Source: Streptomyces sp. NBC_01283 (GTDB taxonomy: Bacteria > Actinomycetota > Actinomycetes > Streptomycetales > Streptomycetaceae). From it: a DNA stretch of 64,000 nucleotides. The notes beneath the pieces are model-generated. The model had not been told where the DNA came from. It saw nothing but the letters and a program-made list of their open reading frames with translations, and made no database searches. The stretch is from contig NZ_CP108430.1 in NCBI RefSeq assembly GCF_041435335.1, positions 8,218,001 to 8,282,000 on the forward strand. Reading direction: 5' to 3'. Below, one piece after another: positions 1 through 64,000 of this stretch. Position 1 is the stretch's first letter. Each line of letters begins with the position of its first letter. The position numbers were made by a program, and so were the translations under genes.

Positions 1-393
1 GATGAGCGCGTCGCCCGAGCTCCACACCGACAGGGAGAAGAACGCGACGGCGGTGAGCAGCGAGAGGAAGGAACCGACGATCCTGCCGTGCACGCCCAGA
101 TGCGCCGACGACGATACGGCGTTGTTCGTGCCGTTGCGCGGCCCGAACACCGCCATCGGGGCGAGCAGCAGCGAACCGACGAGCAGCCCGGCGAGCATCG
201 CCGCGAGCCCCTGGAGGAAGGAGAGTCCGAACAGGATCGGGAACGCTCCGAGCACACAGGTGGCGAAGGTGTTGGCGCCGCCGAACGACAGCCGGAACAG
301 ATCGAGCGGCCCCGCCGTGCGGTCCGCGTCCGGGATGCGTTCGACTCCGTGCGTCTCGACCTCGATGACGGACGGAGATGGCTCCTTGGGCAC
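1..393 (-). CDS. NCS1-family purine/cytosine permease (N-terminal part)
   Basis: This is the first 131 residues of an inner-membrane permease that runs off the left edge. It probably imports a nucleobase or related heterocycle by cation symport. A short acidic cytosolic leader (VETHGVERIPDADRTAG) leads into 'FRLSFGGANTFATCVLGAFP', which looks like the first NCS1 helix with its Asn, and then a second hydrophobic stretch and 'FGPRNGTNNAVSSSAHLG'. The GTG start at 393 was chosen because AGGGAG lies about 8 nt before it. The MurE-like gene lies upstream on the same strand, 160 bp away, so co-transcription is possible. The family call is fairly safe; the substrate is not known. Confidence 0.8.
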   Translation of the reverse strand, partial: MPKEPSPSVIEVETHGVERIPDADRTAGPLDLFRLSFGGANTFATCVLGAFPILFGLSFLQGLAAMLAGLLVGSLLLAPMAVFGPRNGTNNAVSSSAHLGVHGRIVGSFLSLLTAVAFFSLSVWSSGDALI

Positions 394-480
394 AGGCGGC
401 TCCCTGGGTGACAGCACCACGGGGTACGTGTTGCTGTGGCGGAAATGCAGGGACCGTAAACGCCGTGCGCCCCACCGCAC

Positions 481-499
481 CAGTGCCCGATTCGCACTG
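481..499. repeat. Inverted repeat between the MurE-like gene and the permease
   Basis: CAGTGC and GCACTG, separated by seven bases, lie in the 160 bp gap between the two minus-strand genes. It could be an operator for the permease or a weak terminator for the ligase. No other signal in the gap stands out. Confidence 0.3.
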
Positions 500-553
500 C
501 GCACGCCGGGGCGATGGATGAATCGCACAGCCACCCGCGGCTCGTCCTCGTCC

Positions 554-2026
554 TCAGAGCGCGTCGAGTTCGCGGACCACTGTCATGTCGTCGAAGGGGA
601 TGAGCTGTTCGCCGACGATCTGGTGCGGCTCGCTTCCCTTGCCCGCGACGAGAACGATGTCACCCCGCCGCGCGGCGGACAGCGCACGCGAGATCGCGTC
701 GCGGCGGTCGGCCACCCGCTCGAAGGGGGTCCCGGTGGACGTCAGACCGGGAACGATCTGGTCCAGGATGGCCTCGGGGTCCTCGTCACGGGGATTGTCC
801 GACGTGAGGACGCACCGGTCGGAGTGGCGTCCCGCGATCTCGCCCATCAGGGCCCGCTTGGTGATGTCACGGTCGCCGCCGCAGCCGAAGACGGTGATCA
901 CCGATCCGGTCGCGAAGCCGCGGATCGTGGCGAGGACCTTCTCCAGCGAGTCCGGCGAGTGCGCGTAGTCGACGATCACGCAGACGCCCTGCGCGGTGGT
1001 GAACTGTTCGAGCCGGCCGGGCGTGGGCGGCATCCGGTCCAAGGCCTCGACGAGGGAGGGCAGTTCGTGCCCCAGCAGATGGCAGGTGGCGAGGGTGGCC
1101 AGCGCGTTGGACACGGAGAAGCGGCCCGGTATGGGGATCGCGGCGGGGTACTTGCGGCCGTCGTGGTGAAGCGTGAAGCGGGTGCCGGCCGCGTCCACCA
1201 CCAGGTCGCTCGCCCGGTAGTCGGCCGGTGCGTCCAGGCCGTACGTCGTGACCGCGCCCGGCATCAGGGCCATGATCTCGGCGCCGACGGGGTCGTCGGC
1301 GTTGACCACGGCCCGGTCGCACAGCCCCGCGAAGAGCCGCAGCTTGGCGTTCTTGTAGTGCTCCATCGTCCCGTGGTCGTCCAGGTGGTCCTGGGTGAGA
1401 TTGGTGAAGACACCGATGCCCACGGGCACGTGGTCGAGGCGGCGCTGCAGCAGGCCCATGGACGTGGCTTCCAGGACCACACTGCTCGTGCCCCGGTCGC
1501 GCATGTGGCCCAGGAGGTAGTGCAGGTCGGGTGACTCGGGGGTGCTCAGGACCGACCGCGGCATCGGGATCCGCTCCGTGCCGATCCGGCTTCCCGAGGT
1601 GCCGATCACCCCGACCTTCGCGCCCGTGGCCAGTCTGAGTGCCGACTCGACCATGTACGAGACGGAGGTCTTGCCGTTCGTCCCCGTGATCGCGACGACG
1701 TCCATCGCACGGCCGGCCTCGCCGTAGTACCGGGAGGCGATGAGCGAGGCGGCCGCCCTGGCGTCCGTCACCCGCACCACGCACACCTGCCCGGCGGGTT
1801 CCGTGCCGGGCGGTGCGCCGCCTTCGGTGAGGACCGCCACCGCCCCTCGTTCCAGGGCCAGGCCGATGCCCCCGGGGCCGCCCTCCTCATGGCCGGGAAC
1901 GGCGACGTACAGCGATCCGAGTGTCACATTTCGGGTATCGAAGGTTATGCCCGCGGTGACGGGGGCTCTCGGGTCGCCGTGCAGAATCTCGTGGTCGTGC
2001 CCGTCGAGCAGTGCGCTGAGCTTCAC
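554..2026 (-). CDS. murE: MurE-like Mur ligase (UDP-MurNAc-tripeptide synthetase family)
   Basis: ATP-dependent amide ligase of the Mur family, 490 residues, the usual MurE length. The canonical reaction adds diaminopimelate to UDP-MurNAc-L-Ala-D-Glu in the cytosol. Visible are the ATP loop GTNGKT (about 115-120), the 'HYKNAKLRLF' helix expected to hold the carbamylated lysine, and DNPRDEDP (about 410-417), the DAP-recognition motif. The late motif that reads GKGHE in typical MurE reads GKGSE here. The GTG at 2026 has GAGGGG upstream; longer in-frame extensions look unlike the family. It stands alone outside a dcw cluster, so it is probably a second copy with a special role. The housekeeping murE is not in this window. 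Confidence 0.8.
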   Translation of the reverse strand: MKLSALLDGHDHEILHGDPRAPVTAGITFDTRNVTLGSLYVAVPGHEEGGPGGIGLALERGAVAVLTEGGAPPGTEPAGQVCVVRVTDARAAASLIASRYYGEAGRAMDVVAITGTNGKTSVSYMVESALRLATGAKVGVIGTSGSRIGTERIPMPRSVLSTPESPDLHYLLGHMRDRGTSSVVLEATSMGLLQRRLDHVPVGIGVFTNLTQDHLDDHGTMEHYKNAKLRLFAGLCDRAVVNADDPVGAEIMALMPGAVTTYGLDAPADYRASDLVVDAAGTRFTLHHDGRKYPAAIPIPGRFSVSNALATLATCHLLGHELPSLVEALDRMPPTPGRLEQFTTAQGVCVIVDYAHSPDSLEKVLATIRGFATGSVITVFGCGGDRDITKRALMGEIAGRHSDRCVLTSDNPRDEDPEAILDQIVPGLTSTGTPFERVADRRDAISRALSAARRGDIVLVAGKGSEPHQIVGEQLIPFDDMTVVRELDAL

Positions 2027-2389
2027 AACAGTCCCCTCGAAGGCGGTCCACGGCACACCGCGCACGCCCGGCCCCAGGGGGGGGCAGGGCGACGGCGAGC
2101 CGGAATCCGCGGTGATACGCGTAAGGCGAGCGGGCCCCACAGGGGGATATCTGCGTACGGGCCGAAGGGCCAAGACGGCCGAGGAACGCTACCTGTGCGC
2201 CGCACGGCGACCGGTCGCCGAGAACCGGATCCGGGTCGTGGAGGGCTGAGCACAGATGGCCGGGCGGAGCAGGGACCTGCCCGACACCGCTTCAGTGTAC
2301 GTCGGCGCCGGCTCGCCGCTGACGTGCCGGAACGCGCCCGGCGGTCCCCGGCCCCAACTCCCGCCCCACTGCGGCGGGTCGATGAGGTA
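2027..2389. other. Gene-free stretch upstream of the MurE-like gene and the chitinase
   Basis: About 360 bp between two divergent units. It should contain the promoter of the MurE-like gene. I see no convincing small gene, strong hairpin or repeat here. Confidence 0.4.
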
Positions 2390-2417
2390 TTGACGTGGAC
2401 GTGTCACTCGGTATGGT
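2390..2417 (+). promoter_or_regulatory. Chitinase promoter
   Basis: TTGACG at 2390-2395 and TATGGT at 2412-2417, separated by 16 bp, form a good sigma-70-type (HrdB) promoter pointing at the chitinase. The -10 overlaps the dre box. Transcription would start near 2424, leaving a leader of about 190 nt. Confidence 0.6.
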
Positions 2418-2425
2418 CTAGTCCA
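2414..2425. promoter_or_regulatory. DasR-responsive element (dre) before the chitinase
   Basis: TGGTCTAGTCCA matches the direct-repeat/dre core known from Streptomyces chitinase promoters. In those systems the GntR regulator DasR is released when glucosamine phosphates accumulate. The box overlaps the -10, as expected for repression. Confidence 0.75.
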
Positions 2426-2614
2426 ACGGTAGGAGCCATTCCGGGTGGCTGCAGCTCCCGGTGCGCCGGTGTGATCACTGGTGGGTCCTGTCGCGTCTCT
2501 TCGCGCCTCCCACCCCCCGTGCGCTCAAGAGACGGTCCCCACTTCTTCCCCCCCCCACCACGTGACGGGTGGCCGTGCTCGCGCATGCGCCGACCCGTCG
2601 AGGAGTGATCCCCC

Positions 2615-3352
2615 ATGCGTCTTCGTGTCCTTGCCGCGCTGACCGCGACCGCGTCCGCCGCCACGCTCACCCTCCTGACCCTCGCCCCCAACGCCTCTGC
2701 CGATAAGGCGGACACGGGGGAGCGGGCGGCGGCCGAATTCATCGTCAGCGAGGCCCAGTTCAACGAGATGTTCCCGAACCGGAACTCCTTCTACACCTAC
2801 AGCGGCCTCACGGAGGCGCTCAGCGCCTACCCCGAGTTCACCGGGACCGGCAGCGACACCGTGCGCAAGCAGGAGGCCGCGGCCTTCCTGGCGAACGTCA
2901 GCCACGAGACGGGCGGCCTGGTCCACGTCGTCGAGCAGAACACCGCGAACTACCCGCACTACTGCGACACGTCCCAGCCCTACGGATGTCCGGCGGGCAA
3001 CGACAAGTACTACGGCCGCGGCCCGATCCAGCTCAGCTGGAACTTCAACTACAAGGCCGCGGGCGACGCCCTGAACATCGACCTCCTGAACAACCCCGAC
3101 CTCGTGCAGAACGATCCGGCCGTGGCCTGGAAGACCGGCCTCTGGTACTGGAACACGCAGAACGGCCCGGGGACCATGACGCCGCACAACGCCATGGTCA
3201 ACAGCGCGGGATTCGGCGAGACGATCCGCAGCATCAACGGGAGCCTGGAGTGCGACGGGAAGAACCCCGAGCAGGTGCAGAGCCGGATCAACAACTACAC
3301 CCGGTTCACCGGGATCCTCGACGTCGCCACGGGCGACAAGCTCAGCTGCTGA
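2615..3352 (+). CDS. Secreted GH19 chitinase, single-domain
   Basis: Extracellular endochitinase of glycoside hydrolase family 19, 245 residues. A Sec signal peptide occupies about 1-29 (MRLR..., hydrophobic core, cut near NASA). The catalytic domain shows 'NVSHETGG', with the general-acid Glu, and 'YYGRGPIQLSWNFNYKAAG', both diagnostic of GH19. No carbohydrate-binding module is present, so it resembles the catalytic domain of the ChiF/ChiG type alone. GAGGAG lies 9 nt before the ATG. The gene has its own promoter, a dre box and a downstream hairpin, so it is probably monocistronic and induced by chitin breakdown products. Confidence 0.93.
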   Translation: MRLRVLAALTATASAATLTLLTLAPNASADKADTGERAAAEFIVSEAQFNEMFPNRNSFYTYSGLTEALSAYPEFTGTGSDTVRKQEAAAFLANVSHETGGLVHVVEQNTANYPHYCDTSQPYGCPAGNDKYYGRGPIQLSWNFNYKAAGDALNIDLLNNPDLVQNDPAVAWKTGLWYWNTQNGPGTMTPHNAMVNSAGFGETIRSINGSLECDGKNPEQVQSRINNYTRFTGILDVATGDKLSC

Positions 3353-3385
3353 CCGTCCCCCGGCAGCCGGGCATCCGTGTCCCTC

Positions 3386-3412
3386 GCCCCGCCGGTTTCG
3401 ACCCGGCGGGGC
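3386..3412 (+). terminator. Terminator after the chitinase
   Basis: Perfect 10 bp inverted repeat (GCCCCGCCGG / CCGGCGGGGC) with a 7 nt loop, 33 bp past the chitinase stop. There is no long T-run, which is common for Streptomyces terminators. Confidence 0.7.
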
Positions 3413-3530
3413 AAGGGGTGATTTTCGGCCAACATTAGTGCAACGCTCAACCGTCGGCCGGGAGGGGCTGGTTGGCTCCGTAAGTGATCAATAGCCTGGT
3501 GCGGTTGCCTGTTTCCGACCTAGGAGCCAC

Positions 3531-4757
3531 ATGTCCACCGCGCAGCAGGTCCCCGACATCCTCTCGCCCGAGTTCGCCGAGAACCCGTACCCGGCCTATC
3601 GAGTGATGCGGGAGAGCGCGCCGCTGTTCTGGCACGAGGCGACGCGGAGCTGGATCATCTCCCGGTACACGGATGTCGAGCGCGTATTCAAGGACAAGGG
3701 CTCGCAGTTCACCACCGACAACTACGACTGGCAGATCGAGCCCGTCCACGGCAAGACGATCCTCCAGCTCAGCGGCAGGGAACACTCCGTGCGGCGCGCG
3801 CTCGTCGCACCCGCGTTCCGCGGCAGCGACCTGCAGGAGAAGTTCCTGCCCGTCATAGAACGCAACTCCCGCGAACTCATCGACACCTTCCGGCACACCG
3901 GCAGCGTGGACCTGGTGGAGGGCTACGCCACCCGCTTCCCGGTCAACGTGATCGCCGACATGCTCGGCCTGGACAAGTCCGACCACGCGCGCTTCCACGG
4001 CTGGTACACCACCGTCATCGCCTTCCTCGGCAACCTCGCGGGCGACGCCGAGGTCGCGGCGGCCGGTGAGCGCACCCGGGTGGAGTTCGCCGAGTACATG
4101 ATCCCGATCATCCGGGAGCGCCGCGACAACCTCGGGGACGACCTGCTCTCCACGCTGTGCGCCGCCGAGGTGGACGGCGTCCGCATGAGTGACGAGGACA
4201 TCAAGGCCTTCTGCAGCCTGCTGCTCGCGGCGGGCGGCGAGACCACCGACAAGGCCATCGCCAGCATCTTCGCCAACCTCCTGATGCACCCCGAGCAGCT
4301 CGAGGCCGTCCGGCAGGACCGCACCCTGATCGCCCGCGCCTTCGCCGAGACACTGCGGTACACGCCGCCCGTGCACATGATCATGCGGCAGTCGGCGACC
4401 GACGTGGAGGTCAGCGGCGGCACCATCCCCGCCGGGGCCACCGTCACCTGCCTCATCGGCTCGGCCAACCGTGACGAGGAGCGCTACCGCGAGCCGGACC
4501 GCTTCGACATCTTCCGGGACGACCTGACCACGACGACGGCGTTCTCCGCCGCCGCCGACCACCTCTCCTTCGCCCTCGGCAGGCACTTCTGCGTGGGCGC
4601 GCTGCTTGCCAAGGCCGAGGTGGAGATCGGCGTCAGCCAACTCCTCGACGCGATGCCGGACGTACGGCTCGCCGAGGGCTTCGACCCCGTCGAGCAAGGC
4701 GTGTTCACCCGCGGACCGCAGTCGCTGCCGGTGGTCTTCACCCCTGCCACCGCCTGA
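3531..4757 (+). CDS. Cytochrome P450
   Basis: Soluble bacterial P450 monooxygenase of 408 residues, needing a separate ferredoxin and reductase. All core motifs are intact: I-helix AGGETT (about 234-239), ETLR as the ExxR pair (273-276), and heme loop 'FALGRHFCVG' with the axial Cys near 354. AGGAG lies 4 nt before the ATG. It converges on the conservon P450 and ends 57 bp from it, sharing a strong hairpin. No redox partner gene is next to it and the substrate is unknown. The pairing of an intact P450 with a conservon P450 suggests a related job, but that is inference. Confidence 0.9.
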   Translation: MSTAQQVPDILSPEFAENPYPAYRVMRESAPLFWHEATRSWIISRYTDVERVFKDKGSQFTTDNYDWQIEPVHGKTILQLSGREHSVRRALVAPAFRGSDLQEKFLPVIERNSRELIDTFRHTGSVDLVEGYATRFPVNVIADMLGLDKSDHARFHGWYTTVIAFLGNLAGDAEVAAAGERTRVEFAEYMIPIIRERRDNLGDDLLSTLCAAEVDGVRMSDEDIKAFCSLLLAAGGETTDKAIASIFANLLMHPEQLEAVRQDRTLIARAFAETLRYTPPVHMIMRQSATDVEVSGGTIPAGATVTCLIGSANRDEERYREPDRFDIFRDDLTTTTAFSAAADHLSFALGRHFCVGALLAKAEVEIGVSQLLDAMPDVRLAEGFDPVEQGVFTRGPQSLPVVFTPATA

Positions 4758-4777
4758 CACCCCACCGCCTGGACCCA

Positions 4778-4807
4778 CCGGGGCGCCGCCCGAAAGCGGC
4801 GCCCCGG
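4778..4807. terminator. Bidirectional terminator between convergent P450 genes
   Basis: Perfect 12 bp inverted repeat (CCGGGGCGCCGC / GCGGCGCCCCGG) with loop CCGAAA. It fills most of the 57 bp gap between two convergent genes. Confidence 0.8.
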
Positions 4808-4814
4808 CAGCGTT

Positions 4815-6080
4815 TCAGTGCGCCACGGGCGTGAACTGCACCGGCAGCGAGGCCAGACCGCGCATCCAGATGGACGGGCGCCAGGTCAGCTCGTGCGGCT
4901 CCACCGCGAGGACGAGGTCGGGCAGCCGCTCCAGGAGCGTCTCGACCGCCGTCCTCGCGATGACATCGGCGAGCAGCGGAGCCGGGTAGGGGCAGCGGTG
5001 CTCGCCGTGGCTGAAGGAGAGATGCGCGGAGTTCTCCGGGCCGACGTGCGACTCGGGCCAGATCTGCGGGTCGGTGTTGGCCGCCGCGAGGCCGAGCACC
5101 AGGCAGTCGCCCGCCCGGATCTGCCGACCGCCGAGCTGGGTGTCGCGCACCGCCCAGCGGCCGATGAAGTTCTGGGTCGGGGTGTCGAGCCACAGCACCT
5201 CGTTGAGCGCCTCGCCCACGCTCAGCCGCCCGCCGGACACGTTCAGGGCGAACCGCTCGTCGGTCAGCATCAACCGCAGCGTGTTGCAGATCCAGTTGGC
5301 CGTCGGCTGCTGCGCCGCCGCGATGATGGAGATCAGGTCCTGGACGATCTCCTCGTCGGTGAGACCCGCCGGGTGCCGCAGCATCCGCGAGGTGACGTCC
5401 GCGCCGGGCTTCTCCCGCTTCTCCTTGACCAGGAGCTGGATGCGCTCACCGACGCGCGTGTACGCCGCCACGGGGTCGTCGCCCTCGTGCGCGTCGAGCG
5501 AGATCCGCAGGTCGTCCACGAGCTGCTGCGTGTCCGTGCTCGCGTCCGGCATGCCGCACATCTGCACCGCGGCGCGCATGGGCAGCGCATGGGCGTACGA
5601 GTCCATCAGCTCGGCCTGGCCGCTGCCGGCGAACTCGGCGATCAGCCGGTCCGCGATCCGGCCGCTGTCCCGGGCGAGCTCGAACTGGTCGACCCCCTCA
5701 AGCGCTTCGGTGATCACACCGGCCCGCCGCTGGTGCTCCGCGCCCTCGGTGAACAGGACCGACGGCTGGTAGCCGACGAACGGCATCAGCGGCCAGTCGG
5801 CGGGAATGTTCTCCCACTGGTTCCAGCGGCGCGAGTCACGGGCGAACAGCTCGTCGTGGCCGGTCACATAGCTGACCTCGGAGTAGCCGAGCACCAGCCA
5901 CGCGGGCACGTCACCGTCGAGGAGCACCGGAGCGACCGCGCCGTGCTCCCGGCGCAGGCTGCGGTAGAGCTGCGAAGGCGACTGCTGGTACTCCAGACCG
6001 CCCAGGCGCACCGCGCCCGTACCCGCGTGGGCCGGGCACCCGGGCGGCGGGCTCTGCTCGAAGGGGGAGGGCTCGGTCAC
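4815..6080 (-). CDS. Conservon cytochrome P450 lacking ExxR (CYP157-like)
   Basis: P450 of 421 residues, last gene of the conservon operon. The heme loop 'FSHGEHRCP' keeps the axial Cys (about 363). The K-helix site reads EVLW (294-297), so the normally invariant Arg is Trp, and the I-helix reads AAAQQPT instead of the usual acid-alcohol pair. Loss of ExxR is a known trait of the CYP157 group found in Streptomyces conservons. The start is GTG at 6080, overlapping the cvnD stop (GTGA), which indicates translational coupling. Substrate and redox partner are unknown, and a regulatory or ligand-binding role cannot be excluded. Confidence 0.88.
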   Translation of the reverse strand: MTEPSPFEQSPPPGCPAHAGTGAVRLGGLEYQQSPSQLYRSLRREHGAVAPVLLDGDVPAWLVLGYSEVSYVTGHDELFARDSRRWNQWENIPADWPLMPFVGYQPSVLFTEGAEHQRRAGVITEALEGVDQFELARDSGRIADRLIAEFAGSGQAELMDSYAHALPMRAAVQMCGMPDASTDTQQLVDDLRISLDAHEGDDPVAAYTRVGERIQLLVKEKREKPGADVTSRMLRHPAGLTDEEIVQDLISIIAAAQQPTANWICNTLRLMLTDERFALNVSGGRLSVGEALNEVLWLDTPTQNFIGRWAVRDTQLGGRQIRAGDCLVLGLAAANTDPQIWPESHVGPENSAHLSFSHGEHRCPYPAPLLADVIARTAVETLLERLPDLVLAVEPHELTWRPSIWMRGLASLPVQFTPVAH

Positions 6081-6691
6081 GGTGTCATCTCCTGGGCCAT
6101 GGCCAGTGCGTAGAGGTGGTCCACGAGGGTGATCAGGACGTCCTTGCCCGACGACCTCACCCGTGCGTCGCAGTCGATCAGCGGCACATGGCCGGGCAGG
6201 GCGAGGGCCTGGCGGATCTCCTCCAGGGAGTGCGTGGCGGTGTCGTCGTCGAACCGGTTGACGGCCACCACGAACGGCGTCTTGTGGTGCTCCAGACGGT
6301 CGATGGCGTACCAGGAATCGTCCATGCGCCGCGTGTCGACCAGGACGACCGCGCCGAGCGTGCCGGAGAAGAGCCGGTCCCACAGGAACCAGAAGCGCTC
6401 CTGCCCGGGAGCGCCGAACAGATACAGCACCACGCGTTCGTTGAGGCTGATCCGGCCGAAGTCGAACGCTACCGTCGTCGTGGTCTTGGCGGCCACGTCG
6501 GACGTCTCGTCGACGCCTATGCCGGCCTGCGTCATCACCTCTTCGGTGTTCAGCGGACGGATCTCGCTGACCGACCGGACGAGCGTGGTCTTGCCGACGC
6601 CGAAGCCGCCCACGACGACGATCTTCAGGCCGGTCTCGGCCGTGTCGGACAGGGGCGTACGGGAGGGCAGCTCAGATGTTGCGGAGCCCAT
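6077..6691 (-). CDS. cvnD: CvnD, conservon small GTPase
   Basis: Ras-like ATP/GTP-binding protein of 204 residues and the switch component of the conservon, which is thought to work at the membrane with CvnA-C in a G-protein-like complex. Walker A is GGFGVGKTT (28-36), the switch region 'LFGAPGQERFWFLWD' resembles DxxGQ, and 'AVNRFD' is an NKxD-like guanine motif. Start at 6691 follows a strong AAGGAGGTG inside cvnC. It overlaps cvnC by 20 nt and the P450 by 3 nt, so the whole set is one operon. Confidence 0.93.
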   Translation of the reverse strand: MGSATSELPSRTPLSDTAETGLKIVVVGGFGVGKTTLVRSVSEIRPLNTEEVMTQAGIGVDETSDVAAKTTTTVAFDFGRISLNERVVLYLFGAPGQERFWFLWDRLFSGTLGAVVLVDTRRMDDSWYAIDRLEHHKTPFVVAVNRFDDDTATHSLEEIRQALALPGHVPLIDCDARVRSSGKDVLITLVDHLYALAMAQEMTP

Positions 6692-7034
6692 GGAGCACCT
6701 CCTTGAGAAGGGCGGAATCGGGGATCGCGGCGGCCGAGCCGGCCGCGCGGGGATGGCGGGCGGTGATCCGGCCCATCGCGAGCAGGTCACCGAGCAGGAT
6801 CCGCACCACCGTGATCGGCAGCTTCATCTCCGCGGCGATCTCCACCACGGCCGTCGGATGCCGGCACAGTTCGAGGATCCGTACGTGCTCCGACTGCATC
6901 CCGGCAGTGGGCTCGCACTCGCTCACCACCAGAGTCACCAGGTCGAACGAATCGTCGTCGGCGCGGCTGCGGCCACCGGTGACCGTGTACAGCCGGTCCG
7001 GATCACCGATGTCCACGGGCCTGCGCGGCGTCAC
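6672..7034 (-). CDS. cvnC: CvnC, DUF742 protein
   Basis: Conservon component of 120 residues with a DUF742 winged-helix-like fold. Key stretches are 'RLYTVTGGRS' near the N-terminus, 'HPTAVVEIAAEMKLPITVVR' and 'LHGLRNI' at the C-terminus, all typical of the family. It is believed to form part of the CvnA-D complex; its biochemical role is not settled. The GTG start overlaps the cvnB stop as GTGA. Confidence 0.92.
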   Translation of the reverse strand: MTPRRPVDIGDPDRLYTVTGGRSRADDDSFDLVTLVVSECEPTAGMQSEHVRILELCRHPTAVVEIAAEMKLPITVVRILLGDLLAMGRITARHPRAAGSAAAIPDSALLKEVLHGLRNI

Positions 7035-7486
7035 GAGGAGCCGCTGCCTTCGGTCTGGGCGCGCGGTTCGGCGCGCAGGTGCTCCCCGATCTGCTCGACC
7101 AGTTCCGTCATCTGATGGCCCACCACCCCGGGATCGGCGTTCTCCTCGGCCACGACCGCGAGGTGCGCCCCGAGTCCGGCCTCGACGATGAAGAGCAGCC
7201 CGCCGTGGAACTCGGTCATGGAGTGCCGGACGCCACCGGTACCGTCGCCGAACTCCATGGAAGCGCCCTGGGCGAGCGCCTGGATGCCGGAGCAGATCGC
7301 CGCCAGCTGGTCAGCCTGGTCGAGCGTCAGATGCTCGCTCCAGCACAGCTTCAGGCCGTCCCGGGAGAGCACCAGGGCGTGCCGTGTACCGGGGGTGCGC
7401 TTCAGGAGGCTCTGCAGGAGCCAGGTCAGGCTGTTGTCAGTGGTCTGCATGGTAGGCGGGGCGAGATGCGCGGGTCGTCCGGTCAC
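7031..7486 (-). CDS. cvnB: CvnB, roadblock/LC7 protein
   Basis: Roadblock/LC7-domain protein of 151 residues. In conservons it probably acts as a GTPase-regulating partner of CvnD. The pattern 'NSLTWLLQSL...GTRHALVLSRDGL' and 'LAAICSGIQALAQGA' fits the family. The GTG at 7486 has GGAGGG 8 nt upstream and is preferred. An ATG 12 codons later (7450) is where many annotated CvnB proteins begin, but it has no clear ribosome site. It sits 77 bp after cvnA and is coupled to cvnC. Confidence 0.9.
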   Translation of the reverse strand: MTGRPAHLAPPTMQTTDNSLTWLLQSLLKRTPGTRHALVLSRDGLKLCWSEHLTLDQADQLAAICSGIQALAQGASMEFGDGTGGVRHSMTEFHGGLLFIVEAGLGAHLAVVAEENADPGVVGHQMTELVEQIGEHLRAEPRAQTEGSGSS

Positions 7487-7563
7487 CTGCCCGTCCCTCC
7501 AATCTCACGATTTCGAGCGGGGAAGGGGGCGCCAGAGCCCGGGCGCCGTGCGGGTGGCTTCGT

Positions 7564-9354
7564 CTACTCGGCGGGCGGCGGCCCGGAATCGGCGGGGGAC
7601 TCGGGTGCCGCGGGGGAGCCGGGCACCTCGCCCGCACCCCGCCGCCCCCGGTGGAAGGCTCCGAAACGCGAACCGGCGTCACGCGGCGGCAGCCCCGCGT
7701 CACCGGAGAGCGCACCGGACCCGGCCGCGGCGTCGGACGCCGCCCTGCGCTGCTCGCGCTCACGCTCCGCCTCGGCCATGGTGCGGCCGGGGGCGCGCAC
7801 GGGCAGGCCGTTCGTCGTGGACGCCGCGGGGCGGGCGTGCTCGGGGCGGGGCTGCTCCTGTGCGGCGGCCGGGGGCAGCACGGGGGCGACAGGGTGCTCC
7901 CGAGCGGCGGGGATCTCCGTGGGTGCCGGCGCCGGTGCGGGCACCGCCGGAGCGGGCGCGGGCGCCGGTTCGACACTGCGGGGGGCGAGCTGCTGGGGAG
8001 CGGGGTCCCGCTGCTGGGCCAGGAGCTGCGGGGGCAGCAGCACCACGACGCCCGTGCCGCCGCGTGAGGAAGGACGGAAGTTGACGCTCATGCCGTACTT
8101 GGCGGCGAGGCGCCCGACCACCGCGAGACCGAGGCGCGTGCCCTGCAGCGAGGCCAGGTCCGTGACGTGCCCGGAGACCGACTCCTCCGCACGGCGCATC
8201 GCCGCGTCGGCCATCTTCAGACCGCTGTCCTCGATCGTCACGACGATCCCGGCGCTGCGCTCCTCCACATAGACGTGCACCTCGTCGATGGGCGGGGAGA
8301 AGTTCGCCGCGTTGTCCATGAGTTCGGCGAGGACGTGCATGACGCCCTCCGCGGCGAACCCGGCGATCGCCACGGTCGAAGAGCAGTGCAGCCGCACCCG
8401 CTGATACGCGGAGATCCGGCCCACCGCACCCCGCAGGATGCTCTCCATGACGATCGGCTTGTTCCATGCGCGGCTGGAACGGCCGCCCATCAGCAGGGCG
8501 AGGCGGTCGGTCATGAGACCCAGCTGGGAGGTGCCGTGGTCGAGGCGCAGCAGATCGCCGAAGACCTCGACGCCGTGCCGCTCCTGCATGTCCCGCAGAT
8601 CGGCGAGCATGCTCACCGACTTGGCCTGCACGCGGCTCAGGGCCTTCGCGGAGGCCGCCTGCGCCGCCGCGGCACGCCGCTCGCTGTAGGCGAGCTCCCG
8701 TACGAACGACTCGGCGGGAACCCGCAGCAGGGGGTTGCGCGGCCAATCGAGTCCGGCGAGGACCGTGTCCGCGGAGGAGCCCTCGCGCAGCCGCTCGATC
8801 GCGGTGGGCAGGGTCACCGCCGTCAGGTGGTCCAACTCCTCGGCGGCCTGGGCGAGTTGCCCCTGGGCGTGGTCGCGGCGCGCCTCGATGTCGGCCGCGT
8901 GCCGCACGGTCTCCTCCACCACGGTGGCGAACACCTGGACGACCTGACGCAGTTGCGGATCCGACGGCGGAGCCGTCTGCGCCAAGGTCTCACTGGCGCT
9001 CGCCCCGTCGCGCAATCGTTTCACCACGGTCGGCAGCGTGACGTTCACCAGGTGCGCGGACTCGGCACCCTGGCGCGCGAGCTGAGCCTTGAGGGAGCCG
9101 GCCTCGGCATGGTCCGCGGCGGCGGCCCCGCGGACCCGCTTGACGAGCAGGGAACTGCTCACGAGCGCGATCGCCAGACACAGCCAGCCGGCCAGGACCG
9201 AAGCCACCGTCCAGACCCGGGCGTTGTCCGGTGCCATGACGCCCGCGACGGCACCGACCGCGGCGGTCACCACCAGCACGACCACGGGCAGGGCCGAAGC
9301 GGGCCGACGCGCCTTCGCTATTCGGTGCGGGCTGGGAGGAGCAGGCACGGGCAT
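7564..9354 (-). CDS. cvnA: CvnA, conservon sensor histidine-kinase-like protein
   Basis: Membrane sensor of 596 residues. Two helices at about 21-39 and 46-70 enclose only a few extracytoplasmic residues, so it probably senses something within or at the membrane. The segment at about 101-124 is repeated at 176-199 (both contain HL..VTLPT...RLR.G.SA). 'LDHGTSQ' (271-277) takes the place of a phosphoacceptor box, followed by the HATPase with N-box ELMDNAANF (344-352), IEDSGLKM (374-381) and GTRLGLAVV (405-413). The tail from about 450 is rich in Pro and Ala and probably disordered. GAGGGA precedes the ATG. It is the first gene of the conservon operon. Confidence 0.93.
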   Translation of the reverse strand: MPVPAPPSPHRIAKARRPASALPVVVLVVTAAVGAVAGVMAPDNARVWTVASVLAGWLCLAIALVSSSLLVKRVRGAAAADHAEAGSLKAQLARQGAESAHLVNVTLPTVVKRLRDGASASETLAQTAPPSDPQLRQVVQVFATVVEETVRHAADIEARRDHAQGQLAQAAEELDHLTAVTLPTAIERLREGSSADTVLAGLDWPRNPLLRVPAESFVRELAYSERRAAAAQAASAKALSRVQAKSVSMLADLRDMQERHGVEVFGDLLRLDHGTSQLGLMTDRLALLMGGRSSRAWNKPIVMESILRGAVGRISAYQRVRLHCSSTVAIAGFAAEGVMHVLAELMDNAANFSPPIDEVHVYVEERSAGIVVTIEDSGLKMADAAMRRAEESVSGHVTDLASLQGTRLGLAVVGRLAAKYGMSVNFRPSSRGGTGVVVLLPPQLLAQQRDPAPQQLAPRSVEPAPAPAPAVPAPAPAPTEIPAAREHPVAPVLPPAAAQEQPRPEHARPAASTTNGLPVRAPGRTMAEAEREREQRRAASDAAAGSGALSGDAGLPPRDAGSRFGAFHRGRRGAGEVPGSPAAPESPADSGPPPAE

Positions 9355-9653
9355 TCAGCGGTCCCTCGGTCCTTGATTGCAGGTGAGCAACGAGCCGACC
9401 GATGCACGCATCGGTCGCGGGCCCGGTGGGAACGCCAAAGGGGACGGCGATCTTCCGGGCCATATATGGCGCCATGCTAGTCATCCCGCGAGGCCTGTAG
9501 GACACGGAGTCTGAACAGGTCTCCTCGGCGGGGCTTTCGTCGTGATCTGACTCCTCGAACACGGTGCCGTGATAGTGGAGTTCGACTCCATGCGGTCGTC
9601 TCCACGCGGACGACTCGACGCATTCGACTCCACGCCGACGATGACGCCGTGGG
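9355..9653. other. Upstream region of the conservon, about 300 bp
   Basis: This holds the promoter of cvnA on the minus strand. GCCATATATGGC at 9459-9470 is a perfect 12 bp palindrome about 105 bp before cvnA and is unusually AT-rich for this DNA. A 13 bp direct repeat with one mismatch (TTCGACTCCAYGC) occurs at 9581-9593 and 9623-9635. No gene is evident. Confidence 0.45.
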
Positions 9654-10394
9654 TCAGTCGACCGCCGAGGTCTCGGCGATCTCGTACGCCTCCAGGCCCG
9701 GAGCCGCGAGGAGATCCGCGACGCAGGCCGCCGTACCGCCGACGTACGTGCTCACCAGATCGACGTCACCGGCCACGCACCAGGCACGGTCCTCGGGCCA
9801 CCACAGGTCCGGAAGCTCGGGCACCCCCTCATCGGGACTCCGCTCGGGTGACGCGGGTGAGTCGGCGTCGTCCAGCGGTCCGGAGAGCAGGATCTCGTCG
9901 CGGCCCGGCGTGTGGAACACGGGATACCCGTCCCAGTTGTACTGGCCGTACCCCTCCCAGAGTCCGTACCAGCAGCGGTCGGGGGTGCGGGTGTGCCGGG
10001 ACAGCACGGAGATCAGGGCGCGGGCGACACCTGCGGGGGTCGGGCCCTCGTCGGGGTGCTCGTCCCAGACGCCGGGGACGGCCGGGGTGTCGTCGTTGCG
10101 GTAGAGAAGGCGGTCGCCGAGGCCGATCAGCTCGTGCCAGCGCGTTTCCGCCGCCACCGACCGGCCGTAGACGGCGGCCACTTGGTCCCACCGCACCGGT
10201 TCATCGCCGAGCCAGGCCGGGTGGAGGATTCGCGCGTACGCCTCGAAGCCGGGCGCGCAGACACCGGCGACCGTGCCGAATCCGTCGTCGTGGGGCGGGC
10301 GTTCTTCCAGCCAGCGGGCGGGCGTCAGGTCGCTCCGCTCGACGCGTAGACGGCCGTAGACGGAAGGGGGCGGGTACTGGTGGACGAGGTGCAT
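9654..10394 (-). CDS. Conserved hypothetical protein
   Basis: I do not recognise this 246-residue soluble protein. It begins MHLVHQYPPPSVYGRL and is rich in Trp, Tyr and acidic residues, with no signal peptide, membrane helix or metal-binding motif that I can see. Its composition and codon use match its neighbours. An in-frame extension to 10547 is possible, but the ATG at 10394 looks more natural. It faces away from the VOC gene, with a gap of about 150 bp. Function unknown. Confidence 0.6.
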   Translation of the reverse strand: MHLVHQYPPPSVYGRLRVERSDLTPARWLEERPPHDDGFGTVAGVCAPGFEAYARILHPAWLGDEPVRWDQVAAVYGRSVAAETRWHELIGLGDRLLYRNDDTPAVPGVWDEHPDEGPTPAGVARALISVLSRHTRTPDRCWYGLWEGYGQYNWDGYPVFHTPGRDEILLSGPLDDADSPASPERSPDEGVPELPDLWWPEDRAWCVAGDVDLVSTYVGGTAACVADLLAAPGLEAYEIAETSAVD

Positions 10395-10545
10395 GACCCC
10401 AGTGTCGCCTGCGAAGGGGCGCCCGTGCGCCCTCGGGCGGACGCCGATTGAGGCGGTCCTGGCGGGGCACTCGGTCCGTCGCGGGACGGCCGGCTGAGGC
10501 GGCTGCCCGTCCCTATGCCGACGGAAGCGACAGAAGAGGGACCCC

Positions 10546-10944
10546 ATGGGTGTGAAGAAGACCGCCGTCCTCGTCCTGGACTGTGCGAAACCGGAGGAGC
10601 TCGCGGAGTTCTACGCGGGACTGCTCGGAGGCACGTCCCGCATGGGCAACGACCCCGACTTCGTCGAGGTGTCCGACGGGGAGGGCATCTGCGTGGCCAT
10701 CCACCGCGACTACGGCTACGCGCCGCCGAGCTGGCCGCGCCCCGATGACTCGCAGCAGGCGCACCTCAGGATCCTGGTGGACCGCGGCGACATGGACGAG
10801 GCGGAGCGCGAGGCCATCGGCCTGGGCGCCCGGCCCGTGGACACCAAGGACAACTCCGGGCCCCGGGACACCCGGACCTACAGCGACCCGGCAGGCCACT
10901 CGTTCATCCTCGCCGTGTCCGCCGAGCCGAGGGCAGCCCGCTGA
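10546..10944 (+). CDS. VOC-family (glyoxalase-like) protein
   Basis: Small cytosolic protein of 132 residues with a vicinal-oxygen-chelate-type fold: an opening beta strand 'KKTAVLVLDCAKPEELAEFY', 'FYAGLLGG', 'AHLRILVD' and the closing 'TYSDPAGHSFILA'. Members range from glyoxalases to antibiotic-binding proteins. Metal ligands are not clear, so a binding role is as likely as catalysis. It is monocistronic on the plus strand between minus-strand genes. Confidence 0.75.
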   Translation: MGVKKTAVLVLDCAKPEELAEFYAGLLGGTSRMGNDPDFVEVSDGEGICVAIHRDYGYAPPSWPRPDDSQQAHLRILVDRGDMDEAEREAIGLGARPVDTKDNSGPRDTRTYSDPAGHSFILAVSAEPRAAR

Positions 10945-10960
10945 GCGTGCGGACTCCGGC

Positions 10961-11209
10961 TCAGTCGGCTGGCTCGTCCGGCACCGGCTGGTCCGGGCGT
11001 ACGCCACCGGAGTGCGGTGCGCCGCGCCTGCCGGTGCCCGCCTCGTCCGTGTCCGGTACGTCGTCGTCGGCGTCCGGGGCGTTGCCCGTGGTGGCCGAAT
11101 CGTCGTCCAACTCCCAGTGGTCCTCCTCGTCCGACGCCTGCTGATCGGGCAGATCCCTCGGTACGGGCGTCTCGTCCTCGCCCCGGGTCTCGGGCAGCTC
11201 CTCGCTCAC
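10961..11209 (-). CDS. Small acidic hypothetical protein
   Basis: Short protein of 82 residues dominated by Asp, Glu, Pro and Thr (for example DEEDHWELDDD), predicted to be disordered and strongly acidic. GTG at 11209 with GGAGGG 6 nt upstream is a textbook start and is the main reason to accept it. Function unknown; similar low-complexity acidic proteins are common in Streptomyces. Confidence 0.55.
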   Translation of the reverse strand: MSEELPETRGEDETPVPRDLPDQQASDEEDHWELDDDSATTGNAPDADDDVPDTDEAGTGRRGAPHSGGVRPDQPVPDEPAD

Positions 11210-11323
11210 GGTGATCCCTCCAGTTCTCGTTCCGTCGTACCGCGCGCTCTCGCGGCGGTTTCCGGTGCGGAGGCGCAGCTACCCGTCGTGCTCGCGGCAA
11301 CACCTCGTACACCTCCTACGGCT

Positions 11324-12592
11324 TCACGGTGGACCGCCGCGGCCGGGTCGGCCACACGGGCGGGGCCGGTTGCCCGGCCGCACCCGGGCCGAGACGGCCA
11401 GCGCGACGGCGGTCATCGCCGACAGGAGCCCCCAGACCGGTACGAAGCTGCCGGTGAGGTCCTTGAGCAGGCCGAGCACCGGCGGCATCACCACGATGGC
11501 GATCTGGTTGACGGACATGGCCAGGCCCAGGGCGAAGCCCGTCCGGTCCGGCGGAGCCGATTCGCTCACGTGGGCGACCCAGGGGCCGTACCAGCCGAAG
11601 CCGAAGAAGCCGAGCCAGACGAGCGTGCAGCAGGCGACCGCGGGCGACCGGCCCGGCGGGGTCATCAGGACGGCCATCCCCGCGAGCACGGCGGCCATGC
11701 AGAGGACGAGCGATCCGTACCGCCCGGAACCGCCGCGGTCGCTCCAGGCCGCCAGGGCGACACGGCCGACGACGCCCGCGCCCTGCACCGCCACCAGGAC
11801 AAGCGCCGCGGGACCGGCTCCGACGGACGCCCTCTCGTGCAGGTGAAGGACCGTCAGGATGCCCACGCCGCACTGCACCGAGATCAGGCTCGACCCGGAG
11901 AGCATGATCCGCACCATGGCCGGTTCGCGGAGCATCCGCAGACGTGCGCCGAGCTCCGCCCTGAGCGAGGCCCGAGGCCGGTGGCCCCGGGGCGCGGCGG
12001 GGACGGGCGGCCTGCGGTAGAAGCCCATGAAGACTCCGGCCCCCAGCAGCGCGACGACTCCGCCCGTCACCAGCGTGGCCCGCCAGCCGAAGGCCCCGGC
12101 GACGAACGGCAGCGCCGCCGAGGCCAGCGCGGCGCCCAGCGGCAGCCCCGCCTGACGGATGCCCATGGCCAGACCCCGCTGGGAGGCGTCGAACCACGAC
12201 GCGACGGATTTGCTGCCGCCGGGCTGAACGGTGCTGTACCCCGCGCCGACGAGCAGCAGTACGAGGAGCAGGGACCCATATCCCGGTGCGGCGCTTCCCG
12301 CGAGCAGCGCCGCGCCGACCACCGCGGCGCCCGCTCCGACGACCCAGCGCTCGTCGCACCGGTCGAGCAGCTCCCCGGCCACCAGCAGCCCGACCAGCGG
12401 AACCAGCTGCGCCGCCGAGACCAGCAGACCCAACTGGGCCGTGCTCAGGTGCAGGTCACGTTGCAGATGGATGCCCAGCGCCCCGATGCCCTGCACGAAG
12501 AACCCGGCCGCGGCCTGGGTGAAGGTGGCGATGCCGAGGACGGCCCACCGGTACCGCCACGCGCTGTGCGCCACCCCGGCGACGGCCGTCAC
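11324..12592 (-). CDS. MFS transporter
   Basis: Major facilitator with about 12 membrane helices in 422 residues. The start region 'YRWAVLGIATFTQAAAGFFVQGIGAL', the loop 'LLDRCDERWVVG' in the place of motif A, and 'RQAGLPLGAAL' suggest the group that includes CynX/NarK-type or monocarboxylate-like permeases. The substrate is unknown. The GTG start at 12592 overlaps the GNAT stop as GTGA, so the two genes form a coupled operon. Confidence 0.85.
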   Translation of the reverse strand: MTAVAGVAHSAWRYRWAVLGIATFTQAAAGFFVQGIGALGIHLQRDLHLSTAQLGLLVSAAQLVPLVGLLVAGELLDRCDERWVVGAGAAVVGAALLAGSAAPGYGSLLLVLLLVGAGYSTVQPGGSKSVASWFDASQRGLAMGIRQAGLPLGAALASAALPFVAGAFGWRATLVTGGVVALLGAGVFMGFYRRPPVPAAPRGHRPRASLRAELGARLRMLREPAMVRIMLSGSSLISVQCGVGILTVLHLHERASVGAGPAALVLVAVQGAGVVGRVALAAWSDRGGSGRYGSLVLCMAAVLAGMAVLMTPPGRSPAVACCTLVWLGFFGFGWYGPWVAHVSESAPPDRTGFALGLAMSVNQIAIVVMPPVLGLLKDLTGSFVPVWGLLSAMTAVALAVSARVRPGNRPRPCGRPGRGGPP

Positions 12593-13107
12593 GGGCGCCA
12601 GTACAGGGCGGGGTCCGGGTGGTTCACGAAGCCGAGGTCGCGGTAGAGGGGTTCGCCTTCGTGGGAGGCGTACAGGTCCACGCGGGCCACCCCGCGCTCC
12701 CGGAACCAGTCGAGCAGGCCCCGCATGAGCGCGCGGCTGTGCCCGCGCCGCCGGTGCGCCGGGTCGGTGACCACGCCGATCACCAGACCGACCCGGCCGT
12801 TGCGCAGGTGCGGGCCCGGCAGCCGCTGTTCGACCGTGCCGATGGCGCACGCGGCCAGGCTCCCGTCGTCGCCGTCCACGACGAGGATCCGCATGGCTCC
12901 CGAGGCCAACTGGCCCTTCAGGACCAGTGCCAGGGCGTCCTGCCAGCCGGTGTCTCCCGATGCCGGGTTGAAGTAGTCGCCGCCGAGGTGCTCGAAGAGC
13001 AGCGCCCGCAGGCGTACGAGCTCCGCGACGTCGTCCCGCGCCGCAGGACGTACGGCTCCTGTCGCCGGGCGTACGGCGGTGATGTGGTCTCCGGTGCGTT
13101 GTGACAT
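12589..13107 (-). CDS. GNAT-family N-acetyltransferase
   Basis: Cytosolic acetyltransferase of 172 residues. The acetyl-CoA loop 'VVTDPAHRRRGHSRALM' (RxxGxxxxL type) is clear and is followed by 'YASHEGEPLYRDLGFV', the usual C-terminal GNAT signature. Substrate unknown; coupling to the MFS transporter suggests a shared small-molecule target. The ATG at 13107 lies within the -35 region of the divergent CGNR gene. Confidence 0.88.
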   Translation of the reverse strand: MSQRTGDHITAVRPATGAVRPAARDDVAELVRLRALLFEHLGGDYFNPASGDTGWQDALALVLKGQLASGAMRILVVDGDDGSLAACAIGTVEQRLPGPHLRNGRVGLVIGVVTDPAHRRRGHSRALMRGLLDWFRERGVARVDLYASHEGEPLYRDLGFVNHPDPALYWRP

Positions 13108-13129
13108 GCCGATCAGACTGATGTAATGG
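13101..13129 (+). promoter_or_regulatory. Probable leaderless promoter of the CGNR gene
   Basis: GTGACA at 13101-13106 and TAATGG at 13124-13129 are 17 bp apart. The -10 ends 4 nt before the ATG at 13134, and no ribosome site is visible, so the transcript should begin at or next to the start codon. Confidence 0.55.
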
Positions 13130-13133
13130 TCTT

Positions 13134-13664
13134 ATGCATCTCAACCCTTACGGTGAGGAGGTCGTGAATCTGGCCGCCGACCTCGCCAACCGGCGCCCGG
13201 AGACCGCCGTTGAACTCGCGGACCGCTGCCGTGCCGCCGGACTCGTCCTGGAACGCCCCGTCACGCCGGAGGACCTCGACCGCACCCAGGGTGCGTTGGA
13301 CGACTGGGAGAAGGTCGTCGACGCCACGGACGAGGAGGAGCGCGCCGAGCTGCTCAACGGAATGCTCGCGGCATCCGCCGCCCATCCGCGGCTCACCGAC
13401 CACGCTGGTTCGGGCTGGCATCTGCACTACCGCGACGACCGGCAGCCGCTCGGCGCCCTGCTCTTCCAGCTGATCTCCGTCGGCACGGCGCTGCACCTGG
13501 CCGGGCGCGGCATGCACCGGCTCCGGCGGTGCGCCGTGACGGAGTGCGCCACGATCTTCGCCGATACCTCGCGCACCGGGCGGCAGCGCTACTGCTCCCA
13601 GCGGTGCGCCAACCGTGACGCGGTCCGCAGGCACCGGGCGCGCTCCACGGGCCGGGACGGCTGA
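13134..13664 (+). CDS. CGNR zinc-finger / ABATE-domain regulator
   Basis: Probable transcription regulator of 176 residues. The N-terminal half fits the ABATE ligand-binding domain. The C-terminal half is a CGNR zinc finger: 'RRCAVTECATIF' and 'RYCSQRCANRDAVRRHRAR' supply the Cys pairs and the CxNR signature (CANR here). It is divergent from the GNAT-MFS pair with only 26 bp between start codons, the typical arrangement for a local regulator of a transporter operon. Expression is probably leaderless. Confidence 0.85.
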   Translation: MHLNPYGEEVVNLAADLANRRPETAVELADRCRAAGLVLERPVTPEDLDRTQGALDDWEKVVDATDEEERAELLNGMLAASAAHPRLTDHAGSGWHLHYRDDRQPLGALLFQLISVGTALHLAGRGMHRLRRCAVTECATIFADTSRTGRQRYCSQRCANRDAVRRHRARSTGRDG

Positions 13665-13851
13665 ATCCACCCCCGCAGACGGGGTCAGGGGCCTGTTTTC
13701 CGGCCGGACTTCTGATATTCACTCCTGGGATCGACCGGCGTCCGCGCGCTCGCGTTCGCTGCGTGTCGACGCGTGTCCTGAGCGCTCCGTACCCGTGCGC
13801 GCGGGTGCGTCCAGGTGCCCGCAGGTGTCCCTACGCGATCCAGGAGTCCTC

Positions 13852-15456
13852 GTGGTCCTTGCCCGCCGCCCCGTCCGCCGTCCCGCCCGCCGACCGTTCG
13901 GAGCCGCCGCGAGGGCGACGGTGGTCACCGTCGCCGCTGCGGGTCTGCTCGCCCCCGGTGTCGTCGTCGACCGCTACGGGGACACCGCGGCAGCCGCGTC
14001 AACTGCCGCTGTCCCCGGGCCGATCGCCGGCTGGCAGCATGAGCGGCTCGCCGCCGGGGCCGATCTGTACCAGGGGAGCATCTCGGGCCGTCCCGGCGCC
14101 GACCACTGGACGGTCACGGTGCGCGCGAACGGCGCTCACCTCTCCACCGGGCCGGACGCGCGGGCGCTGGCCGAGCGGGTGCGCGGGGCCGGGTTCGGCG
14201 CGCGTGCCGAGGCGGTCGCGTGGCCGCGGGGTTCCGACCGGCAGGGCGTGGTCGGGGTGCGCGTACGGGTGGGGGAGTACGGCACGCGGGCCGAGGCCGA
14301 CACCCGGCGGAAGGCCCTGGCCGCCGCCGGGTTCGACGCGGTGAGTGAGTGGACCGGCGCCGACGGCGTGCCCGGCACCGGAGTCGCCCGGGTCAAGGTG
14401 GCGATCGTCGACCCGAAGCGCTACGGCGGTGCGATGAAGGGCACGTACGGAACGGGTGTCGCGGGACGCGAGACGGTGAGCGGCATGGCCTCGGCCGACG
14501 GCGCCCTGCTCGGTGTCAACGCGGGCTTCTTCGTCATGGAGGGCAAGGACGGCGTGCCCGGCGCGGCGGCCGGAATCGCCGCGTACGACGGGGAGTTGCA
14601 GAGCGCGGCGACCAACGGACGGATCGCGGCGGTGCTGCGCGGCGACGGCCTGCACCCGGAGTTCAAGAAGCTCAGGACGGACCTGCGGGTCCGCGCGGGC
14701 GCGGCGTCGGCGGTCGTGGACGGCATCAACCGCGTGCCGGGCCTGATCCGCAACTGCGGCGGTGTCGGCGGCGACTCCCCGACCGAGCGCCCGCAGCACG
14801 ATGTGACCTGCACCGACCCCGACGAGATCGTGCGGTTCACCGACGAACTCGGCGCGCACACCCCGGCGGGGGAGGGGGCGGAGGCGGTGCTCGACGCGAG
14901 CGGGCGCGTACGGGAGGTGCGGGCGCGCGGCGGCGTGGTCCCGGACGGCGGCAGCGTCCTCGCGGGCATCGGCGCGGGCGCCACCTGGCTGCGTACGCAC
15001 GCGACGCCGGGCAGCGCCCTGAAGGTGAGCCAGAGGATCCTCGACGAACGGGGCAAGGAGCTCGGGCTCGGCCCACAGGACGACATCGTCAACGGCGGCC
15101 CCGAGCTGGTGCGCGGCGGCAAGGTCGCGGTGAACTACGGCGCGGACGGCATCGAGCGCGCCGGTGACCGTTCCTTCGCGTACACCTGGGGCATCAAGCG
15201 CAATCCGCGCATGCTCCTGGGCGTGGACCGGCAGGGCCGCATGCTCCTGGTCGCCGCGGACGGACGGCAGCCCGGTGTCAGCGACGGGTTCGGCCTGGGC
15301 GAGGGCGCGGAGCTGATGAAGTCGCTCGGCGCGGTGCGGGCCATGGCCCTGGACGGCGGCGGCTCCGTCGCCATGGCGGTGAACGGCAAGGTGATCAACT
15401 CGCCGTCGGACGGTACCGAGCGTGCGGTGGGCGACGCACTGCTGCTCACCCGCTGA
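13852..15456 (+). CDS. Exported phosphodiester glycosidase (NAGPA) family protein
   Basis: Secreted or membrane-anchored protein of 534 residues. An Arg-rich N-terminus and hydrophobic segment ('ATVVTVAAAGLLAPGVVV') act as the export signal. A SPOR-like region at about 90-170 ('VGVRVRVGEYGTRAEADTRRKAL') suggests peptidoglycan binding. The rest is a phosphodiester glycosidase domain, with 'GVNAGFF' and 'ALDGGGSVAMAVNG' as its hallmarks. Relatives remove N-acetylglucosamine from phosphodiesters, so a cell-wall glycopolymer is a plausible target. GTG at 13852 with CAGGAG 5 nt upstream decides the start. Confidence 0.82.
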   Translation: MVLARRPVRRPARRPFGAAARATVVTVAAAGLLAPGVVVDRYGDTAAAASTAAVPGPIAGWQHERLAAGADLYQGSISGRPGADHWTVTVRANGAHLSTGPDARALAERVRGAGFGARAEAVAWPRGSDRQGVVGVRVRVGEYGTRAEADTRRKALAAAGFDAVSEWTGADGVPGTGVARVKVAIVDPKRYGGAMKGTYGTGVAGRETVSGMASADGALLGVNAGFFVMEGKDGVPGAAAGIAAYDGELQSAATNGRIAAVLRGDGLHPEFKKLRTDLRVRAGAASAVVDGINRVPGLIRNCGGVGGDSPTERPQHDVTCTDPDEIVRFTDELGAHTPAGEGAEAVLDASGRVREVRARGGVVPDGGSVLAGIGAGATWLRTHATPGSALKVSQRILDERGKELGLGPQDDIVNGGPELVRGGKVAVNYGADGIERAGDRSFAYTWGIKRNPRMLLGVDRQGRMLLVAADGRQPGVSDGFGLGEGAELMKSLGAVRAMALDGGGSVAMAVNGKVINSPSDGTERAVGDALLLTR

Positions 15457-15472
15457 GTGTTCGGCCTGCTGA

Positions 15473-17821
<2,349 letters not shown>

Positions 17822-17831
17822 GACAGCCTTC

Positions 17832-17853
17832 CCGGCCGAGGTGACTCGGCCGG
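17832..17853 (+). terminator. First hairpin after isocitrate dehydrogenase
   Basis: Perfect 9 bp stem (CCGGCCGAG / CTCGGCCGG) with a GTGA tetraloop, 11 bp past the stop. Confidence 0.6.
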
Positions 17854-17854
17854 C

Positions 17855-17899
17855 ACAGATCCGCCCCGGCAGCGCATTCGGCTGCCGGGGCGGATCTGT
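17855..17899 (+). terminator. Strong terminator after isocitrate dehydrogenase
   Basis: Perfect 19 bp stem (ACAGATCCGCCCCGGCAGC and its complement) with a 7 nt loop, directly after the first hairpin. It insulates the next gene. Confidence 0.85.
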
Positions 17900-17938
17900 T
17901 CAGGAGCATCGGCATGCGTCACCGCCATTCCCTATTTC

Positions 17939-17952
17939 TGAAACGCGTTCTA
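17939..17952. promoter_or_regulatory. KstR-like box before the acyl-CoA dehydrogenase
   Basis: TGAAACGCGTTCTA matches the mycobacterial KstR core TNNAACNNGTTNNA at all eight fixed positions and contains the perfect palindrome AACGCGTT. It lies 53 bp before the start codon, a reasonable operator position. Confidence 0.55.
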
Positions 17953-18004
17953 CTGTGTGCGCCGTCAAGCCCGAGCCCGGGAGCCAGCGGAAGCAGGAGG
18001 CGCC

Positions 18005-19195
18005 GTGCACCTCGAATACACGCCTGAGCAGCGGCAGTTGCGCACCGAGCTGCGCACGTACTTCGCCGAGCTGGTGCCCGACAACGCGTACGCCCGCTAT
18101 GCCGACCCCGCCGCGCAGAAGCGGTTCTACCGGGAGACCATCCGGCGCCTCGGCTCCGACGGCTGGCTCGGCGTCGGCTGGCCCAAGGAGTACGGCGGCC
18201 GGGGGCTCTCCCCGATGGAGCAGTTCATCTTCTTCGACGAGGCCGCACAGGCCAACGTCCCGCTGCCCCTGATGGCCCTGAACACCGTCGGCCCGACCCT
18301 GATGCAGTTCGGCACCGACGAGCAGAAGGCGTACTTCCTGCCGAAGATCCTCTCCGGCGAACTCGACTTCGCGATCGGCTACAGCGAGCCGGACGCGGGC
18401 ACCGACCTCGCCGCCCTGAAGACCAAGGCGGTCCGGGAGGGCGACGAGGAGACCGGCCACTACACGGTCAACGGCCAGAAGATCTGGACCACCAACGGCG
18501 ACACCGCCGACTGGGTCTGGCTCGCCGTGCGCACCGACCCGGACGCCCCGCCCCACAAGGGCATCACCATGCTCCTCGTGCCGACGAGCGACCCCGGCTA
18601 CTCCTGCACCATCATCAACACCCTGGCCTCGCACGACACCACGGCGAGCTACTACGAGAACATCCGCGTCCCCGCATCGCGCCGCGTCGGCCAGGAGAAC
18701 AAGGGCTGGCGGCTCATCACCAACCAGCTCAACCACGAGCGCGTCACGCTCGCCGCCCACGGCACCATGGCCATCCGCGCCTTCCACAACGTGCAGCGCT
18801 GGGCCGCCGACACCAAGCTCGCCGACGGCCGCCGCGTCATCGACCTCGGCTGGGTCCGCCAGCGCCTGGCCAGGACGCACACCAAGCTGGACGCGATGAA
18901 GCTCCTCAACTGGCAGATGGTGAACGCCGTCCAGGAGGGCACCCTCACCCCCCAGGACGCCTCCGCCGTGAAGGTCTACGGCTCCGAGGCGCGCAGGGAC
19001 GCGTACGCCTGGCTCATGGAAGTGGTCGGCTCGGCGGGCTCACTCAAGGAGGGCTCCGCGGGCGCGGTCCTCCACGGAGAGCTGGAACGCGGCTACCGCA
19101 GCGCCGTCATCTTCACCTTCGGCGGCGGCAACAACGAGATCCAGCGCGAGATCATCTCCTGGATCGGCCTCGGGATGCCGCGCGTGCGGCGCTGA
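18005..19195 (+). CDS. Acyl-CoA dehydrogenase
   Basis: FAD-dependent enzyme of 396 residues that makes the 2,3-double bond in an acyl-CoA. 'YSEPDAGTDLAAL' and 'WTTNGDTADWVWLAVRT' form the FAD/substrate region, and 'FTFGGGNNEIQREIISWIGLGM' is the C-terminal FAD-binding end. Its length and divergent N-terminus resemble the mycobacterial FadE subunits used for sterol side chains rather than short-chain beta-oxidation enzymes. Those work as heteromers, but no partner is adjacent. GGAGG lies 4 nt before the GTG start. The KstR-like box upstream supports a link to sterol or isoprenoid catabolism. Confidence 0.88.
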   Translation: MHLEYTPEQRQLRTELRTYFAELVPDNAYARYADPAAQKRFYRETIRRLGSDGWLGVGWPKEYGGRGLSPMEQFIFFDEAAQANVPLPLMALNTVGPTLMQFGTDEQKAYFLPKILSGELDFAIGYSEPDAGTDLAALKTKAVREGDEETGHYTVNGQKIWTTNGDTADWVWLAVRTDPDAPPHKGITMLLVPTSDPGYSCTIINTLASHDTTASYYENIRVPASRRVGQENKGWRLITNQLNHERVTLAAHGTMAIRAFHNVQRWAADTKLADGRRVIDLGWVRQRLARTHTKLDAMKLLNWQMVNAVQEGTLTPQDASAVKVYGSEARRDAYAWLMEVVGSAGSLKEGSAGAVLHGELERGYRSAVIFTFGGGNNEIQREIISWIGLGMPRVRR

Positions 19196-19277
19196 CGGCA
19201 TCCGTTCGTCCGCACCTTCCCGAAAACAAGCGGCGTGCCGCCCGGCCCGCCGCTTCTCGCTGTCTCCGCCGGATGTA

Positions 19278-19306
19278 TTGACACGGCCCCGGGCGCGGGC
19301 CAGCAT
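19278..19306 (+). promoter_or_regulatory. Possible promoter of the shikimate operon
   Basis: A perfect -35 TTGACA (19278-19283) is followed after 17 bp by a weak -10, CAGCAT. The operator described next lies just downstream. Confidence 0.35.
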
Positions 19307-19315
19307 CTCTCGCAA

Positions 19316-19340
19316 GTTAATTAACTACCTAGTGCGTTAA
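19316..19340. promoter_or_regulatory. TetR-type operator before the shikimate operon
   Basis: The stretch contains the palindrome GTTAATTAAC (19316-19325) overlapping a 20 bp dyad, TTAAC-TAC-CTAG-TGC-GTTAA (19321-19340). Its AT-richness stands out. The TetR gene at 23696 is the obvious candidate to bind it. Confidence 0.55.
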
Positions 19341-19400
19341 CAGCATCGTCACCCTCGCAGCCGCCCAGCCAGAGGCTGCTGTTCTCCCCGAGGAGTTCAC

Positions 19401-20777
19401 GTGTCCGCTCACCCGCAGGCCGACAGGACGTCGGCCGGGCCGCCCCAGGGCAGGCCACGCAAGGCCGCTTTCGCCGCCTGGATCGGCAGCGCGCTGGAGT
19501 ACTACGACTTCTTCATCTACGGCAGTGCCGCCGCCCTGGTCTTCCCCAAGGTCTTCTTCGACCCGGACGACCCGGCCACCGCCACCCTGATCTCGCTCGC
19601 GACCTTCGGCGTCGCCTATGCCGCCCGCCCCCTGGGGGCCCTCGTCCTCGGCCACTTCGGCGACCGGCTCGGCCGCCGGAAGATCATGGTCTGGACACTG
19701 GTCCTGATGGGGCTCTCCACCTTCCTCATCGGCTGTCTGCCCACGTACGCGCAGGTCGGCACCCTCGCTCCGGTACTGCTCGTGCTGATGCGGGTGTTCC
19801 AGGGCCTGTCCGCGGCTGGTGAGCAGGCCAGCGCCAACGCGATGACGCTGGAGCACGCCCCGGAACACCGGCGCGGCTACTACACGAGCTTCACCCTCAA
19901 CGGGACCCAGGCCGGTCAGCTCCTCGCGACCCTGGTGTTCCTGCCGGTCGCCGCGCTGCCGGACGAGCAGCTCTACAGCTGGGGCTGGCGCATTCCGTTC
20001 CTGCTGAGCGCTGCCGTCGCGGTCGCCGGGTACGTCATCCGCCGCACCCTTGAGGAGACCCCCGTCTTCAGGCAGGCCACGGCCGAGCGGGCGGTGGCCA
20101 CGATGCCGCTGGCCGAACTGCTCAGGAACCACTGGGCCGACGTGCTGCGGGTGGTCGCCGCTGCGCTCATCGCGACGGTCAGCACGATCTTCTCCGTCTG
20201 GGCCCTCTCGTACGCCACGAGCGACGCGGTCGGCCTCGACAAGACGGGCATGCTCTGGGTCGCGGGCAGCGCCAACGCGGTGGCTCTGCTCGCCATCCCG
20301 CTCTGGGCCAGGCTCTCGGACCGGATCGGCCGCAAGCCCGTCTTTCTCGTCGGAGCGCTGGGCAGCGGAGTGATGATCTTCGTCTATCTGTGGGCGATCT
20401 CCACCGGCAGCTACCCGCTGGTCTTCGTGACCGGAGTGCTGCTCTTCGGCGTCGTCTACAGCGCGGCCAACGGCATCTGGCCCTCGTTCTACGGCGAGAT
20501 GTTCCCCGCCAGGGTCCGGCTGTCCGGCATGGCCATCGGCACCCAGATCGGCTTTGCCGTCGCCGGGTTCGCGGTGACCTTCGCGGCCCAGATCGACGGC
20601 CCCGACGGCGATCGCTGGGTCGGCGTCGCGATCTTCACCGCCGCCTTCTGCGCGATCTGCGCCATCGCCGTGGCCACGGGCCGCGAGACCCACCGCGTGC
20701 CCACCGCCGAGCTGGGCCTGCGTGCCGGGGAGGCGAAGGCGCCGACGGTGACGACGTCCGAGGCCGCCGCCCTCTGA
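19401..20777 (+). CDS. MHS-family MFS transporter, probably quinate/shikimate
   Basis: Proton symporter of 458 residues with 12 helices. The start 'AAFAAWIGSALEYYDFFIYG' and the loop 'GHFGDRLGRRKIMVWTL' are signatures of the metabolite:H+ symporter (ShiA/PcaT/proline permease) family. It is the first gene of an operon with shikimate dehydrogenase and dehydroshikimate dehydratase, so uptake of shikimate or quinate is the natural inference. GTG start at 19401 after GAGGAG. Likely controlled by the operator at 19316-19340. Confidence 0.88.
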   Translation: MSAHPQADRTSAGPPQGRPRKAAFAAWIGSALEYYDFFIYGSAAALVFPKVFFDPDDPATATLISLATFGVAYAARPLGALVLGHFGDRLGRRKIMVWTLVLMGLSTFLIGCLPTYAQVGTLAPVLLVLMRVFQGLSAAGEQASANAMTLEHAPEHRRGYYTSFTLNGTQAGQLLATLVFLPVAALPDEQLYSWGWRIPFLLSAAVAVAGYVIRRTLEETPVFRQATAERAVATMPLAELLRNHWADVLRVVAAALIATVSTIFSVWALSYATSDAVGLDKTGMLWVAGSANAVALLAIPLWARLSDRIGRKPVFLVGALGSGVMIFVYLWAISTGSYPLVFVTGVLLFGVVYSAANGIWPSFYGEMFPARVRLSGMAIGTQIGFAVAGFAVTFAAQIDGPDGDRWVGVAIFTAAFCAICAIAVATGRETHRVPTAELGLRAGEAKAPTVTTSEAAAL

Positions 20778-20839
20778 ACGGGCCCCGCCCGCCGCGGCCT
20801 TGTGACCGACCCCGCCCAGCCGACCCACAGGAACCTTCG

Positions 20840-21700
20840 ATGACCTCGTACCTCACCGGCCTCATCGGCGCCGGTATCGGCCCCTCCCTGAGCCCCGCCC
20901 TGCACGAACGCGAGGCGGACCGGCACGGTGTGCGCCTCGTCTACCGCACCCTCGACATCGACGCGCTGGGTGTCGCGCCCGAGGCCGTGGGTGAACTGGT
21001 GCACGCCGCCCGCCGCCTCGGCTTCGACGGGCTGAACATCACCCACCCCTGCAAGCAGCTGGTCATCGAGCACTTGGACGAACTCGCCCCCGACGCGGCC
21101 GAGCTCGGAGCCGTGAACACCGTCGTCTTCAGGGACGGCCGCGCCATCGGGCACAACACCGATGCCACCGGCTTCGCCCAGTCCTTCGCCCGCGGCCTGG
21201 CCGACGCGCCGACCGGCGACGTCGTGCAGCTCGGCGCGGGCGGGGCGGGCGCCGCGGTGGCGCACGCCCTGCTGAACCTCGGTGTCGACCGGGTCACCCT
21301 CGTCGACACCGACCCGGCCCGCGCCGCCGGTCTCGCCGCCGCACTGGTCTCGCGCTTCGGGCCCGGCCGTGCGGTGTCCGCGCCCACCGGGGCGGTCGCC
21401 GAGCGCCTCGCCGCAGCGGACGGGCTCGTCCACGCCACACCGACCGGCATGGTCGCGCACCCGGGTCTGCCGCTGCCGGTCGGGCTGCTCAGGCCCGGAC
21501 TCTGGGTGGCCGAAGTCGTCTACCGGCCGCTGGAGACCGAGTTGTTGCGCGAGGCCCGCGCCATCGGCTGCCGCACCCTCGACGGCGGCGGCATGGCCGT
21601 CTTCCAGGCGGCCGACGCCTTCCGGCTCTTCACCGGGCTCGAACCGCACACCGGGCCGATGCTCGCCGACCTCGGCGATCTGGCCGCCTTCCCGGCTTGA
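20840..21700 (+). CDS. aroE: Quinate/shikimate dehydrogenase (QsuD type)
   Basis: Oxidoreductase of 286 residues that interconverts shikimate (or quinate) and the 3-dehydro compound. Substrate residues are present: GPSLSP (Ser 16 and 18), the catalytic Lys in NITHPCK (72) and Asp in NTDATG (108). The nucleotide loop is GAGGAG (132-137), and the following VDTDP puts acidic residues where NADP enzymes have Arg/Thr, favouring NAD+. Both the NAD preference and the NITHPCK form are as in Corynebacterium QsuD, so a catabolic role is more likely than aromatic amino-acid synthesis. It lies between the transporter and QsuB. Confidence 0.9.
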   Translation: MTSYLTGLIGAGIGPSLSPALHEREADRHGVRLVYRTLDIDALGVAPEAVGELVHAARRLGFDGLNITHPCKQLVIEHLDELAPDAAELGAVNTVVFRDGRAIGHNTDATGFAQSFARGLADAPTGDVVQLGAGGAGAAVAHALLNLGVDRVTLVDTDPARAAGLAAALVSRFGPGRAVSAPTGAVAERLAAADGLVHATPTGMVAHPGLPLPVGLLRPGLWVAEVVYRPLETELLREARAIGCRTLDGGGMAVFQAADAFRLFTGLEPHTGPMLADLGDLAAFPA

Positions 21701-21783
21701 ACAGCGGTCCGACGCCGGGCTGCCACCAGCCCCGAACAGCGGGCCGAGCAGCGGCCTGACACCGGCTCGACAGGAGAAACACC

Positions 21784-23601
21784 ATGCGCAAATCGATCGC
21801 CACCGTCTCGCTCAGCGGCCCGCTGTCCGAGAAGCTCACCGCTGTCGCCACCGCCGGATTCGACGGTGTGGAGATCTTCGAGAACGACCTGCTCGGCGGC
21901 CCGCTCAGCCCCGAGGAGGTGCGGCTGCGCTGTGCGGACCTGGGTCTTGGCATCGACCTCTACCAGCCGTTCCGCGACTTCGAGGCCGTCCCCGCCGACG
22001 TACTCGCCCGCAATCTGCGGCGCGCGGAACGCAAGTTCGCCGTGATGGAGCGCCTGGGCGCCGACCTGCTCCTCGTCTGCTCCAGCGTCGCCCCCGAGTC
22101 GGTCGACGACGACGGGCTCGCCGCCGAGCAACTGCGGCTGCTCGCCGACCGGGCGGCGGCCCACGGCATCCGCATCGCCTACGAGGCCTTGGCCTGGGGC
22201 CGGCACGTCAGCACGTACGACCATGCCTGGCGGATCGTCGAGCAGGCGGATCATCCGGCCCTCGGCACCTGCCTCGACAGCTTCCACATCCTCTCCCGCG
22301 GCTCGGACCCCAAGGGCATCGCGGACATCCCCGGCGAGAAGATCTTCTTCCTTCAACTGGCGGACGCACCTTTGATGGCGATGGACGTCCTGCAATGGAG
22401 CAGGCACTACCGCTGCTTCCCCGGCCAGGGCGGCTTCGACCTCGCCCCTCTGGTGGCCGCCACGGTACGAGCCGGATACCAAGGACCGCTGTCGCTCGAA
22501 GTGTTCAACGACGTCTTCCGGCAGGCGGGCGCGGCCTCCACCGCCGTCGACGCGCTCCGTTCCCTGCTGCTCCTCGAAGAGTCGGCCGGACTGTCCACGC
22601 TCCCCGCCGCGGCCGTGCCCTCCGGTTTCGCCTTCGCCGAGCTGACCGCGGCCGACACCGAACCGCTGCGCGGAGTCCTCGAGTCCCTCGGCTTCGCGCA
22701 CACCGCACGGCACCACTGGAAGCCGGTCGAACTGTGGACCCAGGGGGACGCCCGCATCCTGCTCAACACCGGTGTCAGCGGCCCTCGTCAGGGCCCCGCG
22801 CTGACCGCCATCGGCGTGGAGACACCCGACCCGGAGCGGGCCGCACGGCGTGCCGAGGAGGTCCTCGCCCCCGTGGTGCCGAGGCGACGGGCCCGGCAGG
22901 ACGCACCGCTCGACGCGGTCGCCGCACCCGACGGCACGGAGTTCTTCTTCTGCCGCACGGAACGGTCCGACCACCCCAGCTGGACCGGTGACTTCACCGA
23001 GGTGCCCTCGCGCGCTCTGCCGGGGGAGCGGTCCGGCGAACAGACCGCGCCAGCCGTTCGCCGCATCGACCACATCGCCCTCACCCAGCCCTGGCACCAG
23101 TTCGACGAGGCATCGCTGTTCCACCGGGGCGTGCTGGGCCTGGAGGCGGACGACAGCCTGGACCTGGCCGACCCTTACGGCCTCGTGCGCAGCCGGGCCG
23201 TAGCGTCCCCCGACGGCGGTGTGCGCCTCGTCCTCAACATCGCGCCCGCGCCGGACGCCCGGGGCAGCCGCCTCCAGCACATCGCGCTGGCCACCGACGA
23301 CATCATCGCCGCCGCCCGGCGCGTCCGCGAGCGGGGCGCGGGCCTCCTCCCGATCCCCGCCAACTACTACGACGACCTCGACGCCCGCCACGAGCTCGAG
23401 CCGGAGCACCTGGCCACCCTGGCGGACCTCGGCATCCTCTACGACCGGGACGAGAACGGGGAGTTCCTGCACTGCTACACCGCCACTGTCGGGCGCGTCT
23501 TCTTCGAACTGGTGCAGCGCACGGGCGGCTACCGGGGGTACGGGGCGCGCAACGCGGCCGTACGGCTCGCCGCCCAGCACGGTCACCAGCAGGGGGTGTG
23601 A
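21784..23601 (+). CDS. qsuB: 3-Dehydroshikimate dehydratase fused to an HPPD-like domain (QsuB type)
   Basis: Bifunctional-looking protein of 605 residues that converts 3-dehydroshikimate to protocatechuate. The N-terminal xylose-isomerase-like TIM barrel (1-270) has the expected metal ligands Glu134, Asp165, Gln191 and Glu239. The C-terminal half (about 285-590) is a double VOC domain like 4-hydroxyphenylpyruvate dioxygenase and retains a His-His-Glu triad (430, 499, 575). In known QsuB/QuiC1 proteins the barrel carries the dehydratase activity and the HPPD-like half has no proven reaction. GGAG precedes the ATG. The protocatechuate pathway genes are not in this window. Confidence 0.93.
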   Translation: MRKSIATVSLSGPLSEKLTAVATAGFDGVEIFENDLLGGPLSPEEVRLRCADLGLGIDLYQPFRDFEAVPADVLARNLRRAERKFAVMERLGADLLLVCSSVAPESVDDDGLAAEQLRLLADRAAAHGIRIAYEALAWGRHVSTYDHAWRIVEQADHPALGTCLDSFHILSRGSDPKGIADIPGEKIFFLQLADAPLMAMDVLQWSRHYRCFPGQGGFDLAPLVAATVRAGYQGPLSLEVFNDVFRQAGAASTAVDALRSLLLLEESAGLSTLPAAAVPSGFAFAELTAADTEPLRGVLESLGFAHTARHHWKPVELWTQGDARILLNTGVSGPRQGPALTAIGVETPDPERAARRAEEVLAPVVPRRRARQDAPLDAVAAPDGTEFFFCRTERSDHPSWTGDFTEVPSRALPGERSGEQTAPAVRRIDHIALTQPWHQFDEASLFHRGVLGLEADDSLDLADPYGLVRSRAVASPDGGVRLVLNIAPAPDARGSRLQHIALATDDIIAAARRVRERGAGLLPIPANYYDDLDARHELEPEHLATLADLGILYDRDENGEFLHCYTATVGRVFFELVQRTGGYRGYGARNAAVRLAAQHGHQQGV

Positions 23602-23695
23602 AGCAGGGGTGCGGCCCCCTCGTTCAGCCACAAAAGCCCCAGGGCGGCCCGAGGTTAGACTGACCGGCGCCGAAGAGTCCGCCCTGAGGAGCCGC

Positions 23696-24373
23696 ATGGC
23701 CGCCGAGGTCCCCACGCCGTCCCCGCCCGTAAAGCGCACCCGGGACGCGGCCCGTACGCAGGGGGAGATCCTCGATGTGGCCACCGAGGAGTTCGCCCGC
23801 ATGGGCTATGCGGGGGCCAGGGTGGACGAGATCGCCGCCCGCATGCGGACCACGAAGCGGATGATCTACTACTACTTCGGCAGCAAGGACCAGTTGTTCA
23901 CGGCGGTCCTCGAGCGGGCGTACAAGGTCATCCGGCACGAGGAGCAGCAGCTCGACGTCGGGCATCTGGACCCGGTGTCCGCGATCCGCCGCCTTGCGGA
24001 GCTCACCTTCGACCACCACGAGGCGCACCCGGACTTCATCCGCCTCGTCAGCATCGAGAACATCCACGAGGCGCAGCACATCGGTGCCTCACCGAGTCTC
24101 GCCTCCCTCAGCTCTCCGGCGATCGACGTCATCGCCTCGATCCTTCAGACCGGGCGCGAGCAGGGGGTGTTCACGGCCGAGGTGGACGCCGTCGACCTGC
24201 ACGCGATGATCAGCTCGTTCTGCTTCTTCCGGGTCTCCAACCGGCACACCTTCCGCGCGCTCTTCGGCCGCGACCTCACCGAGGAGCCTCGCCGTGAGCA
24301 CTACCGGAAGATGCTGGGGGACATGGTCATCTCCTACCTGACCTCGGATCTCCCCGGCACTGACCGGAGCTGA
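23696..24373 (+). CDS. TetR-family regulator of the shikimate operon
   Basis: DNA-binding repressor of 225 residues. The TetR helix-turn-helix is clear: 'ILDVATEEFARMGYAGARVDEIAARM' and 'TTKRMIYYYFGSKDQLF' (about 25-70). The C-terminal ligand domain has a TetR_C-like pattern ('HPDFIRLVSIENIHEA'). The gene follows qsuB by 94 bp on the same strand. It probably binds the dyad at 19316-19340, with a pathway intermediate as inducer; both points are inference. Confidence 0.88.
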   Translation: MAAEVPTPSPPVKRTRDAARTQGEILDVATEEFARMGYAGARVDEIAARMRTTKRMIYYYFGSKDQLFTAVLERAYKVIRHEEQQLDVGHLDPVSAIRRLAELTFDHHEAHPDFIRLVSIENIHEAQHIGASPSLASLSSPAIDVIASILQTGREQGVFTAEVDAVDLHAMISSFCFFRVSNRHTFRALFGRDLTEEPRREHYRKMLGDMVISYLTSDLPGTDRS

Positions 24374-24461
24374 CGCCTCACTGATCGCGGGTCGCTACCA
24401 CCATCACCTCGGTGCCGCCCGCGCGCACCGGCGGCGTAGCCTGCGCCCAGGAGGTGGTTGT

Positions 24462-25396
24462 ATGCGCGAGGCATCCTCATCGGGGCAGCCGGTGGCGGCA
24501 GACCCGGGGCTCTTCGGCCCCTCGTCCGTGACCTGGCAGATGCACGGCGACCCGATGATGTGGGTCGCCGGGATCCGGGCCCTCTACCTGCAGGCCCTGC
24601 ACCCCCGCGCGGTACGCGGCGTCATGCAGAACTCGGATTTCCGCAAGGACGCCTGGGGCCGTCTCATGCGGACCGCGAACTTCGTGGGCACCACCACGTA
24701 CGGCACCACCGAGGTCGCCGAGCACGCGGGCGCGCGGGTGCGGAAGATCCACACGATGATCAAGGTCACCGACCCCGACACGGGGGAGCGGTACGGCGTC
24801 GACGAACCCGAGCTGCTGATGTGGGTGCACTGCGCCGAGATCGACTCCTATCTGCACGTCGCACGCCGGTCGGGGTTCCGCCTCACCGACGAGCTCGCCG
24901 ACCGCTATGTCGCCGAACACCGGGAGAGCGGCCGGCTCGTCGGTCTCGATCCCGCCCGCATACCGGCGTCGACCGCCGAACTCGCCGCCTACTTCGAGCG
25001 GGTGCGCCCCGAACTGGCCGCCGGTCCCGAGGCGCGCGACGTCGACGACTTCCTCCAGCGCCCGCCGACGCACTTCCTCCTGGTTCCGGCGCGCGCCCTG
25101 CTGTGGCGGCGCGTGGCGAATCTGGCGTACGCCTCCCTGCCGACGTACGCCCACGAGCTGTACGGCAGGTCGGCCCCGCCACCGGCCACCGTGACCCGGC
25201 GGCTCGTCACCACCGGCACCATCCTGCGCACCGTTCCCGCACGTCTACGCTGGCAACTTCCCCCGAAGCACATTCTGCGGGCCATGGCCAGGCTCGGGCC
25301 CGGCGCACGGCCTGCCCCGTACAAACTCGACAGGCGGCCAGCCATACTGGACGGGCCGGGGAGGGCGCAGCGATTCAACGGGGGCGACGGCGGGAG

Positions 25397-25415
<19 letters not shown>
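24462..25415 (+). CDS. DUF2236 / MpaB-family oxygenase-like protein
   Basis: Protein of 317 residues of the DUF2236 (ER-bound oxygenase MpaB / rubber oxygenase) family. Telling stretches are 'SVTWQMHGDPMMWVAGIRALYLQALHP', 'DAWGRLMRTANFVGTTTYG' and 'LMWVHCAEIDSYLHVAR'. Some relatives (Lcp) cleave polyisoprene with a b-type heme, and His residues here could serve as ligands; most bacterial members have no known substrate. The protein lacks a signal peptide. It overlaps the kinase gene by 19 nt, so the two should be translated together. Confidence 0.82.
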
Positions 25416-27634
<2,219 letters not shown>

Positions 27635-27701
27635 CGCGCGGGGACGCGGTGTGCCGCCGGGCCGCGCTGACTCACGGGGCGCCCGCGTGTTACCAAGGGC
27701 T

Positions 27702-29252
27702 ATGCCTCCTCGCGATCGATACGACGCCGTCATCGTCGGCGGTGGTCACAACGGACTCGTGGCCGCCGCCTACCTCGCCCGCGCCGGACGCTCCGTCCTG
27801 GTCCTGGAGCGGCTGGCGGGCACCGGCGGGGCCGCTGTGTCGAGCCGCCCCTTCGCGGGCGTCGACGCCCGGCTCTCGCGCTACTCGTACCTGGTCAGCC
27901 TCCTGCCGCGGAAGATCGTCAGGGACCTCGACCTGGACTTCCGGGTGCGCACCCGCACCGTCTCCTCCTACACGCCGACCGAGCGCGACGGGAGCCCGGC
28001 GGGACTGCTCGTCGGCGGGGGCGAGGCGCGCACCAGGGACGCCTTCGCGCGGCTCACCGGCGGTCCGCGCGAGTACGAGGCCTGGCGGGAGTTCTACGCC
28101 ATGACGGGCCACGTCGCCGAGCAGGTGTTCCCCACGCTCACCGAGCCGCTGCCCACGCGTGACGCCCTGCGCGAGCGGATCGGTGACGAGACGGCCTGGC
28201 GCACGCTCTTCGAGGAGCCCATCGGCGCCGCCATCGAGGAGCGGTTCGCCGACGACCTGGTACGCGGGGTGGTGCTCACCGACGCCCTCATCGGAACGTT
28301 CGCCGCCGCCCACGACCCGTCCCTGCGGCAGAACCGCTGCTTCCTCTACCACGTCATCGGCGGCGGCACCGGCGACTGGAACGTCCCGGTCGGCGGCATG
28401 GGCGCGCTCACCGGAGCCCTCGCGGCCTCCGCCCGCGCGGCGGGCGCCGAGCTCGCCACCGGCCACGAGGTCACCCGTGTCGACTCGGACGGACGGACCG
28501 CCGAGGTCACCTACCGGACGCCCGAGCGCGAAGCCACCGTCGCCGCGCGGCACGTCCTGGTCAACGCCTCACCGCAGGAACTCGCCGCCCTCGTCGGGGA
28601 TGCCCCGCCCACCCCGGCCGAGGGCGCCCAGCTCAAGGTCAACATGCTGCTCGAACGGCTGCCGAGGCTGCGCGACACGTCGGTCGACCCGCACGAGGCC
28701 TTCGCCGGGACCTTCCACATCGGGGAGGGGTACGGCGAGCTGGCGACGGCCTACGCCCAGGCTGCCGCCGGTGAGCTGCCAGCCGCGCCGCCCTCGGAGA
28801 TCTACTGCCACTCCCTCACCGATCCCAGCATCCTCGCCCCCGAACTCGTGGAGCGCGGCTGCCAGACCCTCACCCTCTTCGGCCTGCACACGCCGGCCCG
28901 CCTCTTCGCCCACGACAACGACGCCGTACGGGCCGAGCTGTTGAAGTCGACCCTGGCGCAGCTGGACGCGCACCTGGCCGAGCCGATCGCCGACTGCCTG
29001 GCCACCGACGCCGAAGGACGCCCCTGCATCGAGGCCAAGACCCCGCTCGACCTGGAACACGACCTGCGCCTGCCCGGCGGCAACATCTTCCACCGCGACC
29101 TCGCCTTCCCCTACGCACAGGAGGACACCGGCCGCTGGGGCGTGGAGACACGGCACGCGAACGTCCTGCTGTGCGGGGCGGGTGCCGTGCGCGGCGGCGG
29201 GGTCAGCGGCATCCCTGGGCACAACGCGGCCATGGCGGCTCTGGGCGAGTGA
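27702..29252 (+). CDS. FAD-dependent oxidoreductase (phytoene-desaturase/PYROXD2-like)
   Basis: Flavoprotein of 516 residues. The dinucleotide fold 'DAVIVGGGHNGLVAAAYLARAG' sits at 8-29, with the GHNG form typical of the CrtI/PYROXD2-like amine-oxidase superfamily. The C-terminal FAD motif 'VLLCGAGAVRGGGVSGIPGHNAA' is complete. There is no carotenoid synthesis gene nearby, so a CrtI function is unlikely; relatives often have no assigned substrate. It lies 67 bp after the kinase gene on the same strand and could belong to that transcript. Confidence 0.82.
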   Translation: MPPRDRYDAVIVGGGHNGLVAAAYLARAGRSVLVLERLAGTGGAAVSSRPFAGVDARLSRYSYLVSLLPRKIVRDLDLDFRVRTRTVSSYTPTERDGSPAGLLVGGGEARTRDAFARLTGGPREYEAWREFYAMTGHVAEQVFPTLTEPLPTRDALRERIGDETAWRTLFEEPIGAAIEERFADDLVRGVVLTDALIGTFAAAHDPSLRQNRCFLYHVIGGGTGDWNVPVGGMGALTGALAASARAAGAELATGHEVTRVDSDGRTAEVTYRTPEREATVAARHVLVNASPQELAALVGDAPPTPAEGAQLKVNMLLERLPRLRDTSVDPHEAFAGTFHIGEGYGELATAYAQAAAGELPAAPPSEIYCHSLTDPSILAPELVERGCQTLTLFGLHTPARLFAHDNDAVRAELLKSTLAQLDAHLAEPIADCLATDAEGRPCIEAKTPLDLEHDLRLPGGNIFHRDLAFPYAQEDTGRWGVETRHANVLLCGAGAVRGGGVSGIPGHNAAMAALGE

Positions 29253-29297
29253 CGGGGGCAGGGGGGACACCGCCCGGCCCCGCCCGGCGCGGCGTCC

Positions 29298-31106
29298 TCA
29301 GTCCGTCGAGGTGGTCCAGCCCACCGCCTCGATCCGCGCCGCGTCGGCGGGCCGCGCCTCGTCGAAGACCGTACGGCGGCCGTCCTCGACCCGCAGTCCG
29401 TCGGCGTACGCGCCACGTCCCACATAGAGCTGGTCCGTCGCGTACCGCCAGCGCAGGCGCACTTGTTCGCCCCGCCACCGCGCGAGGTCCGCGGTCAGCC
29501 GGTGCCAGACGCGGCCCGACCAGCCGGACGCGGTGCCGTCGGGGTGCTGCCTGGGGTCCGACCCCCTGTGCTCCGTGGTGAAGGGCACCGGCTGCCAGGT
29601 CGTGCCGTCGTCGCGGGACGCCTCCAGGCGCAGTTGGTCCGAGCCGGGCTCGGTGTCCCACCACAGGGAGCACCGCAGCTCTCCCCGGTCCGTGGTGAGG
29701 GTGAGCGGTGGCAGGGTCAGGGTGGCCGATGCCGAGTTCGCCATGCCGGAGAACCACGCGTTGCGTCCGTGGGCCGGACGTACGGGGACGGCGCGTGCCA
29801 TGCGGTTGGCCGTCGCCACCCGGGGCGCCGATCCGGAGCGCCAACTGCGCACCGGGTGAACGGAGTTGCCGAGGACGACGAGGAAGGAGTCGGTGGTCGG
29901 GTCCAGGACGAGCGAGGTGCCGGTGAACCCCGTGTGGCCCGCGGTGCGCGGGGTGGCCATCGCGCCCATGTACCAGTGCTGGTAGAGCTCGAAGCCGAGG
30001 CCGTGCTCGTCGCCGGGGAAGGCGGTGTTGAAGTCGGTGAACATCAGCTTCACGGATTCGGTGGAGAGGACGCGGGAGCGGCCGTAGATGCCGCCGTTGA
30101 GGAGCGTACGGCCGAGGATCGCGAGGTCCCAGGCGCAGGAGAACACCCCCGCGTGTCCCGCGACCCCGCCGAGGCCGAAGGCGTTCTCGTCGTGCACCTC
30201 CCCCCACACCATGCCGCGGTCCAGGCCCGACCAGGGCAGCCGGGCGTCCTCGGTGGCGGCGGTCTTCGGCCGCCAGGACGCGGGCGGGTTGTAGCGGGTG
30301 CGGTGCATTCCGAGGGGAGCGGTGATCTCGTCGCGGAGCAGTGCGTCCAGGGGGCGGCCCGTTATCTCCTCCAGGACCAGCTGGAGCGAGATCAGGTTCA
30401 GGTCCGAGTAGAGGTACTTGGTGCCCGGCGGGCTGAGCGGTGCCTCGTTCCAGATCAGACGCAACTGCCCCTCGCGCGTGGGCTCCTTGTAGAGGGGGAT
30501 CCAGGCGCGGAAACCCGAGGTGTGGGTGAGGAGCTGGCGGACGGTGATGTCCTGCTTGCCCGCGCCCCCGAAGTCGGGGAGGTACGAGGCGACCTTCGCC
30601 TCCAGCCCCAGCTTGCCCCGCTCGATCTGCTGCACCGCCAGCAGAGAGGTGAAGAGCTTGGAGACGGAGGCGAGGTCGAAGACCGTGTCCTTGGCCATCG
30701 GGATCTGCCGGTCGGCAGGCAGCTCGATGCCGGTGTCGGTCTTCTCGTCGTACGCCGAGTAGCGCACCGCCTTGCCGATGGGGTGGTGCAGCGCGACCGT
30801 GCCGCCGCGGCCCGCGAGCAGGACGGCGCCCGCGTACCAGGGGTGCTTGGGCGATGGGCCCAGGAACTGCTCGGCGTCGGCGACCAGTTGCCGCAGGTGC
30901 CCGGCGAGCAGCCCGGCGCGCTCGGGGGTGCCGGGCCGCAGTGTCGGATGCCGGTCGCCGGTCGTGGATTCCGCCGCCGCGGCGGGCCCCGCGGGGAACG
31001 GCACCAGCGCTAGCGCCCCGCCCAACGCCACGACCCGCGCGCCCAGTTGGCGTCGGCTCAGCCCGCCACCCGATCTGTCCGACGCCGCCCCGCTGCCTTC
31101 GGCCAT
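29298..31106 (-). CDS. Exported serine hydrolase (beta-lactamase / class C-like) with C-terminal beta domain
   Basis: Secreted or lipid-free periplasmic-side hydrolase of 602 residues. The Tat signal SRRQLGA (17-23) precedes a hydrophobic stretch and an AAAA cleavage region near 45. The beta-lactamase family motifs are SVSK (Ser147/Lys150), YSDLN (Tyr233) and AGHTGFTGT. From about residue 430 an extra region with a beta-sandwich appearance ('SLWWDTEPGSDQLRLEASRD') follows. Relatives include D-aminopeptidases and esterases acting on peptidoglycan fragments. GGAGGGG lies 8 nt before the ATG. Its promoter region holds repeated CTGAAA motifs. Confidence 0.88.
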   Translation of the reverse strand: MAEGSGAASDRSGGGLSRRQLGARVVALGGALALVPFPAGPAAAAESTTGDRHPTLRPGTPERAGLLAGHLRQLVADAEQFLGPSPKHPWYAGAVLLAGRGGTVALHHPIGKAVRYSAYDEKTDTGIELPADRQIPMAKDTVFDLASVSKLFTSLLAVQQIERGKLGLEAKVASYLPDFGGAGKQDITVRQLLTHTSGFRAWIPLYKEPTREGQLRLIWNEAPLSPPGTKYLYSDLNLISLQLVLEEITGRPLDALLRDEITAPLGMHRTRYNPPASWRPKTAATEDARLPWSGLDRGMVWGEVHDENAFGLGGVAGHAGVFSCAWDLAILGRTLLNGGIYGRSRVLSTESVKLMFTDFNTAFPGDEHGLGFELYQHWYMGAMATPRTAGHTGFTGTSLVLDPTTDSFLVVLGNSVHPVRSWRSGSAPRVATANRMARAVPVRPAHGRNAWFSGMANSASATLTLPPLTLTTDRGELRCSLWWDTEPGSDQLRLEASRDDGTTWQPVPFTTEHRGSDPRQHPDGTASGWSGRVWHRLTADLARWRGEQVRLRWRYATDQLYVGRGAYADGLRVEDGRRTVFDEARPADAARIEAVGWTTSTD

Positions 31107-31119
31107 GACTGTTCCCCTC

Positions 31120-31181
31120 CTGAAACTGTCCTGGGCTGAAATTATCTTTCGGGATCACAAGAGACTGCTGAAACTTTCATG
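31120..31181. promoter_or_regulatory. CTGAAA-type palindromes before the serine hydrolase
   Basis: CTGAAA occurs at 31120, 31136 and 31168. The last is part of the perfect 11 bp palindrome TGAAACTTTCA (31169-31179), and the second of the looser CTGAAA-N5-TTTCGG (31136-31152). They look like operators for the minus-strand hydrolase. The cognate regulator is not visible here. Confidence 0.5.
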
Positions 31182-31221
31182 TCAGTGCCCGGCTCTGTCA
31201 ACCACGGGCGCCCGGCAAAGA

Positions 31222-31238
31222 TCTGACACTGCATCAGA
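31222..31238. promoter_or_regulatory. Inverted repeat before the NMO-ligase operon
   Basis: TCTGACACTGCATCAGA: half-sites TCTGA and TCAGA with a 7 bp spacer, 43 bp before the start codon. The same layout and nearly the same flanks (AT before, AAAA after) occur at 43603-43619, so a shared TetR-type regulator is likely. Confidence 0.55.
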
Positions 31239-31280
31239 AAATCTCTTCCGTCGTCCGGGCGGCTGCGGCATCCTGCGCCC

Positions 31281-32384
31281 ATGCAGACAGAGCTGAGCAG
31301 GAAACTGGGGATCGAGCACGCCATCTTCGGCTTCACGCCCTTCCCCGCGGTGGCGGCCGCCATCAGTAGGGCGGGCGGATTCGGTGTGCTCGGCGCGGTC
31401 CGCTACACGGCACCCGACGAGCTGGCCCGGGATCTCGACTGGATGCAGGAGCACGTCGGCGACAAGCCGTACGGCCTCGACGTCGTGATGCCCGCGAAGA
31501 AGGTCGAGGGGGTGAGCGAGGCCGACGTCGAGGCGATGATCCCCGAGGGCCACCGGCAGTTCGTCAAGGACACCCTCGGCAAGTACGGCGTGCCCGAACT
31601 CGCCGAAGGAGAGGCGTCCGGCTGGCGCATCACCGGGTGGATGGAACAGGTCGCCCGCAACCAGCTCGACGTGGCCTTCGACTACCCGATCAAGTTGCTC
31701 GCCAACGCCCTGGGCTCGCCGCCCGCCGACGTCATCCAGCGCGCCCACGACCACGATGTACTCGTCGCTGCCCTCGCGGGCAGCGCCCGGCACGCGCGCA
31801 AGCACGCCGAAGCGGGCATCGACATCGTCGTCGCGCAGGGCTACGAGGCGGGCGGCCACACCGGCGAGATCGCCTCCATGGTGCTGACGCCGGAGGCCGT
31901 CGAGGCCGTCGCGCCACTGCCGGTGCTCGCGGCGGGCGGCATCGGCAGCGGGGACCAGATCGCCGCCGCGTTCGCGCTCGGCGCGCAGGGCGTGTGGCTC
32001 GGCTCCCTCTGGCTCACCACGACCGAGGCCGACATGCACTCGCGGGCGCTCACCGAGAAGCTCCTGGCGGCGGGGTCGGGCGACACCGTCCGCTCGCGCG
32101 CCCTGACGGGCAAACCCGCACGCCAGCTGCGCACCGAATGGACCGACGCCTGGGACGACCCGGACGGGCCGGGCACGCTGCCCATGCCGCTGCAGGGGCT
32201 CCTGGTCGCCGAGGCGGTCTCACGGATCCAGAAGTACGAGGTCCAGGCGCTGCTCGGCACGCCCGTCGGGCAGATCGTCGGCCGCATGAACAGCGAACGC
32301 AGCGTCCAGGCGGTCTTCGACGACCTGACCCGTAGTTTCGAGCGGGCCATCGACCGGGTGAACCGCATCGCCGGACGCGACTGA
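31281..32384 (+). CDS. NAD(P)H-dependent flavin oxidoreductase / nitronate monooxygenase family
   Basis: FMN-binding TIM-barrel protein of 367 residues. 'AIFGFTPFPAVAAAISRAGGFGVLG' is the N-terminal FMN region, 'DIVVAQGYEAGGHTGE' carries the catalytic His of the family, and 'PVLAAGGIGSGDQIAAAFALGAQGVWLG' is the phosphate-binding part. Annotated members are nitronate monooxygenases, but those beside acyl-CoA ligases, like mycobacterial IpdC, are enoyl-type reductases of acyl-CoAs. The next gene, 24 bp away, is such a ligase. The operator at 31222-31238 probably controls both. Confidence 0.87.
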   Translation: MQTELSRKLGIEHAIFGFTPFPAVAAAISRAGGFGVLGAVRYTAPDELARDLDWMQEHVGDKPYGLDVVMPAKKVEGVSEADVEAMIPEGHRQFVKDTLGKYGVPELAEGEASGWRITGWMEQVARNQLDVAFDYPIKLLANALGSPPADVIQRAHDHDVLVAALAGSARHARKHAEAGIDIVVAQGYEAGGHTGEIASMVLTPEAVEAVAPLPVLAAGGIGSGDQIAAAFALGAQGVWLGSLWLTTTEADMHSRALTEKLLAAGSGDTVRSRALTGKPARQLRTEWTDAWDDPDGPGTLPMPLQGLLVAEAVSRIQKYEVQALLGTPVGQIVGRMNSERSVQAVFDDLTRSFERAIDRVNRIAGRD

Positions 32385-32408
32385 CGAGACGACGGAGGAG
32401 AGGTCCTT

Positions 32409-33974
32409 ATGAGCAGCATGCCGGGCAGCACGCCCCCCAACGGCTTCTGGGCACAGGCCGAAGCGGACCCGGACCGCGTGGTCCTGACCGCGCCCGACGG
32501 CGAGGAGTGGACCGCGCGGCGCCTGCACGCGGCGACCAATCAGCTCGTCCACGGGCTGCGCGCGGCGGGCCTGGAGCGCGGCGACGCGTTCGCCGTCGTG
32601 CTGCCCAACGGCGTGGAGTTCCTCACCGCGTACCTGGCGGCTTCACAGGCCGGCTTCTATCTGGTCCCGGTCAACCATCACCTGGTCGGCCCCGAGATCG
32701 CCTGGATCGTCTCCGACTCCGGCGCGAAGGTACTGATCGCGCACGAGCGGTTCGCGCAGGCCGCGACCCACGCCGCCGACGAGGCGAAGCTCCCGGCCAC
32801 GCACCGCTACTCCGTGGGCGAGGTTCCCGGCTTCCGCCCGTACGCCGAACTCCTCGCGGGGCAGCCGGAGTCGCCCCCCGCCGACCGCACGCTCGGCTGG
32901 GTCATGAACTACACCTCGGGCACGACGGGACGCCCGCGCGGCATTCGCCGCCCCCTGTCCGGCAAGCTCCCCGAGGAGTCGTACCTCGGCGGCTTCCTCG
33001 GCATCTTCGGCATCAAGCCCTTCGACGGCAATGTGCACCTCGTCTGCTCGCCGCTCTACCACACGGCGGTCCTCCAGTTCGCGGGCGCGGCCCTGCACAT
33101 CGGCCACCCGCTGGTCCTGATGGACAAGTGGACGCCCGAGGAGATGCTGCGCCTCATCGACACCTACAAGTGCACGCACACCCACATGGTGCCGACCCAG
33201 TTCCACCGCCTCCTCGCACTGCCGGACGCGACGAAGGCGGCGTACGACGTCTCGTCGATGCGGCACGCCATCCACGGCGCCGCGCCCTGCCCCGACCACG
33301 TCAAACGGGCGATGATCGAGTGGTGGGGCGAATGTGTCGAGGAGTACTACGCGGCCAGCGAGGGCGGCGGTGCCTTCGCCACCGCGCAGGACTGGCTGAA
33401 GCGGCCGGGCACCGTCGGCAAGGCCTGGCCCATCAGCGAACTGGCCGTCTTCGACGACGACGGCAACCCGCTCCCACCGGGTGAACTCGGCACCGTCTAC
33501 ATGAAGATGAGCACCGGCGGTTTCTCGTACCACAAGGACGAGTCCAAGACGAAGAAGAACCGCATCGGCGACTTCTTCACCGTCGGCGACCTCGGCGTCC
33601 TCGACGAGGACGGCTACCTCTACCTCCGCGACCGCAAGATCGACATGATCATCTCGGGCGGGGTCAACATCTACCCCGCCGAGATCGAGTCCGCGCTGCT
33701 CACCCACCCCGCCGTCGCGGACGCCGCCGCGTTCGGCATCCCGCATGACGAGTGGGGCGAGCAGGTCAAGGCGGTCGTGGAGGTGGCGGAGGGCCACACG
33801 GGGGACGACGCCCTCGCCGCCGAGATCCTCGACCACTGCGAACGCCAGCTCGCGGGCTACAAAAGGCCGAAGAGCGTCGACTTCATCGAGGTCATGCCAC
33901 GGGACCCGAATGGCAAGCTCTACAAGCGACGGCTGCGGGAGCCGTACTGGGAGGGCCGGGAGCGCGCGCTCTAA
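32409..33974 (+). CDS. Acyl-CoA synthetase (AMP-forming)
   Basis: ANL-superfamily ligase of 521 residues that activates a carboxylic acid with ATP and CoA. The P-loop is 'MNYTSGTTGRPRGIRRP', the hinge region is 'GDLGVLDEDGYLYLRDRKIDMIISGG', and the catalytic Lys is in 'PNGKLYKRRLREP' near the end. Homologues are often labelled FadD4-like in mycobacteria. GGAGGAGAGG lies just before the ATG. It is in an operon with the flavoprotein upstream and is followed by a strong hairpin. The acid substrate is unknown. Confidence 0.9.
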   Translation: MSSMPGSTPPNGFWAQAEADPDRVVLTAPDGEEWTARRLHAATNQLVHGLRAAGLERGDAFAVVLPNGVEFLTAYLAASQAGFYLVPVNHHLVGPEIAWIVSDSGAKVLIAHERFAQAATHAADEAKLPATHRYSVGEVPGFRPYAELLAGQPESPPADRTLGWVMNYTSGTTGRPRGIRRPLSGKLPEESYLGGFLGIFGIKPFDGNVHLVCSPLYHTAVLQFAGAALHIGHPLVLMDKWTPEEMLRLIDTYKCTHTHMVPTQFHRLLALPDATKAAYDVSSMRHAIHGAAPCPDHVKRAMIEWWGECVEEYYAASEGGGAFATAQDWLKRPGTVGKAWPISELAVFDDDGNPLPPGELGTVYMKMSTGGFSYHKDESKTKKNRIGDFFTVGDLGVLDEDGYLYLRDRKIDMIISGGVNIYPAEIESALLTHPAVADAAAFGIPHDEWGEQVKAVVEVAEGHTGDDALAAEILDHCERQLAGYKRPKSVDFIEVMPRDPNGKLYKRRLREPYWEGRERAL

Positions 33975-33992
33975 CCGCTCACCGCTCACCGC

Positions 33993-34021
33993 CCGCCGGC
34001 GCCGCGGATCGGCGCCGGCGG
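33993..34021. terminator. Bidirectional terminator between the ligase and EF-hand genes
   Basis: Perfect 12 bp stem (CCGCCGGCGCCG / CGGCGCCGGCGG) with loop CGGAT in the 57 bp gap between convergent genes. Confidence 0.8.
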
Positions 34022-34031
34022 AGGCGTCGCG

Positions 34032-34598
34032 TCAGGACGCGTCGAGCGGGCCGAGGAGCCAGGATCCGGCCGAATGCGGGTCGTCGTCGAAGTAGAACTC
34101 CCTGATGGCTTCGAGGAGTTCGGTTCGTCCGACCGCGCCGTCCGCATGCGTGTCCAGGCGGCCGAAGACCTCGCGCGCGTCCGCTTCCGGCAGGTTCATC
34201 AGGGCCCCGGACCAGCGCACCTGCTCGTCCCGGGTCAGTTTGCCGTCGCCGTCCGTGTCGGCGATGTCCATGATCGCGTCGAGGAACGGCAGGTACCCCT
34301 CGTCGAAGGACTCCGGCGTCTCCAGGAGCCCGGCCGCGAAGGCGGTCTTGTACTCGGCCTCGCTGATGCGGCCGTCCCCGTCCACGTCGGCGACCCGCGC
34401 GAGGTGCTCCCACAGCTCCAGGGACAGCTCCCGCAGCCGTGCCACCGCCTTGGAGTCCTGCCCGTGGCCGAAGGCCTCGCCGAGCCGGGCCACGGACGTC
34501 TCGAAGTCCGTGCGCTCGATGAACCCGTCGCCGTCGTCGTCGTACGTCGCGAACCGCCGGGACAGCTTGCGGTCCAGGAACGCGGATGGCTTCACCAT
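34032..34598 (-). CDS. EF-hand calcium-binding protein (calerythrin-like)
   Basis: Cytosolic calcium-binding protein of 188 residues with four EF-hand sites: [39 protein letters not shown], and a weaker [13 protein letters not shown]. The size and spacing match calerythrin and the Streptomyces Cab proteins, which may buffer or sense Ca2+ during development. The last loop has His and Ala at coordinating positions and may bind poorly. Start at 34598 is set by GGGAGGAT upstream; an in-frame start 12 codons earlier has no good ribosome site. Confidence 0.9.
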
Positions 34599-34735
34599 GG
34601 ATCCTCCCCTGAGAGACGGTCCCACCTGAGACACGTCCCCATCTTTCTAACGGAACCGGCCGGGGCCGCCCAGGGAGCACGGGGCTCCTTCCAGGACGTT
34701 CCCGGCCGGTTTCGGGTGGGGCGGTGGGCGAGGGC

Positions 34736-37156
34736 TCAGCGGCGCTCGCGCACCTTCACCACCTTCAGATGGGGGTCGCGCATGATGTCCTTCTCGCAGA
34801 ACCGTGACGTCACCCAGCGCTCACCGGAGTACAGCCGCGTCTGATCGCTGTAGTGCGGCGAGTTCGGGTTCGACGACTGCGAGTAGGTCAGGAGCGTGCG
34901 TGCCTTCGGGCAGCCGCCCTTGTCCCAGCCGACCGCCTGGATGTGGCTCGAACCGTGCGCGACCTCGGTGTAGCCGCCGCCCTTCGCGTCCCAGACCGGC
35001 TCGACCTTGTTCCACACGCCGATCGACTCCGTGCCGCCGTGGACCGGCAGCCGCTCCGGGCCCCGTACGACGAACTGGTTCTTACCCAGCGGCGCGTCCA
35101 GCGCTATGCCCGCCCCACTCAGCTCCGTCACCGCGTCGGCGAGCGCGGTCGCGAAGCCCGGCGCGTCCGTGTTGAGGGTGTTCGGGGTGCGCACCGGGTC
35201 GGCGGCGGAGAACGGCACCTTCCACAGCTGGGCGTTCGGCACGGCGACGACCAGCTTGCGCCAGAACCGGTCGAAGAGCAGGGCGCCCCTGCTGTCCGTG
35301 TTCATGGTCCGGTCCCAGCCCTTGAGTGCGGCGCAGGCCTCGCGCATGTCAACCGCCTTGCCATCGCTGCCTGTTGCGGTGCCGCCGGGCAGCGCGGCAC
35401 ACGCGCGTGCCGCGTCGGCGGCGACGAGGTCGCCCGCGGGGGCACGGTTCGCGAACTGGTGCTTCTGCAGGTCCTCGACCGTCAGGCCGCCCTTGTCCGC
35501 CATCGCCGCGACATCCTCGATGGCACCGCGCGTCCGCATGGAGCGCTGCGTGCCGATCGTTCCGAACACCCGCTCGTAGCCCGTGATCGGCCGGTCGGCA
35601 TTGGTGAGCCAGGCGCTGTCGTTGGAGTTCTCCGCGTACGGGGCGTCCTTGAGGGTGGGCATCTTCGACGGGCCGAAGATGCCGGGCTGGAGGGCGTCCT
35701 TGTCGGAGCCGAGCGCGCAGTCACCGCGCGAACCGTCGAGCACGGCCACACCCGACGCCGGATACGTCACCTTGCCCAGATCCGTGGAGCAGCGCGCGGC
35801 CAGGTCGTCCGTGATGCGGGGCAGCACCTGCGACTGGCTGAGGAGCGAGTGGCCCCCGCGGTCCGCGGCGACGGTGTTGACCCACGGCAGGCCCTGCGTG
35901 TCGTGCAATGCCTTCAGCACACCGTCCGTGGAGCGGGCCTTGCCGAAGCCGAGGTCGGTGTCGCTGCCGCGCATGTTCGTGGCGTTGGGGTCGTTCAGGG
36001 CGTACGCCGTCTTCGCCGACCACGGGAGCGGGAGCTGCGCCCCGAGGCCGGTGGTGACCGGTCCGTACCGGGTCCACCACTGGGTGCGCGTCACCGGAGG
36101 ACCGCCCCTCACCGGCACCTCGACCGTCCGCTTCGTCATCTTCTCCGGCTTGCCGTCCACCAGATAGGCGGTCGGATCGGCCGGATCCAGCGTGAGCTGG
36201 TGCAGATTGAGGGTCACGCCGGTCGCCACGGTGTGGCTCCACGCCACATCGCCGTTGAAGCCGATGTTCACCACGCTCGTGCCGAGCAGCGAACCGCCCG
36301 AGACGTTCAGCTCGCCGGGGATGGTCTGCTGCGACTGCCAGAAGCGACGGCCGCCCTGCCAGGGGTAGTGCGGGTTGCCGAGCAGCAGACCCCTGCCGTT
36401 CGCGGTGGTCTTCCCGCTGAACGCGACGGCATTGGAGCCCATGACGGCCTCGTCGGCCGAGAAGAGCTCGCGTGCCTCCTTCGCGGTGCGCTCGGGGTCA
36501 GGAGCGCGGTCCGGGGCGCTCGCGGCCGGTGGCTGCGCGGCGGTGATGCCGTCTATGCCGCGCCCCTGACCGCCCAGGACCTGGACGGCGAAGCCCTGCC
36601 TTGCCACGTCCAGGGAGGTGATCGGGCGCAGCCACTTGGCGCCCCTGCAGGCGGGGTCGGTGACGTGGTTCTGATTCAGCCAGGCGTTGTAGCCCGCCGC
36701 GAAGCCGCGCATCAGCTTCTTGGACGTGGCGCTCGGCCCCGCCGGTGGGGGCTGCCTGAGGAGCTTCTCCACCGTGTGCGTGTCGCGGACGCCGCCGAAG
36801 TAGAGGTCGCTGGAGAGGTTCGTCGTCGCCGAGGACAGCGAGCCGTCGGGCTTGCCGTCAGGGCCGAAGTACCGTGACCGCTCCCCGCGCACGGTCACAT
36901 ATCCCTCGGCGAGGGTGCACACCTGGTCGGCGGCCTGCGCCCAGCCCGTGCCGAAGCCGAGGTTCTCGTAGTCCTTGGCGAGGATGTGCGGAATGCCGTA
37001 CTGGGTGTAGCGGACGGTCGCGGACAGGCCGTGGCCCGACGGGCGGGCGTCGCGGGCCTCGGCCGCACCGGCGGTGGCGGCGGACGACGGCAGGAAAGCC
37101 GCGGCGGTCAGCAGGCTGATGCCGAGGGCCGTCAGGCGTCTGATGCGGGTACGCAT
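34736..37156 (-). CDS. Secreted penicillin-acylase-family amidase (aculeacin/AHL acylase type)
   Basis: Extracellular N-terminal-nucleophile hydrolase of 806 residues. After a Sec signal (about 1-34) come the alpha subunit and a spacer, and then the beta subunit starting at Ser241 in 'EAVMGSNAVAFSG'. Autoproteolysis before Ser exposes the nucleophile. 'GNPHYPW' and 'VNIGFNGDVAWSHTVATG' are typical of the aculeacin A acylase / penicillin V acylase / homoserine lactone acylase branch that accepts long acyl chains. GGGAGG lies 4 nt before the ATG. It is divergent from an AMP ligase that could activate the released fatty acid; that link is inference. Confidence 0.92.
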   Translation of the reverse strand: MRTRIRRLTALGISLLTAAAFLPSSAATAGAAEARDARPSGHGLSATVRYTQYGIPHILAKDYENLGFGTGWAQAADQVCTLAEGYVTVRGERSRYFGPDGKPDGSLSSATTNLSSDLYFGGVRDTHTVEKLLRQPPPAGPSATSKKLMRGFAAGYNAWLNQNHVTDPACRGAKWLRPITSLDVARQGFAVQVLGGQGRGIDGITAAQPPAASAPDRAPDPERTAKEARELFSADEAVMGSNAVAFSGKTTANGRGLLLGNPHYPWQGGRRFWQSQQTIPGELNVSGGSLLGTSVVNIGFNGDVAWSHTVATGVTLNLHQLTLDPADPTAYLVDGKPEKMTKRTVEVPVRGGPPVTRTQWWTRYGPVTTGLGAQLPLPWSAKTAYALNDPNATNMRGSDTDLGFGKARSTDGVLKALHDTQGLPWVNTVAADRGGHSLLSQSQVLPRITDDLAARCSTDLGKVTYPASGVAVLDGSRGDCALGSDKDALQPGIFGPSKMPTLKDAPYAENSNDSAWLTNADRPITGYERVFGTIGTQRSMRTRGAIEDVAAMADKGGLTVEDLQKHQFANRAPAGDLVAADAARACAALPGGTATGSDGKAVDMREACAALKGWDRTMNTDSRGALLFDRFWRKLVVAVPNAQLWKVPFSAADPVRTPNTLNTDAPGFATALADAVTELSGAGIALDAPLGKNQFVVRGPERLPVHGGTESIGVWNKVEPVWDAKGGGYTEVAHGSSHIQAVGWDKGGCPKARTLLTYSQSSNPNSPHYSDQTRLYSGERWVTSRFCEKDIMRDPHLKVVKVRERR

Positions 37157-37197
37157 GGAGCCTCCCAACTGCTCTGAGGAAGAGGGCGGTTGAGCGT

Positions 37198-37211
37198 ACC
37201 AACCGGTATGT
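37198..37211. promoter_or_regulatory. Palindromic operator between acylase and AMP ligase
   Basis: ACCAACCGGTATGT is a perfect dyad of the form ACnnACCGGTnnGT in the 140 bp divergent region. It could control both genes. TetR proteins often use such ACCGGT-centred sites. Confidence 0.5.
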
Positions 37212-37296
37212 CAGTTGATCGAGTACCGCGACCGGCCGGGTTCGTGCCCCGTACGGAGCCTTGACCGCCGCGACACGCGCGGCACAGGATCACGCC

Positions 37297-38793
37297 ATGA
37301 CGGGTGTACGCAGCAATACGGTCGACGACGTCCTGACGCGCAGTGCGCGGCGCGTGCCGGGGCGGGTGGCCCTGCGCTACGGCGAGCGGGCCTGGACGTA
37401 CGCGGAGTTGGATGCGGCTGTCTCGTGTGCCGCTCAGGTGCTGCGCGAGGAGGGGCTCGGCCCCGGCGACCGCGTCGGCGCCTACGCCCACAACTCGGAC
37501 GCGTATCTGATCGGCTTCCTGGCCTGCTCGCGGGCGGGTCTGGTCCATGTCCCGGTCAACCAGAACCTCGTCGGCGACGATCTGGCGTACATCGTGGGCC
37601 AGTCGGGCAGCTCCCTGGTACTGGCCGACCCGGACCTCGCCCCGCGACTGCCCGGCGACGTACGCGTCCTGACCCTGCGCGACGCGGACGACTCCCTGCT
37701 CGCGCGCCTCGCCGGAACACAGGCGTACGACGGGGAGGGGCCGGGAGCGGAGGATCTGGCCCAGCTGCTCTACACCTCCGGCACGACCGCCCTCCCCAAG
37801 GGCGCGATGATGACGCACCGCGCCCTGGTCCACGAGTACGTCAGCGCCATCACCGCCCTGGACCTCAAGGAGACGGACAAGCCCGTCCACGCGCTGCCGC
37901 TCTACCACTCGGCGCAGATGCACGTCTTCCTGCTGCCGTACCTGGCGGTCGGCGCCGAGAACACGGTCATCGACGCGCCCGCCGCCGAGCGGATCTTCGA
38001 GCTGGTCGAGGCGGGCCGCGCCGACAGCCTCTTCGCGCCGCCCACCGTGTGGATCGGCCTCTCGAACCACCCCGGGTTCGCCACCCGCGACCTCGGGGGC
38101 CTGCGCAAGGCCTACTACGGGGCGTCGATCATGCCGGTGCCCGTCCTGGAGCGCCTGCGCGCACGCCTGCCCGCGCTCGCCTTCTACAACTGCTTCGGGC
38201 AGAGCGAGATCGGCCCGCTCGCCACCGTCCTCGGACCCGACGAGCACGAGGGGCGGATGGACTCCTGCGGGCGGCCCGTCCTCTTCGTGGAGGCGCGGGT
38301 CGTGGACGAGCGCGGCCGCGAGGTGCCCGACAGCACACAGGGCGAAGTCGTCTACCACTCGCCGCAGTTGTGCGAGGGCTACTGGGAAAGGCCCGAGGAG
38401 ACCGAAGAGGCCTTCCGCGACGGCTGGTTCCACTCCGGGGACCTCGCCGTGCGGGACAAGGAGGGCTACTTCACGGTCGTCGACCGGGTGAAGGACGTCA
38501 TCAACTCCGGTGGCGTCCTGGTCGCCTCGCGCCAGGTCGAGGACGCGCTCTACACCCATGCGAGGGTCGCGGAGACAGCCGTGATCGGGCTGCCGGACGA
38601 GCGATGGATCGAGGCGGTCACCGCCGTCGTCGTACGCAACGGAGACGTCACCGAAGCCGAACTCATCGACCACGCGCGCGAGAAGCTCGCCCACTTCAAG
38701 GCACCCAAGCGGGTCCTCTTCGTGGACGAGCTGCCGCGCAACGCGAGCGGGAAGATCCTCAAGCGGGAGCTGCGGGACCGCTTCAGCGCGTAG
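37297..38793 (+). CDS. Acyl-CoA synthetase / AMP-dependent ligase
   Basis: ANL ligase of 498 residues. The P-loop 'LLYTSGTTALPKGAMMTH', hinge 'GDLAVRDKEGYFTVVDRVKDVINSGG' and C-terminal Lys in 'NASGKILKREL' are all intact, so it should be active. It belongs to the group annotated as long- or medium-chain fatty-acid or fatty-acyl-AMP ligases; the substrate is open. The ATG at 37297 is preferred over one 12 codons upstream because AGGA lies just before it. It ends 18 bp from the convergent paaK. Confidence 0.88.
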   Translation: MTGVRSNTVDDVLTRSARRVPGRVALRYGERAWTYAELDAAVSCAAQVLREEGLGPGDRVGAYAHNSDAYLIGFLACSRAGLVHVPVNQNLVGDDLAYIVGQSGSSLVLADPDLAPRLPGDVRVLTLRDADDSLLARLAGTQAYDGEGPGAEDLAQLLYTSGTTALPKGAMMTHRALVHEYVSAITALDLKETDKPVHALPLYHSAQMHVFLLPYLAVGAENTVIDAPAAERIFELVEAGRADSLFAPPTVWIGLSNHPGFATRDLGGLRKAYYGASIMPVPVLERLRARLPALAFYNCFGQSEIGPLATVLGPDEHEGRMDSCGRPVLFVEARVVDERGREVPDSTQGEVVYHSPQLCEGYWERPEETEEAFRDGWFHSGDLAVRDKEGYFTVVDRVKDVINSGGVLVASRQVEDALYTHARVAETAVIGLPDERWIEAVTAVVVRNGDVTEAELIDHAREKLAHFKAPKRVLFVDELPRNASGKILKRELRDRFSA

Positions 38794-38811
38794 GCGCCCA
38801 TTGCCTGGGCA

Positions 38812-40098
38812 CTACTTGTCGCGCAGGTCCACGATCCGCTTGAACTTGCCCACCGACCGCTCGATCGTCTCCGGATCGACGATCTCGACCGCCACCGAGA
38901 CGCCGATGCCGTCCTTCACCGCCGACGCGATCTCCCGTGCCGCCGCCTCGCGCCGCTCGGGAGTCGTGTCCGCGCGGGACTCGGCCCGCACCGTCAGCGC
39001 GTCCATGCGGCCCTCGCGGGTCAGGCGCAGCTGGAAGTACGGGGCGACGCCCGGTGTCCGCAGGACGATCTCCTCCACCTGTGTGGGGAAGAGGTTCACG
39101 CCGCGCAGGATCACCATGTCGTCCGACCGGCCCGTGATCTTCTCCATCCGGCGGAAGACGCGTGCGGTGCCGGGCAGGAGCCGGGTCAGGTCGCGGGTGC
39201 GGTAGCGGATGACAGGCATGGCCTCCTTGGTGAGCGACGTGAAGACCAGCTCGCCGCGCTCGCCGTCCGGAAGCACCTCGCCGGTGATCGGATCCACCAC
39301 CTCCGGATAGAAGTGGTCCTCCCAGATGTGCAGGCCGTCCTTGGTCTCCACGCACTCCTGGGCGACACCGGGGCCGATCACCTCGGAGAGCCCGTATATG
39401 TCGACCGCGTCGATCGCGAACCGCTCCTCGATCTCGCGGCGCATCTCCTCCGTCCACGGCTCCGCGCCGAAGATGCCGACCTTGAGGGACGTCGTGCGCG
39501 GGTCGACGCCCTGCCGCTCGAACTCCTCCAGGAGCGTGAGCATGTACGAGGGGGTGACCATGATGATCTCGGGGCGGAAGTCCTGGATCAGCTGGACCTG
39601 GCGCGCCGTCATGCCGCCGGACGCGGGGATCACCGTGCAGCCGAGCCGCTCCGCGCCGTAGTGCGCGCCGAGGCCGCCGGTGAACAGGCCGTAGCCGTAC
39701 GCCACATGGACCTTGTGTCCGGGACGGCCGCCCGCCGCGCGGATCGAGCGGGCGACGACGTCCGCCCACATCGACAGGTCCTGCTCGGTGTAGCCGACGA
39801 CCGTGGGCCGCCCCGTGGTGCCGCTGGACGCGTGCAGGCGCCGCACCTCGGACTGTTCGACCGCGAACATCCCGAAGGGGTAGTTGTCCCGCAGGTCGGA
39901 CTTGGCCGTCAGCGGGAAGCGGGCCAGATCGGAGAGTGCGCGGCAGTCGTCGGGGTGCAGGCCCGCCTTGTCGAAGGCCGCCCGGTAGAAGGGCACGTTC
40001 TCGTACGCGTGCAGCAAGGTGTCCTGGAGGCGCTCCAGTTGCAGGGCCTCGAGCTCCTCGCGTCCGAGGCGTTCCGCCGCGTCAAGCATGGCCGTCAT
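38812..40098 (-). CDS. paaK: Phenylacetate-CoA ligase
   Basis: Cytosolic AMP-forming ligase of 428 residues, first step of aerobic phenylacetate breakdown. 'ENVPFYRAAFDKAGL', the P-loop 'HASSGTTGRPTVVGYT', 'YGLFTGGLGAHYGAERLGCTVIP', 'GLSEVIGPGVAQE' and the C-terminal 'VGKFKRIVDLR' are PaaK signatures. Homologous enzymes in natural-product clusters activate other aryl acids. The rest of the paa pathway is not in the window. Start at 40098 follows GGGAG; a second ATG lies 3 codons in. A perfect inverted repeat sits just upstream. Confidence 0.92.
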   Translation of the reverse strand: MTAMLDAAERLGREELEALQLERLQDTLLHAYENVPFYRAAFDKAGLHPDDCRALSDLARFPLTAKSDLRDNYPFGMFAVEQSEVRRLHASSGTTGRPTVVGYTEQDLSMWADVVARSIRAAGGRPGHKVHVAYGYGLFTGGLGAHYGAERLGCTVIPASGGMTARQVQLIQDFRPEIIMVTPSYMLTLLEEFERQGVDPRTTSLKVGIFGAEPWTEEMRREIEERFAIDAVDIYGLSEVIGPGVAQECVETKDGLHIWEDHFYPEVVDPITGEVLPDGERGELVFTSLTKEAMPVIRYRTRDLTRLLPGTARVFRRMEKITGRSDDMVILRGVNLFPTQVEEIVLRTPGVAPYFQLRLTREGRMDALTVRAESRADTTPERREAAAREIASAVKDGIGVSVAVEIVDPETIERSVGKFKRIVDLRDK

Positions 40099-40123
40099 AT
40101 GCCGTTCTCCCGTCCCAAACGGG

Positions 40124-40141
40124 CGACCGATCATTCGGTCG
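40124..40141. promoter_or_regulatory. TetR-type operator before paaK
   Basis: CGACCGA and TCGGTCG, perfect 7 bp arms with a 4 bp spacer, 26 bp before the start. The ACCGATCATTCGGT core resembles PaaR-type sites of the TetR family. No TetR gene is adjacent. Confidence 0.6.
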
Positions 40142-40273
40142 TCGATCTTCCGTCAAGGTCAGTAATCCAGCCCCGGGGGCGGCCGTCAAGAGATCGCACA
40201 GTGCCGCCTTGAGCTGGGGCGCTGCGGCCGAACGGCATTGTCCGGGTGCGGCGTGAGATGTGATGATCACCCC

Positions 40274-41119
40274 ATGCCGACATTCACCGCATACGACGGG
40301 ACCGAGCTCGCTTACCACGAGAAGGGGGACGGCGAGCCGCTGCTCTGTGTGCCGGGCGGTCCCATGCGCGCGTCCGCCTACTTCGGCGATCTCGGCGGCC
40401 TGACGGCGCACCGCCGCCTGGTCCTGCTCGACCTGCGCGGTACGGGCGATTCCGCGGTGCCGGCCGACCCGGCGACGTACCGCTGCGACCGGCTCGTGGA
40501 GGATGTCGAGGCGCTGCGCGAGCACCTGGGTCTCGACCAGGTGGACCTGCTCGGCCATTCGGCGGCCGGCAATATCGCCACGCTGTACGCGGCGCGCCAC
40601 CCGAAGCGGATCCGCCGCCTCGTCCTGGTCACCCCGGCCACCCAGTCGCTCGGCCTCACCCTGGGCGCCCGGGACCACCTCGACGCCGCGTCGGCGCACC
40701 GGGGAGAGCCCTGGTACCCGGCGGCCGAGGCCGCGCTGAAGGAGATCGCGGCCGGACGTAACCCCGCCGAGGTGTGGGACGCGATCGTCCCCCTCGCCTA
40801 CGGGCGCTGGGACGCCGCGGCGCGGGCGCACCAGGCGGCGAGCGCGCGGGAGAAGAACGCCGAGGCTGCCGCCCTGTTCTACGGCGACGGCGCCTTCGAC
40901 CCGCCCGTCACGCGCGCGGCACTGGCCGAGCTGACCGCGCCGGTGCTCGTCCTCGCGGGGGAGTACGACGGTGCCCCCAACCCCGCTCACGCGGCGGAGT
41001 TCGCCGGGTTCTTCCCGCGCGGTGTACGTCAAGTGCAGCCCGGCGGCGGGCACTTCCCGTGGCTGGACGACCCGGAGTGGTTCGCGCGGCGGGTGGCGGG
41101 GTTCCTCGCGCAGGACTAG
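40274..41119 (+). CDS. Alpha/beta hydrolase (proline-iminopeptidase-like)
   Basis: Cytosolic hydrolase of 281 residues. The nucleophile elbow is GHSAAG, the acid lies in 'LAGEYDGAPN', and the His is in 'PGGGHFPWLDDPE'. 'CVPGGPMRASAYF' is a variant of the HGGPG oxyanion loop of prolyl aminopeptidases, so a peptidase or small-ester hydrolase is likely. Start ATG at 40274, with little ribosome-site signal. It is divergent from paaK by about 175 bp. Confidence 0.85.
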   Translation: MPTFTAYDGTELAYHEKGDGEPLLCVPGGPMRASAYFGDLGGLTAHRRLVLLDLRGTGDSAVPADPATYRCDRLVEDVEALREHLGLDQVDLLGHSAAGNIATLYAARHPKRIRRLVLVTPATQSLGLTLGARDHLDAASAHRGEPWYPAAEAALKEIAAGRNPAEVWDAIVPLAYGRWDAAARAHQAASAREKNAEAAALFYGDGAFDPPVTRAALAELTAPVLVLAGEYDGAPNPAHAAEFAGFFPRGVRQVQPGGGHFPWLDDPEWFARRVAGFLAQD

Positions 41120-41201
41120 GGCGTGGCCGACGGGTGATCGTACGATGGCCCGCGGCGCTTCGCTGTCGCCGCCCGAGCAGCCGACCACCAGGGGAATCGC
41201 C

Positions 41202-41840
41202 GTGCGTCTTGCCTCGTCCTCCGCGGGCCGTCTGCTCGCCGCCGGTGCCGTGACGGCGGCTCTGCTGGCCGGGAGCGGGGTGGCCGGGAGCGGGGTGGCC
41301 GCCGCCGCCCCGGCCCGGCAGCCGGTCGCCGCCTCGTCGGTCGCCCACGCGGGGGCGTACGCGCGGCTCCACACCCTGGCCGATCTCGCTGCCCGGCGCC
41401 TGGCCACCGCCGATCTCGTCGCCGCCGCGAAGTACGGCACGGACAGCCCCATCGACGACCCGGCCCGCGAGAAGCAGGTGCTCGACGACGTCGCGCGGCA
41501 GGCGCGGGAGCTGGGTGCCGATCCCGAGGCGACCGTGCGGATCTTCCGGGACCAGATCGAGGCCAACAAGGTGGTCCAGCGGGAGTTGCACCGGCGCTGG
41601 GACGCGGACCCTTCGCAGGCGCCGTCGGAGCGGCCCGATCTCGCGGAGGTCCGCAAGGAGATCAACCGGGTGAACGGGGAGCTGGTGCGGGGGATCGCCG
41701 CCTCGCCGTCGGCGCGGTCCATGCCGTCTTGCCGTGGGTTCGTGGTTCTGGCGGGCGTACGGGTGCGTGGTGAGCGGCAGCTTGACGTGCTGCACACGGT
41801 GGCCCTGGGACGGGCGCTTCGGTCGGTCTGCGCGGACTGA
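41202..41840 (+). CDS. Secreted chorismate mutase (AroQ-gamma)
   Basis: Exported all-alpha chorismate mutase of 212 residues, like the secreted enzyme of M. tuberculosis. The signal peptide (about 1-37) has an Ala/Gly-rich core ending in AAAAP. The mature part shows the AroQ pattern: 'ARRLATADLVAAAKY' with Arg and Lys, 'EKQVLDDVARQARELGADPEATVRIFRDQIEANKVVQ' (quoted in pieces: EKQVLDDVA, then IFRDQIEANKVVQ). Chorismate is cytosolic, so the role of secreted forms remains unclear. AGGGGA lies 6 nt before the GTG start. A 15 bp unit is duplicated within the signal sequence. Confidence 0.87.
   Translation: MRLASSSAGRLLAAGAVTAALLAGSGVAGSGVAAAAPARQPVAASSVAHAGAYARLHTLADLAARRLATADLVAAAKYGTDSPIDDPAREKQVLDDVARQARELGADPEATVRIFRDQIEANKVVQRELHRRWDADPSQAPSERPDLAEVRKEINRVNGELVRGIAASPSARSMPSCRGFVVLAGVRVRGERQLDVLHTVALGRALRSVCAD
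41267..41296 (+). repeat. Tandem 15 bp duplication in the signal-peptide region
   Basis: Two perfect copies of GGCCGGGAGCGGGGT, in frame, encode the repeated AGSGV in the signal peptide. A third partial copy (GGCC) follows. Confidence 0.85.
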
Positions 41841-41903
41841 CGGCCTCTCTGCCCCGCCGCTTCGCGACGAATCCTTTCCCACCCACCCGATTGCCCCGTA
41901 GCG

Positions 41904-43517
41904 CTAGCCGCCCGCCGCCACCGCCTTCGCCCACCGGTAGTCCGCCTTGCCGCTCGGGGAGCGCTGGATCTGGGGTGTGAAGACCACCGCGCGGGGGATC
42001 TTGTAGCCGGCCAGGCGGGTGCGGCAGTGGGTCTGGACCGCCTCCAGGTCCAACGGGTCAGCCCCGTCGCGGAGTTGGACGACGGCGGCGACGCGGTTGC
42101 CCCAGCGTTCGTCGGGGACTCCGGCGACCAGCGCGTCGTACACGTCCGGATGGGACTTCAGTGCCTGCTCGACCTCCTCCGGATACACCTTTTCGCCCCC
42201 GGTGTTGATGCACTGCGAGCCCCGGCCGAGGACGGTGACGATGCCCTCTTCGTCGACGGTGGCCATGTCGCCGAGCAGGACCCAGCGCTCCTCGCCCTTC
42301 TGGAAGAAGGTCTCGGCGGTCTTCGCCGGGTCGTTGTAGTAGCCGAGCGGCACATGGCCGCGCTGGGCCAGGCGGCCCGGCTCGCCCACCGGGACCGGCT
42401 CGTGCGTGACCAGGTCCACCACCTGGGTGCGCTCGTTGACCTCCAGGCGGAAACCCTTCTCCGGGCCAGAGTCGTCCGTCGCCTTGCCGTTGGAACCGGA
42501 CTCGGACGAGCCGAAGTTGTTCAGGAGCAGGACGTTCGGGGCCAGTTCCTGGAACTGGGCGCGCACCGTCTCCGACATGATCGCCCCGGACGAGGAGACG
42601 CTGAACAGCGACGACAGGTCGGTGCCCTTGAGCGGTCCGTGCAGGGCGTCGATGAGCGGCCTGAGCATCGCGTCGCCCACCAGCGACACGCTGGAGACCT
42701 TCTCGCGCTCTATCGTGCGCAGCAGTTCCTCGGGAACGTACTTGCGGTGGATGGCCACCCGCTGGCCGTAGTTGAAGGCGATGAACGACGTCAGCGTCGA
42801 CGTGCCGTGCATCAGCGGGGGAGCGGGGAAGAACGTGAGGCCGGGGCCGCCCGCAGCGACGCGCTCCGCCAGCTCCTCGGGCCGCTTCACCGGCTCACCC
42901 GCGGGCTCACCGCCGAAGAGCCCGGCGAAGAACAGGTCCTCCTGGCGCCACATCACCCCCTTGGGCATGCCGGTGGTGCCGCCGGTGTAGATGATGAACA
43001 GGTCGTCGGCCGAACGCGCCGCGAACCCGCGCTCGGGCGAACCCGCCGCCTCGGCGTCGGCGAAGGCCACCACGTCGAGCGCGGGCGCGTCGGCAGGCGG
43101 GGTCCCCACCCGCACCAGATGCCGCAGCTTCTCCGTGCGCGGCAGCGCCGCCGCGACCCGCTCGGTGAACTCCGCGTCGAAGACGAGCGCGGCGAGATCC
43201 GCGTCGCGGTAGAGGTAGACCAACTCCTCCTCCACGTAGCGGTAGTTGACGTTGACCGGCACGAGGCGTGCCTTGAGGCAGGCAAGGACGGTCTGGAGGT
43301 ACTCGACGCCGTTGTAGAGATGGAGCCCCAGATGCTCGCCGGGCTTCAGACCGCTGTCGATCAGGTGGTGCGCGAGGCGGTTGGCGGCCCGGTCGAGCTC
43401 GGCGTACGTCAGCCTGCGTTCCGCCCCGGTGCCCGGGTGATCGATGTACACGAGCGCCTCGCGGTCGGGGACCACGTCGACGACCGACTCGAACAGGTCG
43501 GCAAGGTTGTACTCCAC
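41904..43517 (-). CDS. FadD19-like acyl-CoA ligase (steroid side-chain type)
   Basis: AMP-forming ligase of 537 residues. The P-loop reads 'IYTGGTTGMPKGVMWRQEDL'; the YTGGTTG...GVMWR form is characteristic of FadD19, the mycobacterial enzyme that activates C26/C24 sterol side-chain acids. Other matches by memory are 'ANRLAHHLID', 'LGRGSQCINTGGEKVYPEEVE' and 'RSPSGKADYRWAKA' at the end, with the catalytic Lys. GTG at 43517 with AGGAGG immediately upstream is chosen over an earlier ATG. It is divergent from the EchA19-like gene, as fadD19 and echA19 are in mycobacteria. Confidence 0.88.
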   Translation of the reverse strand: MEYNLADLFESVVDVVPDREALVYIDHPGTGAERRLTYAELDRAANRLAHHLIDSGLKPGEHLGLHLYNGVEYLQTVLACLKARLVPVNVNYRYVEEELVYLYRDADLAALVFDAEFTERVAAALPRTEKLRHLVRVGTPPADAPALDVVAFADAEAAGSPERGFAARSADDLFIIYTGGTTGMPKGVMWRQEDLFFAGLFGGEPAGEPVKRPEELAERVAAGGPGLTFFPAPPLMHGTSTLTSFIAFNYGQRVAIHRKYVPEELLRTIEREKVSSVSLVGDAMLRPLIDALHGPLKGTDLSSLFSVSSSGAIMSETVRAQFQELAPNVLLLNNFGSSESGSNGKATDDSGPEKGFRLEVNERTQVVDLVTHEPVPVGEPGRLAQRGHVPLGYYNDPAKTAETFFQKGEERWVLLGDMATVDEEGIVTVLGRGSQCINTGGEKVYPEEVEQALKSHPDVYDALVAGVPDERWGNRVAAVVQLRDGADPLDLEAVQTHCRTRLAGYKIPRAVVFTPQIQRSPSGKADYRWAKAVAAGG

Positions 43518-43602
43518 CGCTCCTCCTGACCCCGGCGTCATCTCTTCTGGCGGTCATCAGAGCAGAGGCACCCACAAGTGGGAAGGGCCCTCGTTCAAGA
43601 AA

Positions 43603-43619
43603 TCTGACTGACTGTCAGA
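43603..43619. promoter_or_regulatory. Inverted repeat in the fadD19/echA19-like divergent promoter
   Basis: TCTGACTGACTGTCAGA: perfect TCTGAC/GTCAGA arms. It is the same design (TCTGA-N7-TCAGA) as the site at 31222-31238 before the NMO-ligase operon. Confidence 0.6.
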
Positions 43620-43625
43620 AAACTA

Positions 43626-43654
43626 TTGAACTGGCTCCCCGCCTACTGCAACCT
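43626..43654 (+). promoter_or_regulatory. Possible promoter of the echA19-like operon
   Basis: TTGAAC (43626-43631) and CAACCT (43649-43654), 17 bp apart, lie between the two operator candidates. The -10 overlaps the KstR-like box, so a bound regulator would block it. Confidence 0.4.
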
Positions 43655-43661
43655 GTTCCAG
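43646..43661. promoter_or_regulatory. KstR-like box before the echA19-like operon
   Basis: CTGCAACCTGTTCCAG fits CTnnAACnnGTTnnAG, the extended KstR dyad, and contains an exact match to the core TNNAACNNGTTNNA. It lies 33 bp before the start codon. Confidence 0.6.
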
Positions 43662-43693
43662 GTCCGAAGCCGACGGCAAGAAGGAGGACGGCC

Positions 43694-44494
43694 ATGGGTG
43701 GGACGGAACATCTCGCTGTGCAGCGCGAAGGCGCCACACTGATACTCACGCTCAACCGGCCGGAGGCGAAGAACGCGCTGTCGCTGCCGATGCTGGTGGG
43801 CCTCTACGACGGATGGGTCGCCGCCGACGCGGACGACGAGATCCGTTCCGTCGTGCTCACCGGAGCGGGCGGAGCGTTCTGCGCGGGCATGGACCTCAAG
43901 GCCCTCGCGGGCAAGGGCATGGACGGCGATCAGTACCGGGACCGGATGAAGGCCGACCCCGATCTGCACTGGAAGGCGATGCTGCGCCACCACCGCCCCC
44001 GCAAACCCGTCATCGCCGCCGTCGAGGGGTACTGCGTCGCGGGCGGCACGGAGATCCTCCAGGGCACGGACATCCGCGTCGCGGGCGAGTCCGCGACGTT
44101 CGGCCTCTTCGAGGTAAAGCGCGGCCTGTTCCCCATCGGCGGCTCGACCGTGCGCCTCCCGCGCCAGATTCCCCGTACACACGCCCTGGAGATGCTGCTC
44201 ACCGGGCGCCCCTACTCGGCACGGGAGGCCGCGGACGTGGGCCTCATCGGCCATGTCGTGCCGGACGGCACTGCCCTGGAGAAGGCCCTCGCCATCGCCG
44301 GGCAGATCAACGCGTGCGGGCCGCTCGCCGTCGAGGCGGTCAAGGCATCCGTGTACGAGGCCGCCGAGATGTCCGAGACGGACGGCCTGGCGGCGGAGTT
44401 GAAGAGGGGGTGGCCGATCTTTGACACCGCTGACGCGAAGGAGGGCTCCAGAGCCTTTGCGGAGAAACGGCCCCCGGTGTTCCGGCGCGCATAG
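43694..44494 (+). CDS. Enoyl-CoA hydratase (EchA19-like)
   Basis: Crotonase-fold protein of 266 residues that hydrates enoyl-CoAs. 'LNRPEAKNALS' and 'GAGGAFCAGMDLKALAG' form the oxyanion and CoA regions. Both catalytic glutamates are present, in 'CVAGGTEILQGTDIRV' and 'FGLFEVKRGLFPIGGST'. Length and sequence recall EchA19 of M. tuberculosis, which acts on a steroid enoyl-CoA. Its position, divergent from the FadD19-like gene and followed by the DUF35 and thiolase-fold genes, supports that. A repeat element separates it from the next gene. Confidence 0.88.
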   Translation: MGGTEHLAVQREGATLILTLNRPEAKNALSLPMLVGLYDGWVAADADDEIRSVVLTGAGGAFCAGMDLKALAGKGMDGDQYRDRMKADPDLHWKAMLRHHRPRKPVIAAVEGYCVAGGTEILQGTDIRVAGESATFGLFEVKRGLFPIGGSTVRLPRQIPRTHALEMLLTGRPYSAREAADVGLIGHVVPDGTALEKALAIAGQINACGPLAVEAVKASVYEAAEMSETDGLAAELKRGWPIFDTADAKEGSRAFAEKRPPVFRRA

Positions 44495-44506
44495 GTCTCC
44501 TCTTTT

Positions 44507-44585
44507 GCCTGCGGGGCCGTTGTGGCTGGTCGCGCCCGCGCGGCGGAGCCGCACATCGATACAGCCCCGCGCCCCTTCGGGGCGC
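44507..44585. repeat. Streptomyces intergenic hairpin repeat (REP-like)
   Basis: The stretch has the known high-copy Streptomyces pattern (TTGCCTGCGG...GTGGCTGGTCGCGC...CCCCGCGCCCC) and ends in the hairpin GCGCCCC-TTC-GGGGCGC (44569-44585). It fills most of the 120 bp gap between echA19-like and DUF35 genes and may cause partial termination or mRNA processing. Confidence 0.7.
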
Positions 44586-44614
44586 TCCAATCGCCTAGAA
44601 ACGGAGTTCTGCTC

Positions 44615-45574
44615 ATGGCATCCGCCCCCTCACCCGAAGTGCTGCGTGCGCCTCTCGTGGTCGAGTTTCCGTTCACCCGGTCCCTCGGGCCCGTGCAGAG
44701 CGCCTTTCTGACCGGGCTGCGCGAGCGCACCGTGCTCGGGGTCAGGACCACCGACGGACGCACGCTCGTCCCGCCCGTCGAGTACGACCCCGTGACCGCC
44801 GACGAGATACGTGACCTGGTCGAGGTCTCCGCCACCGGCACCGTCGCCACCTGGGCCTGGAACCATGAACCCCGCAGGGGGCAGCCCCTGGACCGGCCCT
44901 TCGCCTGGGTCCTGGTGAAGCTCGACGGCGCCGACACCGCCCTGCTGCACGCCCTGGACGCGCCGGGCCCCGAAGAGGTCAGGACCGGCATGCGGGTCCG
45001 CATCCGCTGGGCCGCCGAGCGCACCGGCGCCATCACCGACATCGCCTGCTTCGAGGCGTACGAAGGGCCGGAAGGCGGCGAAGCCGCCCCGCACGAGGGG
45101 GAGTTCAGTGACCCCGTCACCGGCATCGTCGCCCCCGCGCGCCTCGACTACACCTACGCGCCCGGCCGCGCGCAGACCGCCTACATCAATGCCCTCTCCG
45201 AGCAGCGGACCGTCGGCGAGCGCTGCCCCTCCTGCCACAAGGTCTACGTCCCGCCCCGCGGCGCCTGCCCCACCTGCGGCGTCGCCACGACCGACCGGGT
45301 CGAAGTCGGCCCCCGCGGCACCGTCACCACGTACTGCATCGTCAACATCAAGGCGAAGAACCTCGACATCGAAGTGCCCTACGTGTACGCGCACATCGCC
45401 CTCGACGGCGCCGACCTCGCCCTGCACGCCCGCATCGCGGGCATCCCCTACGACCAGGTGCGGATGGGTCTTCGCGTCGAGCCGGTGTGGACCGAGGGTG
45501 CCCGCTTCCCCGACCACTACCGGCCCACGGGTGAGCCGGACGCCGACTACGACACGTACAAGGAGCTGGTGTAG
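44615..45574 (+). CDS. Double-DUF35 OB-fold protein (Rv3521-like)
   Basis: Protein of 319 residues made of two DUF35 acyl-CoA-binding OB-fold units. The first (about 20-155) has no zinc ribbon. The second has a four-Cys ribbon, 'RCPSCHKVYVPPRGACPTCG' (about 204-223), followed by its OB fold. DUF35 proteins act as obligate partners of thiolase-like lipid-transfer proteins, for example ChsH2 with Ltp2. The next gene starts directly after its stop (TAG ATG), which fits a stable complex. By memory it resembles Rv3521, also upstream of two ltp genes. Confidence 0.85.
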   Translation: MASAPSPEVLRAPLVVEFPFTRSLGPVQSAFLTGLRERTVLGVRTTDGRTLVPPVEYDPVTADEIRDLVEVSATGTVATWAWNHEPRRGQPLDRPFAWVLVKLDGADTALLHALDAPGPEEVRTGMRVRIRWAAERTGAITDIACFEAYEGPEGGEAAPHEGEFSDPVTGIVAPARLDYTYAPGRAQTAYINALSEQRTVGERCPSCHKVYVPPRGACPTCGVATTDRVEVGPRGTVTTYCIVNIKAKNLDIEVPYVYAHIALDGADLALHARIAGIPYDQVRMGLRVEPVWTEGARFPDHYRPTGEPDADYDTYKELV

Positions 45575-46663
45575 ATGCCGCCCGCGAAGACGTCCGCGAA
45601 GCCGTCGGTGATGCGGTCCGTCCGGGACATCGCCATCGTGGCCTTCGGGCAGACCGACCATCTGCGCTCCACCGACGAGCTCTCCGAGGTGGAGATGCTC
45701 ATGCCGGTCCTGCACCAGGTCCTCGCCTCGACCGGCCTGAAGACCAGCGACATCGGCTTCACGTGCTCGGGCTCGTCGGACTATCTCGCGGGCCGCGCCT
45801 TCTCCTTCACCATGGCGCTGGACGGGGTGGGAGCCTGGCCGCCGATCTCCGAGTCGCACGTCGAGATGGACGGGGCCTGGGCGCTGTACGAGGCGTGGAC
45901 CAAGCTCCTCACCGGCGACGCCGACACCGCGCTCGTGTACTCCTACGGCAAGTCGTCCCCGGGATCGGTGCGTGACGTACTGACCCGGCAGCTCGACCCG
46001 TACTACGTGGCGCCCCTCTGGCCGGACTCGGTCGCCCTCGCCGCCCTCCAGGCGCAGGCCCTCATCGACGCCGGGGACGCCGATGAGCCCGCACTCGCCG
46101 GGGTCGCCGCACGCAGCCGCGGGGACGCCGCCGCCAACTCCCATGCCCAGCTGAGCGGTTCGGTGCCGCAGGGTGACTACGTCGTACGCCCCCTGCGCGC
46201 CGGCGACTGCCCGCCCATCGGGGACGGTGCCGCCGCCGTCATCCTCGCGGCGGGGGACCGGGCCCGTGAGCTGTGCGAGCGGCCCGCGTGGATCCGGGGC
46301 ATCGACCACCGCATCGAGGCACACAGCCTCGGCGTGCGCGACCTCACCGACTCGCCCTCCAGCCGCCTGGCCGCCGAACGGGCCGGTGCCTTCGAACGGC
46401 CCGTGGACACCGCCGAGCTGCACGCGCCGTTCACCTCCCAGGAGATCGTCCTGCGCAAGGCACTGAAGCTGGGTGACGACGTCTCCGTGAACCCGTCCGG
46501 GGGCGCCCTTGCCGCGAACCCCGTCATGGCCGCCGGTCTGATCCGGCTCGGCGAGGCCGCGGCCCGCATCCACCGGGGCGAGTCGGACCGCGCCCTCGCG
46601 CACGCCACATCCGGCCCCTGCCTCCAGCAGAACCTGGTCGCCGTCCTCGAAGGAGAGTCGTGA
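45575..46663 (+). CDS. Thiolase-fold lipid-transfer protein (Ltp4-like), no catalytic Cys
   Basis: Thiolase-superfamily protein of 362 residues. Where thiolases have the nucleophilic Cys it reads 'SHVEMDGAWALYEAW', and the usual GHP of the catalytic His loop reads ANP in 'NPSGGALAANPVMAAG'. The protein is therefore unlikely to cleave by thiolysis; such variants include the retro-aldolase Ltp2. It begins immediately after the DUF35 stop and overlaps the next gene by one base. Likely forms a complex with the DUF35 protein, acting on a branched or steroid side-chain CoA ester. Confidence 0.85.
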   Translation: MPPAKTSAKPSVMRSVRDIAIVAFGQTDHLRSTDELSEVEMLMPVLHQVLASTGLKTSDIGFTCSGSSDYLAGRAFSFTMALDGVGAWPPISESHVEMDGAWALYEAWTKLLTGDADTALVYSYGKSSPGSVRDVLTRQLDPYYVAPLWPDSVALAALQAQALIDAGDADEPALAGVAARSRGDAAANSHAQLSGSVPQGDYVVRPLRAGDCPPIGDGAAAVILAAGDRARELCERPAWIRGIDHRIEAHSLGVRDLTDSPSSRLAAERAGAFERPVDTAELHAPFTSQEIVLRKALKLGDDVSVNPSGGALAANPVMAAGLIRLGEAAARIHRGESDRALAHATSGPCLQQNLVAVLEGES

Positions 46664-47850
46664 TGAGTGGGGTGAGCGGTGGGGTGAACAAGGAGCCCGT
46701 GGCCGTCGTCGGAATCGGCCAGACCAAGCACGTCGCCGCCCGGCAGGACGTTTCGATCGCGGGGCTCGTCCGGGAGGCGGCCCAACAGGCTCTCACGGAC
46801 GCCGAGTTGACGTGGGCCGACATCGACGCCGTGGTCATCGGCAAGGCGCCGGACTTCTTCGAGGGCGTCATGATGCCCGAGCTGTACCTCGCCGACGCGC
46901 TCGGCGCCGTGGGCAAGCCGATGCTGCGCGTCCACACGGCGGGCTCCGTCGGCGGCTCCACGGCGCTGGTCGCCGCGAATCTGATCGCGGGCCGCGTCCA
47001 CGGCACCGTACTGACCCTCGCCTTCGAAAAGCAGTCGGAATCCAACGCGATGTGGGGGCTCTCCCTGCCCGTCCCCTTCCAGCAGCCTCTCCTCGCGGGC
47101 GCGGGCGGCTTCTTCGCCCCGCACGTGCGCGCCTACATGCGGCGCACCGGCGCCCCCGACACGGTCGGCTCGCTCGTCGCCTACAAGGACCGCCGCAACG
47201 CCCTGAAGAACCCCTACGCGCACCTGCACGAGCACGACATCACCCTGGAGAAGGTCCAGGCATCGCCGATGCTCTGGGACCCGATCCGCTACTCCGAGAC
47301 CTGCCCGTCATCCGACGGGGCCTGCGCGATGATCCTCACCGACCGTGCGGGCGCGGCCCGTTCGCCCCGGCCGCCCGCCTGGATGCACGGCGGCGCGATG
47401 CGCAGCGAGCCGACCCTGCACGCGGGCAAGGACTTCGTCTCGCCGCAGGCGGGCAAGGACTGCGCGGCCGACGTCTACCGGCAGGCGGGGGTCACGGACC
47501 CGCGGCGCGAGATCGACGCCGTGGAGATGTACGTGCCGTTCTCCTGGTACGAGCCGATGTGGCTGGAGAACCTGGGCTTCGCCGAGGAGGGCGAGGGCTG
47601 GAAGCTCACCGAGTCGGGCGTGACGGAGCTGGACGGCGATCTGCCCGTCAACATGTCGGGCGGTGTCCTGTCCACCAATCCCATCGGCGCCTCGGGCATG
47701 ATCCGCTTCGCCGAAGCGGCACTTCAGGTGCGCGGCCAGGCCGGCGAGCACCAGATCGACGGGGCCCGCAGGGCGCTCGGACACGCCTACGGAGGCGGCT
47801 CGCAGTTCTTCTCCATGTGGCTGGTCGGCGCGGAGCAGCCCACGACGTGA
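46663..47850 (+). CDS. Thiolase-fold lipid-transfer protein (Ltp3-like), no catalytic Cys
   Basis: Second thiolase-like protein, 395 residues. The nucleophile position reads 'VHTAGSVGGSTALVAANL', with Ala-Gly-Ser in place of a Cys, and the His loop reads TNP in 'NMSGGVLSTNPIGASG'. The C-terminal 'GHAYGGGSQFFSMWLVG' is of the SCP2-thiolase kind. Size and order match Ltp3 after Ltp4 in mycobacteria. ATG at 46663 overlaps the previous stop (TGATG). It is the last gene of the operon. Confidence 0.86.
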   Translation: MSGVSGGVNKEPVAVVGIGQTKHVAARQDVSIAGLVREAAQQALTDAELTWADIDAVVIGKAPDFFEGVMMPELYLADALGAVGKPMLRVHTAGSVGGSTALVAANLIAGRVHGTVLTLAFEKQSESNAMWGLSLPVPFQQPLLAGAGGFFAPHVRAYMRRTGAPDTVGSLVAYKDRRNALKNPYAHLHEHDITLEKVQASPMLWDPIRYSETCPSSDGACAMILTDRAGAARSPRPPAWMHGGAMRSEPTLHAGKDFVSPQAGKDCAADVYRQAGVTDPRREIDAVEMYVPFSWYEPMWLENLGFAEEGEGWKLTESGVTELDGDLPVNMSGGVLSTNPIGASGMIRFAEAALQVRGQAGEHQIDGARRALGHAYGGGSQFFSMWLVGAEQPTT

Positions 47851-47957
47851 CGGGCGTGCCGGGCCGGACGGGCGGTCGTCCTCCTTCCGCGGCCTGTCCG
47901 GCACCGGAACCGAAAGCTAGGCTGGCGGGCGGACGACGCATCGGGAGGAGCACGGAC

Positions 47958-48221
47958 GTGGCCGAAAGCACCATTCAGCAGCATCCGCTCGCAGGTCAGC
48001 AGCGCCCGCTCGCGGGCTGGGACAAGCCGGAGCTCGACCTCAGCACAGCGGACTGGCAATCGAGCAGCGACGGGCGGGGTGATGTGGAGATCGCCTTTGT
48101 CGAGGGTTTCATCGCGATGCGCAACGCGGGCCGTCCCGAGAGTCCGTCCCTCATCTTCACTCCGGCGGAGTGGGGCGCGTTCGTGCACGGCGCGCGTGCG
48201 GGGGAGTTCGATCTGACGTAG
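47958..48221 (+). CDS. DUF397 protein
   Basis: Small protein of 87 residues. 'WQSSSDGRGDVEIAF...IAMRNAGRPESPSLIFTPAEWGAFVHGARAGEFDL' is the DUF397 domain (quoted here as its key pieces WQSSS, VEIAF, FTPAEW, GEFDL). In Streptomyces these genes usually sit beside an XRE regulator and act as toxin-antitoxin or BldB-like partners; no such regulator is adjacent. GGGAGGAG precedes the GTG start. A 12 bp direct repeat spans its stop codon. Confidence 0.82.
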   Translation: MAESTIQQHPLAGQQRPLAGWDKPELDLSTADWQSSSDGRGDVEIAFVEGFIAMRNAGRPESPSLIFTPAEWGAFVHGARAGEFDLT

Positions 48222-48240
48222 GCCGTCCGACGTAGGCCGT
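48215..48240 (+). repeat. 12 bp direct repeat over the DUF397 stop codon
   Basis: GACGTAGGCCGT occurs twice, 2 bp apart; the first copy contains the TAG stop codon. Confidence 0.8.
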
Positions 48241-48302
48241 GCGGGGCGTTGTGGACCCCGCCTCCGGCTGTCGCGGCCGCTCGCGGCTTCCGCCGTGCTG
48301 AC

Positions 48303-48322
48303 CTGGTGACTTTGGACTCTGC
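48303..48322. promoter_or_regulatory. Weak DosR/OsdR-like box before the stress protein
   Basis: CTGGTGACTTTGGACTCTGC shares about 12 of 20 positions with the DosR consensus TTSGGGACTWWAGTCCCSAA. It lies about 80 bp before a universal stress protein, a typical DosR target. Weak match. Confidence 0.25.
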
Positions 48323-48402
48323 CCCCGGCCCGCCTCCTGGACGAGGCCGGGACCGGGAGCGGAGCCGGTCGACCTTGGCCCAGTGCCGGAGACGAGGAAG
48401 CC

Positions 48403-49317
48403 ATGAGTGACGAAGCGCCCGTTGAAGCCGTTGCCGCCGTCGATGGACCTGTTGTCGTGGCCGTCGACGGGTCGGCAGGCAGCGACCACGCCCTGGAATG
48501 GGCACTGACCGCCGCGCGGCTGCGGAACGCGCCGCTGCGCGTCGTGCACGTGCGGCAGTACGCGATGCCGCTGGCCGACGGTCCGTACATGCCGACCATC
48601 GATCACCGATCGGACGCCGACCCGGTCGTCGACCGGGTGCGGGCTGCCCTGGAGGGACGGACGGACCTGCCGCCACTGACCGTCGAGGTCGTGGAGGGCA
48701 CCGCCGGGAGGGACATCCCGCGGCTCGGCGACGGGGCGCGGTTGCTGGTACTCGGATCGCGCGGGCGCGGCGGATTCACCAGTCTGCTGCTCGGCTCGAA
48801 CGGCCTTGCGTGCGCGCGGGACGCGGCGTGCCCCGTAGTCGTGGTGCGGCCGGACGAAGGGCTCACGCCGGGGGCCGGGCCGCGCGTGGTGCTCGGGCTC
48901 GACGCGCTCTCCCCGCACGACGACACGATCGGCTTCGCCTTCGCGGAAGCGGCGCTGCGGGGCGCGGCGCTCCGGGTCGTCTGCGCCTATCCCGGGCCCG
49001 TCCTCGTCTACACGGCCACCGGTGACTTCGTGACTTCGGCGGAGGCGGACGCGGCGACCGCGGCGCAGTACACGGAGCTGGCGGGCGAGCAGCTCGCGCC
49101 CTTCCAGGAGCGGTATCCGAAGGTGCGCGTCGAGAGGGAGGTCCTGCCGGGGGACGCGGCGGGGATCCTGGTGGAGGCGTCGCGGGAGGCGGAGCTCGTG
49201 GTGGTGGGGAGGCACCAGCACCGGAAGCCGCTGGGGAGGCTGATGGGATCGGTGACCAACGCCGTGCTGCTGCACGCGCAGGGCGCGGTGGCCGTGGTGC
49301 CGCCGGAGCCCCGGTAG
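48403..49317 (+). CDS. Universal stress protein, two USP domains
   Basis: Cytosolic tandem universal stress protein of 304 residues. Domain 1 (about 17-148) starts 'PVVVAVDGSAGSDHALEWAL' and has 'VLGSRGRGGFTSLLLGS'; domain 2 (about 158-300) starts 'PRVVLGLDALSPHDDTIGFA' and has 'VVGRHQHRKPLGRLMGSVTNAVLLHA', close to the ATP-binding G-2x-G-9x-G(S/T) motif. Such proteins bind ATP and support survival in hypoxia or dormancy. It appears monocistronic, with a possible DosR-like box upstream. Confidence 0.92.
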   Translation: MSDEAPVEAVAAVDGPVVVAVDGSAGSDHALEWALTAARLRNAPLRVVHVRQYAMPLADGPYMPTIDHRSDADPVVDRVRAALEGRTDLPPLTVEVVEGTAGRDIPRLGDGARLLVLGSRGRGGFTSLLLGSNGLACARDAACPVVVVRPDEGLTPGAGPRVVLGLDALSPHDDTIGFAFAEAALRGAALRVVCAYPGPVLVYTATGDFVTSAEADAATAAQYTELAGEQLAPFQERYPKVRVEREVLPGDAAGILVEASREAELVVVGRHQHRKPLGRLMGSVTNAVLLHAQGAVAVVPPEPR

Positions 49318-49402
49318 AGAAACCGCCGAGCACACAGGTCTGTCCGGCCGCCCTGCACGCGCCGGCCCGGCAACCCCGCACGTACCGCCCGGCCGCCCTG
49401 CC

Positions 49403-50134
49403 TCACCGCAGCACCACACACCCCCGCCCCTCCAGCCTCCGCAGCAGCTCATCCGGCACGGCGACCTCGTTCCAGCGCAGGTCGAGCTTCTCCAGCGCGG
49501 GCAGGTCGCCGATCCACGGCGGGAGCTCCCGCAGGCGGTTCGCCCGCAGATCGAGTCTCCGCAGGCGGGGCAGGCCACGCAGGGCCTCCGGCACCGTCGC
49601 GAACTCGTTCTCGCGCAGCTCCAGTTCGCGCAGGTCGGCGAGGCCGTGGAGCGAGGTGGGGAGCGAGGTGAGGCGGTTCCCGCGCAGCCACAGTTCGCGC
49701 AGCGCGGTCAGGGCGCCGAGCGAGGAAGGGAGCGAGGTCAGGTGGTTGCGCTGGGCGCGCAGTTCCACCAGGGCGTCGAGTGAGCCCAGGGTGTCCGGAA
49801 GCGCCGTCAGCCGGTTCTCGCCCACATTGAGGTACGCCAGCCGCTTCAGGTTGCCCAGGGAGTCCGGCAGCGACGTGAGGCGGTTGTCGTGGACGTAGAG
49901 GAAGCGGCTCAGGGACGTCAGGTCCCCGAGCTCCGGCGGGAGCTCCGTCAGGTGGTTGTGGCCCAGGTCCAGCGTGTGCAGCGAGGCCAGGGTGCCGATC
50001 CGCGCGGGGAGCCGCGTGAGCGCGTTGTCGGGCAGGAGCAGGACCTCCAGGGACGGGTGGTGCCACACCGCGTCGGGAACCTCGCTCAGGCCGCCGTGCC
50101 AGTAGTTGAGTACGTTCTCGGTACCGACCGTCAC
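49403..50134 (-). CDS. Leucine-rich-repeat protein
   Basis: Soluble protein of 243 residues consisting almost wholly of about nine 23-residue leucine-rich repeats (consensus like 'LGxLxxLxxLxLxxNxLTSLP'), of the SHOC2/ROCO-type. There is no signal peptide or catalytic domain, so it is a cytosolic binding scaffold. The 69 bp period is visible in the DNA. GTG start at 50134. It is divergent from a LuxR-type regulator, 172 bp away. Partner unknown. Confidence 0.88.
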   Translation of the reverse strand: MTVGTENVLNYWHGGLSEVPDAVWHHPSLEVLLLPDNALTRLPARIGTLASLHTLDLGHNHLTELPPELGDLTSLSRFLYVHDNRLTSLPDSLGNLKRLAYLNVGENRLTALPDTLGSLDALVELRAQRNHLTSLPSSLGALTALRELWLRGNRLTSLPTSLHGLADLRELELRENEFATVPEALRGLPRLRRLDLRANRLRELPPWIGDLPALEKLDLRWNEVAVPDELLRRLEGRGCVVLR

Positions 50135-50306
50135 GTGAGGTCCCTTCGTCCGGAGCGGGTGGCCGTGGGATGACCATGCCCCCTTTTTTCACCGCTGTTG
50201 CCGAATCGGCTCCGGGCGGGCCCCGCGGGCGTAATCTGAAGTGCCTGAAGGCCAAGACACGCGCCGCGGGAGGCGCCCGGCGCATCACCGTGGCGGAGGG
50301 TGTCCC

Positions 50307-53198
50307 ATGGTGCATCACGTCACCCACGGAAGGCGGATCCTCTTCGAGCGAGAGAGCGAACTCGCGTCGGTCGAGGAGGCGTTGACCGAGCTGTGCGGTC
50401 TGTCGCAAGACGGGTCGGAGCCCCCGGACCGGTCCCGGGGCGCGCTCATCGCCTTCGCGGGCCGTGCGGGTCTCGGCAAGACCTCCCTGCTCGCCGAGGC
50501 GCGGCGCCGCGCCGTCGCCAAGGGCTGCACCGTGGCGCCGGCCCGCGGCGGCGACCAGGAGCAGCGGGTCGCCTTCCACGTCGCCCGGCAGCTGGTGCAG
50601 CCGCTGCTCGCCTCCGTCCCCGACGCGGAGCTGCGGGACGTCCTCGGCAGCTGGTACGCCATCGTCGGCCCCGCCCTCGGGCTCTGCGCGGCGCCGGACG
50701 ACGCGCCCCCAGACCCGCAGGGGCTGCGGGACGGGCTCGACTGGGTGCTCACCCATCTCGCCGTGCAGCGCGCTCCGTTGGTGGTCATGGTCGACGACGC
50801 GCACTGGGCCGACGCCGAATCACTGAGCTGGCTCACCGCCTTCGCGCCCCGCGCGGAATCCCTCCCGCTGCTGCTCGTCGTCGCCTACCGGCCCGAGGAA
50901 CTTCCCGCCCATGCCGAGGAGTTCAGAGGCCTGCCCGGACGTGCCGGGCAGCGGCCCATCGGACTCGAACCGCTCAGCGCCACCGCGGTCGCCCGTCTCG
51001 TACGGGACACGCTCGGCGCCCGCGCCGACGACGCGTTCTGCCGCGAATGCTGGGCGGTCACCGCGGGCAACCCGTTCGAGGCCGTGGAACTGACCGCGAA
51101 GGTGCGCGACCGCGGGCTGACCCCCGACGAGGCCGGTGCGCATCTGCTGCGCGATCTCGCCGCCGCCGTGAAGGGCAACGGCCTCGTCGCCCGCCTGGAG
51201 CGGCTCGGCACCTCCACCGTCCGGTTCGCCTGGGCCTGCGCCGTCCTGGGCACCTCGATCTCCCCGGGCCTCGCCGCGGCCGTCGCGGGCATCGGCGAGC
51301 GGGAGTCCGCCGACTGCGCCGACCGCCTGCGCCGCGCCCGGGTCCTGACCGGCGCCGACACCCTGGAGTTCGTGCACCCGCTGATCGCCACCGCCGTCTA
51401 CCGCGCCATCCCCGGCGGCGTGCGCGTCGCCCTGCACGGGCAGGCCGCATGGTCCGTGATCAACGCGGGGCTCGGCGCTTCCGCCGCCGCACGCCACCTC
51501 CTCGAGGTCCACCCCGACGGCGACACCTGGGTCGTGCAGCAGCTGCGCGCCGCCGCCCGCGAGACCGTCCGCGCGGGCGCCCCCGACGCGGCCCGCCGCT
51601 ATCTCGCCCGCGCCCTGCGCGAACCCCCGCCCTGGGAGGACCGCGCCGCGGTCCTCTACGAACTCGGCTGCGCGTCCCTCCTGACCGAACCGGCCACGAC
51701 CGTCAACCACCTGCGCGCCGCGCTCGAAGAGCCCATCACCGACCCCGTCCTGCGGCACGGCATCGTCTACCGCCTCTCCCAGGTCCTCGCCCACACCGAC
51801 CGGCTCGAAGAGGCCTCCGACGCCCTCGCCCGCGAGATCCGCCTCACCAGCGATCCGCGGGTGCGCATCCGGATGCACGCCGAGCAGTTCATGTGGGACG
51901 CCTTCCGCGCCGACGAACCCGACTCGCCCGCCCGTTCCCGGCGCCTGGCCCGCCTCGCCGACCGGCTGCCCGGCCGCGATCTCACCGAGCGGTACATCAT
52001 CGGGCTCCGCGCCTGGGACGCGACGCTGCGCGCCGAACCCGCCCAGACCGCCGTCCGCAACGCCGAGCGCGCCCTGGTCGGCGGGCTCGGCTGGGCCGAG
52101 GAGGGGCGGGGCTTCGAGGTCCCCGTCCTGGTCGCGCTCACCTTCCTGTACGCCGACCGGCCGGGGCGGGCCGAGGAACTCTTCGCGGCCGGGATCGCCG
52201 ACTTCGAGCGGCAGGGCTGGCGCGGCGCCCACCTGTCGTTCGCGTACACGCTTCTCGGGTACGTACGCTTCCGCCGCGGGCGCCTCGCCGAAGCCGAGGA
52301 CTTCGTGCGCGCGGGGCTGCGGATCGCCGAGCGGGTGGGCTCGGGAACGCCTGCCCACTGGTACGCCGTCGGCATCCTCATCGAGATCCTGCTGGCCCGT
52401 GGCCGCGTCGCCGAGGCCACCCGGACCGCCGAGGAGTACGGCTTCGGGGAGCCCTTCCCGGCGGCCGTCGTCTTCCCCGACGCCCAGGCCGTGCACGGCG
52501 AACTGCTCCTCGCCCGCGGCCTCACCCGGGACGCGGCTGCCGAACTCGCCGCTGCGGGCCGCCGCCTCGACCCGCGCGGCATGCGCAACCCCGCCTGGTG
52601 CCCCTGGCAGCTCCACCTCGCGCTCGCCGAGGCCGACGACGCCCCCGGGCGCGCGCTCGCCACCGCGTACGAAGCGGTCCGCCGGGCCCGCAGGTTCGCC
52701 ACCGCGTCGGCGGTCGGGCAGGCGCTGAGGATCACCGCCGACGTCGCATCGGGCTCCGCGCGCATCAAGCTCCTGGAGGAATCCGTCAGCCACCTGGAGC
52801 GATCGCCCGCGGCGTACGAACTCGCCTGCGCGCTGGTCCGTCTTGGCGCCGAACTGCGCCGCTCCGGCCGCCCCAAGGACGCCGCCGACCCGCTCTACCG
52901 CGGGCTGGAGGCGGCCGTCCAGTGCGGAGCCGACGGCCTGGTGGAGCAGGCCCGTGACGAGCTGGCGGCGGCCGGCCTGCGCCCCCGGCTGCTGCACGGC
53001 ACCGAGACGGACACGCTCACCGCGCGCGAGCGCACCGCCGCGACGCTCTCCGTCCGCGGCGCGTCCGCCGCCCGCATCGCCGAGGAGATGCACACCGACG
53101 AGCCGGCCGTCGTCCGGCTGCTCTCCGCCGTCTACCGGAAAGTGGGAACGGACCACTCCGGTCTTGCCGCCGCGCTCGCGCTCCACCACCCCCGCTGA
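50307..53198 (+). CDS. Large ATP-binding LuxR-family (LAL-like) regulator
   Basis: STAND-type transcription regulator of 963 residues. The N-terminal AAA/NACHT-like ATPase has Walker A GRAGLGKTS (52-60) and Walker B 'LVVMVDDAHWAD' (about 152-163). A long helical TPR-like middle follows, and the C-terminal HTH is LuxR-like ('LTARERTAATLSVRGASAARIAEEM', 'VVRLLSAVYRKVG'). LAL proteins often control secondary-metabolite genes; no biosynthetic cluster is adjacent. ATG at 50307 has GGAGGG 6 nt upstream and places the ATPase at the usual distance. It is divergent from the LRR gene. Confidence 0.9.
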   Translation: MVHHVTHGRRILFERESELASVEEALTELCGLSQDGSEPPDRSRGALIAFAGRAGLGKTSLLAEARRRAVAKGCTVAPARGGDQEQRVAFHVARQLVQPLLASVPDAELRDVLGSWYAIVGPALGLCAAPDDAPPDPQGLRDGLDWVLTHLAVQRAPLVVMVDDAHWADAESLSWLTAFAPRAESLPLLLVVAYRPEELPAHAEEFRGLPGRAGQRPIGLEPLSATAVARLVRDTLGARADDAFCRECWAVTAGNPFEAVELTAKVRDRGLTPDEAGAHLLRDLAAAVKGNGLVARLERLGTSTVRFAWACAVLGTSISPGLAAAVAGIGERESADCADRLRRARVLTGADTLEFVHPLIATAVYRAIPGGVRVALHGQAAWSVINAGLGASAAARHLLEVHPDGDTWVVQQLRAAARETVRAGAPDAARRYLARALREPPPWEDRAAVLYELGCASLLTEPATTVNHLRAALEEPITDPVLRHGIVYRLSQVLAHTDRLEEASDALAREIRLTSDPRVRIRMHAEQFMWDAFRADEPDSPARSRRLARLADRLPGRDLTERYIIGLRAWDATLRAEPAQTAVRNAERALVGGLGWAEEGRGFEVPVLVALTFLYADRPGRAEELFAAGIADFERQGWRGAHLSFAYTLLGYVRFRRGRLAEAEDFVRAGLRIAERVGSGTPAHWYAVGILIEILLARGRVAEATRTAEEYGFGEPFPAAVVFPDAQAVHGELLLARGLTRDAAAELAAAGRRLDPRGMRNPAWCPWQLHLALAEADDAPGRALATAYEAVRRARRFATASAVGQALRITADVASGSARIKLLEESVSHLERSPAAYELACALVRLGAELRRSGRPKDAADPLYRGLEAAVQCGADGLVEQARDELAAAGLRPRLLHGTETDTLTARERTAATLSVRGASAARIAEEMHTDEPAVVRLLSAVYRKVGTDHSGLAAALALHHPR

Positions 53199-53293
53199 CC
53201 TCGCCCTGAACACCCGTCCACCCGTCGGCCGCCCCGCGCGGACCGGCGCCGCCCCCGCGCCGACAAGCACCGCGGGACACGTACCATTGGCGC

Positions 53294-53794
53294 ATGTCCT
53301 TCCTCCGCCGCCGCAGCGCCGCCACTCCCGCCGGCCCGGACTTCGATGTCCTTGCCATGGACCCGGGTGACTGGCCCGGCAACCTCGGCGCGGGCCTGCT
53401 CCCCGCCCCCGACGGCAGCTGCCAGGGCGTCTTCCTGCGCTACGACCTGTTCGGCGGGCGCGGCCCCGCGATGATCATCGGCAATCTGCCCGAGGGTTCC
53501 CCGGCGCGCGAGACGGCTGACGACGAGGTGCCCTTCGAGGTGGCCCAGCTGCTGCAGGCGCTGGAGAACGACGAGGAGGTCACCGTCGTCAGCACCGAGG
53601 ACATGCCGGTGATGCAGGGCGACAACCTCCTCATCGTGCGCCGCCTCAAGCTCTCCGAAACCCGCATCTCCTGCGTGCAGTTCGACCGCAGCGACGGCGT
53701 CCTCGTCACCATCGCCGCCTGGGACCGGCCGATCACCGACGATCTGTACGCCCTTCTGAAGCCGCTGCCCGCGGAGCTCTTCCAGCAGGGCTGA
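53294..53794 (+). CDS. Conserved hypothetical protein
   Basis: Cytosolic protein of 166 residues that I cannot assign to a named family. It begins MSFLRRRSA, has alternating beta strands ('GVFLRYDLFGGRGPAMIIGNL', 'ISCVQFDRSDGVLVTIAAWD') and many acidic residues, and no membrane segment. Composition matches its neighbours. It stands between the LuxR gene and the fucosidase. Function unknown. Confidence 0.7.
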   Translation: MSFLRRRSAATPAGPDFDVLAMDPGDWPGNLGAGLLPAPDGSCQGVFLRYDLFGGRGPAMIIGNLPEGSPARETADDEVPFEVAQLLQALENDEEVTVVSTEDMPVMQGDNLLIVRRLKLSETRISCVQFDRSDGVLVTIAAWDRPITDDLYALLKPLPAELFQQG

Positions 53795-53912
53795 CACACC
53801 CGGCACCACCGCAGGCCACGCATCCACCCCTTCTGCCGGACCATCTGCTGAAGGGGTGGGTTTTGTCATGCGCCTTGCCAGGCCAGTCATCGGACTTTTA
53901 ACGTGACCGGTC

Positions 53913-56297
53913 ATGACTCCCGGGATCTCGCGAAGAACCACGATGAAGTCCGCCGTAGGCGGAGCGGCCGTCCTGGCATCGGGTGGAGGCGTGCTCGCCG
54001 GCACCGCGTCCGCAGTCGACGGAGGGGATGGCGGAGGACATAAGCGACGTGACACCTCCGATGAATCGCTGCTCTGGTATGCGAAGCCCGCCGCGGACTG
54101 GGAGCGCGAGGCCCTCCCCATCGGCAATGGGGCCCTCGGCGCCATGATCTTCGGCACCCTCGCCTCGGAGCGGCTCCAGTTCAACGAGAAGACCCTGTGG
54201 ACCGGCGGCCCCGGCTCCCGCGAGGGCTACGACTTCGGCAACTGGCGCGAGCCCCGCCCCGACGCCCTCGACGCGGTGCGCAAGGAGCTGGACGAGAAGG
54301 GCGCCCTCACCCCCGACGCGGTCGCGGCCGGCCTCGGCCAGTCCCGCCGCGGCTACGGCGCCCACCAGACCTTCGGCGATCTGCACCTCGACATCCCGGG
54401 CGCCCCGGCCGCGCCCGACGCCACGTACCGCCGTGCCCTCGATCTCCGCACGGGCCTCGCGACCGTGACGTACACCCACCAAAAGGTGCGCCACGAGCGG
54501 GAGTTCTTCGCCTCCCACCCCGACGGCGTGCTCGTCGGGCGGCTCGGCGCCGACCGCCCCGCGAGTGTCACCTGCACCGTGCGCCACACCTCACCCCGCG
54601 CCGACTTCACCGTGAAGGCCGACGGCGACCGGATCGCCGTACGCGGTGAACTCGCCGACAACGGCCTCACGTTCGAGGCCCAGCTGCGCGTGGCCCACCA
54701 AGGCGGCACGCGCACGGCGAACGCGGACGGCAGCATCACCGTCACCGGAGCCGACCACGTCTGGTTCGCGCTCGCCGCGGGAACCGACTACGCCGACACC
54801 TACCCCGACTACCGCGGCGACGACCCGCACGCACGCGTCACCCGCACCGTCGACCAGGCCGTCGCCCGCGGACACGCCGCGCTGCGCGCACGCCATCTGC
54901 GCGACCACGGCGACCTGTTCGAGCGCGTCGCCCTCGACCTCGGCCAGACCACCCCGGCCGACGTCCCCACCGACGAGCTGCTCAAGGGATACGGGGCAGG
55001 GGCGAGCCCGGCCGACCGCGCCCTCGAAGCCCTCTTCTTCCAGTACGGGCGCTACCTCCTCATCGCCTCGTCCCGGCCCGGCTCGCTGCCCGCGAACCTC
55101 CAGGGAGTGTGGAACAACAGCACGACCCCGCCCTGGTCGGCCGACTACCACACCAACATCAACCTCCAGATGAACTACTGGCTCGCCGAGGCCGCCAACC
55201 TCGCCGAGACCACCGCCCCCTACGACCGCTTCGTCGAGGCACTGCGCGCGCCGGGGCGGCGTACGGCGAAGGAGATGTTCGGCTCACGGGGCTGGGTCGT
55301 GCACAACGAGACCAACCCCTACGGCTTCACCGGTGTCCACGACTGGTCCACTGCCTTCTGGTTCCCCGAGGCCGCCGCGTGGCTCACCGCGCAGCTCTAC
55401 GAGCACTACCGCTTCGGCGGCTCCACGGAGTACCTCCGCACCACCGCCTATCCCGCGATGAAGGAGGCCGCCGAGTTCTGGCTCGACAACCTCCGCACCG
55501 ACCCTCGCGACGGCACCCTCGTCGTCACCCCCAGCTACTCGCCCGAGCACGGCGACTTCACCGCGGGCGACTCCATGGCCCAGCAGATCGTCCACGACCT
55601 GCTCACCAACACCCTGGAAGCCGCCCGCGTGCTCGGTGACTCGGCGGCCTTCCGCGCCGAGCTGGAGAAGACCCTCGGCAAGCTCGACCCGGGCCTGCGC
55701 GTCGGCTCCTGGGGACAGCTCCAGGAGTGGAAGGCCGACCTGGACTCCAGGACCGACGACCACCGGCACGTCTCCCACCTCTACGCCCTGCACCCCGGAC
55801 GCCAGATCCGGCCGGGCAGCGAGTGGGCCGACGCGGCGAAGGTCTCCCTCACCGCGCGCGGCGACGGCGGCACGGGCTGGTCCAAGGCGTGGAAGGTCAA
55901 CTTCTGGGCACGCCTGCGAGACGGCGACCACGCGCACAAGATGCTCGGCGAGCAGCTCAAGTCCTCGACGCTGCCGAACCTCTGGGACACCCACCCGCCG
56001 TTCCAGATCGACGGCAACTTCGGCGCGACGTCGGGCATCGTGGAGATGCTCCTGCAGAGCCAGTTCGACGTCATCGAGGTACTGCCCGCACTGCCCGCGA
56101 GCTGGCCCGAGGGCTCGGTGCGCGGCCTGCGCGCACGCGGCGGCGCCCGCCTCGACGTCGAGTGGTCGGGCGGACGGGCCACGCGCATCGTGCTCACCGC
56201 CACGCGCACCCGCGAACTCACCGTGCGCAGCAGCCTGTTGAAGGGCGGCGAGAAGACCTTCAAGGCGCGGGCAGGACAGCGGTACGTCTTCGACTGA
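53913..56297 (+). CDS. GH95 alpha-L-fucosidase, exported by Tat
   Basis: Glycoside hydrolase family 95 enzyme of 794 residues, acting outside the cell on fucosylated or related galactosyl glycans. The Tat motif SRRTTMK (6-12) precedes a hydrophobic region ending near TASA. 'LLWYAKPAADWEREALPIGNG' opens the N-terminal beta domain. The catalytic barrel holds 'LQGVWNNSTTPPWSADYHTN' and 'NINLQMNYWLAEAAN' with the Asn pair, 'TPSYSPEHG' with the probable acid Glu, and 'FQIDGNFGATSGIVEMLLQS' with Asp. It ends at a strong hairpin shared with the convergent amidase gene. Confidence 0.93.
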   Translation: MTPGISRRTTMKSAVGGAAVLASGGGVLAGTASAVDGGDGGGHKRRDTSDESLLWYAKPAADWEREALPIGNGALGAMIFGTLASERLQFNEKTLWTGGPGSREGYDFGNWREPRPDALDAVRKELDEKGALTPDAVAAGLGQSRRGYGAHQTFGDLHLDIPGAPAAPDATYRRALDLRTGLATVTYTHQKVRHEREFFASHPDGVLVGRLGADRPASVTCTVRHTSPRADFTVKADGDRIAVRGELADNGLTFEAQLRVAHQGGTRTANADGSITVTGADHVWFALAAGTDYADTYPDYRGDDPHARVTRTVDQAVARGHAALRARHLRDHGDLFERVALDLGQTTPADVPTDELLKGYGAGASPADRALEALFFQYGRYLLIASSRPGSLPANLQGVWNNSTTPPWSADYHTNINLQMNYWLAEAANLAETTAPYDRFVEALRAPGRRTAKEMFGSRGWVVHNETNPYGFTGVHDWSTAFWFPEAAAWLTAQLYEHYRFGGSTEYLRTTAYPAMKEAAEFWLDNLRTDPRDGTLVVTPSYSPEHGDFTAGDSMAQQIVHDLLTNTLEAARVLGDSAAFRAELEKTLGKLDPGLRVGSWGQLQEWKADLDSRTDDHRHVSHLYALHPGRQIRPGSEWADAAKVSLTARGDGGTGWSKAWKVNFWARLRDGDHAHKMLGEQLKSSTLPNLWDTHPPFQIDGNFGATSGIVEMLLQSQFDVIEVLPALPASWPEGSVRGLRARGGARLDVEWSGGRATRIVLTATRTRELTVRSSLLKGGEKTFKARAGQRYVFD

Positions 56298-56313
56298 GCC
56301 GACGCCCTCCTAC

Positions 56314-56353
56314 GTCGGGGCCGGGCCCGCCCTCACGCGGACCCGGCCCCGAC
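56314..56353. terminator. Bidirectional terminator between GH95 and amidase genes
   Basis: A 17 bp stem with a single mismatch (GTCGGGGCCGGGCCCGC pairs with GCGGACCCGGCCCCGAC) and a 6 nt loop, between convergent genes. Confidence 0.8.
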
Positions 56354-56367
56354 CGACCTCGACTGCT

Positions 56368-58377
56368 CTAGGAACCCGAGCGCGCCACCTGCACGTCGGC
56401 CGCCCGTACGTACGCCACGCGGTGCCCGAACTGGACCTCGTAGTACACGTCCTTGCCGCGCACCACCTTGTGCGGTGCCGTGTCGAACGTCGGCGCGTAG
56501 AAGTACTCGCCCGGCACCTTGTCGCCGACCGCGTACTTCTGCCCCGCGAGCAGCTTGTACGGCAGCGGCGTGACCGCCTGCACCGGGACGCCCGCCGGGT
56601 ACGCCTCCTTCTCCGGGTAGGCGCGTCCGTACACCGGGACCTCCGTGGCGTCGCCCTTCGGCGTCACCACGAGCCCCTTCGCGTCGACGGCGGTCGGCTG
56701 CTCCTTCGGGTTCTTGAACCAGGCCTTCTGGCCCAGGTACCAGACGGCGGTCCAGTCGCCCTGCCGGTCGGCGACCGCGTACTGCTGGCCGGTGGACAGG
56801 CGCGCGCCGGTGTCGTTCACGCCGGTCGTCGAGTCGCCGCCGCCGGGGCGCAGCCCGATGTCCTTGATGAGCGGCGCGTCGTCACGCGGCTCGGTGTGGA
56901 CGCGTACGGCCGCGGAACCGTGCGACGGGCACGTGTCGCCCGCCTTGACGCAACCCGTGTACACCGGCCGGTTCTTGGCGTAGTCGGGCGCCACCGTCAC
57001 CAGACCGCCGCTCGGACCCGCCGTGCGCTTGAACGGCTTGCCCATCAGCGTGAAGTAGTGCTGCCAGTCCCAGTACGGGCCGGGGTCGGTGTGCATGCCC
57101 GCGATCGTCGAGGGCAGCGTGCCCGGGACGTTGTCGTGGCCGATGATGTGCTGGCGGTCCAGCGGGATGCCGTACTTCTTGGCCAGGTACTTCACCAGAC
57201 GCGCCGACGAGCGGTACATCGCCTCCGTGTACCAGGTGTCCGGCGCCGTCAGGAAGCCCTCGTGCTCCAGGCCGATCGACTTGGAGTTCACGTACCAGTT
57301 GCCCGCGTGCCAGGCGACGTCCTTGGCCTTCACGTGCTGGGCGATGTGCCCGTCGGTGGAGCGCAGGGTGTACTGCCAGGAGACGTACGTCGGGTCCTGC
57401 ACCAGGTTCAGGACGCCTTCCCAGCGGCCCTCGGTGTCATGGATGACGATCGTGTCGATGCTCTGGCTCTTGGGCCGGTTCCCCAGGTCGTGGTTGCCGT
57501 AGTCGTCGTTGCCGTTCGGGTCCTTGAACTCCTCGTACGGCGCCGGGATCCACTCGCACGACACGGTCGAGGGGCACTCCGTCTCGCCCTTCGGCGCCTT
57601 ACGCAGCCCCATGCCCCGCACCTGCGCGGCATCCGGTTTCAGTCCGCCGACCGCCGGGAGCGTCACGTGCTGCCCGGAGTCCGTGGTGCGCTCCTGCCCG
57701 TCGTGGATGACGGCGAAGACGTCATTGGCGTACGTCGCCGCGGTGGCCTGGTCGTCGGCTCCGGAGAAGCGGGCGATCGCGCCGTACCAGTCGGCAGGGT
57801 CGTCGCTCAGCGGCTTGCCGAGCTTCTTCTGCGCGGCGGCGAGCAGAGCCGCGCCGCCGCGTACGTTCGCGGCCGGGTCCGTGCGCAGCCGCTCGGCGGA
57901 CTGCCCGCTGAGCTCGGCGGCGCGGGGCAACGTCTTGAGCCGGGCAGGCAGTTGGGAGTTCTCGGGCACCTTGGCCGTGAACTCCTTCGGCTTGAGGACG
58001 CCCCGCGAGTCGTCGCCGCGCGGATCCTCCGCGCCCTCGCTGTGGTGCGGGGCGCCGGCGACGGCGGTGCGCGCGTCGGTGAGGTGCATCGGGCCGTACC
58101 CGCCGGTCACGCTCGGCGCGCCGCCGTGCGCGTCCCAGCGGGACTGCAGATAGGACACTCCGAGCAGCACGCTCTGCGGTACGCGGTATTCGGCGGCCGC
58201 GGCGGCGAAGGCGCCCTGCAGCGAGTCCGACGACGCCCGGGCGGGAGCACCCTGCGACGAGGCGGACGGGGCGGCACCGAGCAGCGGAAGCAGCAGACCG
58301 GCGGAGACAAGTGCGCCCGCGGTCCTGACGGCGCGTCTGTGCGCGGCAGGGGTGCGGGCGGTGGCGGATCCTCGCAA
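56368..58377 (-). CDS. Secreted N-acetylmuramoyl-L-alanine amidase with degenerate SLT-like domain
   Basis: Extracellular peptidoglycan hydrolase of 669 residues. A signal peptide (about 1-42) is followed by an SLT-like segment (60-215) in which the catalytic Glu position is Gln78 ('GVSYLQSRWDAHGG'), so it probably binds glycan without cutting. The amidase_2/PGRP domain (about 300-445) has the zinc ligands His313 ('VIHDTEG'), His429 and Asp431 ('MHTDPG') and should be active. The C-terminal part (460-669) resembles SH3-like wall-binding repeats ('VRVHTEPRDDAPLI', 'QQYAVADRQGDWTAVWYLGQKAWF'). Expressed from its own promoter, divergent from unrelated DNA. Confidence 0.92.
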   Translation of the reverse strand: MRGSATARTPAAHRRAVRTAGALVSAGLLLPLLGAAPSASSQGAPARASSDSLQGAFAAAAAEYRVPQSVLLGVSYLQSRWDAHGGAPSVTGGYGPMHLTDARTAVAGAPHHSEGAEDPRGDDSRGVLKPKEFTAKVPENSQLPARLKTLPRAAELSGQSAERLRTDPAANVRGGAALLAAAQKKLGKPLSDDPADWYGAIARFSGADDQATAATYANDVFAVIHDGQERTTDSGQHVTLPAVGGLKPDAAQVRGMGLRKAPKGETECPSTVSCEWIPAPYEEFKDPNGNDDYGNHDLGNRPKSQSIDTIVIHDTEGRWEGVLNLVQDPTYVSWQYTLRSTDGHIAQHVKAKDVAWHAGNWYVNSKSIGLEHEGFLTAPDTWYTEAMYRSSARLVKYLAKKYGIPLDRQHIIGHDNVPGTLPSTIAGMHTDPGPYWDWQHYFTLMGKPFKRTAGPSGGLVTVAPDYAKNRPVYTGCVKAGDTCPSHGSAAVRVHTEPRDDAPLIKDIGLRPGGGDSTTGVNDTGARLSTGQQYAVADRQGDWTAVWYLGQKAWFKNPKEQPTAVDAKGLVVTPKGDATEVPVYGRAYPEKEAYPAGVPVQAVTPLPYKLLAGQKYAVGDKVPGEYFYAPTFDTAPHKVVRGKDVYYEVQFGHRVAYVRAADVQVARSGS

Positions 58378-58672
58378 TGCAGCCTCCTGGGACGGTGAAG
58401 CGTGATGGGGCGTGCGGGGCCGGGCGTGCGTCAGTGGTACCGGCTCTCCGACGATCCGTCAATCATGCCCAGGGGACGGGATTTCCCATGTCAGCACCGG
58501 TCCCGGCGGGTTTCGCCGCAGGAGGCCGCACGGCCTGCGGTGCGTCAGTGGATTGGACCAATGAGCAGCACGAACACCGCGGCCACCGCCGCGGGCCGGT
58601 GGGCGGACCACTCCGGCCGTCAGAGGTCCGGTCCACCTGTTCGGGGGATGGGCGCGGTGGTGCGAGCGGTGC
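58378..58672. other. Intergenic region upstream of the amidase
   Basis: About 295 bp. The only clear element is the perfect palindrome ATTGGACCAAT (58552-58562), about 175 bp before the amidase start. It overlaps a poor dre-like sequence. No gene is supported here. Confidence 0.4.
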
Positions 58673-59509
58673 TCAGACGAACCGGTGCACGAAGGCCAGG
58701 GCCGTGTCGGCCACCTCCTGCCAGCGGCTGTCGATCGTCAGGGCGTGATCCCGGCCCGCCATTTCCGTGATCTCGGTGACGCCGGAGTTCTCCCGCTGCT
58801 TCTTGTACGCGCCGTTGGCGAGCACCCAGGGCACGGCGTTGTCCTTCTCGCCGGAGATGATCAGCAGGGGGCCGCGCCGGGGATTGCGGCAGTCGACGTT
58901 CATCTCCGACCGGGGGTTGAGGTTGGCTGTGGCCGCCTGGAAGAGGGGTGCGCAGGGGGCCGGAACGGCGTACTTCTCGTAGAGTTCCCTGGCCTCTCGC
59001 TCGCTGACGGCATTGGCGTAGGCATAGCGGAACTGCGCGAAGGTCAGCGGCAGCGCGCGCTTCCGGTTGGCCGGGTTGGAGATCACCGGGCGCAGCGTGC
59101 GTACGGTCGACACCGGCACCGCCAGAATGCCGCGGAACGGCACGGGGTCGATCGCCACCGAGACGGCGGAAAGACCGCGCCCGGCGAGGATCTGCGTGAG
59201 CAGCCCCCCGACGGAATGCCCGACGATGGCCGGTTTGCGCTCCAGCCCGTCGATCAGCCCCGCCAGGTGATCGGCGATCCGCCCGACGGTCTTGCCCGCG
59301 AGGGCGTCAGGGCGCTGCCTGGCCTCGGTGACCGTGTCCGCGTCGTCGGGCCAGGACAGGGCGACGGGCACGTACCCGGCGGCCTCGAAGTGGTCCATCC
59401 AGAGGTCCCAGCTGCTGGGCAGCATCCACAGACCGTGCACGAACACGACCGGAACGCGCTCGGGGGCGGCGTTGGCGCGGTCGATCTGCTGTGTGTCATT
59501 GAGGGACAT
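58673..59509 (-). CDS. Alpha/beta hydrolase
   Basis: Cytosolic hydrolase of 278 residues. 'VVFVHGLWMLPSSWDLWMDHF' gives the oxyanion loop HGLW, 'IVGHSVGGLLTQ' the nucleophile Ser, and 'ISGEKDNAVPW' and 'AGRDHALTID' the acid and His. Similar proteins are annotated as esterases or haloperoxidase-like hydrolases; substrate unknown. The start at 59509 gives a usual N-terminus. Confidence 0.87.
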   Translation of the reverse strand: MSLNDTQQIDRANAAPERVPVVFVHGLWMLPSSWDLWMDHFEAAGYVPVALSWPDDADTVTEARQRPDALAGKTVGRIADHLAGLIDGLERKPAIVGHSVGGLLTQILAGRGLSAVSVAIDPVPFRGILAVPVSTVRTLRPVISNPANRKRALPLTFAQFRYAYANAVSEREARELYEKYAVPAPCAPLFQAATANLNPRSEMNVDCRNPRRGPLLIISGEKDNAVPWVLANGAYKKQRENSGVTEITEMAGRDHALTIDSRWQEVADTALAFVHRFV

Positions 59510-59645
59510 AGCCTGAAGTTACGGTCGCAAGTGCCCTGCGGTACAGGGCAGTTCGCGCTATGGCCGGTGTTGCACGGTGCTTGTCCGGTCTCCGTGGACC
59601 GGGGGTGCGGGCGGGGGGCGTGCGTGCCGAGGGGCCGGCGGTGCT

Positions 59646-59996
59646 TCAGCGGACCGCGCCCGCCAGAACCCGGTCCACCTGGCGCGGCGACAGTGCGTGT
59701 TCCAGCAGGGCGACCCAGCAGTGCGAGGCGCCCAGGTCGACTCCTGCGACCGAGTGTTCGCGGGTGCGCAGGCGAAGGCGCCGTGGGGGTCGCCCGTCCG
59801 TCGAGCCGCCGTCCGGCTCCTCGGTGAGGAAGCCGTGCGCGATGAGCGCGTCCACTCGCTGCGACTCCGTCGAGCGCGCAAGCCCCGTCACACGGGCGAT
59901 GTCGGCGCGGGTCTCCGCCGCTCCCGTACGGAGCAGGGCAAGGACTTCGCCGGGTGAGGCCGGTACGGAAACGGGGTGATCCGGCGCTCCAGACAT
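59646..59996 (-). pseudogene. Truncated ROK-family regulator
   Basis: Open frame of 116 residues. The first 65 form a MarR-like winged HTH typical of ROK repressors ('ADIARVTGLARSTESQRVDALIAHGFL'). Then 'HSVAGVDLGASHCWVALLEHAL' begins the ROK sugar-kinase domain, which stops after about 30 residues; full proteins have about 390-400. No continuation is found in the remaining 130 bp before the hydrolase gene. It is most likely a remnant, though the isolated HTH could still bind DNA. Confidence 0.65.
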
Positions 59997-60210
59997 GGCA
60001 GCAATGCAAGGGACGAGTTTGGCTGCTCACAAGGCTGATGCTGTTCGGTGATCAACCTAAGGCACCATTCAACTCCCATGTGCAGGAGGCTGCTTGGGAC
60101 CGCGACAGACCAAAGCTGCCTCATCGCATTGCTCTGTACTCCTATGACGTAGACGCGGTGCAGTTCACCACGTCATAGTCACCCGGAAGTAGCCGGGGGC
60201 ATAGACAAGG
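59997..60210. other. Lower-GC non-coding segment
   Basis: About 210 bp that are clearly richer in A and T than their surroundings and lack a credible gene. It includes the hairpin at 60143-60177. It may be a remnant of acquired DNA next to the truncated ROK gene. Confidence 0.45.
60143..60177. repeat. Inverted repeat TATGACGT / ACGTCATA
   Basis: Perfect 8 bp arms 19 bp apart, with an inner GGTG/CACC pair, inside the lower-GC segment. Could be a regulatory hairpin or the trace of an element end. Confidence 0.45.
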
Positions 60211-60243
60211 CCGCAGTGCGCCGCTGTCCAAGACGCACTGCGG
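60211..60243 (-). terminator. Terminator of the APH-like gene
   Basis: Perfect 10 bp stem (CCGCAGTGCG / CGCACTGCGG) with a 13 nt loop, 14 bp past the stop of the minus-strand gene. Confidence 0.7.
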
Positions 60244-60256
60244 ACCTCGTCCCCCG

Positions 60257-61396
60257 TCAGCGGGTGCCGACCGCCGCTCGCACGGCCCTGCGGGCCAGCT
60301 GGCAGTCGTCGTGCAGCCGCCTCAGCAGCAGCCGCTGTTCCTCACCGGACGGCGCGGCGCCCGAGTGGGCCGGTCCCGGTGCCGCCGGTGCCGCATCGTG
60401 CATCGACCGCTGCACGGCCATCTCGTACGTACGGATCTCGCGGGTCAGCACCAGCATCAGGTTCACCAGGAACGCGTCACGCGCGGCCGGCCCCTGCTCC
60501 TGCGCCAGCTGACTGATCTCGCGCCGCGCGACCGGTGCGTCACCGAGCACCGACCACAGCGTCGCCAGGTCGTAGCCGGGGAGATACCAGCCGGCGTGCT
60601 CCCAGTCCACGAACACCGGGCCCGCGGGGGACAGCAGGATGTTCGACAGCAGGGCGTCACCGTGGCAGAACTGCCACGTGCCGTGCTGCCCGGCCGAGTG
60701 CGCGATGCCGTGCAGCAGCTTCTGCAGGTCGCCCATGTCGCGGTCGGTGAGTAGCCCCAGCTCATGGAAGCGGTTGATCCGCTTGCCGTAGTCCATGGGC
60801 CTGCCGAACAGTTCCTGCGGTGGACGCCACCGGTTGAGGTGGCGGATGGCGTTGAGCGCCAGTCGCACGTCCGCTCGCGGCGGCGGCTCCACGGGGTGGC
60901 GGGACAGCGCGGCGACGCGTCCCTGCATCCGCTCGATCACCAGCGTGCAGTCCTCGGGGTCCGCGGCGATGAGCCGCGGGGCCCGGACCGGAGGGCGGTG
61001 CCGTACGAACGAGCGGTATGCCGCTATCTCGTGCCGGATCCGCTCGGCCCACACGGGCGAGTGGTCCAGTAAACATTTGGCGATCGCGGTGCTGCGCCCT
61101 GTCGTTCCCACCAGCAGTACGGTGCGTCCGCTGCGGCGGAGCACCTGTACCGGATTGAACTCCGGACAGATGCGGTGCACCGAGGCGATCGCGGTGCGCA
61201 GTTGCGCCCCCTGGGGGCCTGACAAGTCGAGTCTCCCGCTGAGCGGTTGCGTGCCGGGCCCCGGAACGCGTCGCGTTCGGCCGGCGCCGAGCGACCCGGC
61301 CGCGGGGCGCGCGGGCTCCAGATACGGGCCGCTGCCGGGCTGGCGGCTGTGCAGTGGCCGGGGCGGGGCGGACACGGAGGACGATGCTGTGTACAT
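60257..61396 (-). CDS. Aminoglycoside-phosphotransferase (APH) family protein
   Basis: Small-molecule kinase-fold protein of 379 residues. Probable ATP Lys in '[10 protein letters not shown]' (107), Brenner loop '[13 protein letters not shown]' (His245, Asp247, Asn252) and metal Asp in '[10 protein letters not shown]' (264). The first 65 residues are Pro/Gly/Arg-rich and probably disordered. Members include choline and homoserine kinases as well as antibiotic kinases; nothing here indicates resistance. It is divergent from the NsdA/NsdB-like regulator, about 235 bp away. The start at 61396 fits the domain position, but its ribosome site is weak. Confidence 0.85.
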
Positions 61397-61550
61397 GGGC
61401 GATACAGATCCCTTCGTGTGCCTGCGAATTGCTGCGCCTCCCGCCCCGGCCCCGCGGGGAGCACCCTGGGGAATGTCCCCCGGCGAGCCGGGTCGGGGTG
61501 GCGCATTCCTACCTGACACCCGGCGTCCCCTGGCACACCATGTGGCGCAC

Positions 61551-61604
61551 CCTGGCGAACCCTGGCGAATAGTCGCCCAGCAACTGACAGAGGGTTACTG
61601 TCAA
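61551..61604. promoter_or_regulatory. Repeats and operator candidate before the NsdA/NsdB-like gene
   Basis: A tandem 10 bp repeat (CCTGGCGAAC, CCTGGCGAAT at 61551-61570) is followed by the inverted repeat TGACAG-N7-CTGTCA (61586-61604), which ends 26 bp before the start codon. A good place for autoregulation. Confidence 0.5.
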
Positions 61605-61630
61605 CTCAGCCGAGAACCTGGGGGCTTGAC

Positions 61631-63130
61631 GTGAACGGACAACCCAACACCCGACTGTCGGACCTTTTCGGCCTGACAGGCTGGTCCAAGGGGGAGCTCG
61701 CGAGACTGGTGAACCGGCAGGCGGCGGCCATGGGCCATCCGCAACTGGCCACCGACACCTCGCGGGTACGGCGTTGGATCGACATGGGGGAAATCCCCCG
61801 CGATCCCGTTCCCCGGGTATTGGCGGCTCTGTTCACCGAGCGTCTCGGCCGTGTCGTGACCATTGAGGATCTTGGTCTGGTCCGGCACGGGCGCGTGGGG
61901 AAACGGCGGGCCGACGGGAGTGTGGAGCACCCCGACGGCGTGCCGTGGGCGCCCGAACGGACAGCCGCGGTCCTCACCGAATTCACGGGAATGGACCTCA
62001 TGCTCAACCGACGCGGCTTGGTGGGCGCGGGTGCCGCGCTCGCCGCCGGCTCCGCACTCAGCAGCGCCATGCACGACTGGCTGCACACCGATCCGGCCCT
62101 CGCTGCCGACGCTCCCCGAACCAACCATCCCCTGCACGCCGACCCCGCTGGGTTCGACCGCTATGAGGCCGCCCCCATCGGGTCGCAGGAGATCGAGGAA
62201 CTGGAGACCTCTGTCGAGGTGTTCCGGGCCTGGGACGCGGCCCGCGGCGGCGGGCTGCAGCGCAAGGCTGTGGTGGGCCAGCTCAACGAAGTGGGCGGCA
62301 TGCTCGCCTACCGACACCCCGACCATCTCCAGCGCCGCCTCTGGGGCGTCGCTGCCAATCTCGCCGTTCTCGCGGGCTGGATGTCGCACGACGTCGGCCT
62401 GGAGCCCACGGCACAGAAGTACTTCGTGATCGCCGCGCACGCGGCCCGCGAGGGCGGCGACCGGCCGCGCGCCGGCGAGGCCCTGTCCCGGGCCGCGCGG
62501 CAGATGGTGCATCTCGGGCGTCCCGACGACGCCCTGGACCTGATGAAGCTCGCCCAGTCGGGCTCGGGCGAGGAGATGCTGCCGCGCACGCAGGCCATGC
62601 TCTACACCATCGAGGCCTGGGCACAGGCGTCTATGGGCAAGGGGCAGGCGATGCGCCGCACCCTCGGCATCGCGGAGGATCTGTTCGTGTCCGACAAGGG
62701 GGACGTGCCCCCGCCGAGCTGGATGCAGATGTTCGACGAGGCGGACATGCACGGCATGCAGGCCCTGGCCTTCCGCACCCTCGCCGATCACGACGCGTCC
62801 GCCGCCAACACCGCCCAGCGCCATGCCAGGGAGGCGATCGACCTGCGGTCCAAGGGCCGCGACCGCTCGCAGATCTTCGATTACATCTCGCTGGCATCGG
62901 CCTGCTTCATCGCCGACGACCCCGAACAGGCCGACCGGTACGCACGGCTGGCGCTGGTGTCGATGGGATCGAACTCATCGCACCGCACCTGGGACCGGCT
63001 GCGCGAGATGTACCGCCTGACCGCTCAGTACTCGGGCTACCCGAAGATCCAGGACCTGCGTGAGGAGATCAAGCTGGCCCTGCCCAAGGCGGCGGCCAAG
63101 ACCGGAGGTGGCAGCCGGGCCCGGGCATAG
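61631..63130 (+). CDS. NsdA/NsdB-like developmental regulator
   Basis: Cytosolic regulator of 499 residues. The N-terminus 'TRLSDLFGLTGWSKGELARLVNRQAAAMGH' and 'TSRVRRWIDMGEIPRDPVPRVLAALFTERL' forms an HTH-like module. The rest is alpha-helical and TPR-like ('RPRAGEALSRAARQMVHLGRPDDALDLMKLAQ'). It matches, from memory, the Streptomyces family that includes NsdA and NsdB, which repress sporulation and antibiotic production. The typical length is about 500. In S. coelicolor nsdA neighbours amtB-glnK-glnD, unlike here, so this may be a paralogue. GTG start after GGGGG. Confidence 0.75.
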   Translation: MNGQPNTRLSDLFGLTGWSKGELARLVNRQAAAMGHPQLATDTSRVRRWIDMGEIPRDPVPRVLAALFTERLGRVVTIEDLGLVRHGRVGKRRADGSVEHPDGVPWAPERTAAVLTEFTGMDLMLNRRGLVGAGAALAAGSALSSAMHDWLHTDPALAADAPRTNHPLHADPAGFDRYEAAPIGSQEIEELETSVEVFRAWDAARGGGLQRKAVVGQLNEVGGMLAYRHPDHLQRRLWGVAANLAVLAGWMSHDVGLEPTAQKYFVIAAHAAREGGDRPRAGEALSRAARQMVHLGRPDDALDLMKLAQSGSGEEMLPRTQAMLYTIEAWAQASMGKGQAMRRTLGIAEDLFVSDKGDVPPPSWMQMFDEADMHGMQALAFRTLADHDASAANTAQRHAREAIDLRSKGRDRSQIFDYISLASACFIADDPEQADRYARLALVSMGSNSSHRTWDRLREMYRLTAQYSGYPKIQDLREEIKLALPKAAAKTGGGSRARA

Positions 63131-63173
63131 GGACCGGCAGAGCGGGGGCACGGGTCAGTCGGATTCATCGGAT

Positions 63174-63216
63174 TCAGGAGCTGATCCGCTTCAGGAGTTG
63201 ATCTCAGGAGTTGATC
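63174..63216. repeat. Three copies of a 13 bp repeat at the 3' end of the phosphatase gene
   Basis: TCAGGAGYTGATC occurs at 63174, 63191 and 63204. The last copy holds the stop codon and final codons of the minus-strand gene; each further copy brings another TGA. Confidence 0.8.
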
Positions 63217-64000
63217 CGCGCGATCAACAGGCAGGCGTCGTCCTCACGCGGGGCCACGCCGAACTCCTCGATGACCGTCCGCACGCAGTCCTGCGCACCC
63301 CGCGTGTCCGTGAAGCGCGGCGCGAGCGCGAGCAGCCGGCTCGTGGCCGCGTCCCTGGTACGCCGGGGGACCAGTCCATCGGTGTGCAGCAACAGCAGGT
63401 CACCGGGTTCGAGGTGCTCTTCGGCCTGTCCGTACGTGGCTCCGGAGGTCGCCCCGAGGATCACTCCAGCCGGTGGCGTCAGCGCGCGCCCTGTCCCTGC
63501 GCGGAACAGCAGTGGGACGGGGTGCCCCGCCTGCGCCCAGCTGAGGGTGCGGGTGGCGGGGGTGTACTGGCAGCAGACCGCGCTGCCGAGGGCCGGTTGT
63601 GCGGTGTTGTCCAGTAACTGGTTGAGCCAGCCCATCAGTTGGGCGGGGCGCACTCCGGCGACCGCCATGCCGCGGACGGCGCCGAGCAGCATCGCCATGC
63701 CCGACGTGACGGTGACGCCATGTCCCGTGAGGTCGCCGACGCTGAGGAGGAACTGCCCGTCGGGCAGCTCCATCGCGTCGTACCAGTCGCCGCCGATCAG
63801 TGAGCTCGTCGAGGAAGGGAGGTAGTGCGCGGCGAGGTCGAGCGCCGCGGGTCCGCCGTGCGGGAACCGCAGGGAGCCGCGCCACGGCGGCAGCACAGCC
63901 TCCTGCAGTTCGACCGCGAGCCGGTGCTCCGTCTGCGCGATGTGCCGCTGGCGCTGCAGCGAGTCACGGGTCTCGCGCACCGCCCGCTGGCTGCGGCGCA
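63204..64000 (-). CDS. SpoIIE/RsbU-type PP2C phosphatase (C-terminal part)
   Basis: C-terminal 265 residues of a Ser/Thr phosphatase; the reading frame stays open to the right edge (preceded by RRSQRA), so the sensor part lies outside. 'LQEAVLPP' opens the domain, 'YLPSSTSSLIGGDWYDAMELPDG' has the first metal Asp, 'SVGDLTGHGVTVTSGMAML' the second, and 'LLLHTDGLVPRR' and 'EDDACLLIARI' complete the PP2C set. In Streptomyces such proteins dephosphorylate anti-anti-sigma factors in stress and developmental partner switches. A coiled-coil-like linker (about 1-30) precedes the domain. Confidence 0.92.
   Translation of the reverse strand, partial: RRSQRAVRETRDSLQRQRHIAQTEHRLAVELQEAVLPPWRGSLRFPHGGPAALDLAAHYLPSSTSSLIGGDWYDAMELPDGQFLLSVGDLTGHGVTVTSGMAMLLGAVRGMAVAGVRPAQLMGWLNQLLDNTAQPALGSAVCCQYTPATRTLSWAQAGHPVPLLFRAGTGRALTPPAGVILGATSGATYGQAEEHLEPGDLLLLHTDGLVPRRTRDAATSRLLALAPRFTDTRGAQDCVRTVIEEFGVAPREDDACLLIARINS

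Follow-up and report, generated by a model that had tools for sequence, protein, structure and literature searches.

A conserved five-gene block of Streptomyces is probably a C24-branched sterol side-chain module within a dispersed KstR regulon

Most sterols of plants and fungi have a branch at C24, and Streptomyces is among the dominant genera of soil. In sterol breakdown Ltp2 acts at C17-C20. As reported for M. smegmatis, Ltp3 and Ltp4 act on C24-branched chains and are essential for branched and not for straight chains; FadD19 is likewise required for beta-sitosterol and not for cholesterol, and echA19 is described as non-essential for both sterols, its loss having merely slowed degradation (PMC6273163). 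In an earlier genome survey, which took both KshA and HsaC as requirements, 55 of the 57 Streptomyces genomes came out as being without a steroid pathway (PMC4810484).

The window (the whole stretch of DNA analysed) comprises 64,000 nt of Streptomyces sp. NBC_01283 (NZ_CP108430.1, 8,218,001-8,282,000) and carries a gene for a FadD19-type sterol-acyl CoA ligase (41904..43541, minus strand, 545 aa; alternative start 43517 from the gene caller) divergent from one for an EchA19-type enoyl-CoA hydratase (43694..44494, plus strand, 266 aa). Downstream of the latter, all on the plus strand, lie genes for an Rv3521-like double OB-fold (DUF35/ChsH2-type) partner (44615..45574, 319 aa; alternative gene-caller start 44657) and for two thiolase-fold proteins proposed as aldolase subunits, one Ltp4-like (45575..46663, 362 aa) and one Ltp3-like (46660..47850, 396 aa; alternative start 46684); ltp4 begins directly after the DUF35 gene with zero gap, and with the ltp3 start at 46660 it overlaps ltp3 by 4 bp. 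This composition had been proposed in a sequence-only reading and is borne out by the open reading frames, Pfam and NCBIfam. Pfam identifies the ligase as AMP-binding and the hydratase as ECH_1, and finds two OB_ChsH2_C stretches plus one zf-ChsH2 in the 319-aa protein, so that the label 'double DUF35' is correct; Thiolase_C_1 is sub-threshold in the Ltp4-like and strong in the Ltp3-like protein. NCBIfam scores exceed the cut-offs (in brackets) for the ligase (NF005863, 741.7 bits [543]), the hydratase (NF005864, 424.6 bits [316]), Ltp4 (NF005924, 574.8 bits [419]) and Ltp3 (NF006180, 715.2 bits [514]); against the EchA19 equivalog NF051848 the hydratase reaches 376.8 bits, under the cut-off of 400, and the DUF35 protein has a single weak match of 21.5 bits. 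The top PDB relatives of the hydratase are EchA19 6wyi and 4f47, and the ligase has the P-loop TGGTTGMPKG and the C-terminal SPSGKADY.

The proposed homology to the mycobacterial fadD19-echA19-Rv3521-ltp4-ltp3 genes also held: when 501 kb of this genome was compared with a 120-kb stretch of a mycobacteria-like genome (G201), all five proteins were reciprocal best hits (FadD19 43%, EchA19 56%, Rv3521-like 43%, Ltp4 55% and Ltp3 66% identity). Conserved clustering across species had been named as a check, and among 100 Streptomyces loci the 97 that hold all five genes, on which our counts are based, have them in the same order and orientation without exception, which shows that the arrangement is not due to chance. 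Ligase, hydratase and thiolase folds are widespread, as would suit genes of routine fatty-acid beta-oxidation or the remains of a block in decay, but that explanation is barely credible given the order and operators kept in 97/97 complete loci and the lack of thiolase residues in Ltp3 and Ltp4. Alignment with FadA5/FadA6 showed the catalytic Cys and His to be replaced in both proteins, as they are in those of G201; a degradative thiolase of the FadA type would have both residues.

The fadD19-echA19 intergenic region contains two operator-like elements. At 43647..43660 a motif search found the KstR-type operator TGCAACCTGTTCCA (motif TnnAACnnGTTnnA), and we conclude from sequence that the block promoter bears a predicted KstR operator at 43647. 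Counted raw, with kinship among genomes ignored, the KstR core AACnnGTT occurs in 93/97 of these regions (2.5 expected in shuffles) and the full motif in 40/97 (0.04 expected). The second element, the palindrome CTGACTGACTGTCAG (CTGAC-N5-GTCAG) at 43604..43618, is exact in all 97 regions by the same raw count. It occurs at 38 sites in the genome of NBC_01283 against 3 for the reversed control, and a cluster at 5.19-5.26 Mb carries 12 sites; it was found in 3/29 loci of other families and nowhere in the 120-kb G201 region.

The KstR motif also precedes orthologues of KstR, FadE34, Hsd4B, FadE26 and FadE27, and together with the fadD19-echA19 region these make up six of the 12 motif sites of the genome (reversed control, one site); four of the 12 are without evident link. 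This supports the sequence-only reading in tying the block to the KstR-controlled cholesterol regulon. Within the window a second KstR-type operator, TGAAACGCGTTCTA (17939..17952), lies 52 bp upstream of the called start of a FadE26 (ChsE4)-like acyl-CoA dehydrogenase (18005..19195, plus strand; assigned by Pfam and as a 52% reciprocal best hit to G201 FadE26), a candidate partner enzyme of the block. It is uncertain whether a nitronate-monooxygenase-like flavoprotein (31281..32384, plus strand; Pfam) belongs to the system: it is a 53% reciprocal best hit to the gene adjoining fadD19 in G201, and no operator was found there. The KstR orthologue at 6394763 of the genome (42% reciprocal best hit, HTH conserved) has the operator TGAAACTTGTTCTA between its gene and the divergent neighbour, and fadE34, which in mycobacteria is adjacent to kstR, sits 13 kb away. 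The Ltp2/ChsH operon, CYP125, FadA5 and cholesterol oxidase are encoded elsewhere in the genome. Located 26 bp upstream of the ATG of the cholesterol oxidase gene is the KstR core TAGAACTCGTTCCC, whose final base departs from the motif, and the only full-motif site there is within the reading frame and not upstream. Orthologues of the uptake genes of G201, which we take to be mce4-type, were not found in the stretches of the genome examined; mce4 is said to be restricted to mycolic-acid bacteria.

The earlier suggestion of a steroid, hopanoid or other isoprenoid pathway can now be narrowed. We favour sterols over hopanoids and other isoprenoids as substrate on account of the KstR operator, the same motif at FadE26, FadE27, FadE34, Hsd4B and the kstR-like gene, and the orthologues of CYP125, FadA5, Ltp2/ChsH and the HIP enzymes. 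Hydration of a beta-branched acyl-CoA followed by retro-aldol cleavage would suit any beta-branched isoprenoid acid, and the known nucleus genes are missing, as a non-sterol acid (hopanoid, triterpenoid or acyclic) would have it. Such a substrate is nevertheless improbable, as both KstR and KstR2 orthologues are present with their motifs and the enzymes listed above are steroid enzymes in characterised relatives.

On the most likely reading, the block serves as the module for C24-branched sterol side chains within a Streptomyces KstR regulon. From mycobacterial and rhodococcal work we infer the following reactions, complex, repressor binding and ligand. Cholesterol oxidase would give the 3-keto-4-ene sterol and CYP125, judged by orthology, would oxidise C26 (CYP125A13 of S. 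peucetius is reported to hydroxylate cholesterol; PMC9728343), whereupon FadD19 would form the 26-oyl-CoA of campesterol-, sitosterol- or ergosterol-type sterols. After desaturation by FadE26/FadE27, hydration by EchA19 would yield a tertiary beta-hydroxy-acyl-CoA, which the C24 branch would make refractory to normal beta-oxidation and which a complex of Ltp4, Ltp3 and the Rv3521-like protein, with its thiolase fold lacking the thiolase Cys and His, may split by retro-aldol cleavage. Shortening of the remaining chain to a 17-ketosteroid would then fall to FadE34, Hsd4B/Hsd4A, FadA5 and the Ltp2/ChsH1/ChsH2 operon. A KstR-type repressor would shut the fadD19 and echA19 promoters until a sterol-derived ligand arrives, and a second regulator may bind CTGAC-N5-GTCAG beside the KstR-type operator. 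Counting against this explanation are the EchA19 score below the curated cut-off, the dispensability of echA19 in M. smegmatis, the mere 43% identity of FadD19, the presence of the full KstR motif in no more than 40/97 regions, the position of the full-motif site inside the cholesterol oxidase reading frame, the four motif sites without evident link, the lack of mce4-type orthologues in the stretches examined and that of KstD and HsaC in the genome. In the literature we found no assay of any Streptomyces FadD19, EchA19 or Ltp protein.

The pathway had been described as 'pared-down'; this did not stand, since other side-chain genes are present elsewhere in the genome and the missing part is that for rings A/B. 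The KstR2/HIP (ring C/D) cluster is a separate locus at 1.87 Mb with orthologues of Rv3548c, Rv3549c, echA20, ipdABC, fadA6, kstR2, ipdF, ipdE1 and fadE32, and its operator differs from that of G201 at two of 14 bases (ACCAAACACTTGTT versus ACCAAGCACTTGCT). KstD gave no match at 1e-20 and HsaC none at 1e-10 across the whole genome, the G201 controls being positive; a complete 9,10-seco cholesterol pathway is therefore rejected for this genome, whose nucleus degradation, if any, would not follow the known route. KshA, HsaA, HsaD, HsaE, HsaF and HsaG gave no match at 1e-5 within the 501 kb. Among 199 Streptomyces genomes (raw counts, kinship ignored) Ltp4, IpdA and Ltp2 are all present in 131, all absent in 59 and mixed in 9, so about two thirds of those sampled carry the set, many of them lacking the genes by which the first sterol rings are usually opened. 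Our best reading is a dispersed regulon that keeps the side-chain and C/D-ring parts and often not the A/B-ring part.

As to the fate of the rings, we put at about even the chance that side chains alone are harvested, sterols being converted to AD-type 17-ketosteroids for propionyl-/acetyl-CoA and HIP being scavenged independently, as a substrate released by other bacteria of the soil; this is compatible with the C24-branched module. It agrees with the absence of KstD and HsaC here, with the lack of KstD in 76/136 block carriers (E<=1e-60) and of HsaC in 9/9 block-carrying Streptomyces tested, and with the streptomycete conversion of HIP to MOODA, as cited by Crowe et al. (PMC5380842). Against it, KstD was found in 59/136 carriers (at least 43% identity), and HsaC with other ring genes in three Streptomyces genomes (G155, G179 and G195), of which G155 also has the block, so that some carriers go further than the side chain; nor does it account for the joint occurrence of side-chain and HIP genes when the part between them is lacking. 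Alternatively the whole sterol may be mineralised, rings A/B being opened by enzymes non-homologous to KstD/HsaC, possibly those of the 5.19-5.26 Mb cluster, and C/D being completed by the HIP cluster. The retention of the latter with its KstR2-like gene and near-identical operator, the CTGAC-N5-GTCAG operator common to the 5.2 Mb cluster and the block, the contents of that cluster (a FadD3-family ligase, two DUF35 plus Ltp-like gene sets, an FMO-like protein, an HsaB-like flavin reductase and F420-type enzymes) and a report of one Streptomyces strain grown on cholesterol as sole carbon source (PMC5807524) would fit. The enzymes of the cluster are mostly generic, however, several are under curated cut-offs and their A/B-ring role is that of candidates; we consider mineralisation possible but unlikely. 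It is rather doubtful that most Streptomyces share a split sterol catabolism, with KstR/KstR2 regulons for the side chain (including branched ones) and rings C/D and a non-homologous A/B set, for which the 5.19-5.26 Mb cluster is the candidate, tied in by CTGAC-N5-GTCAG. Such a genus-wide capacity, if true, would have been missed by a survey relying on nucleus (A/B-ring) marker genes. If functional, the side-chain system found here would revise the view of which organisms process sterols in soil and open what becomes of the nucleus to testing. It might also supply hosts whose sterol breakdown ends naturally at 17-ketosteroids, the compounds that industry seeks from phytosterol fermentation.

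Compared with the mycobacterial/rhodococcal KstR regulon, the block has the same five gene families, the divergent fadD19/echA19 pair, the order DUF35-ltp4-ltp3 and, as in G201, a KstR motif in the fadD19-echA19 gap. It differs in being compact, with no cyp142 (an absence already remarked on in the sequence-only reading) or Rv3520c between its genes, in the scattering of the other regulon genes over the chromosome, in the additional CTGAC-N5-GTCAG operator and in a DUF35 protein that retains the four-Cys ribbon lost from its G201 counterpart. As in the KstR2/HIP regulon, ipdABC, fadA6, ipdF and echA20 are together with a KstR2-type regulator and operator, whereas fadD3 and the fadE30-like and ipdE2-like genes lie apart from them at 5.2 Mb. 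In the ring clusters of G155, G179 and G195, KstD, KshA, KshB, HsaA, HsaC, HsaF and HsaG are neighbours in one place, with HsaE and more side-chain genes alongside in G155 and G195 (the two for which that side was fetched); HsaD was not recognised in the three clusters, and this ring set was not found in NBC_01283 as far as searched. The closest solved Ltp3 relatives are other thiolase-fold proteins (best 4yzo, 148 bits), and 6ok1, the Ltp2-ChsH2(DUF35) retro-aldolase, is not among the PDB matches listed for Ltp4. With 6ok1 the block nevertheless has in common a thiolase fold without thiolase residues and a DUF35 partner, Ltp3 matching chain A (71 bits) and part of the DUF35 protein matching chain B, ChsH2(DUF35) (43 bits).

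An open-frame listing bore out the five genes where the sequence-only reading had placed them: a FadD19-like ligase on the minus strand (window 41904-43541) and, divergent from it on the plus strand, an EchA19-like hydratase (43694-44494), a double OB-fold (DUF35) protein (44615-45574), an Ltp4-like protein (45575-46663) and an Ltp3-like protein (46660-47850). The names it gave them agree with Pfam and NCBIfam matches (both databases for FadD19, EchA19 and Ltp3, NCBIfam for Ltp4, Pfam for the DUF35 protein). If the longest starts are right, the DUF35 gene, ltp4 and ltp3 run head to tail, with a gap of 0 and then a 4-bp overlap. A curated NCBIfam subfamily or equivalog cut-off was passed by four of the five proteins; against the EchA19 equivalog model the hydratase scored 376.8, narrowly under the cut-off of 400, and the NCBIfam match of the DUF35 protein was weak. 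In a PDB search the top matches of the hydratase were EchA19 structures, the DUF35 protein matched ChsH2(DUF35) of 6ok1, and Ltp3 matched 4yzo best, followed by SCP2 thiolases, a benzoylsuccinyl-CoA thiolase and Ltp2 of 6ok1; Ltp4 gave weak matches to 4yzo and assorted thiolases, and FadD19 had no solved relative at E<=1e-60. Alignment with FadA5 and FadA6 showed that the nucleophilic Cys and the His are absent from both Ltp3 and Ltp4, as they are from the counterparts in the mycobacteria-like comparison genome G201, and therefore, judged by their residues, neither should be a working thiolase, as expected of aldolases. The DUF35 protein retains a four-Cys ribbon, the Cys of which are lost in the aligned G201 orthologue; the G201 form may be the derived one.

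In the pathway that we consider most likely, proposed by analogy, FadD19 would activate a C26 acid, FadE26/FadE27 would desaturate and EchA19 would hydrate the activated acid, and a complex of Ltp4, Ltp3 and the DUF35 protein would make a retro-aldol cut. The proposal turns on a C24 alkyl branch, with which the hydroxyl would be tertiary and not oxidisable, so that the complex would cut by retro-aldol instead. Biological support for these steps comes from other genera: in the available excerpts of the papers concerned, beta-sitosterol requires fadD19 in M. smegmatis and cholesterol does not (PMC6273163), and ltp3/ltp4 of Nocardioides are given aldol steps (PMC7807495). Similar excerpts describe cholesterol hydroxylation in vitro by Streptomyces CYP125A13 (PMC9728343) and conversion of HIP to MOODA by a streptomycete (as cited in PMC5380842).

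At E<=1e-20, 136 of 199 sampled Streptomyces genomes have an Ltp4 match; in a class-wide sample of 296 genomes 79 have one, and these fall in 26 of the 114 genera. Across 40 loci fetched around Ltp4 matches for comparison of layout, the block genes stay together in several arrangements, the compact form being found in Streptomyces. DUF35-ltp4-ltp3-fadD19 are consecutive in all seven loci of family f17, additional genes separate echA19 from the DUF35 gene in 5/9 loci of the mycobacteria-like family f4, and in eight of the 40 (four from f4, four from f18) DUF35-ltp4-ltp3 are present with both fadD19 and echA19 missing from the fetched stretch. Comparison of gene order with other Streptomyces, a check that the sequence-only reading had put forward, was made on 100 loci, 80 of them the best named matches: all five genes were found in 97 (by one script), with identical order and orientation in every one of these. 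Carriers of the block include the laboratory species S. griseofuscus and S. viridochromogenes. Gene calls in fetched loci rest on our own codon-usage script in place of a standard gene finder; some of the starts may be in error (that of cholesterol oxidase is an example). Among neighbouring genes, a phenylacetate-CoA ligase, PaaK (window 38812-40134, above its NCBIfam cut-off), lies near fadD19, and of the 10 other Streptomyces loci among the 40 that include fadD19, 7 have PaaK as well; a leucine-rich-repeat protein (49403-50134, Pfam) adjoins the block and has a match nearby in 4 of 11 other Streptomyces loci of the same 40. The window P450 at 3531-4757 was considered as cyp142 and rejected: it is 30% identical and a reciprocal best hit within the compared stretches, yet its top NCBIfam match, under the cut-off, is a cyclodipeptide-synthase-associated P450 family.

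Two palindromes lie in the fadD19-echA19 intergenic region of the window, CTGAC-N5-GTCAG (43604-43618) and TGCAACCTGTTCCA (43647-43660), the latter fitting the sequence motif for KstR, TnnAACnnGTTnnA (PMC1995591, from the part available). In shuffles that preserve base composition only, CTGAC-N5-GTCAG is expected in 0, the KstR core in 2.5 and the full KstR motif in 0.04 of 97 intergenic regions; they were found in 97, 93 and 40, respectively, a conservation that is partly shared ancestry. In all 40 regions holding both full motifs the spacing is 43 bp start to start. We rejected CTGAC-N5-GTCAG as itself a KstR site because the KstR motif is a distinct palindrome 43 bp further on and the G201 region has no CTGAC sites. 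Outside Streptomyces at least one KstR-type site was present in 20 of 29 loci (by family f4 9/9, f26 3/3, f14/f12 3/3, f35 1/1, f17 3/7 and f18 1/6), and CTGAC sites in 3 of 29. Genomes with an Ltp4 match carry a median of 41 CTGAC sites (n = 136) against 19 in the 63 without, phylogeny and genome size being uncontrolled; most of the latter still lie above the reversed control, and the motif therefore serves more than the sterol pathway. A reading of the block as generic beta-oxidation was rejected in view of the lost thiolase residues and the conserved operator motifs.

Orthologues elsewhere in the genome were sought as reciprocal best hits between 501 kb of it and the 120-kb KstR/KstR2 region of G201, on which we presumed mycobacterial gene names from gene order; NCBIfam confirmed KstD, HsaC and HsaA of G201 and gave no match at E<=1e-60 for its IpdA and KshA. 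Side-chain hits comprised Hsd4A, FadE26, FadE27, FadD19, EchA19, Rv3520c, Rv3521, Ltp4, Ltp3, Hsd4B, Ltp2, ChsH1, ChsH2, CYP125 (partial read), FadA5, FadE34 and KstR, and those for rings C/D Rv3548c, Rv3549c, EchA20, IpdA, IpdB, IpdC, FadA6, KstR2, IpdF, FadE30, FadD3, IpdE1, FadE32 and IpdE2 (53% of query covered). For FadD17, ChsE1 and ChsE2 the 501 kb yielded no such hit, although the Ltp2 operon includes two acyl-CoA dehydrogenase genes. This Ltp2/ChsH operon (contig positions 4758496-4763551) has an exact CTGAC site directly upstream. In other Streptomyces 20 regions were fetched for this operon; the 11 that include its start all show such a site, and the nine without an operon start yield none. 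A KstR2-like gene belongs to the HIP cluster (1.867-1.881 Mb), in which the putative operator reads ACCAAACACTTGTT, as against ACCAAGCACTTGCT in G201. Control of the ipd cluster by CTGAC sites was rejected: exact sites occur in only 5 of 20 loci, in varying places, and the KstR2-type site fits better. Between ipdC and fadA6, here (1873145-1875793) and in genome G123, lies a gene of 882 aa, with a match in one (L158) of 20 further HIP-cluster loci, some of which are cut. Two Ltp-like matches with identical scores (151635-152312 and 9272726-9273403) occupy mirror positions, each about 151.6 kb in from its end of the contig, a placement that long terminal inverted repeats on a linear chromosome would give. 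When the same 199 Streptomyces genomes were searched for Ltp4, IpdA and Ltp2, 131 proved to hold all three, 59 held none and nine were mixed; for Ltp4 and IpdA, both were present in 133, either one singly in three and three, and neither in 60 (phi 0.93).

The KstR pattern TRNAACNNGTTNYA has 12 sites in the genome against one for the reversed control, and six of these, all full motifs, precede pathway orthologues: fadD19/echA19, a FadE26-like gene (window 18005), a FadE27-like gene, a KstR-like gene (in a region common to a divergent gene), a FadE34-like gene and an Hsd4B-like gene. Another full motif (contig 1656896-1656909; 6896-6909 of the fetched locus L190) lies in the signal-peptide part of the cholesterol oxidase reading frame (547 aa, start 1656834; best PDB match 1coy, 715 bits), which rules out that this gene stands behind a full motif; a core, TAGAACTCGTTCCC, with the last motif base off, lies 26 bp ahead of its ATG (1656794-1656807; L190 6794-6807). 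The site at 6385334 is near metallo-hydrolase-like and aldehyde-dehydrogenase-like genes (named by a look at their sequences), and those at 664512, 2661142, 8172681 and 8694844, with no pathway link evident nearby, may be chance matches.

For rings A/B, KstD and HsaC are absent from the genome (whole-genome search with positive controls), and KshA, HsaA, HsaD, HsaE, HsaF and HsaG had no match within the 501 kb. HsaB had a 45% reciprocal best hit, but to a flavin-reductase-like gene under its curated cut-off, and KshB one of 33%, but to an apparent phenylacetate-type reductase (from inspection of the sequence). At E<=1e-60 KstD was found in 60 of the 136 Ltp4 carriers and 8 of the 63 non-carriers; leaving out six genomes whose best match was 34-42% identical gives 59 and 3, and those three non-carriers hold Ltp2 or IpdA. 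In eight of eight loci picked for KstD near the block (L193-L200) it lies downstream of ltp3 with a few unrelated genes between. KstD, KshA, KshB, HsaA, HsaC, HsaF and HsaG, with names again presumed from mycobacterial gene order, are clustered in three genomes (G155, G179 and G195), of which G155 and G179 carry the block and have HsaC; HsaC was missing from all nine block-carrying Streptomyces searched in a set without these two. A further cluster (contig 5194546-5260675; L103-L106) has 12 exact CTGAC-N5-GTCAG sites and genes for a FadD3-family ligase, two DUF35 plus Ltp-like sets, an NDP-forming-type CoA ligase, an FMO-like protein, a flavin reductase, F420-type enzymes, amidohydrolases and a TetR_C_38 regulator (5216489-5217136), itself a candidate for the protein that acts at CTGAC-N5-GTCAG. 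The missing steps on rings A/B may reside in this cluster, or it may concern another terpenoid.

The block belongs to a known kind of system. In the portions available, the literature searched held no description of a KstR-type regulon in Streptomyces, and Kendall 2007 treats SCO2319 as merely a possible KstR orthologue, without synteny. A 2016 survey (PMC4810484, seen in excerpt) demanded nucleus genes including KshA and HsaC, and for that reason was blind to the state of side-chain plus C/D-ring genes seen in Streptomyces. As far as the literature searched shows, two things are new: among the sampled Streptomyces it is usual for side-chain genes to occur together with those for rings C/D, the block bearing KstR motifs and KstD often being missing, and the Streptomyces block has an additional putative operator, CTGAC-N5-GTCAG.
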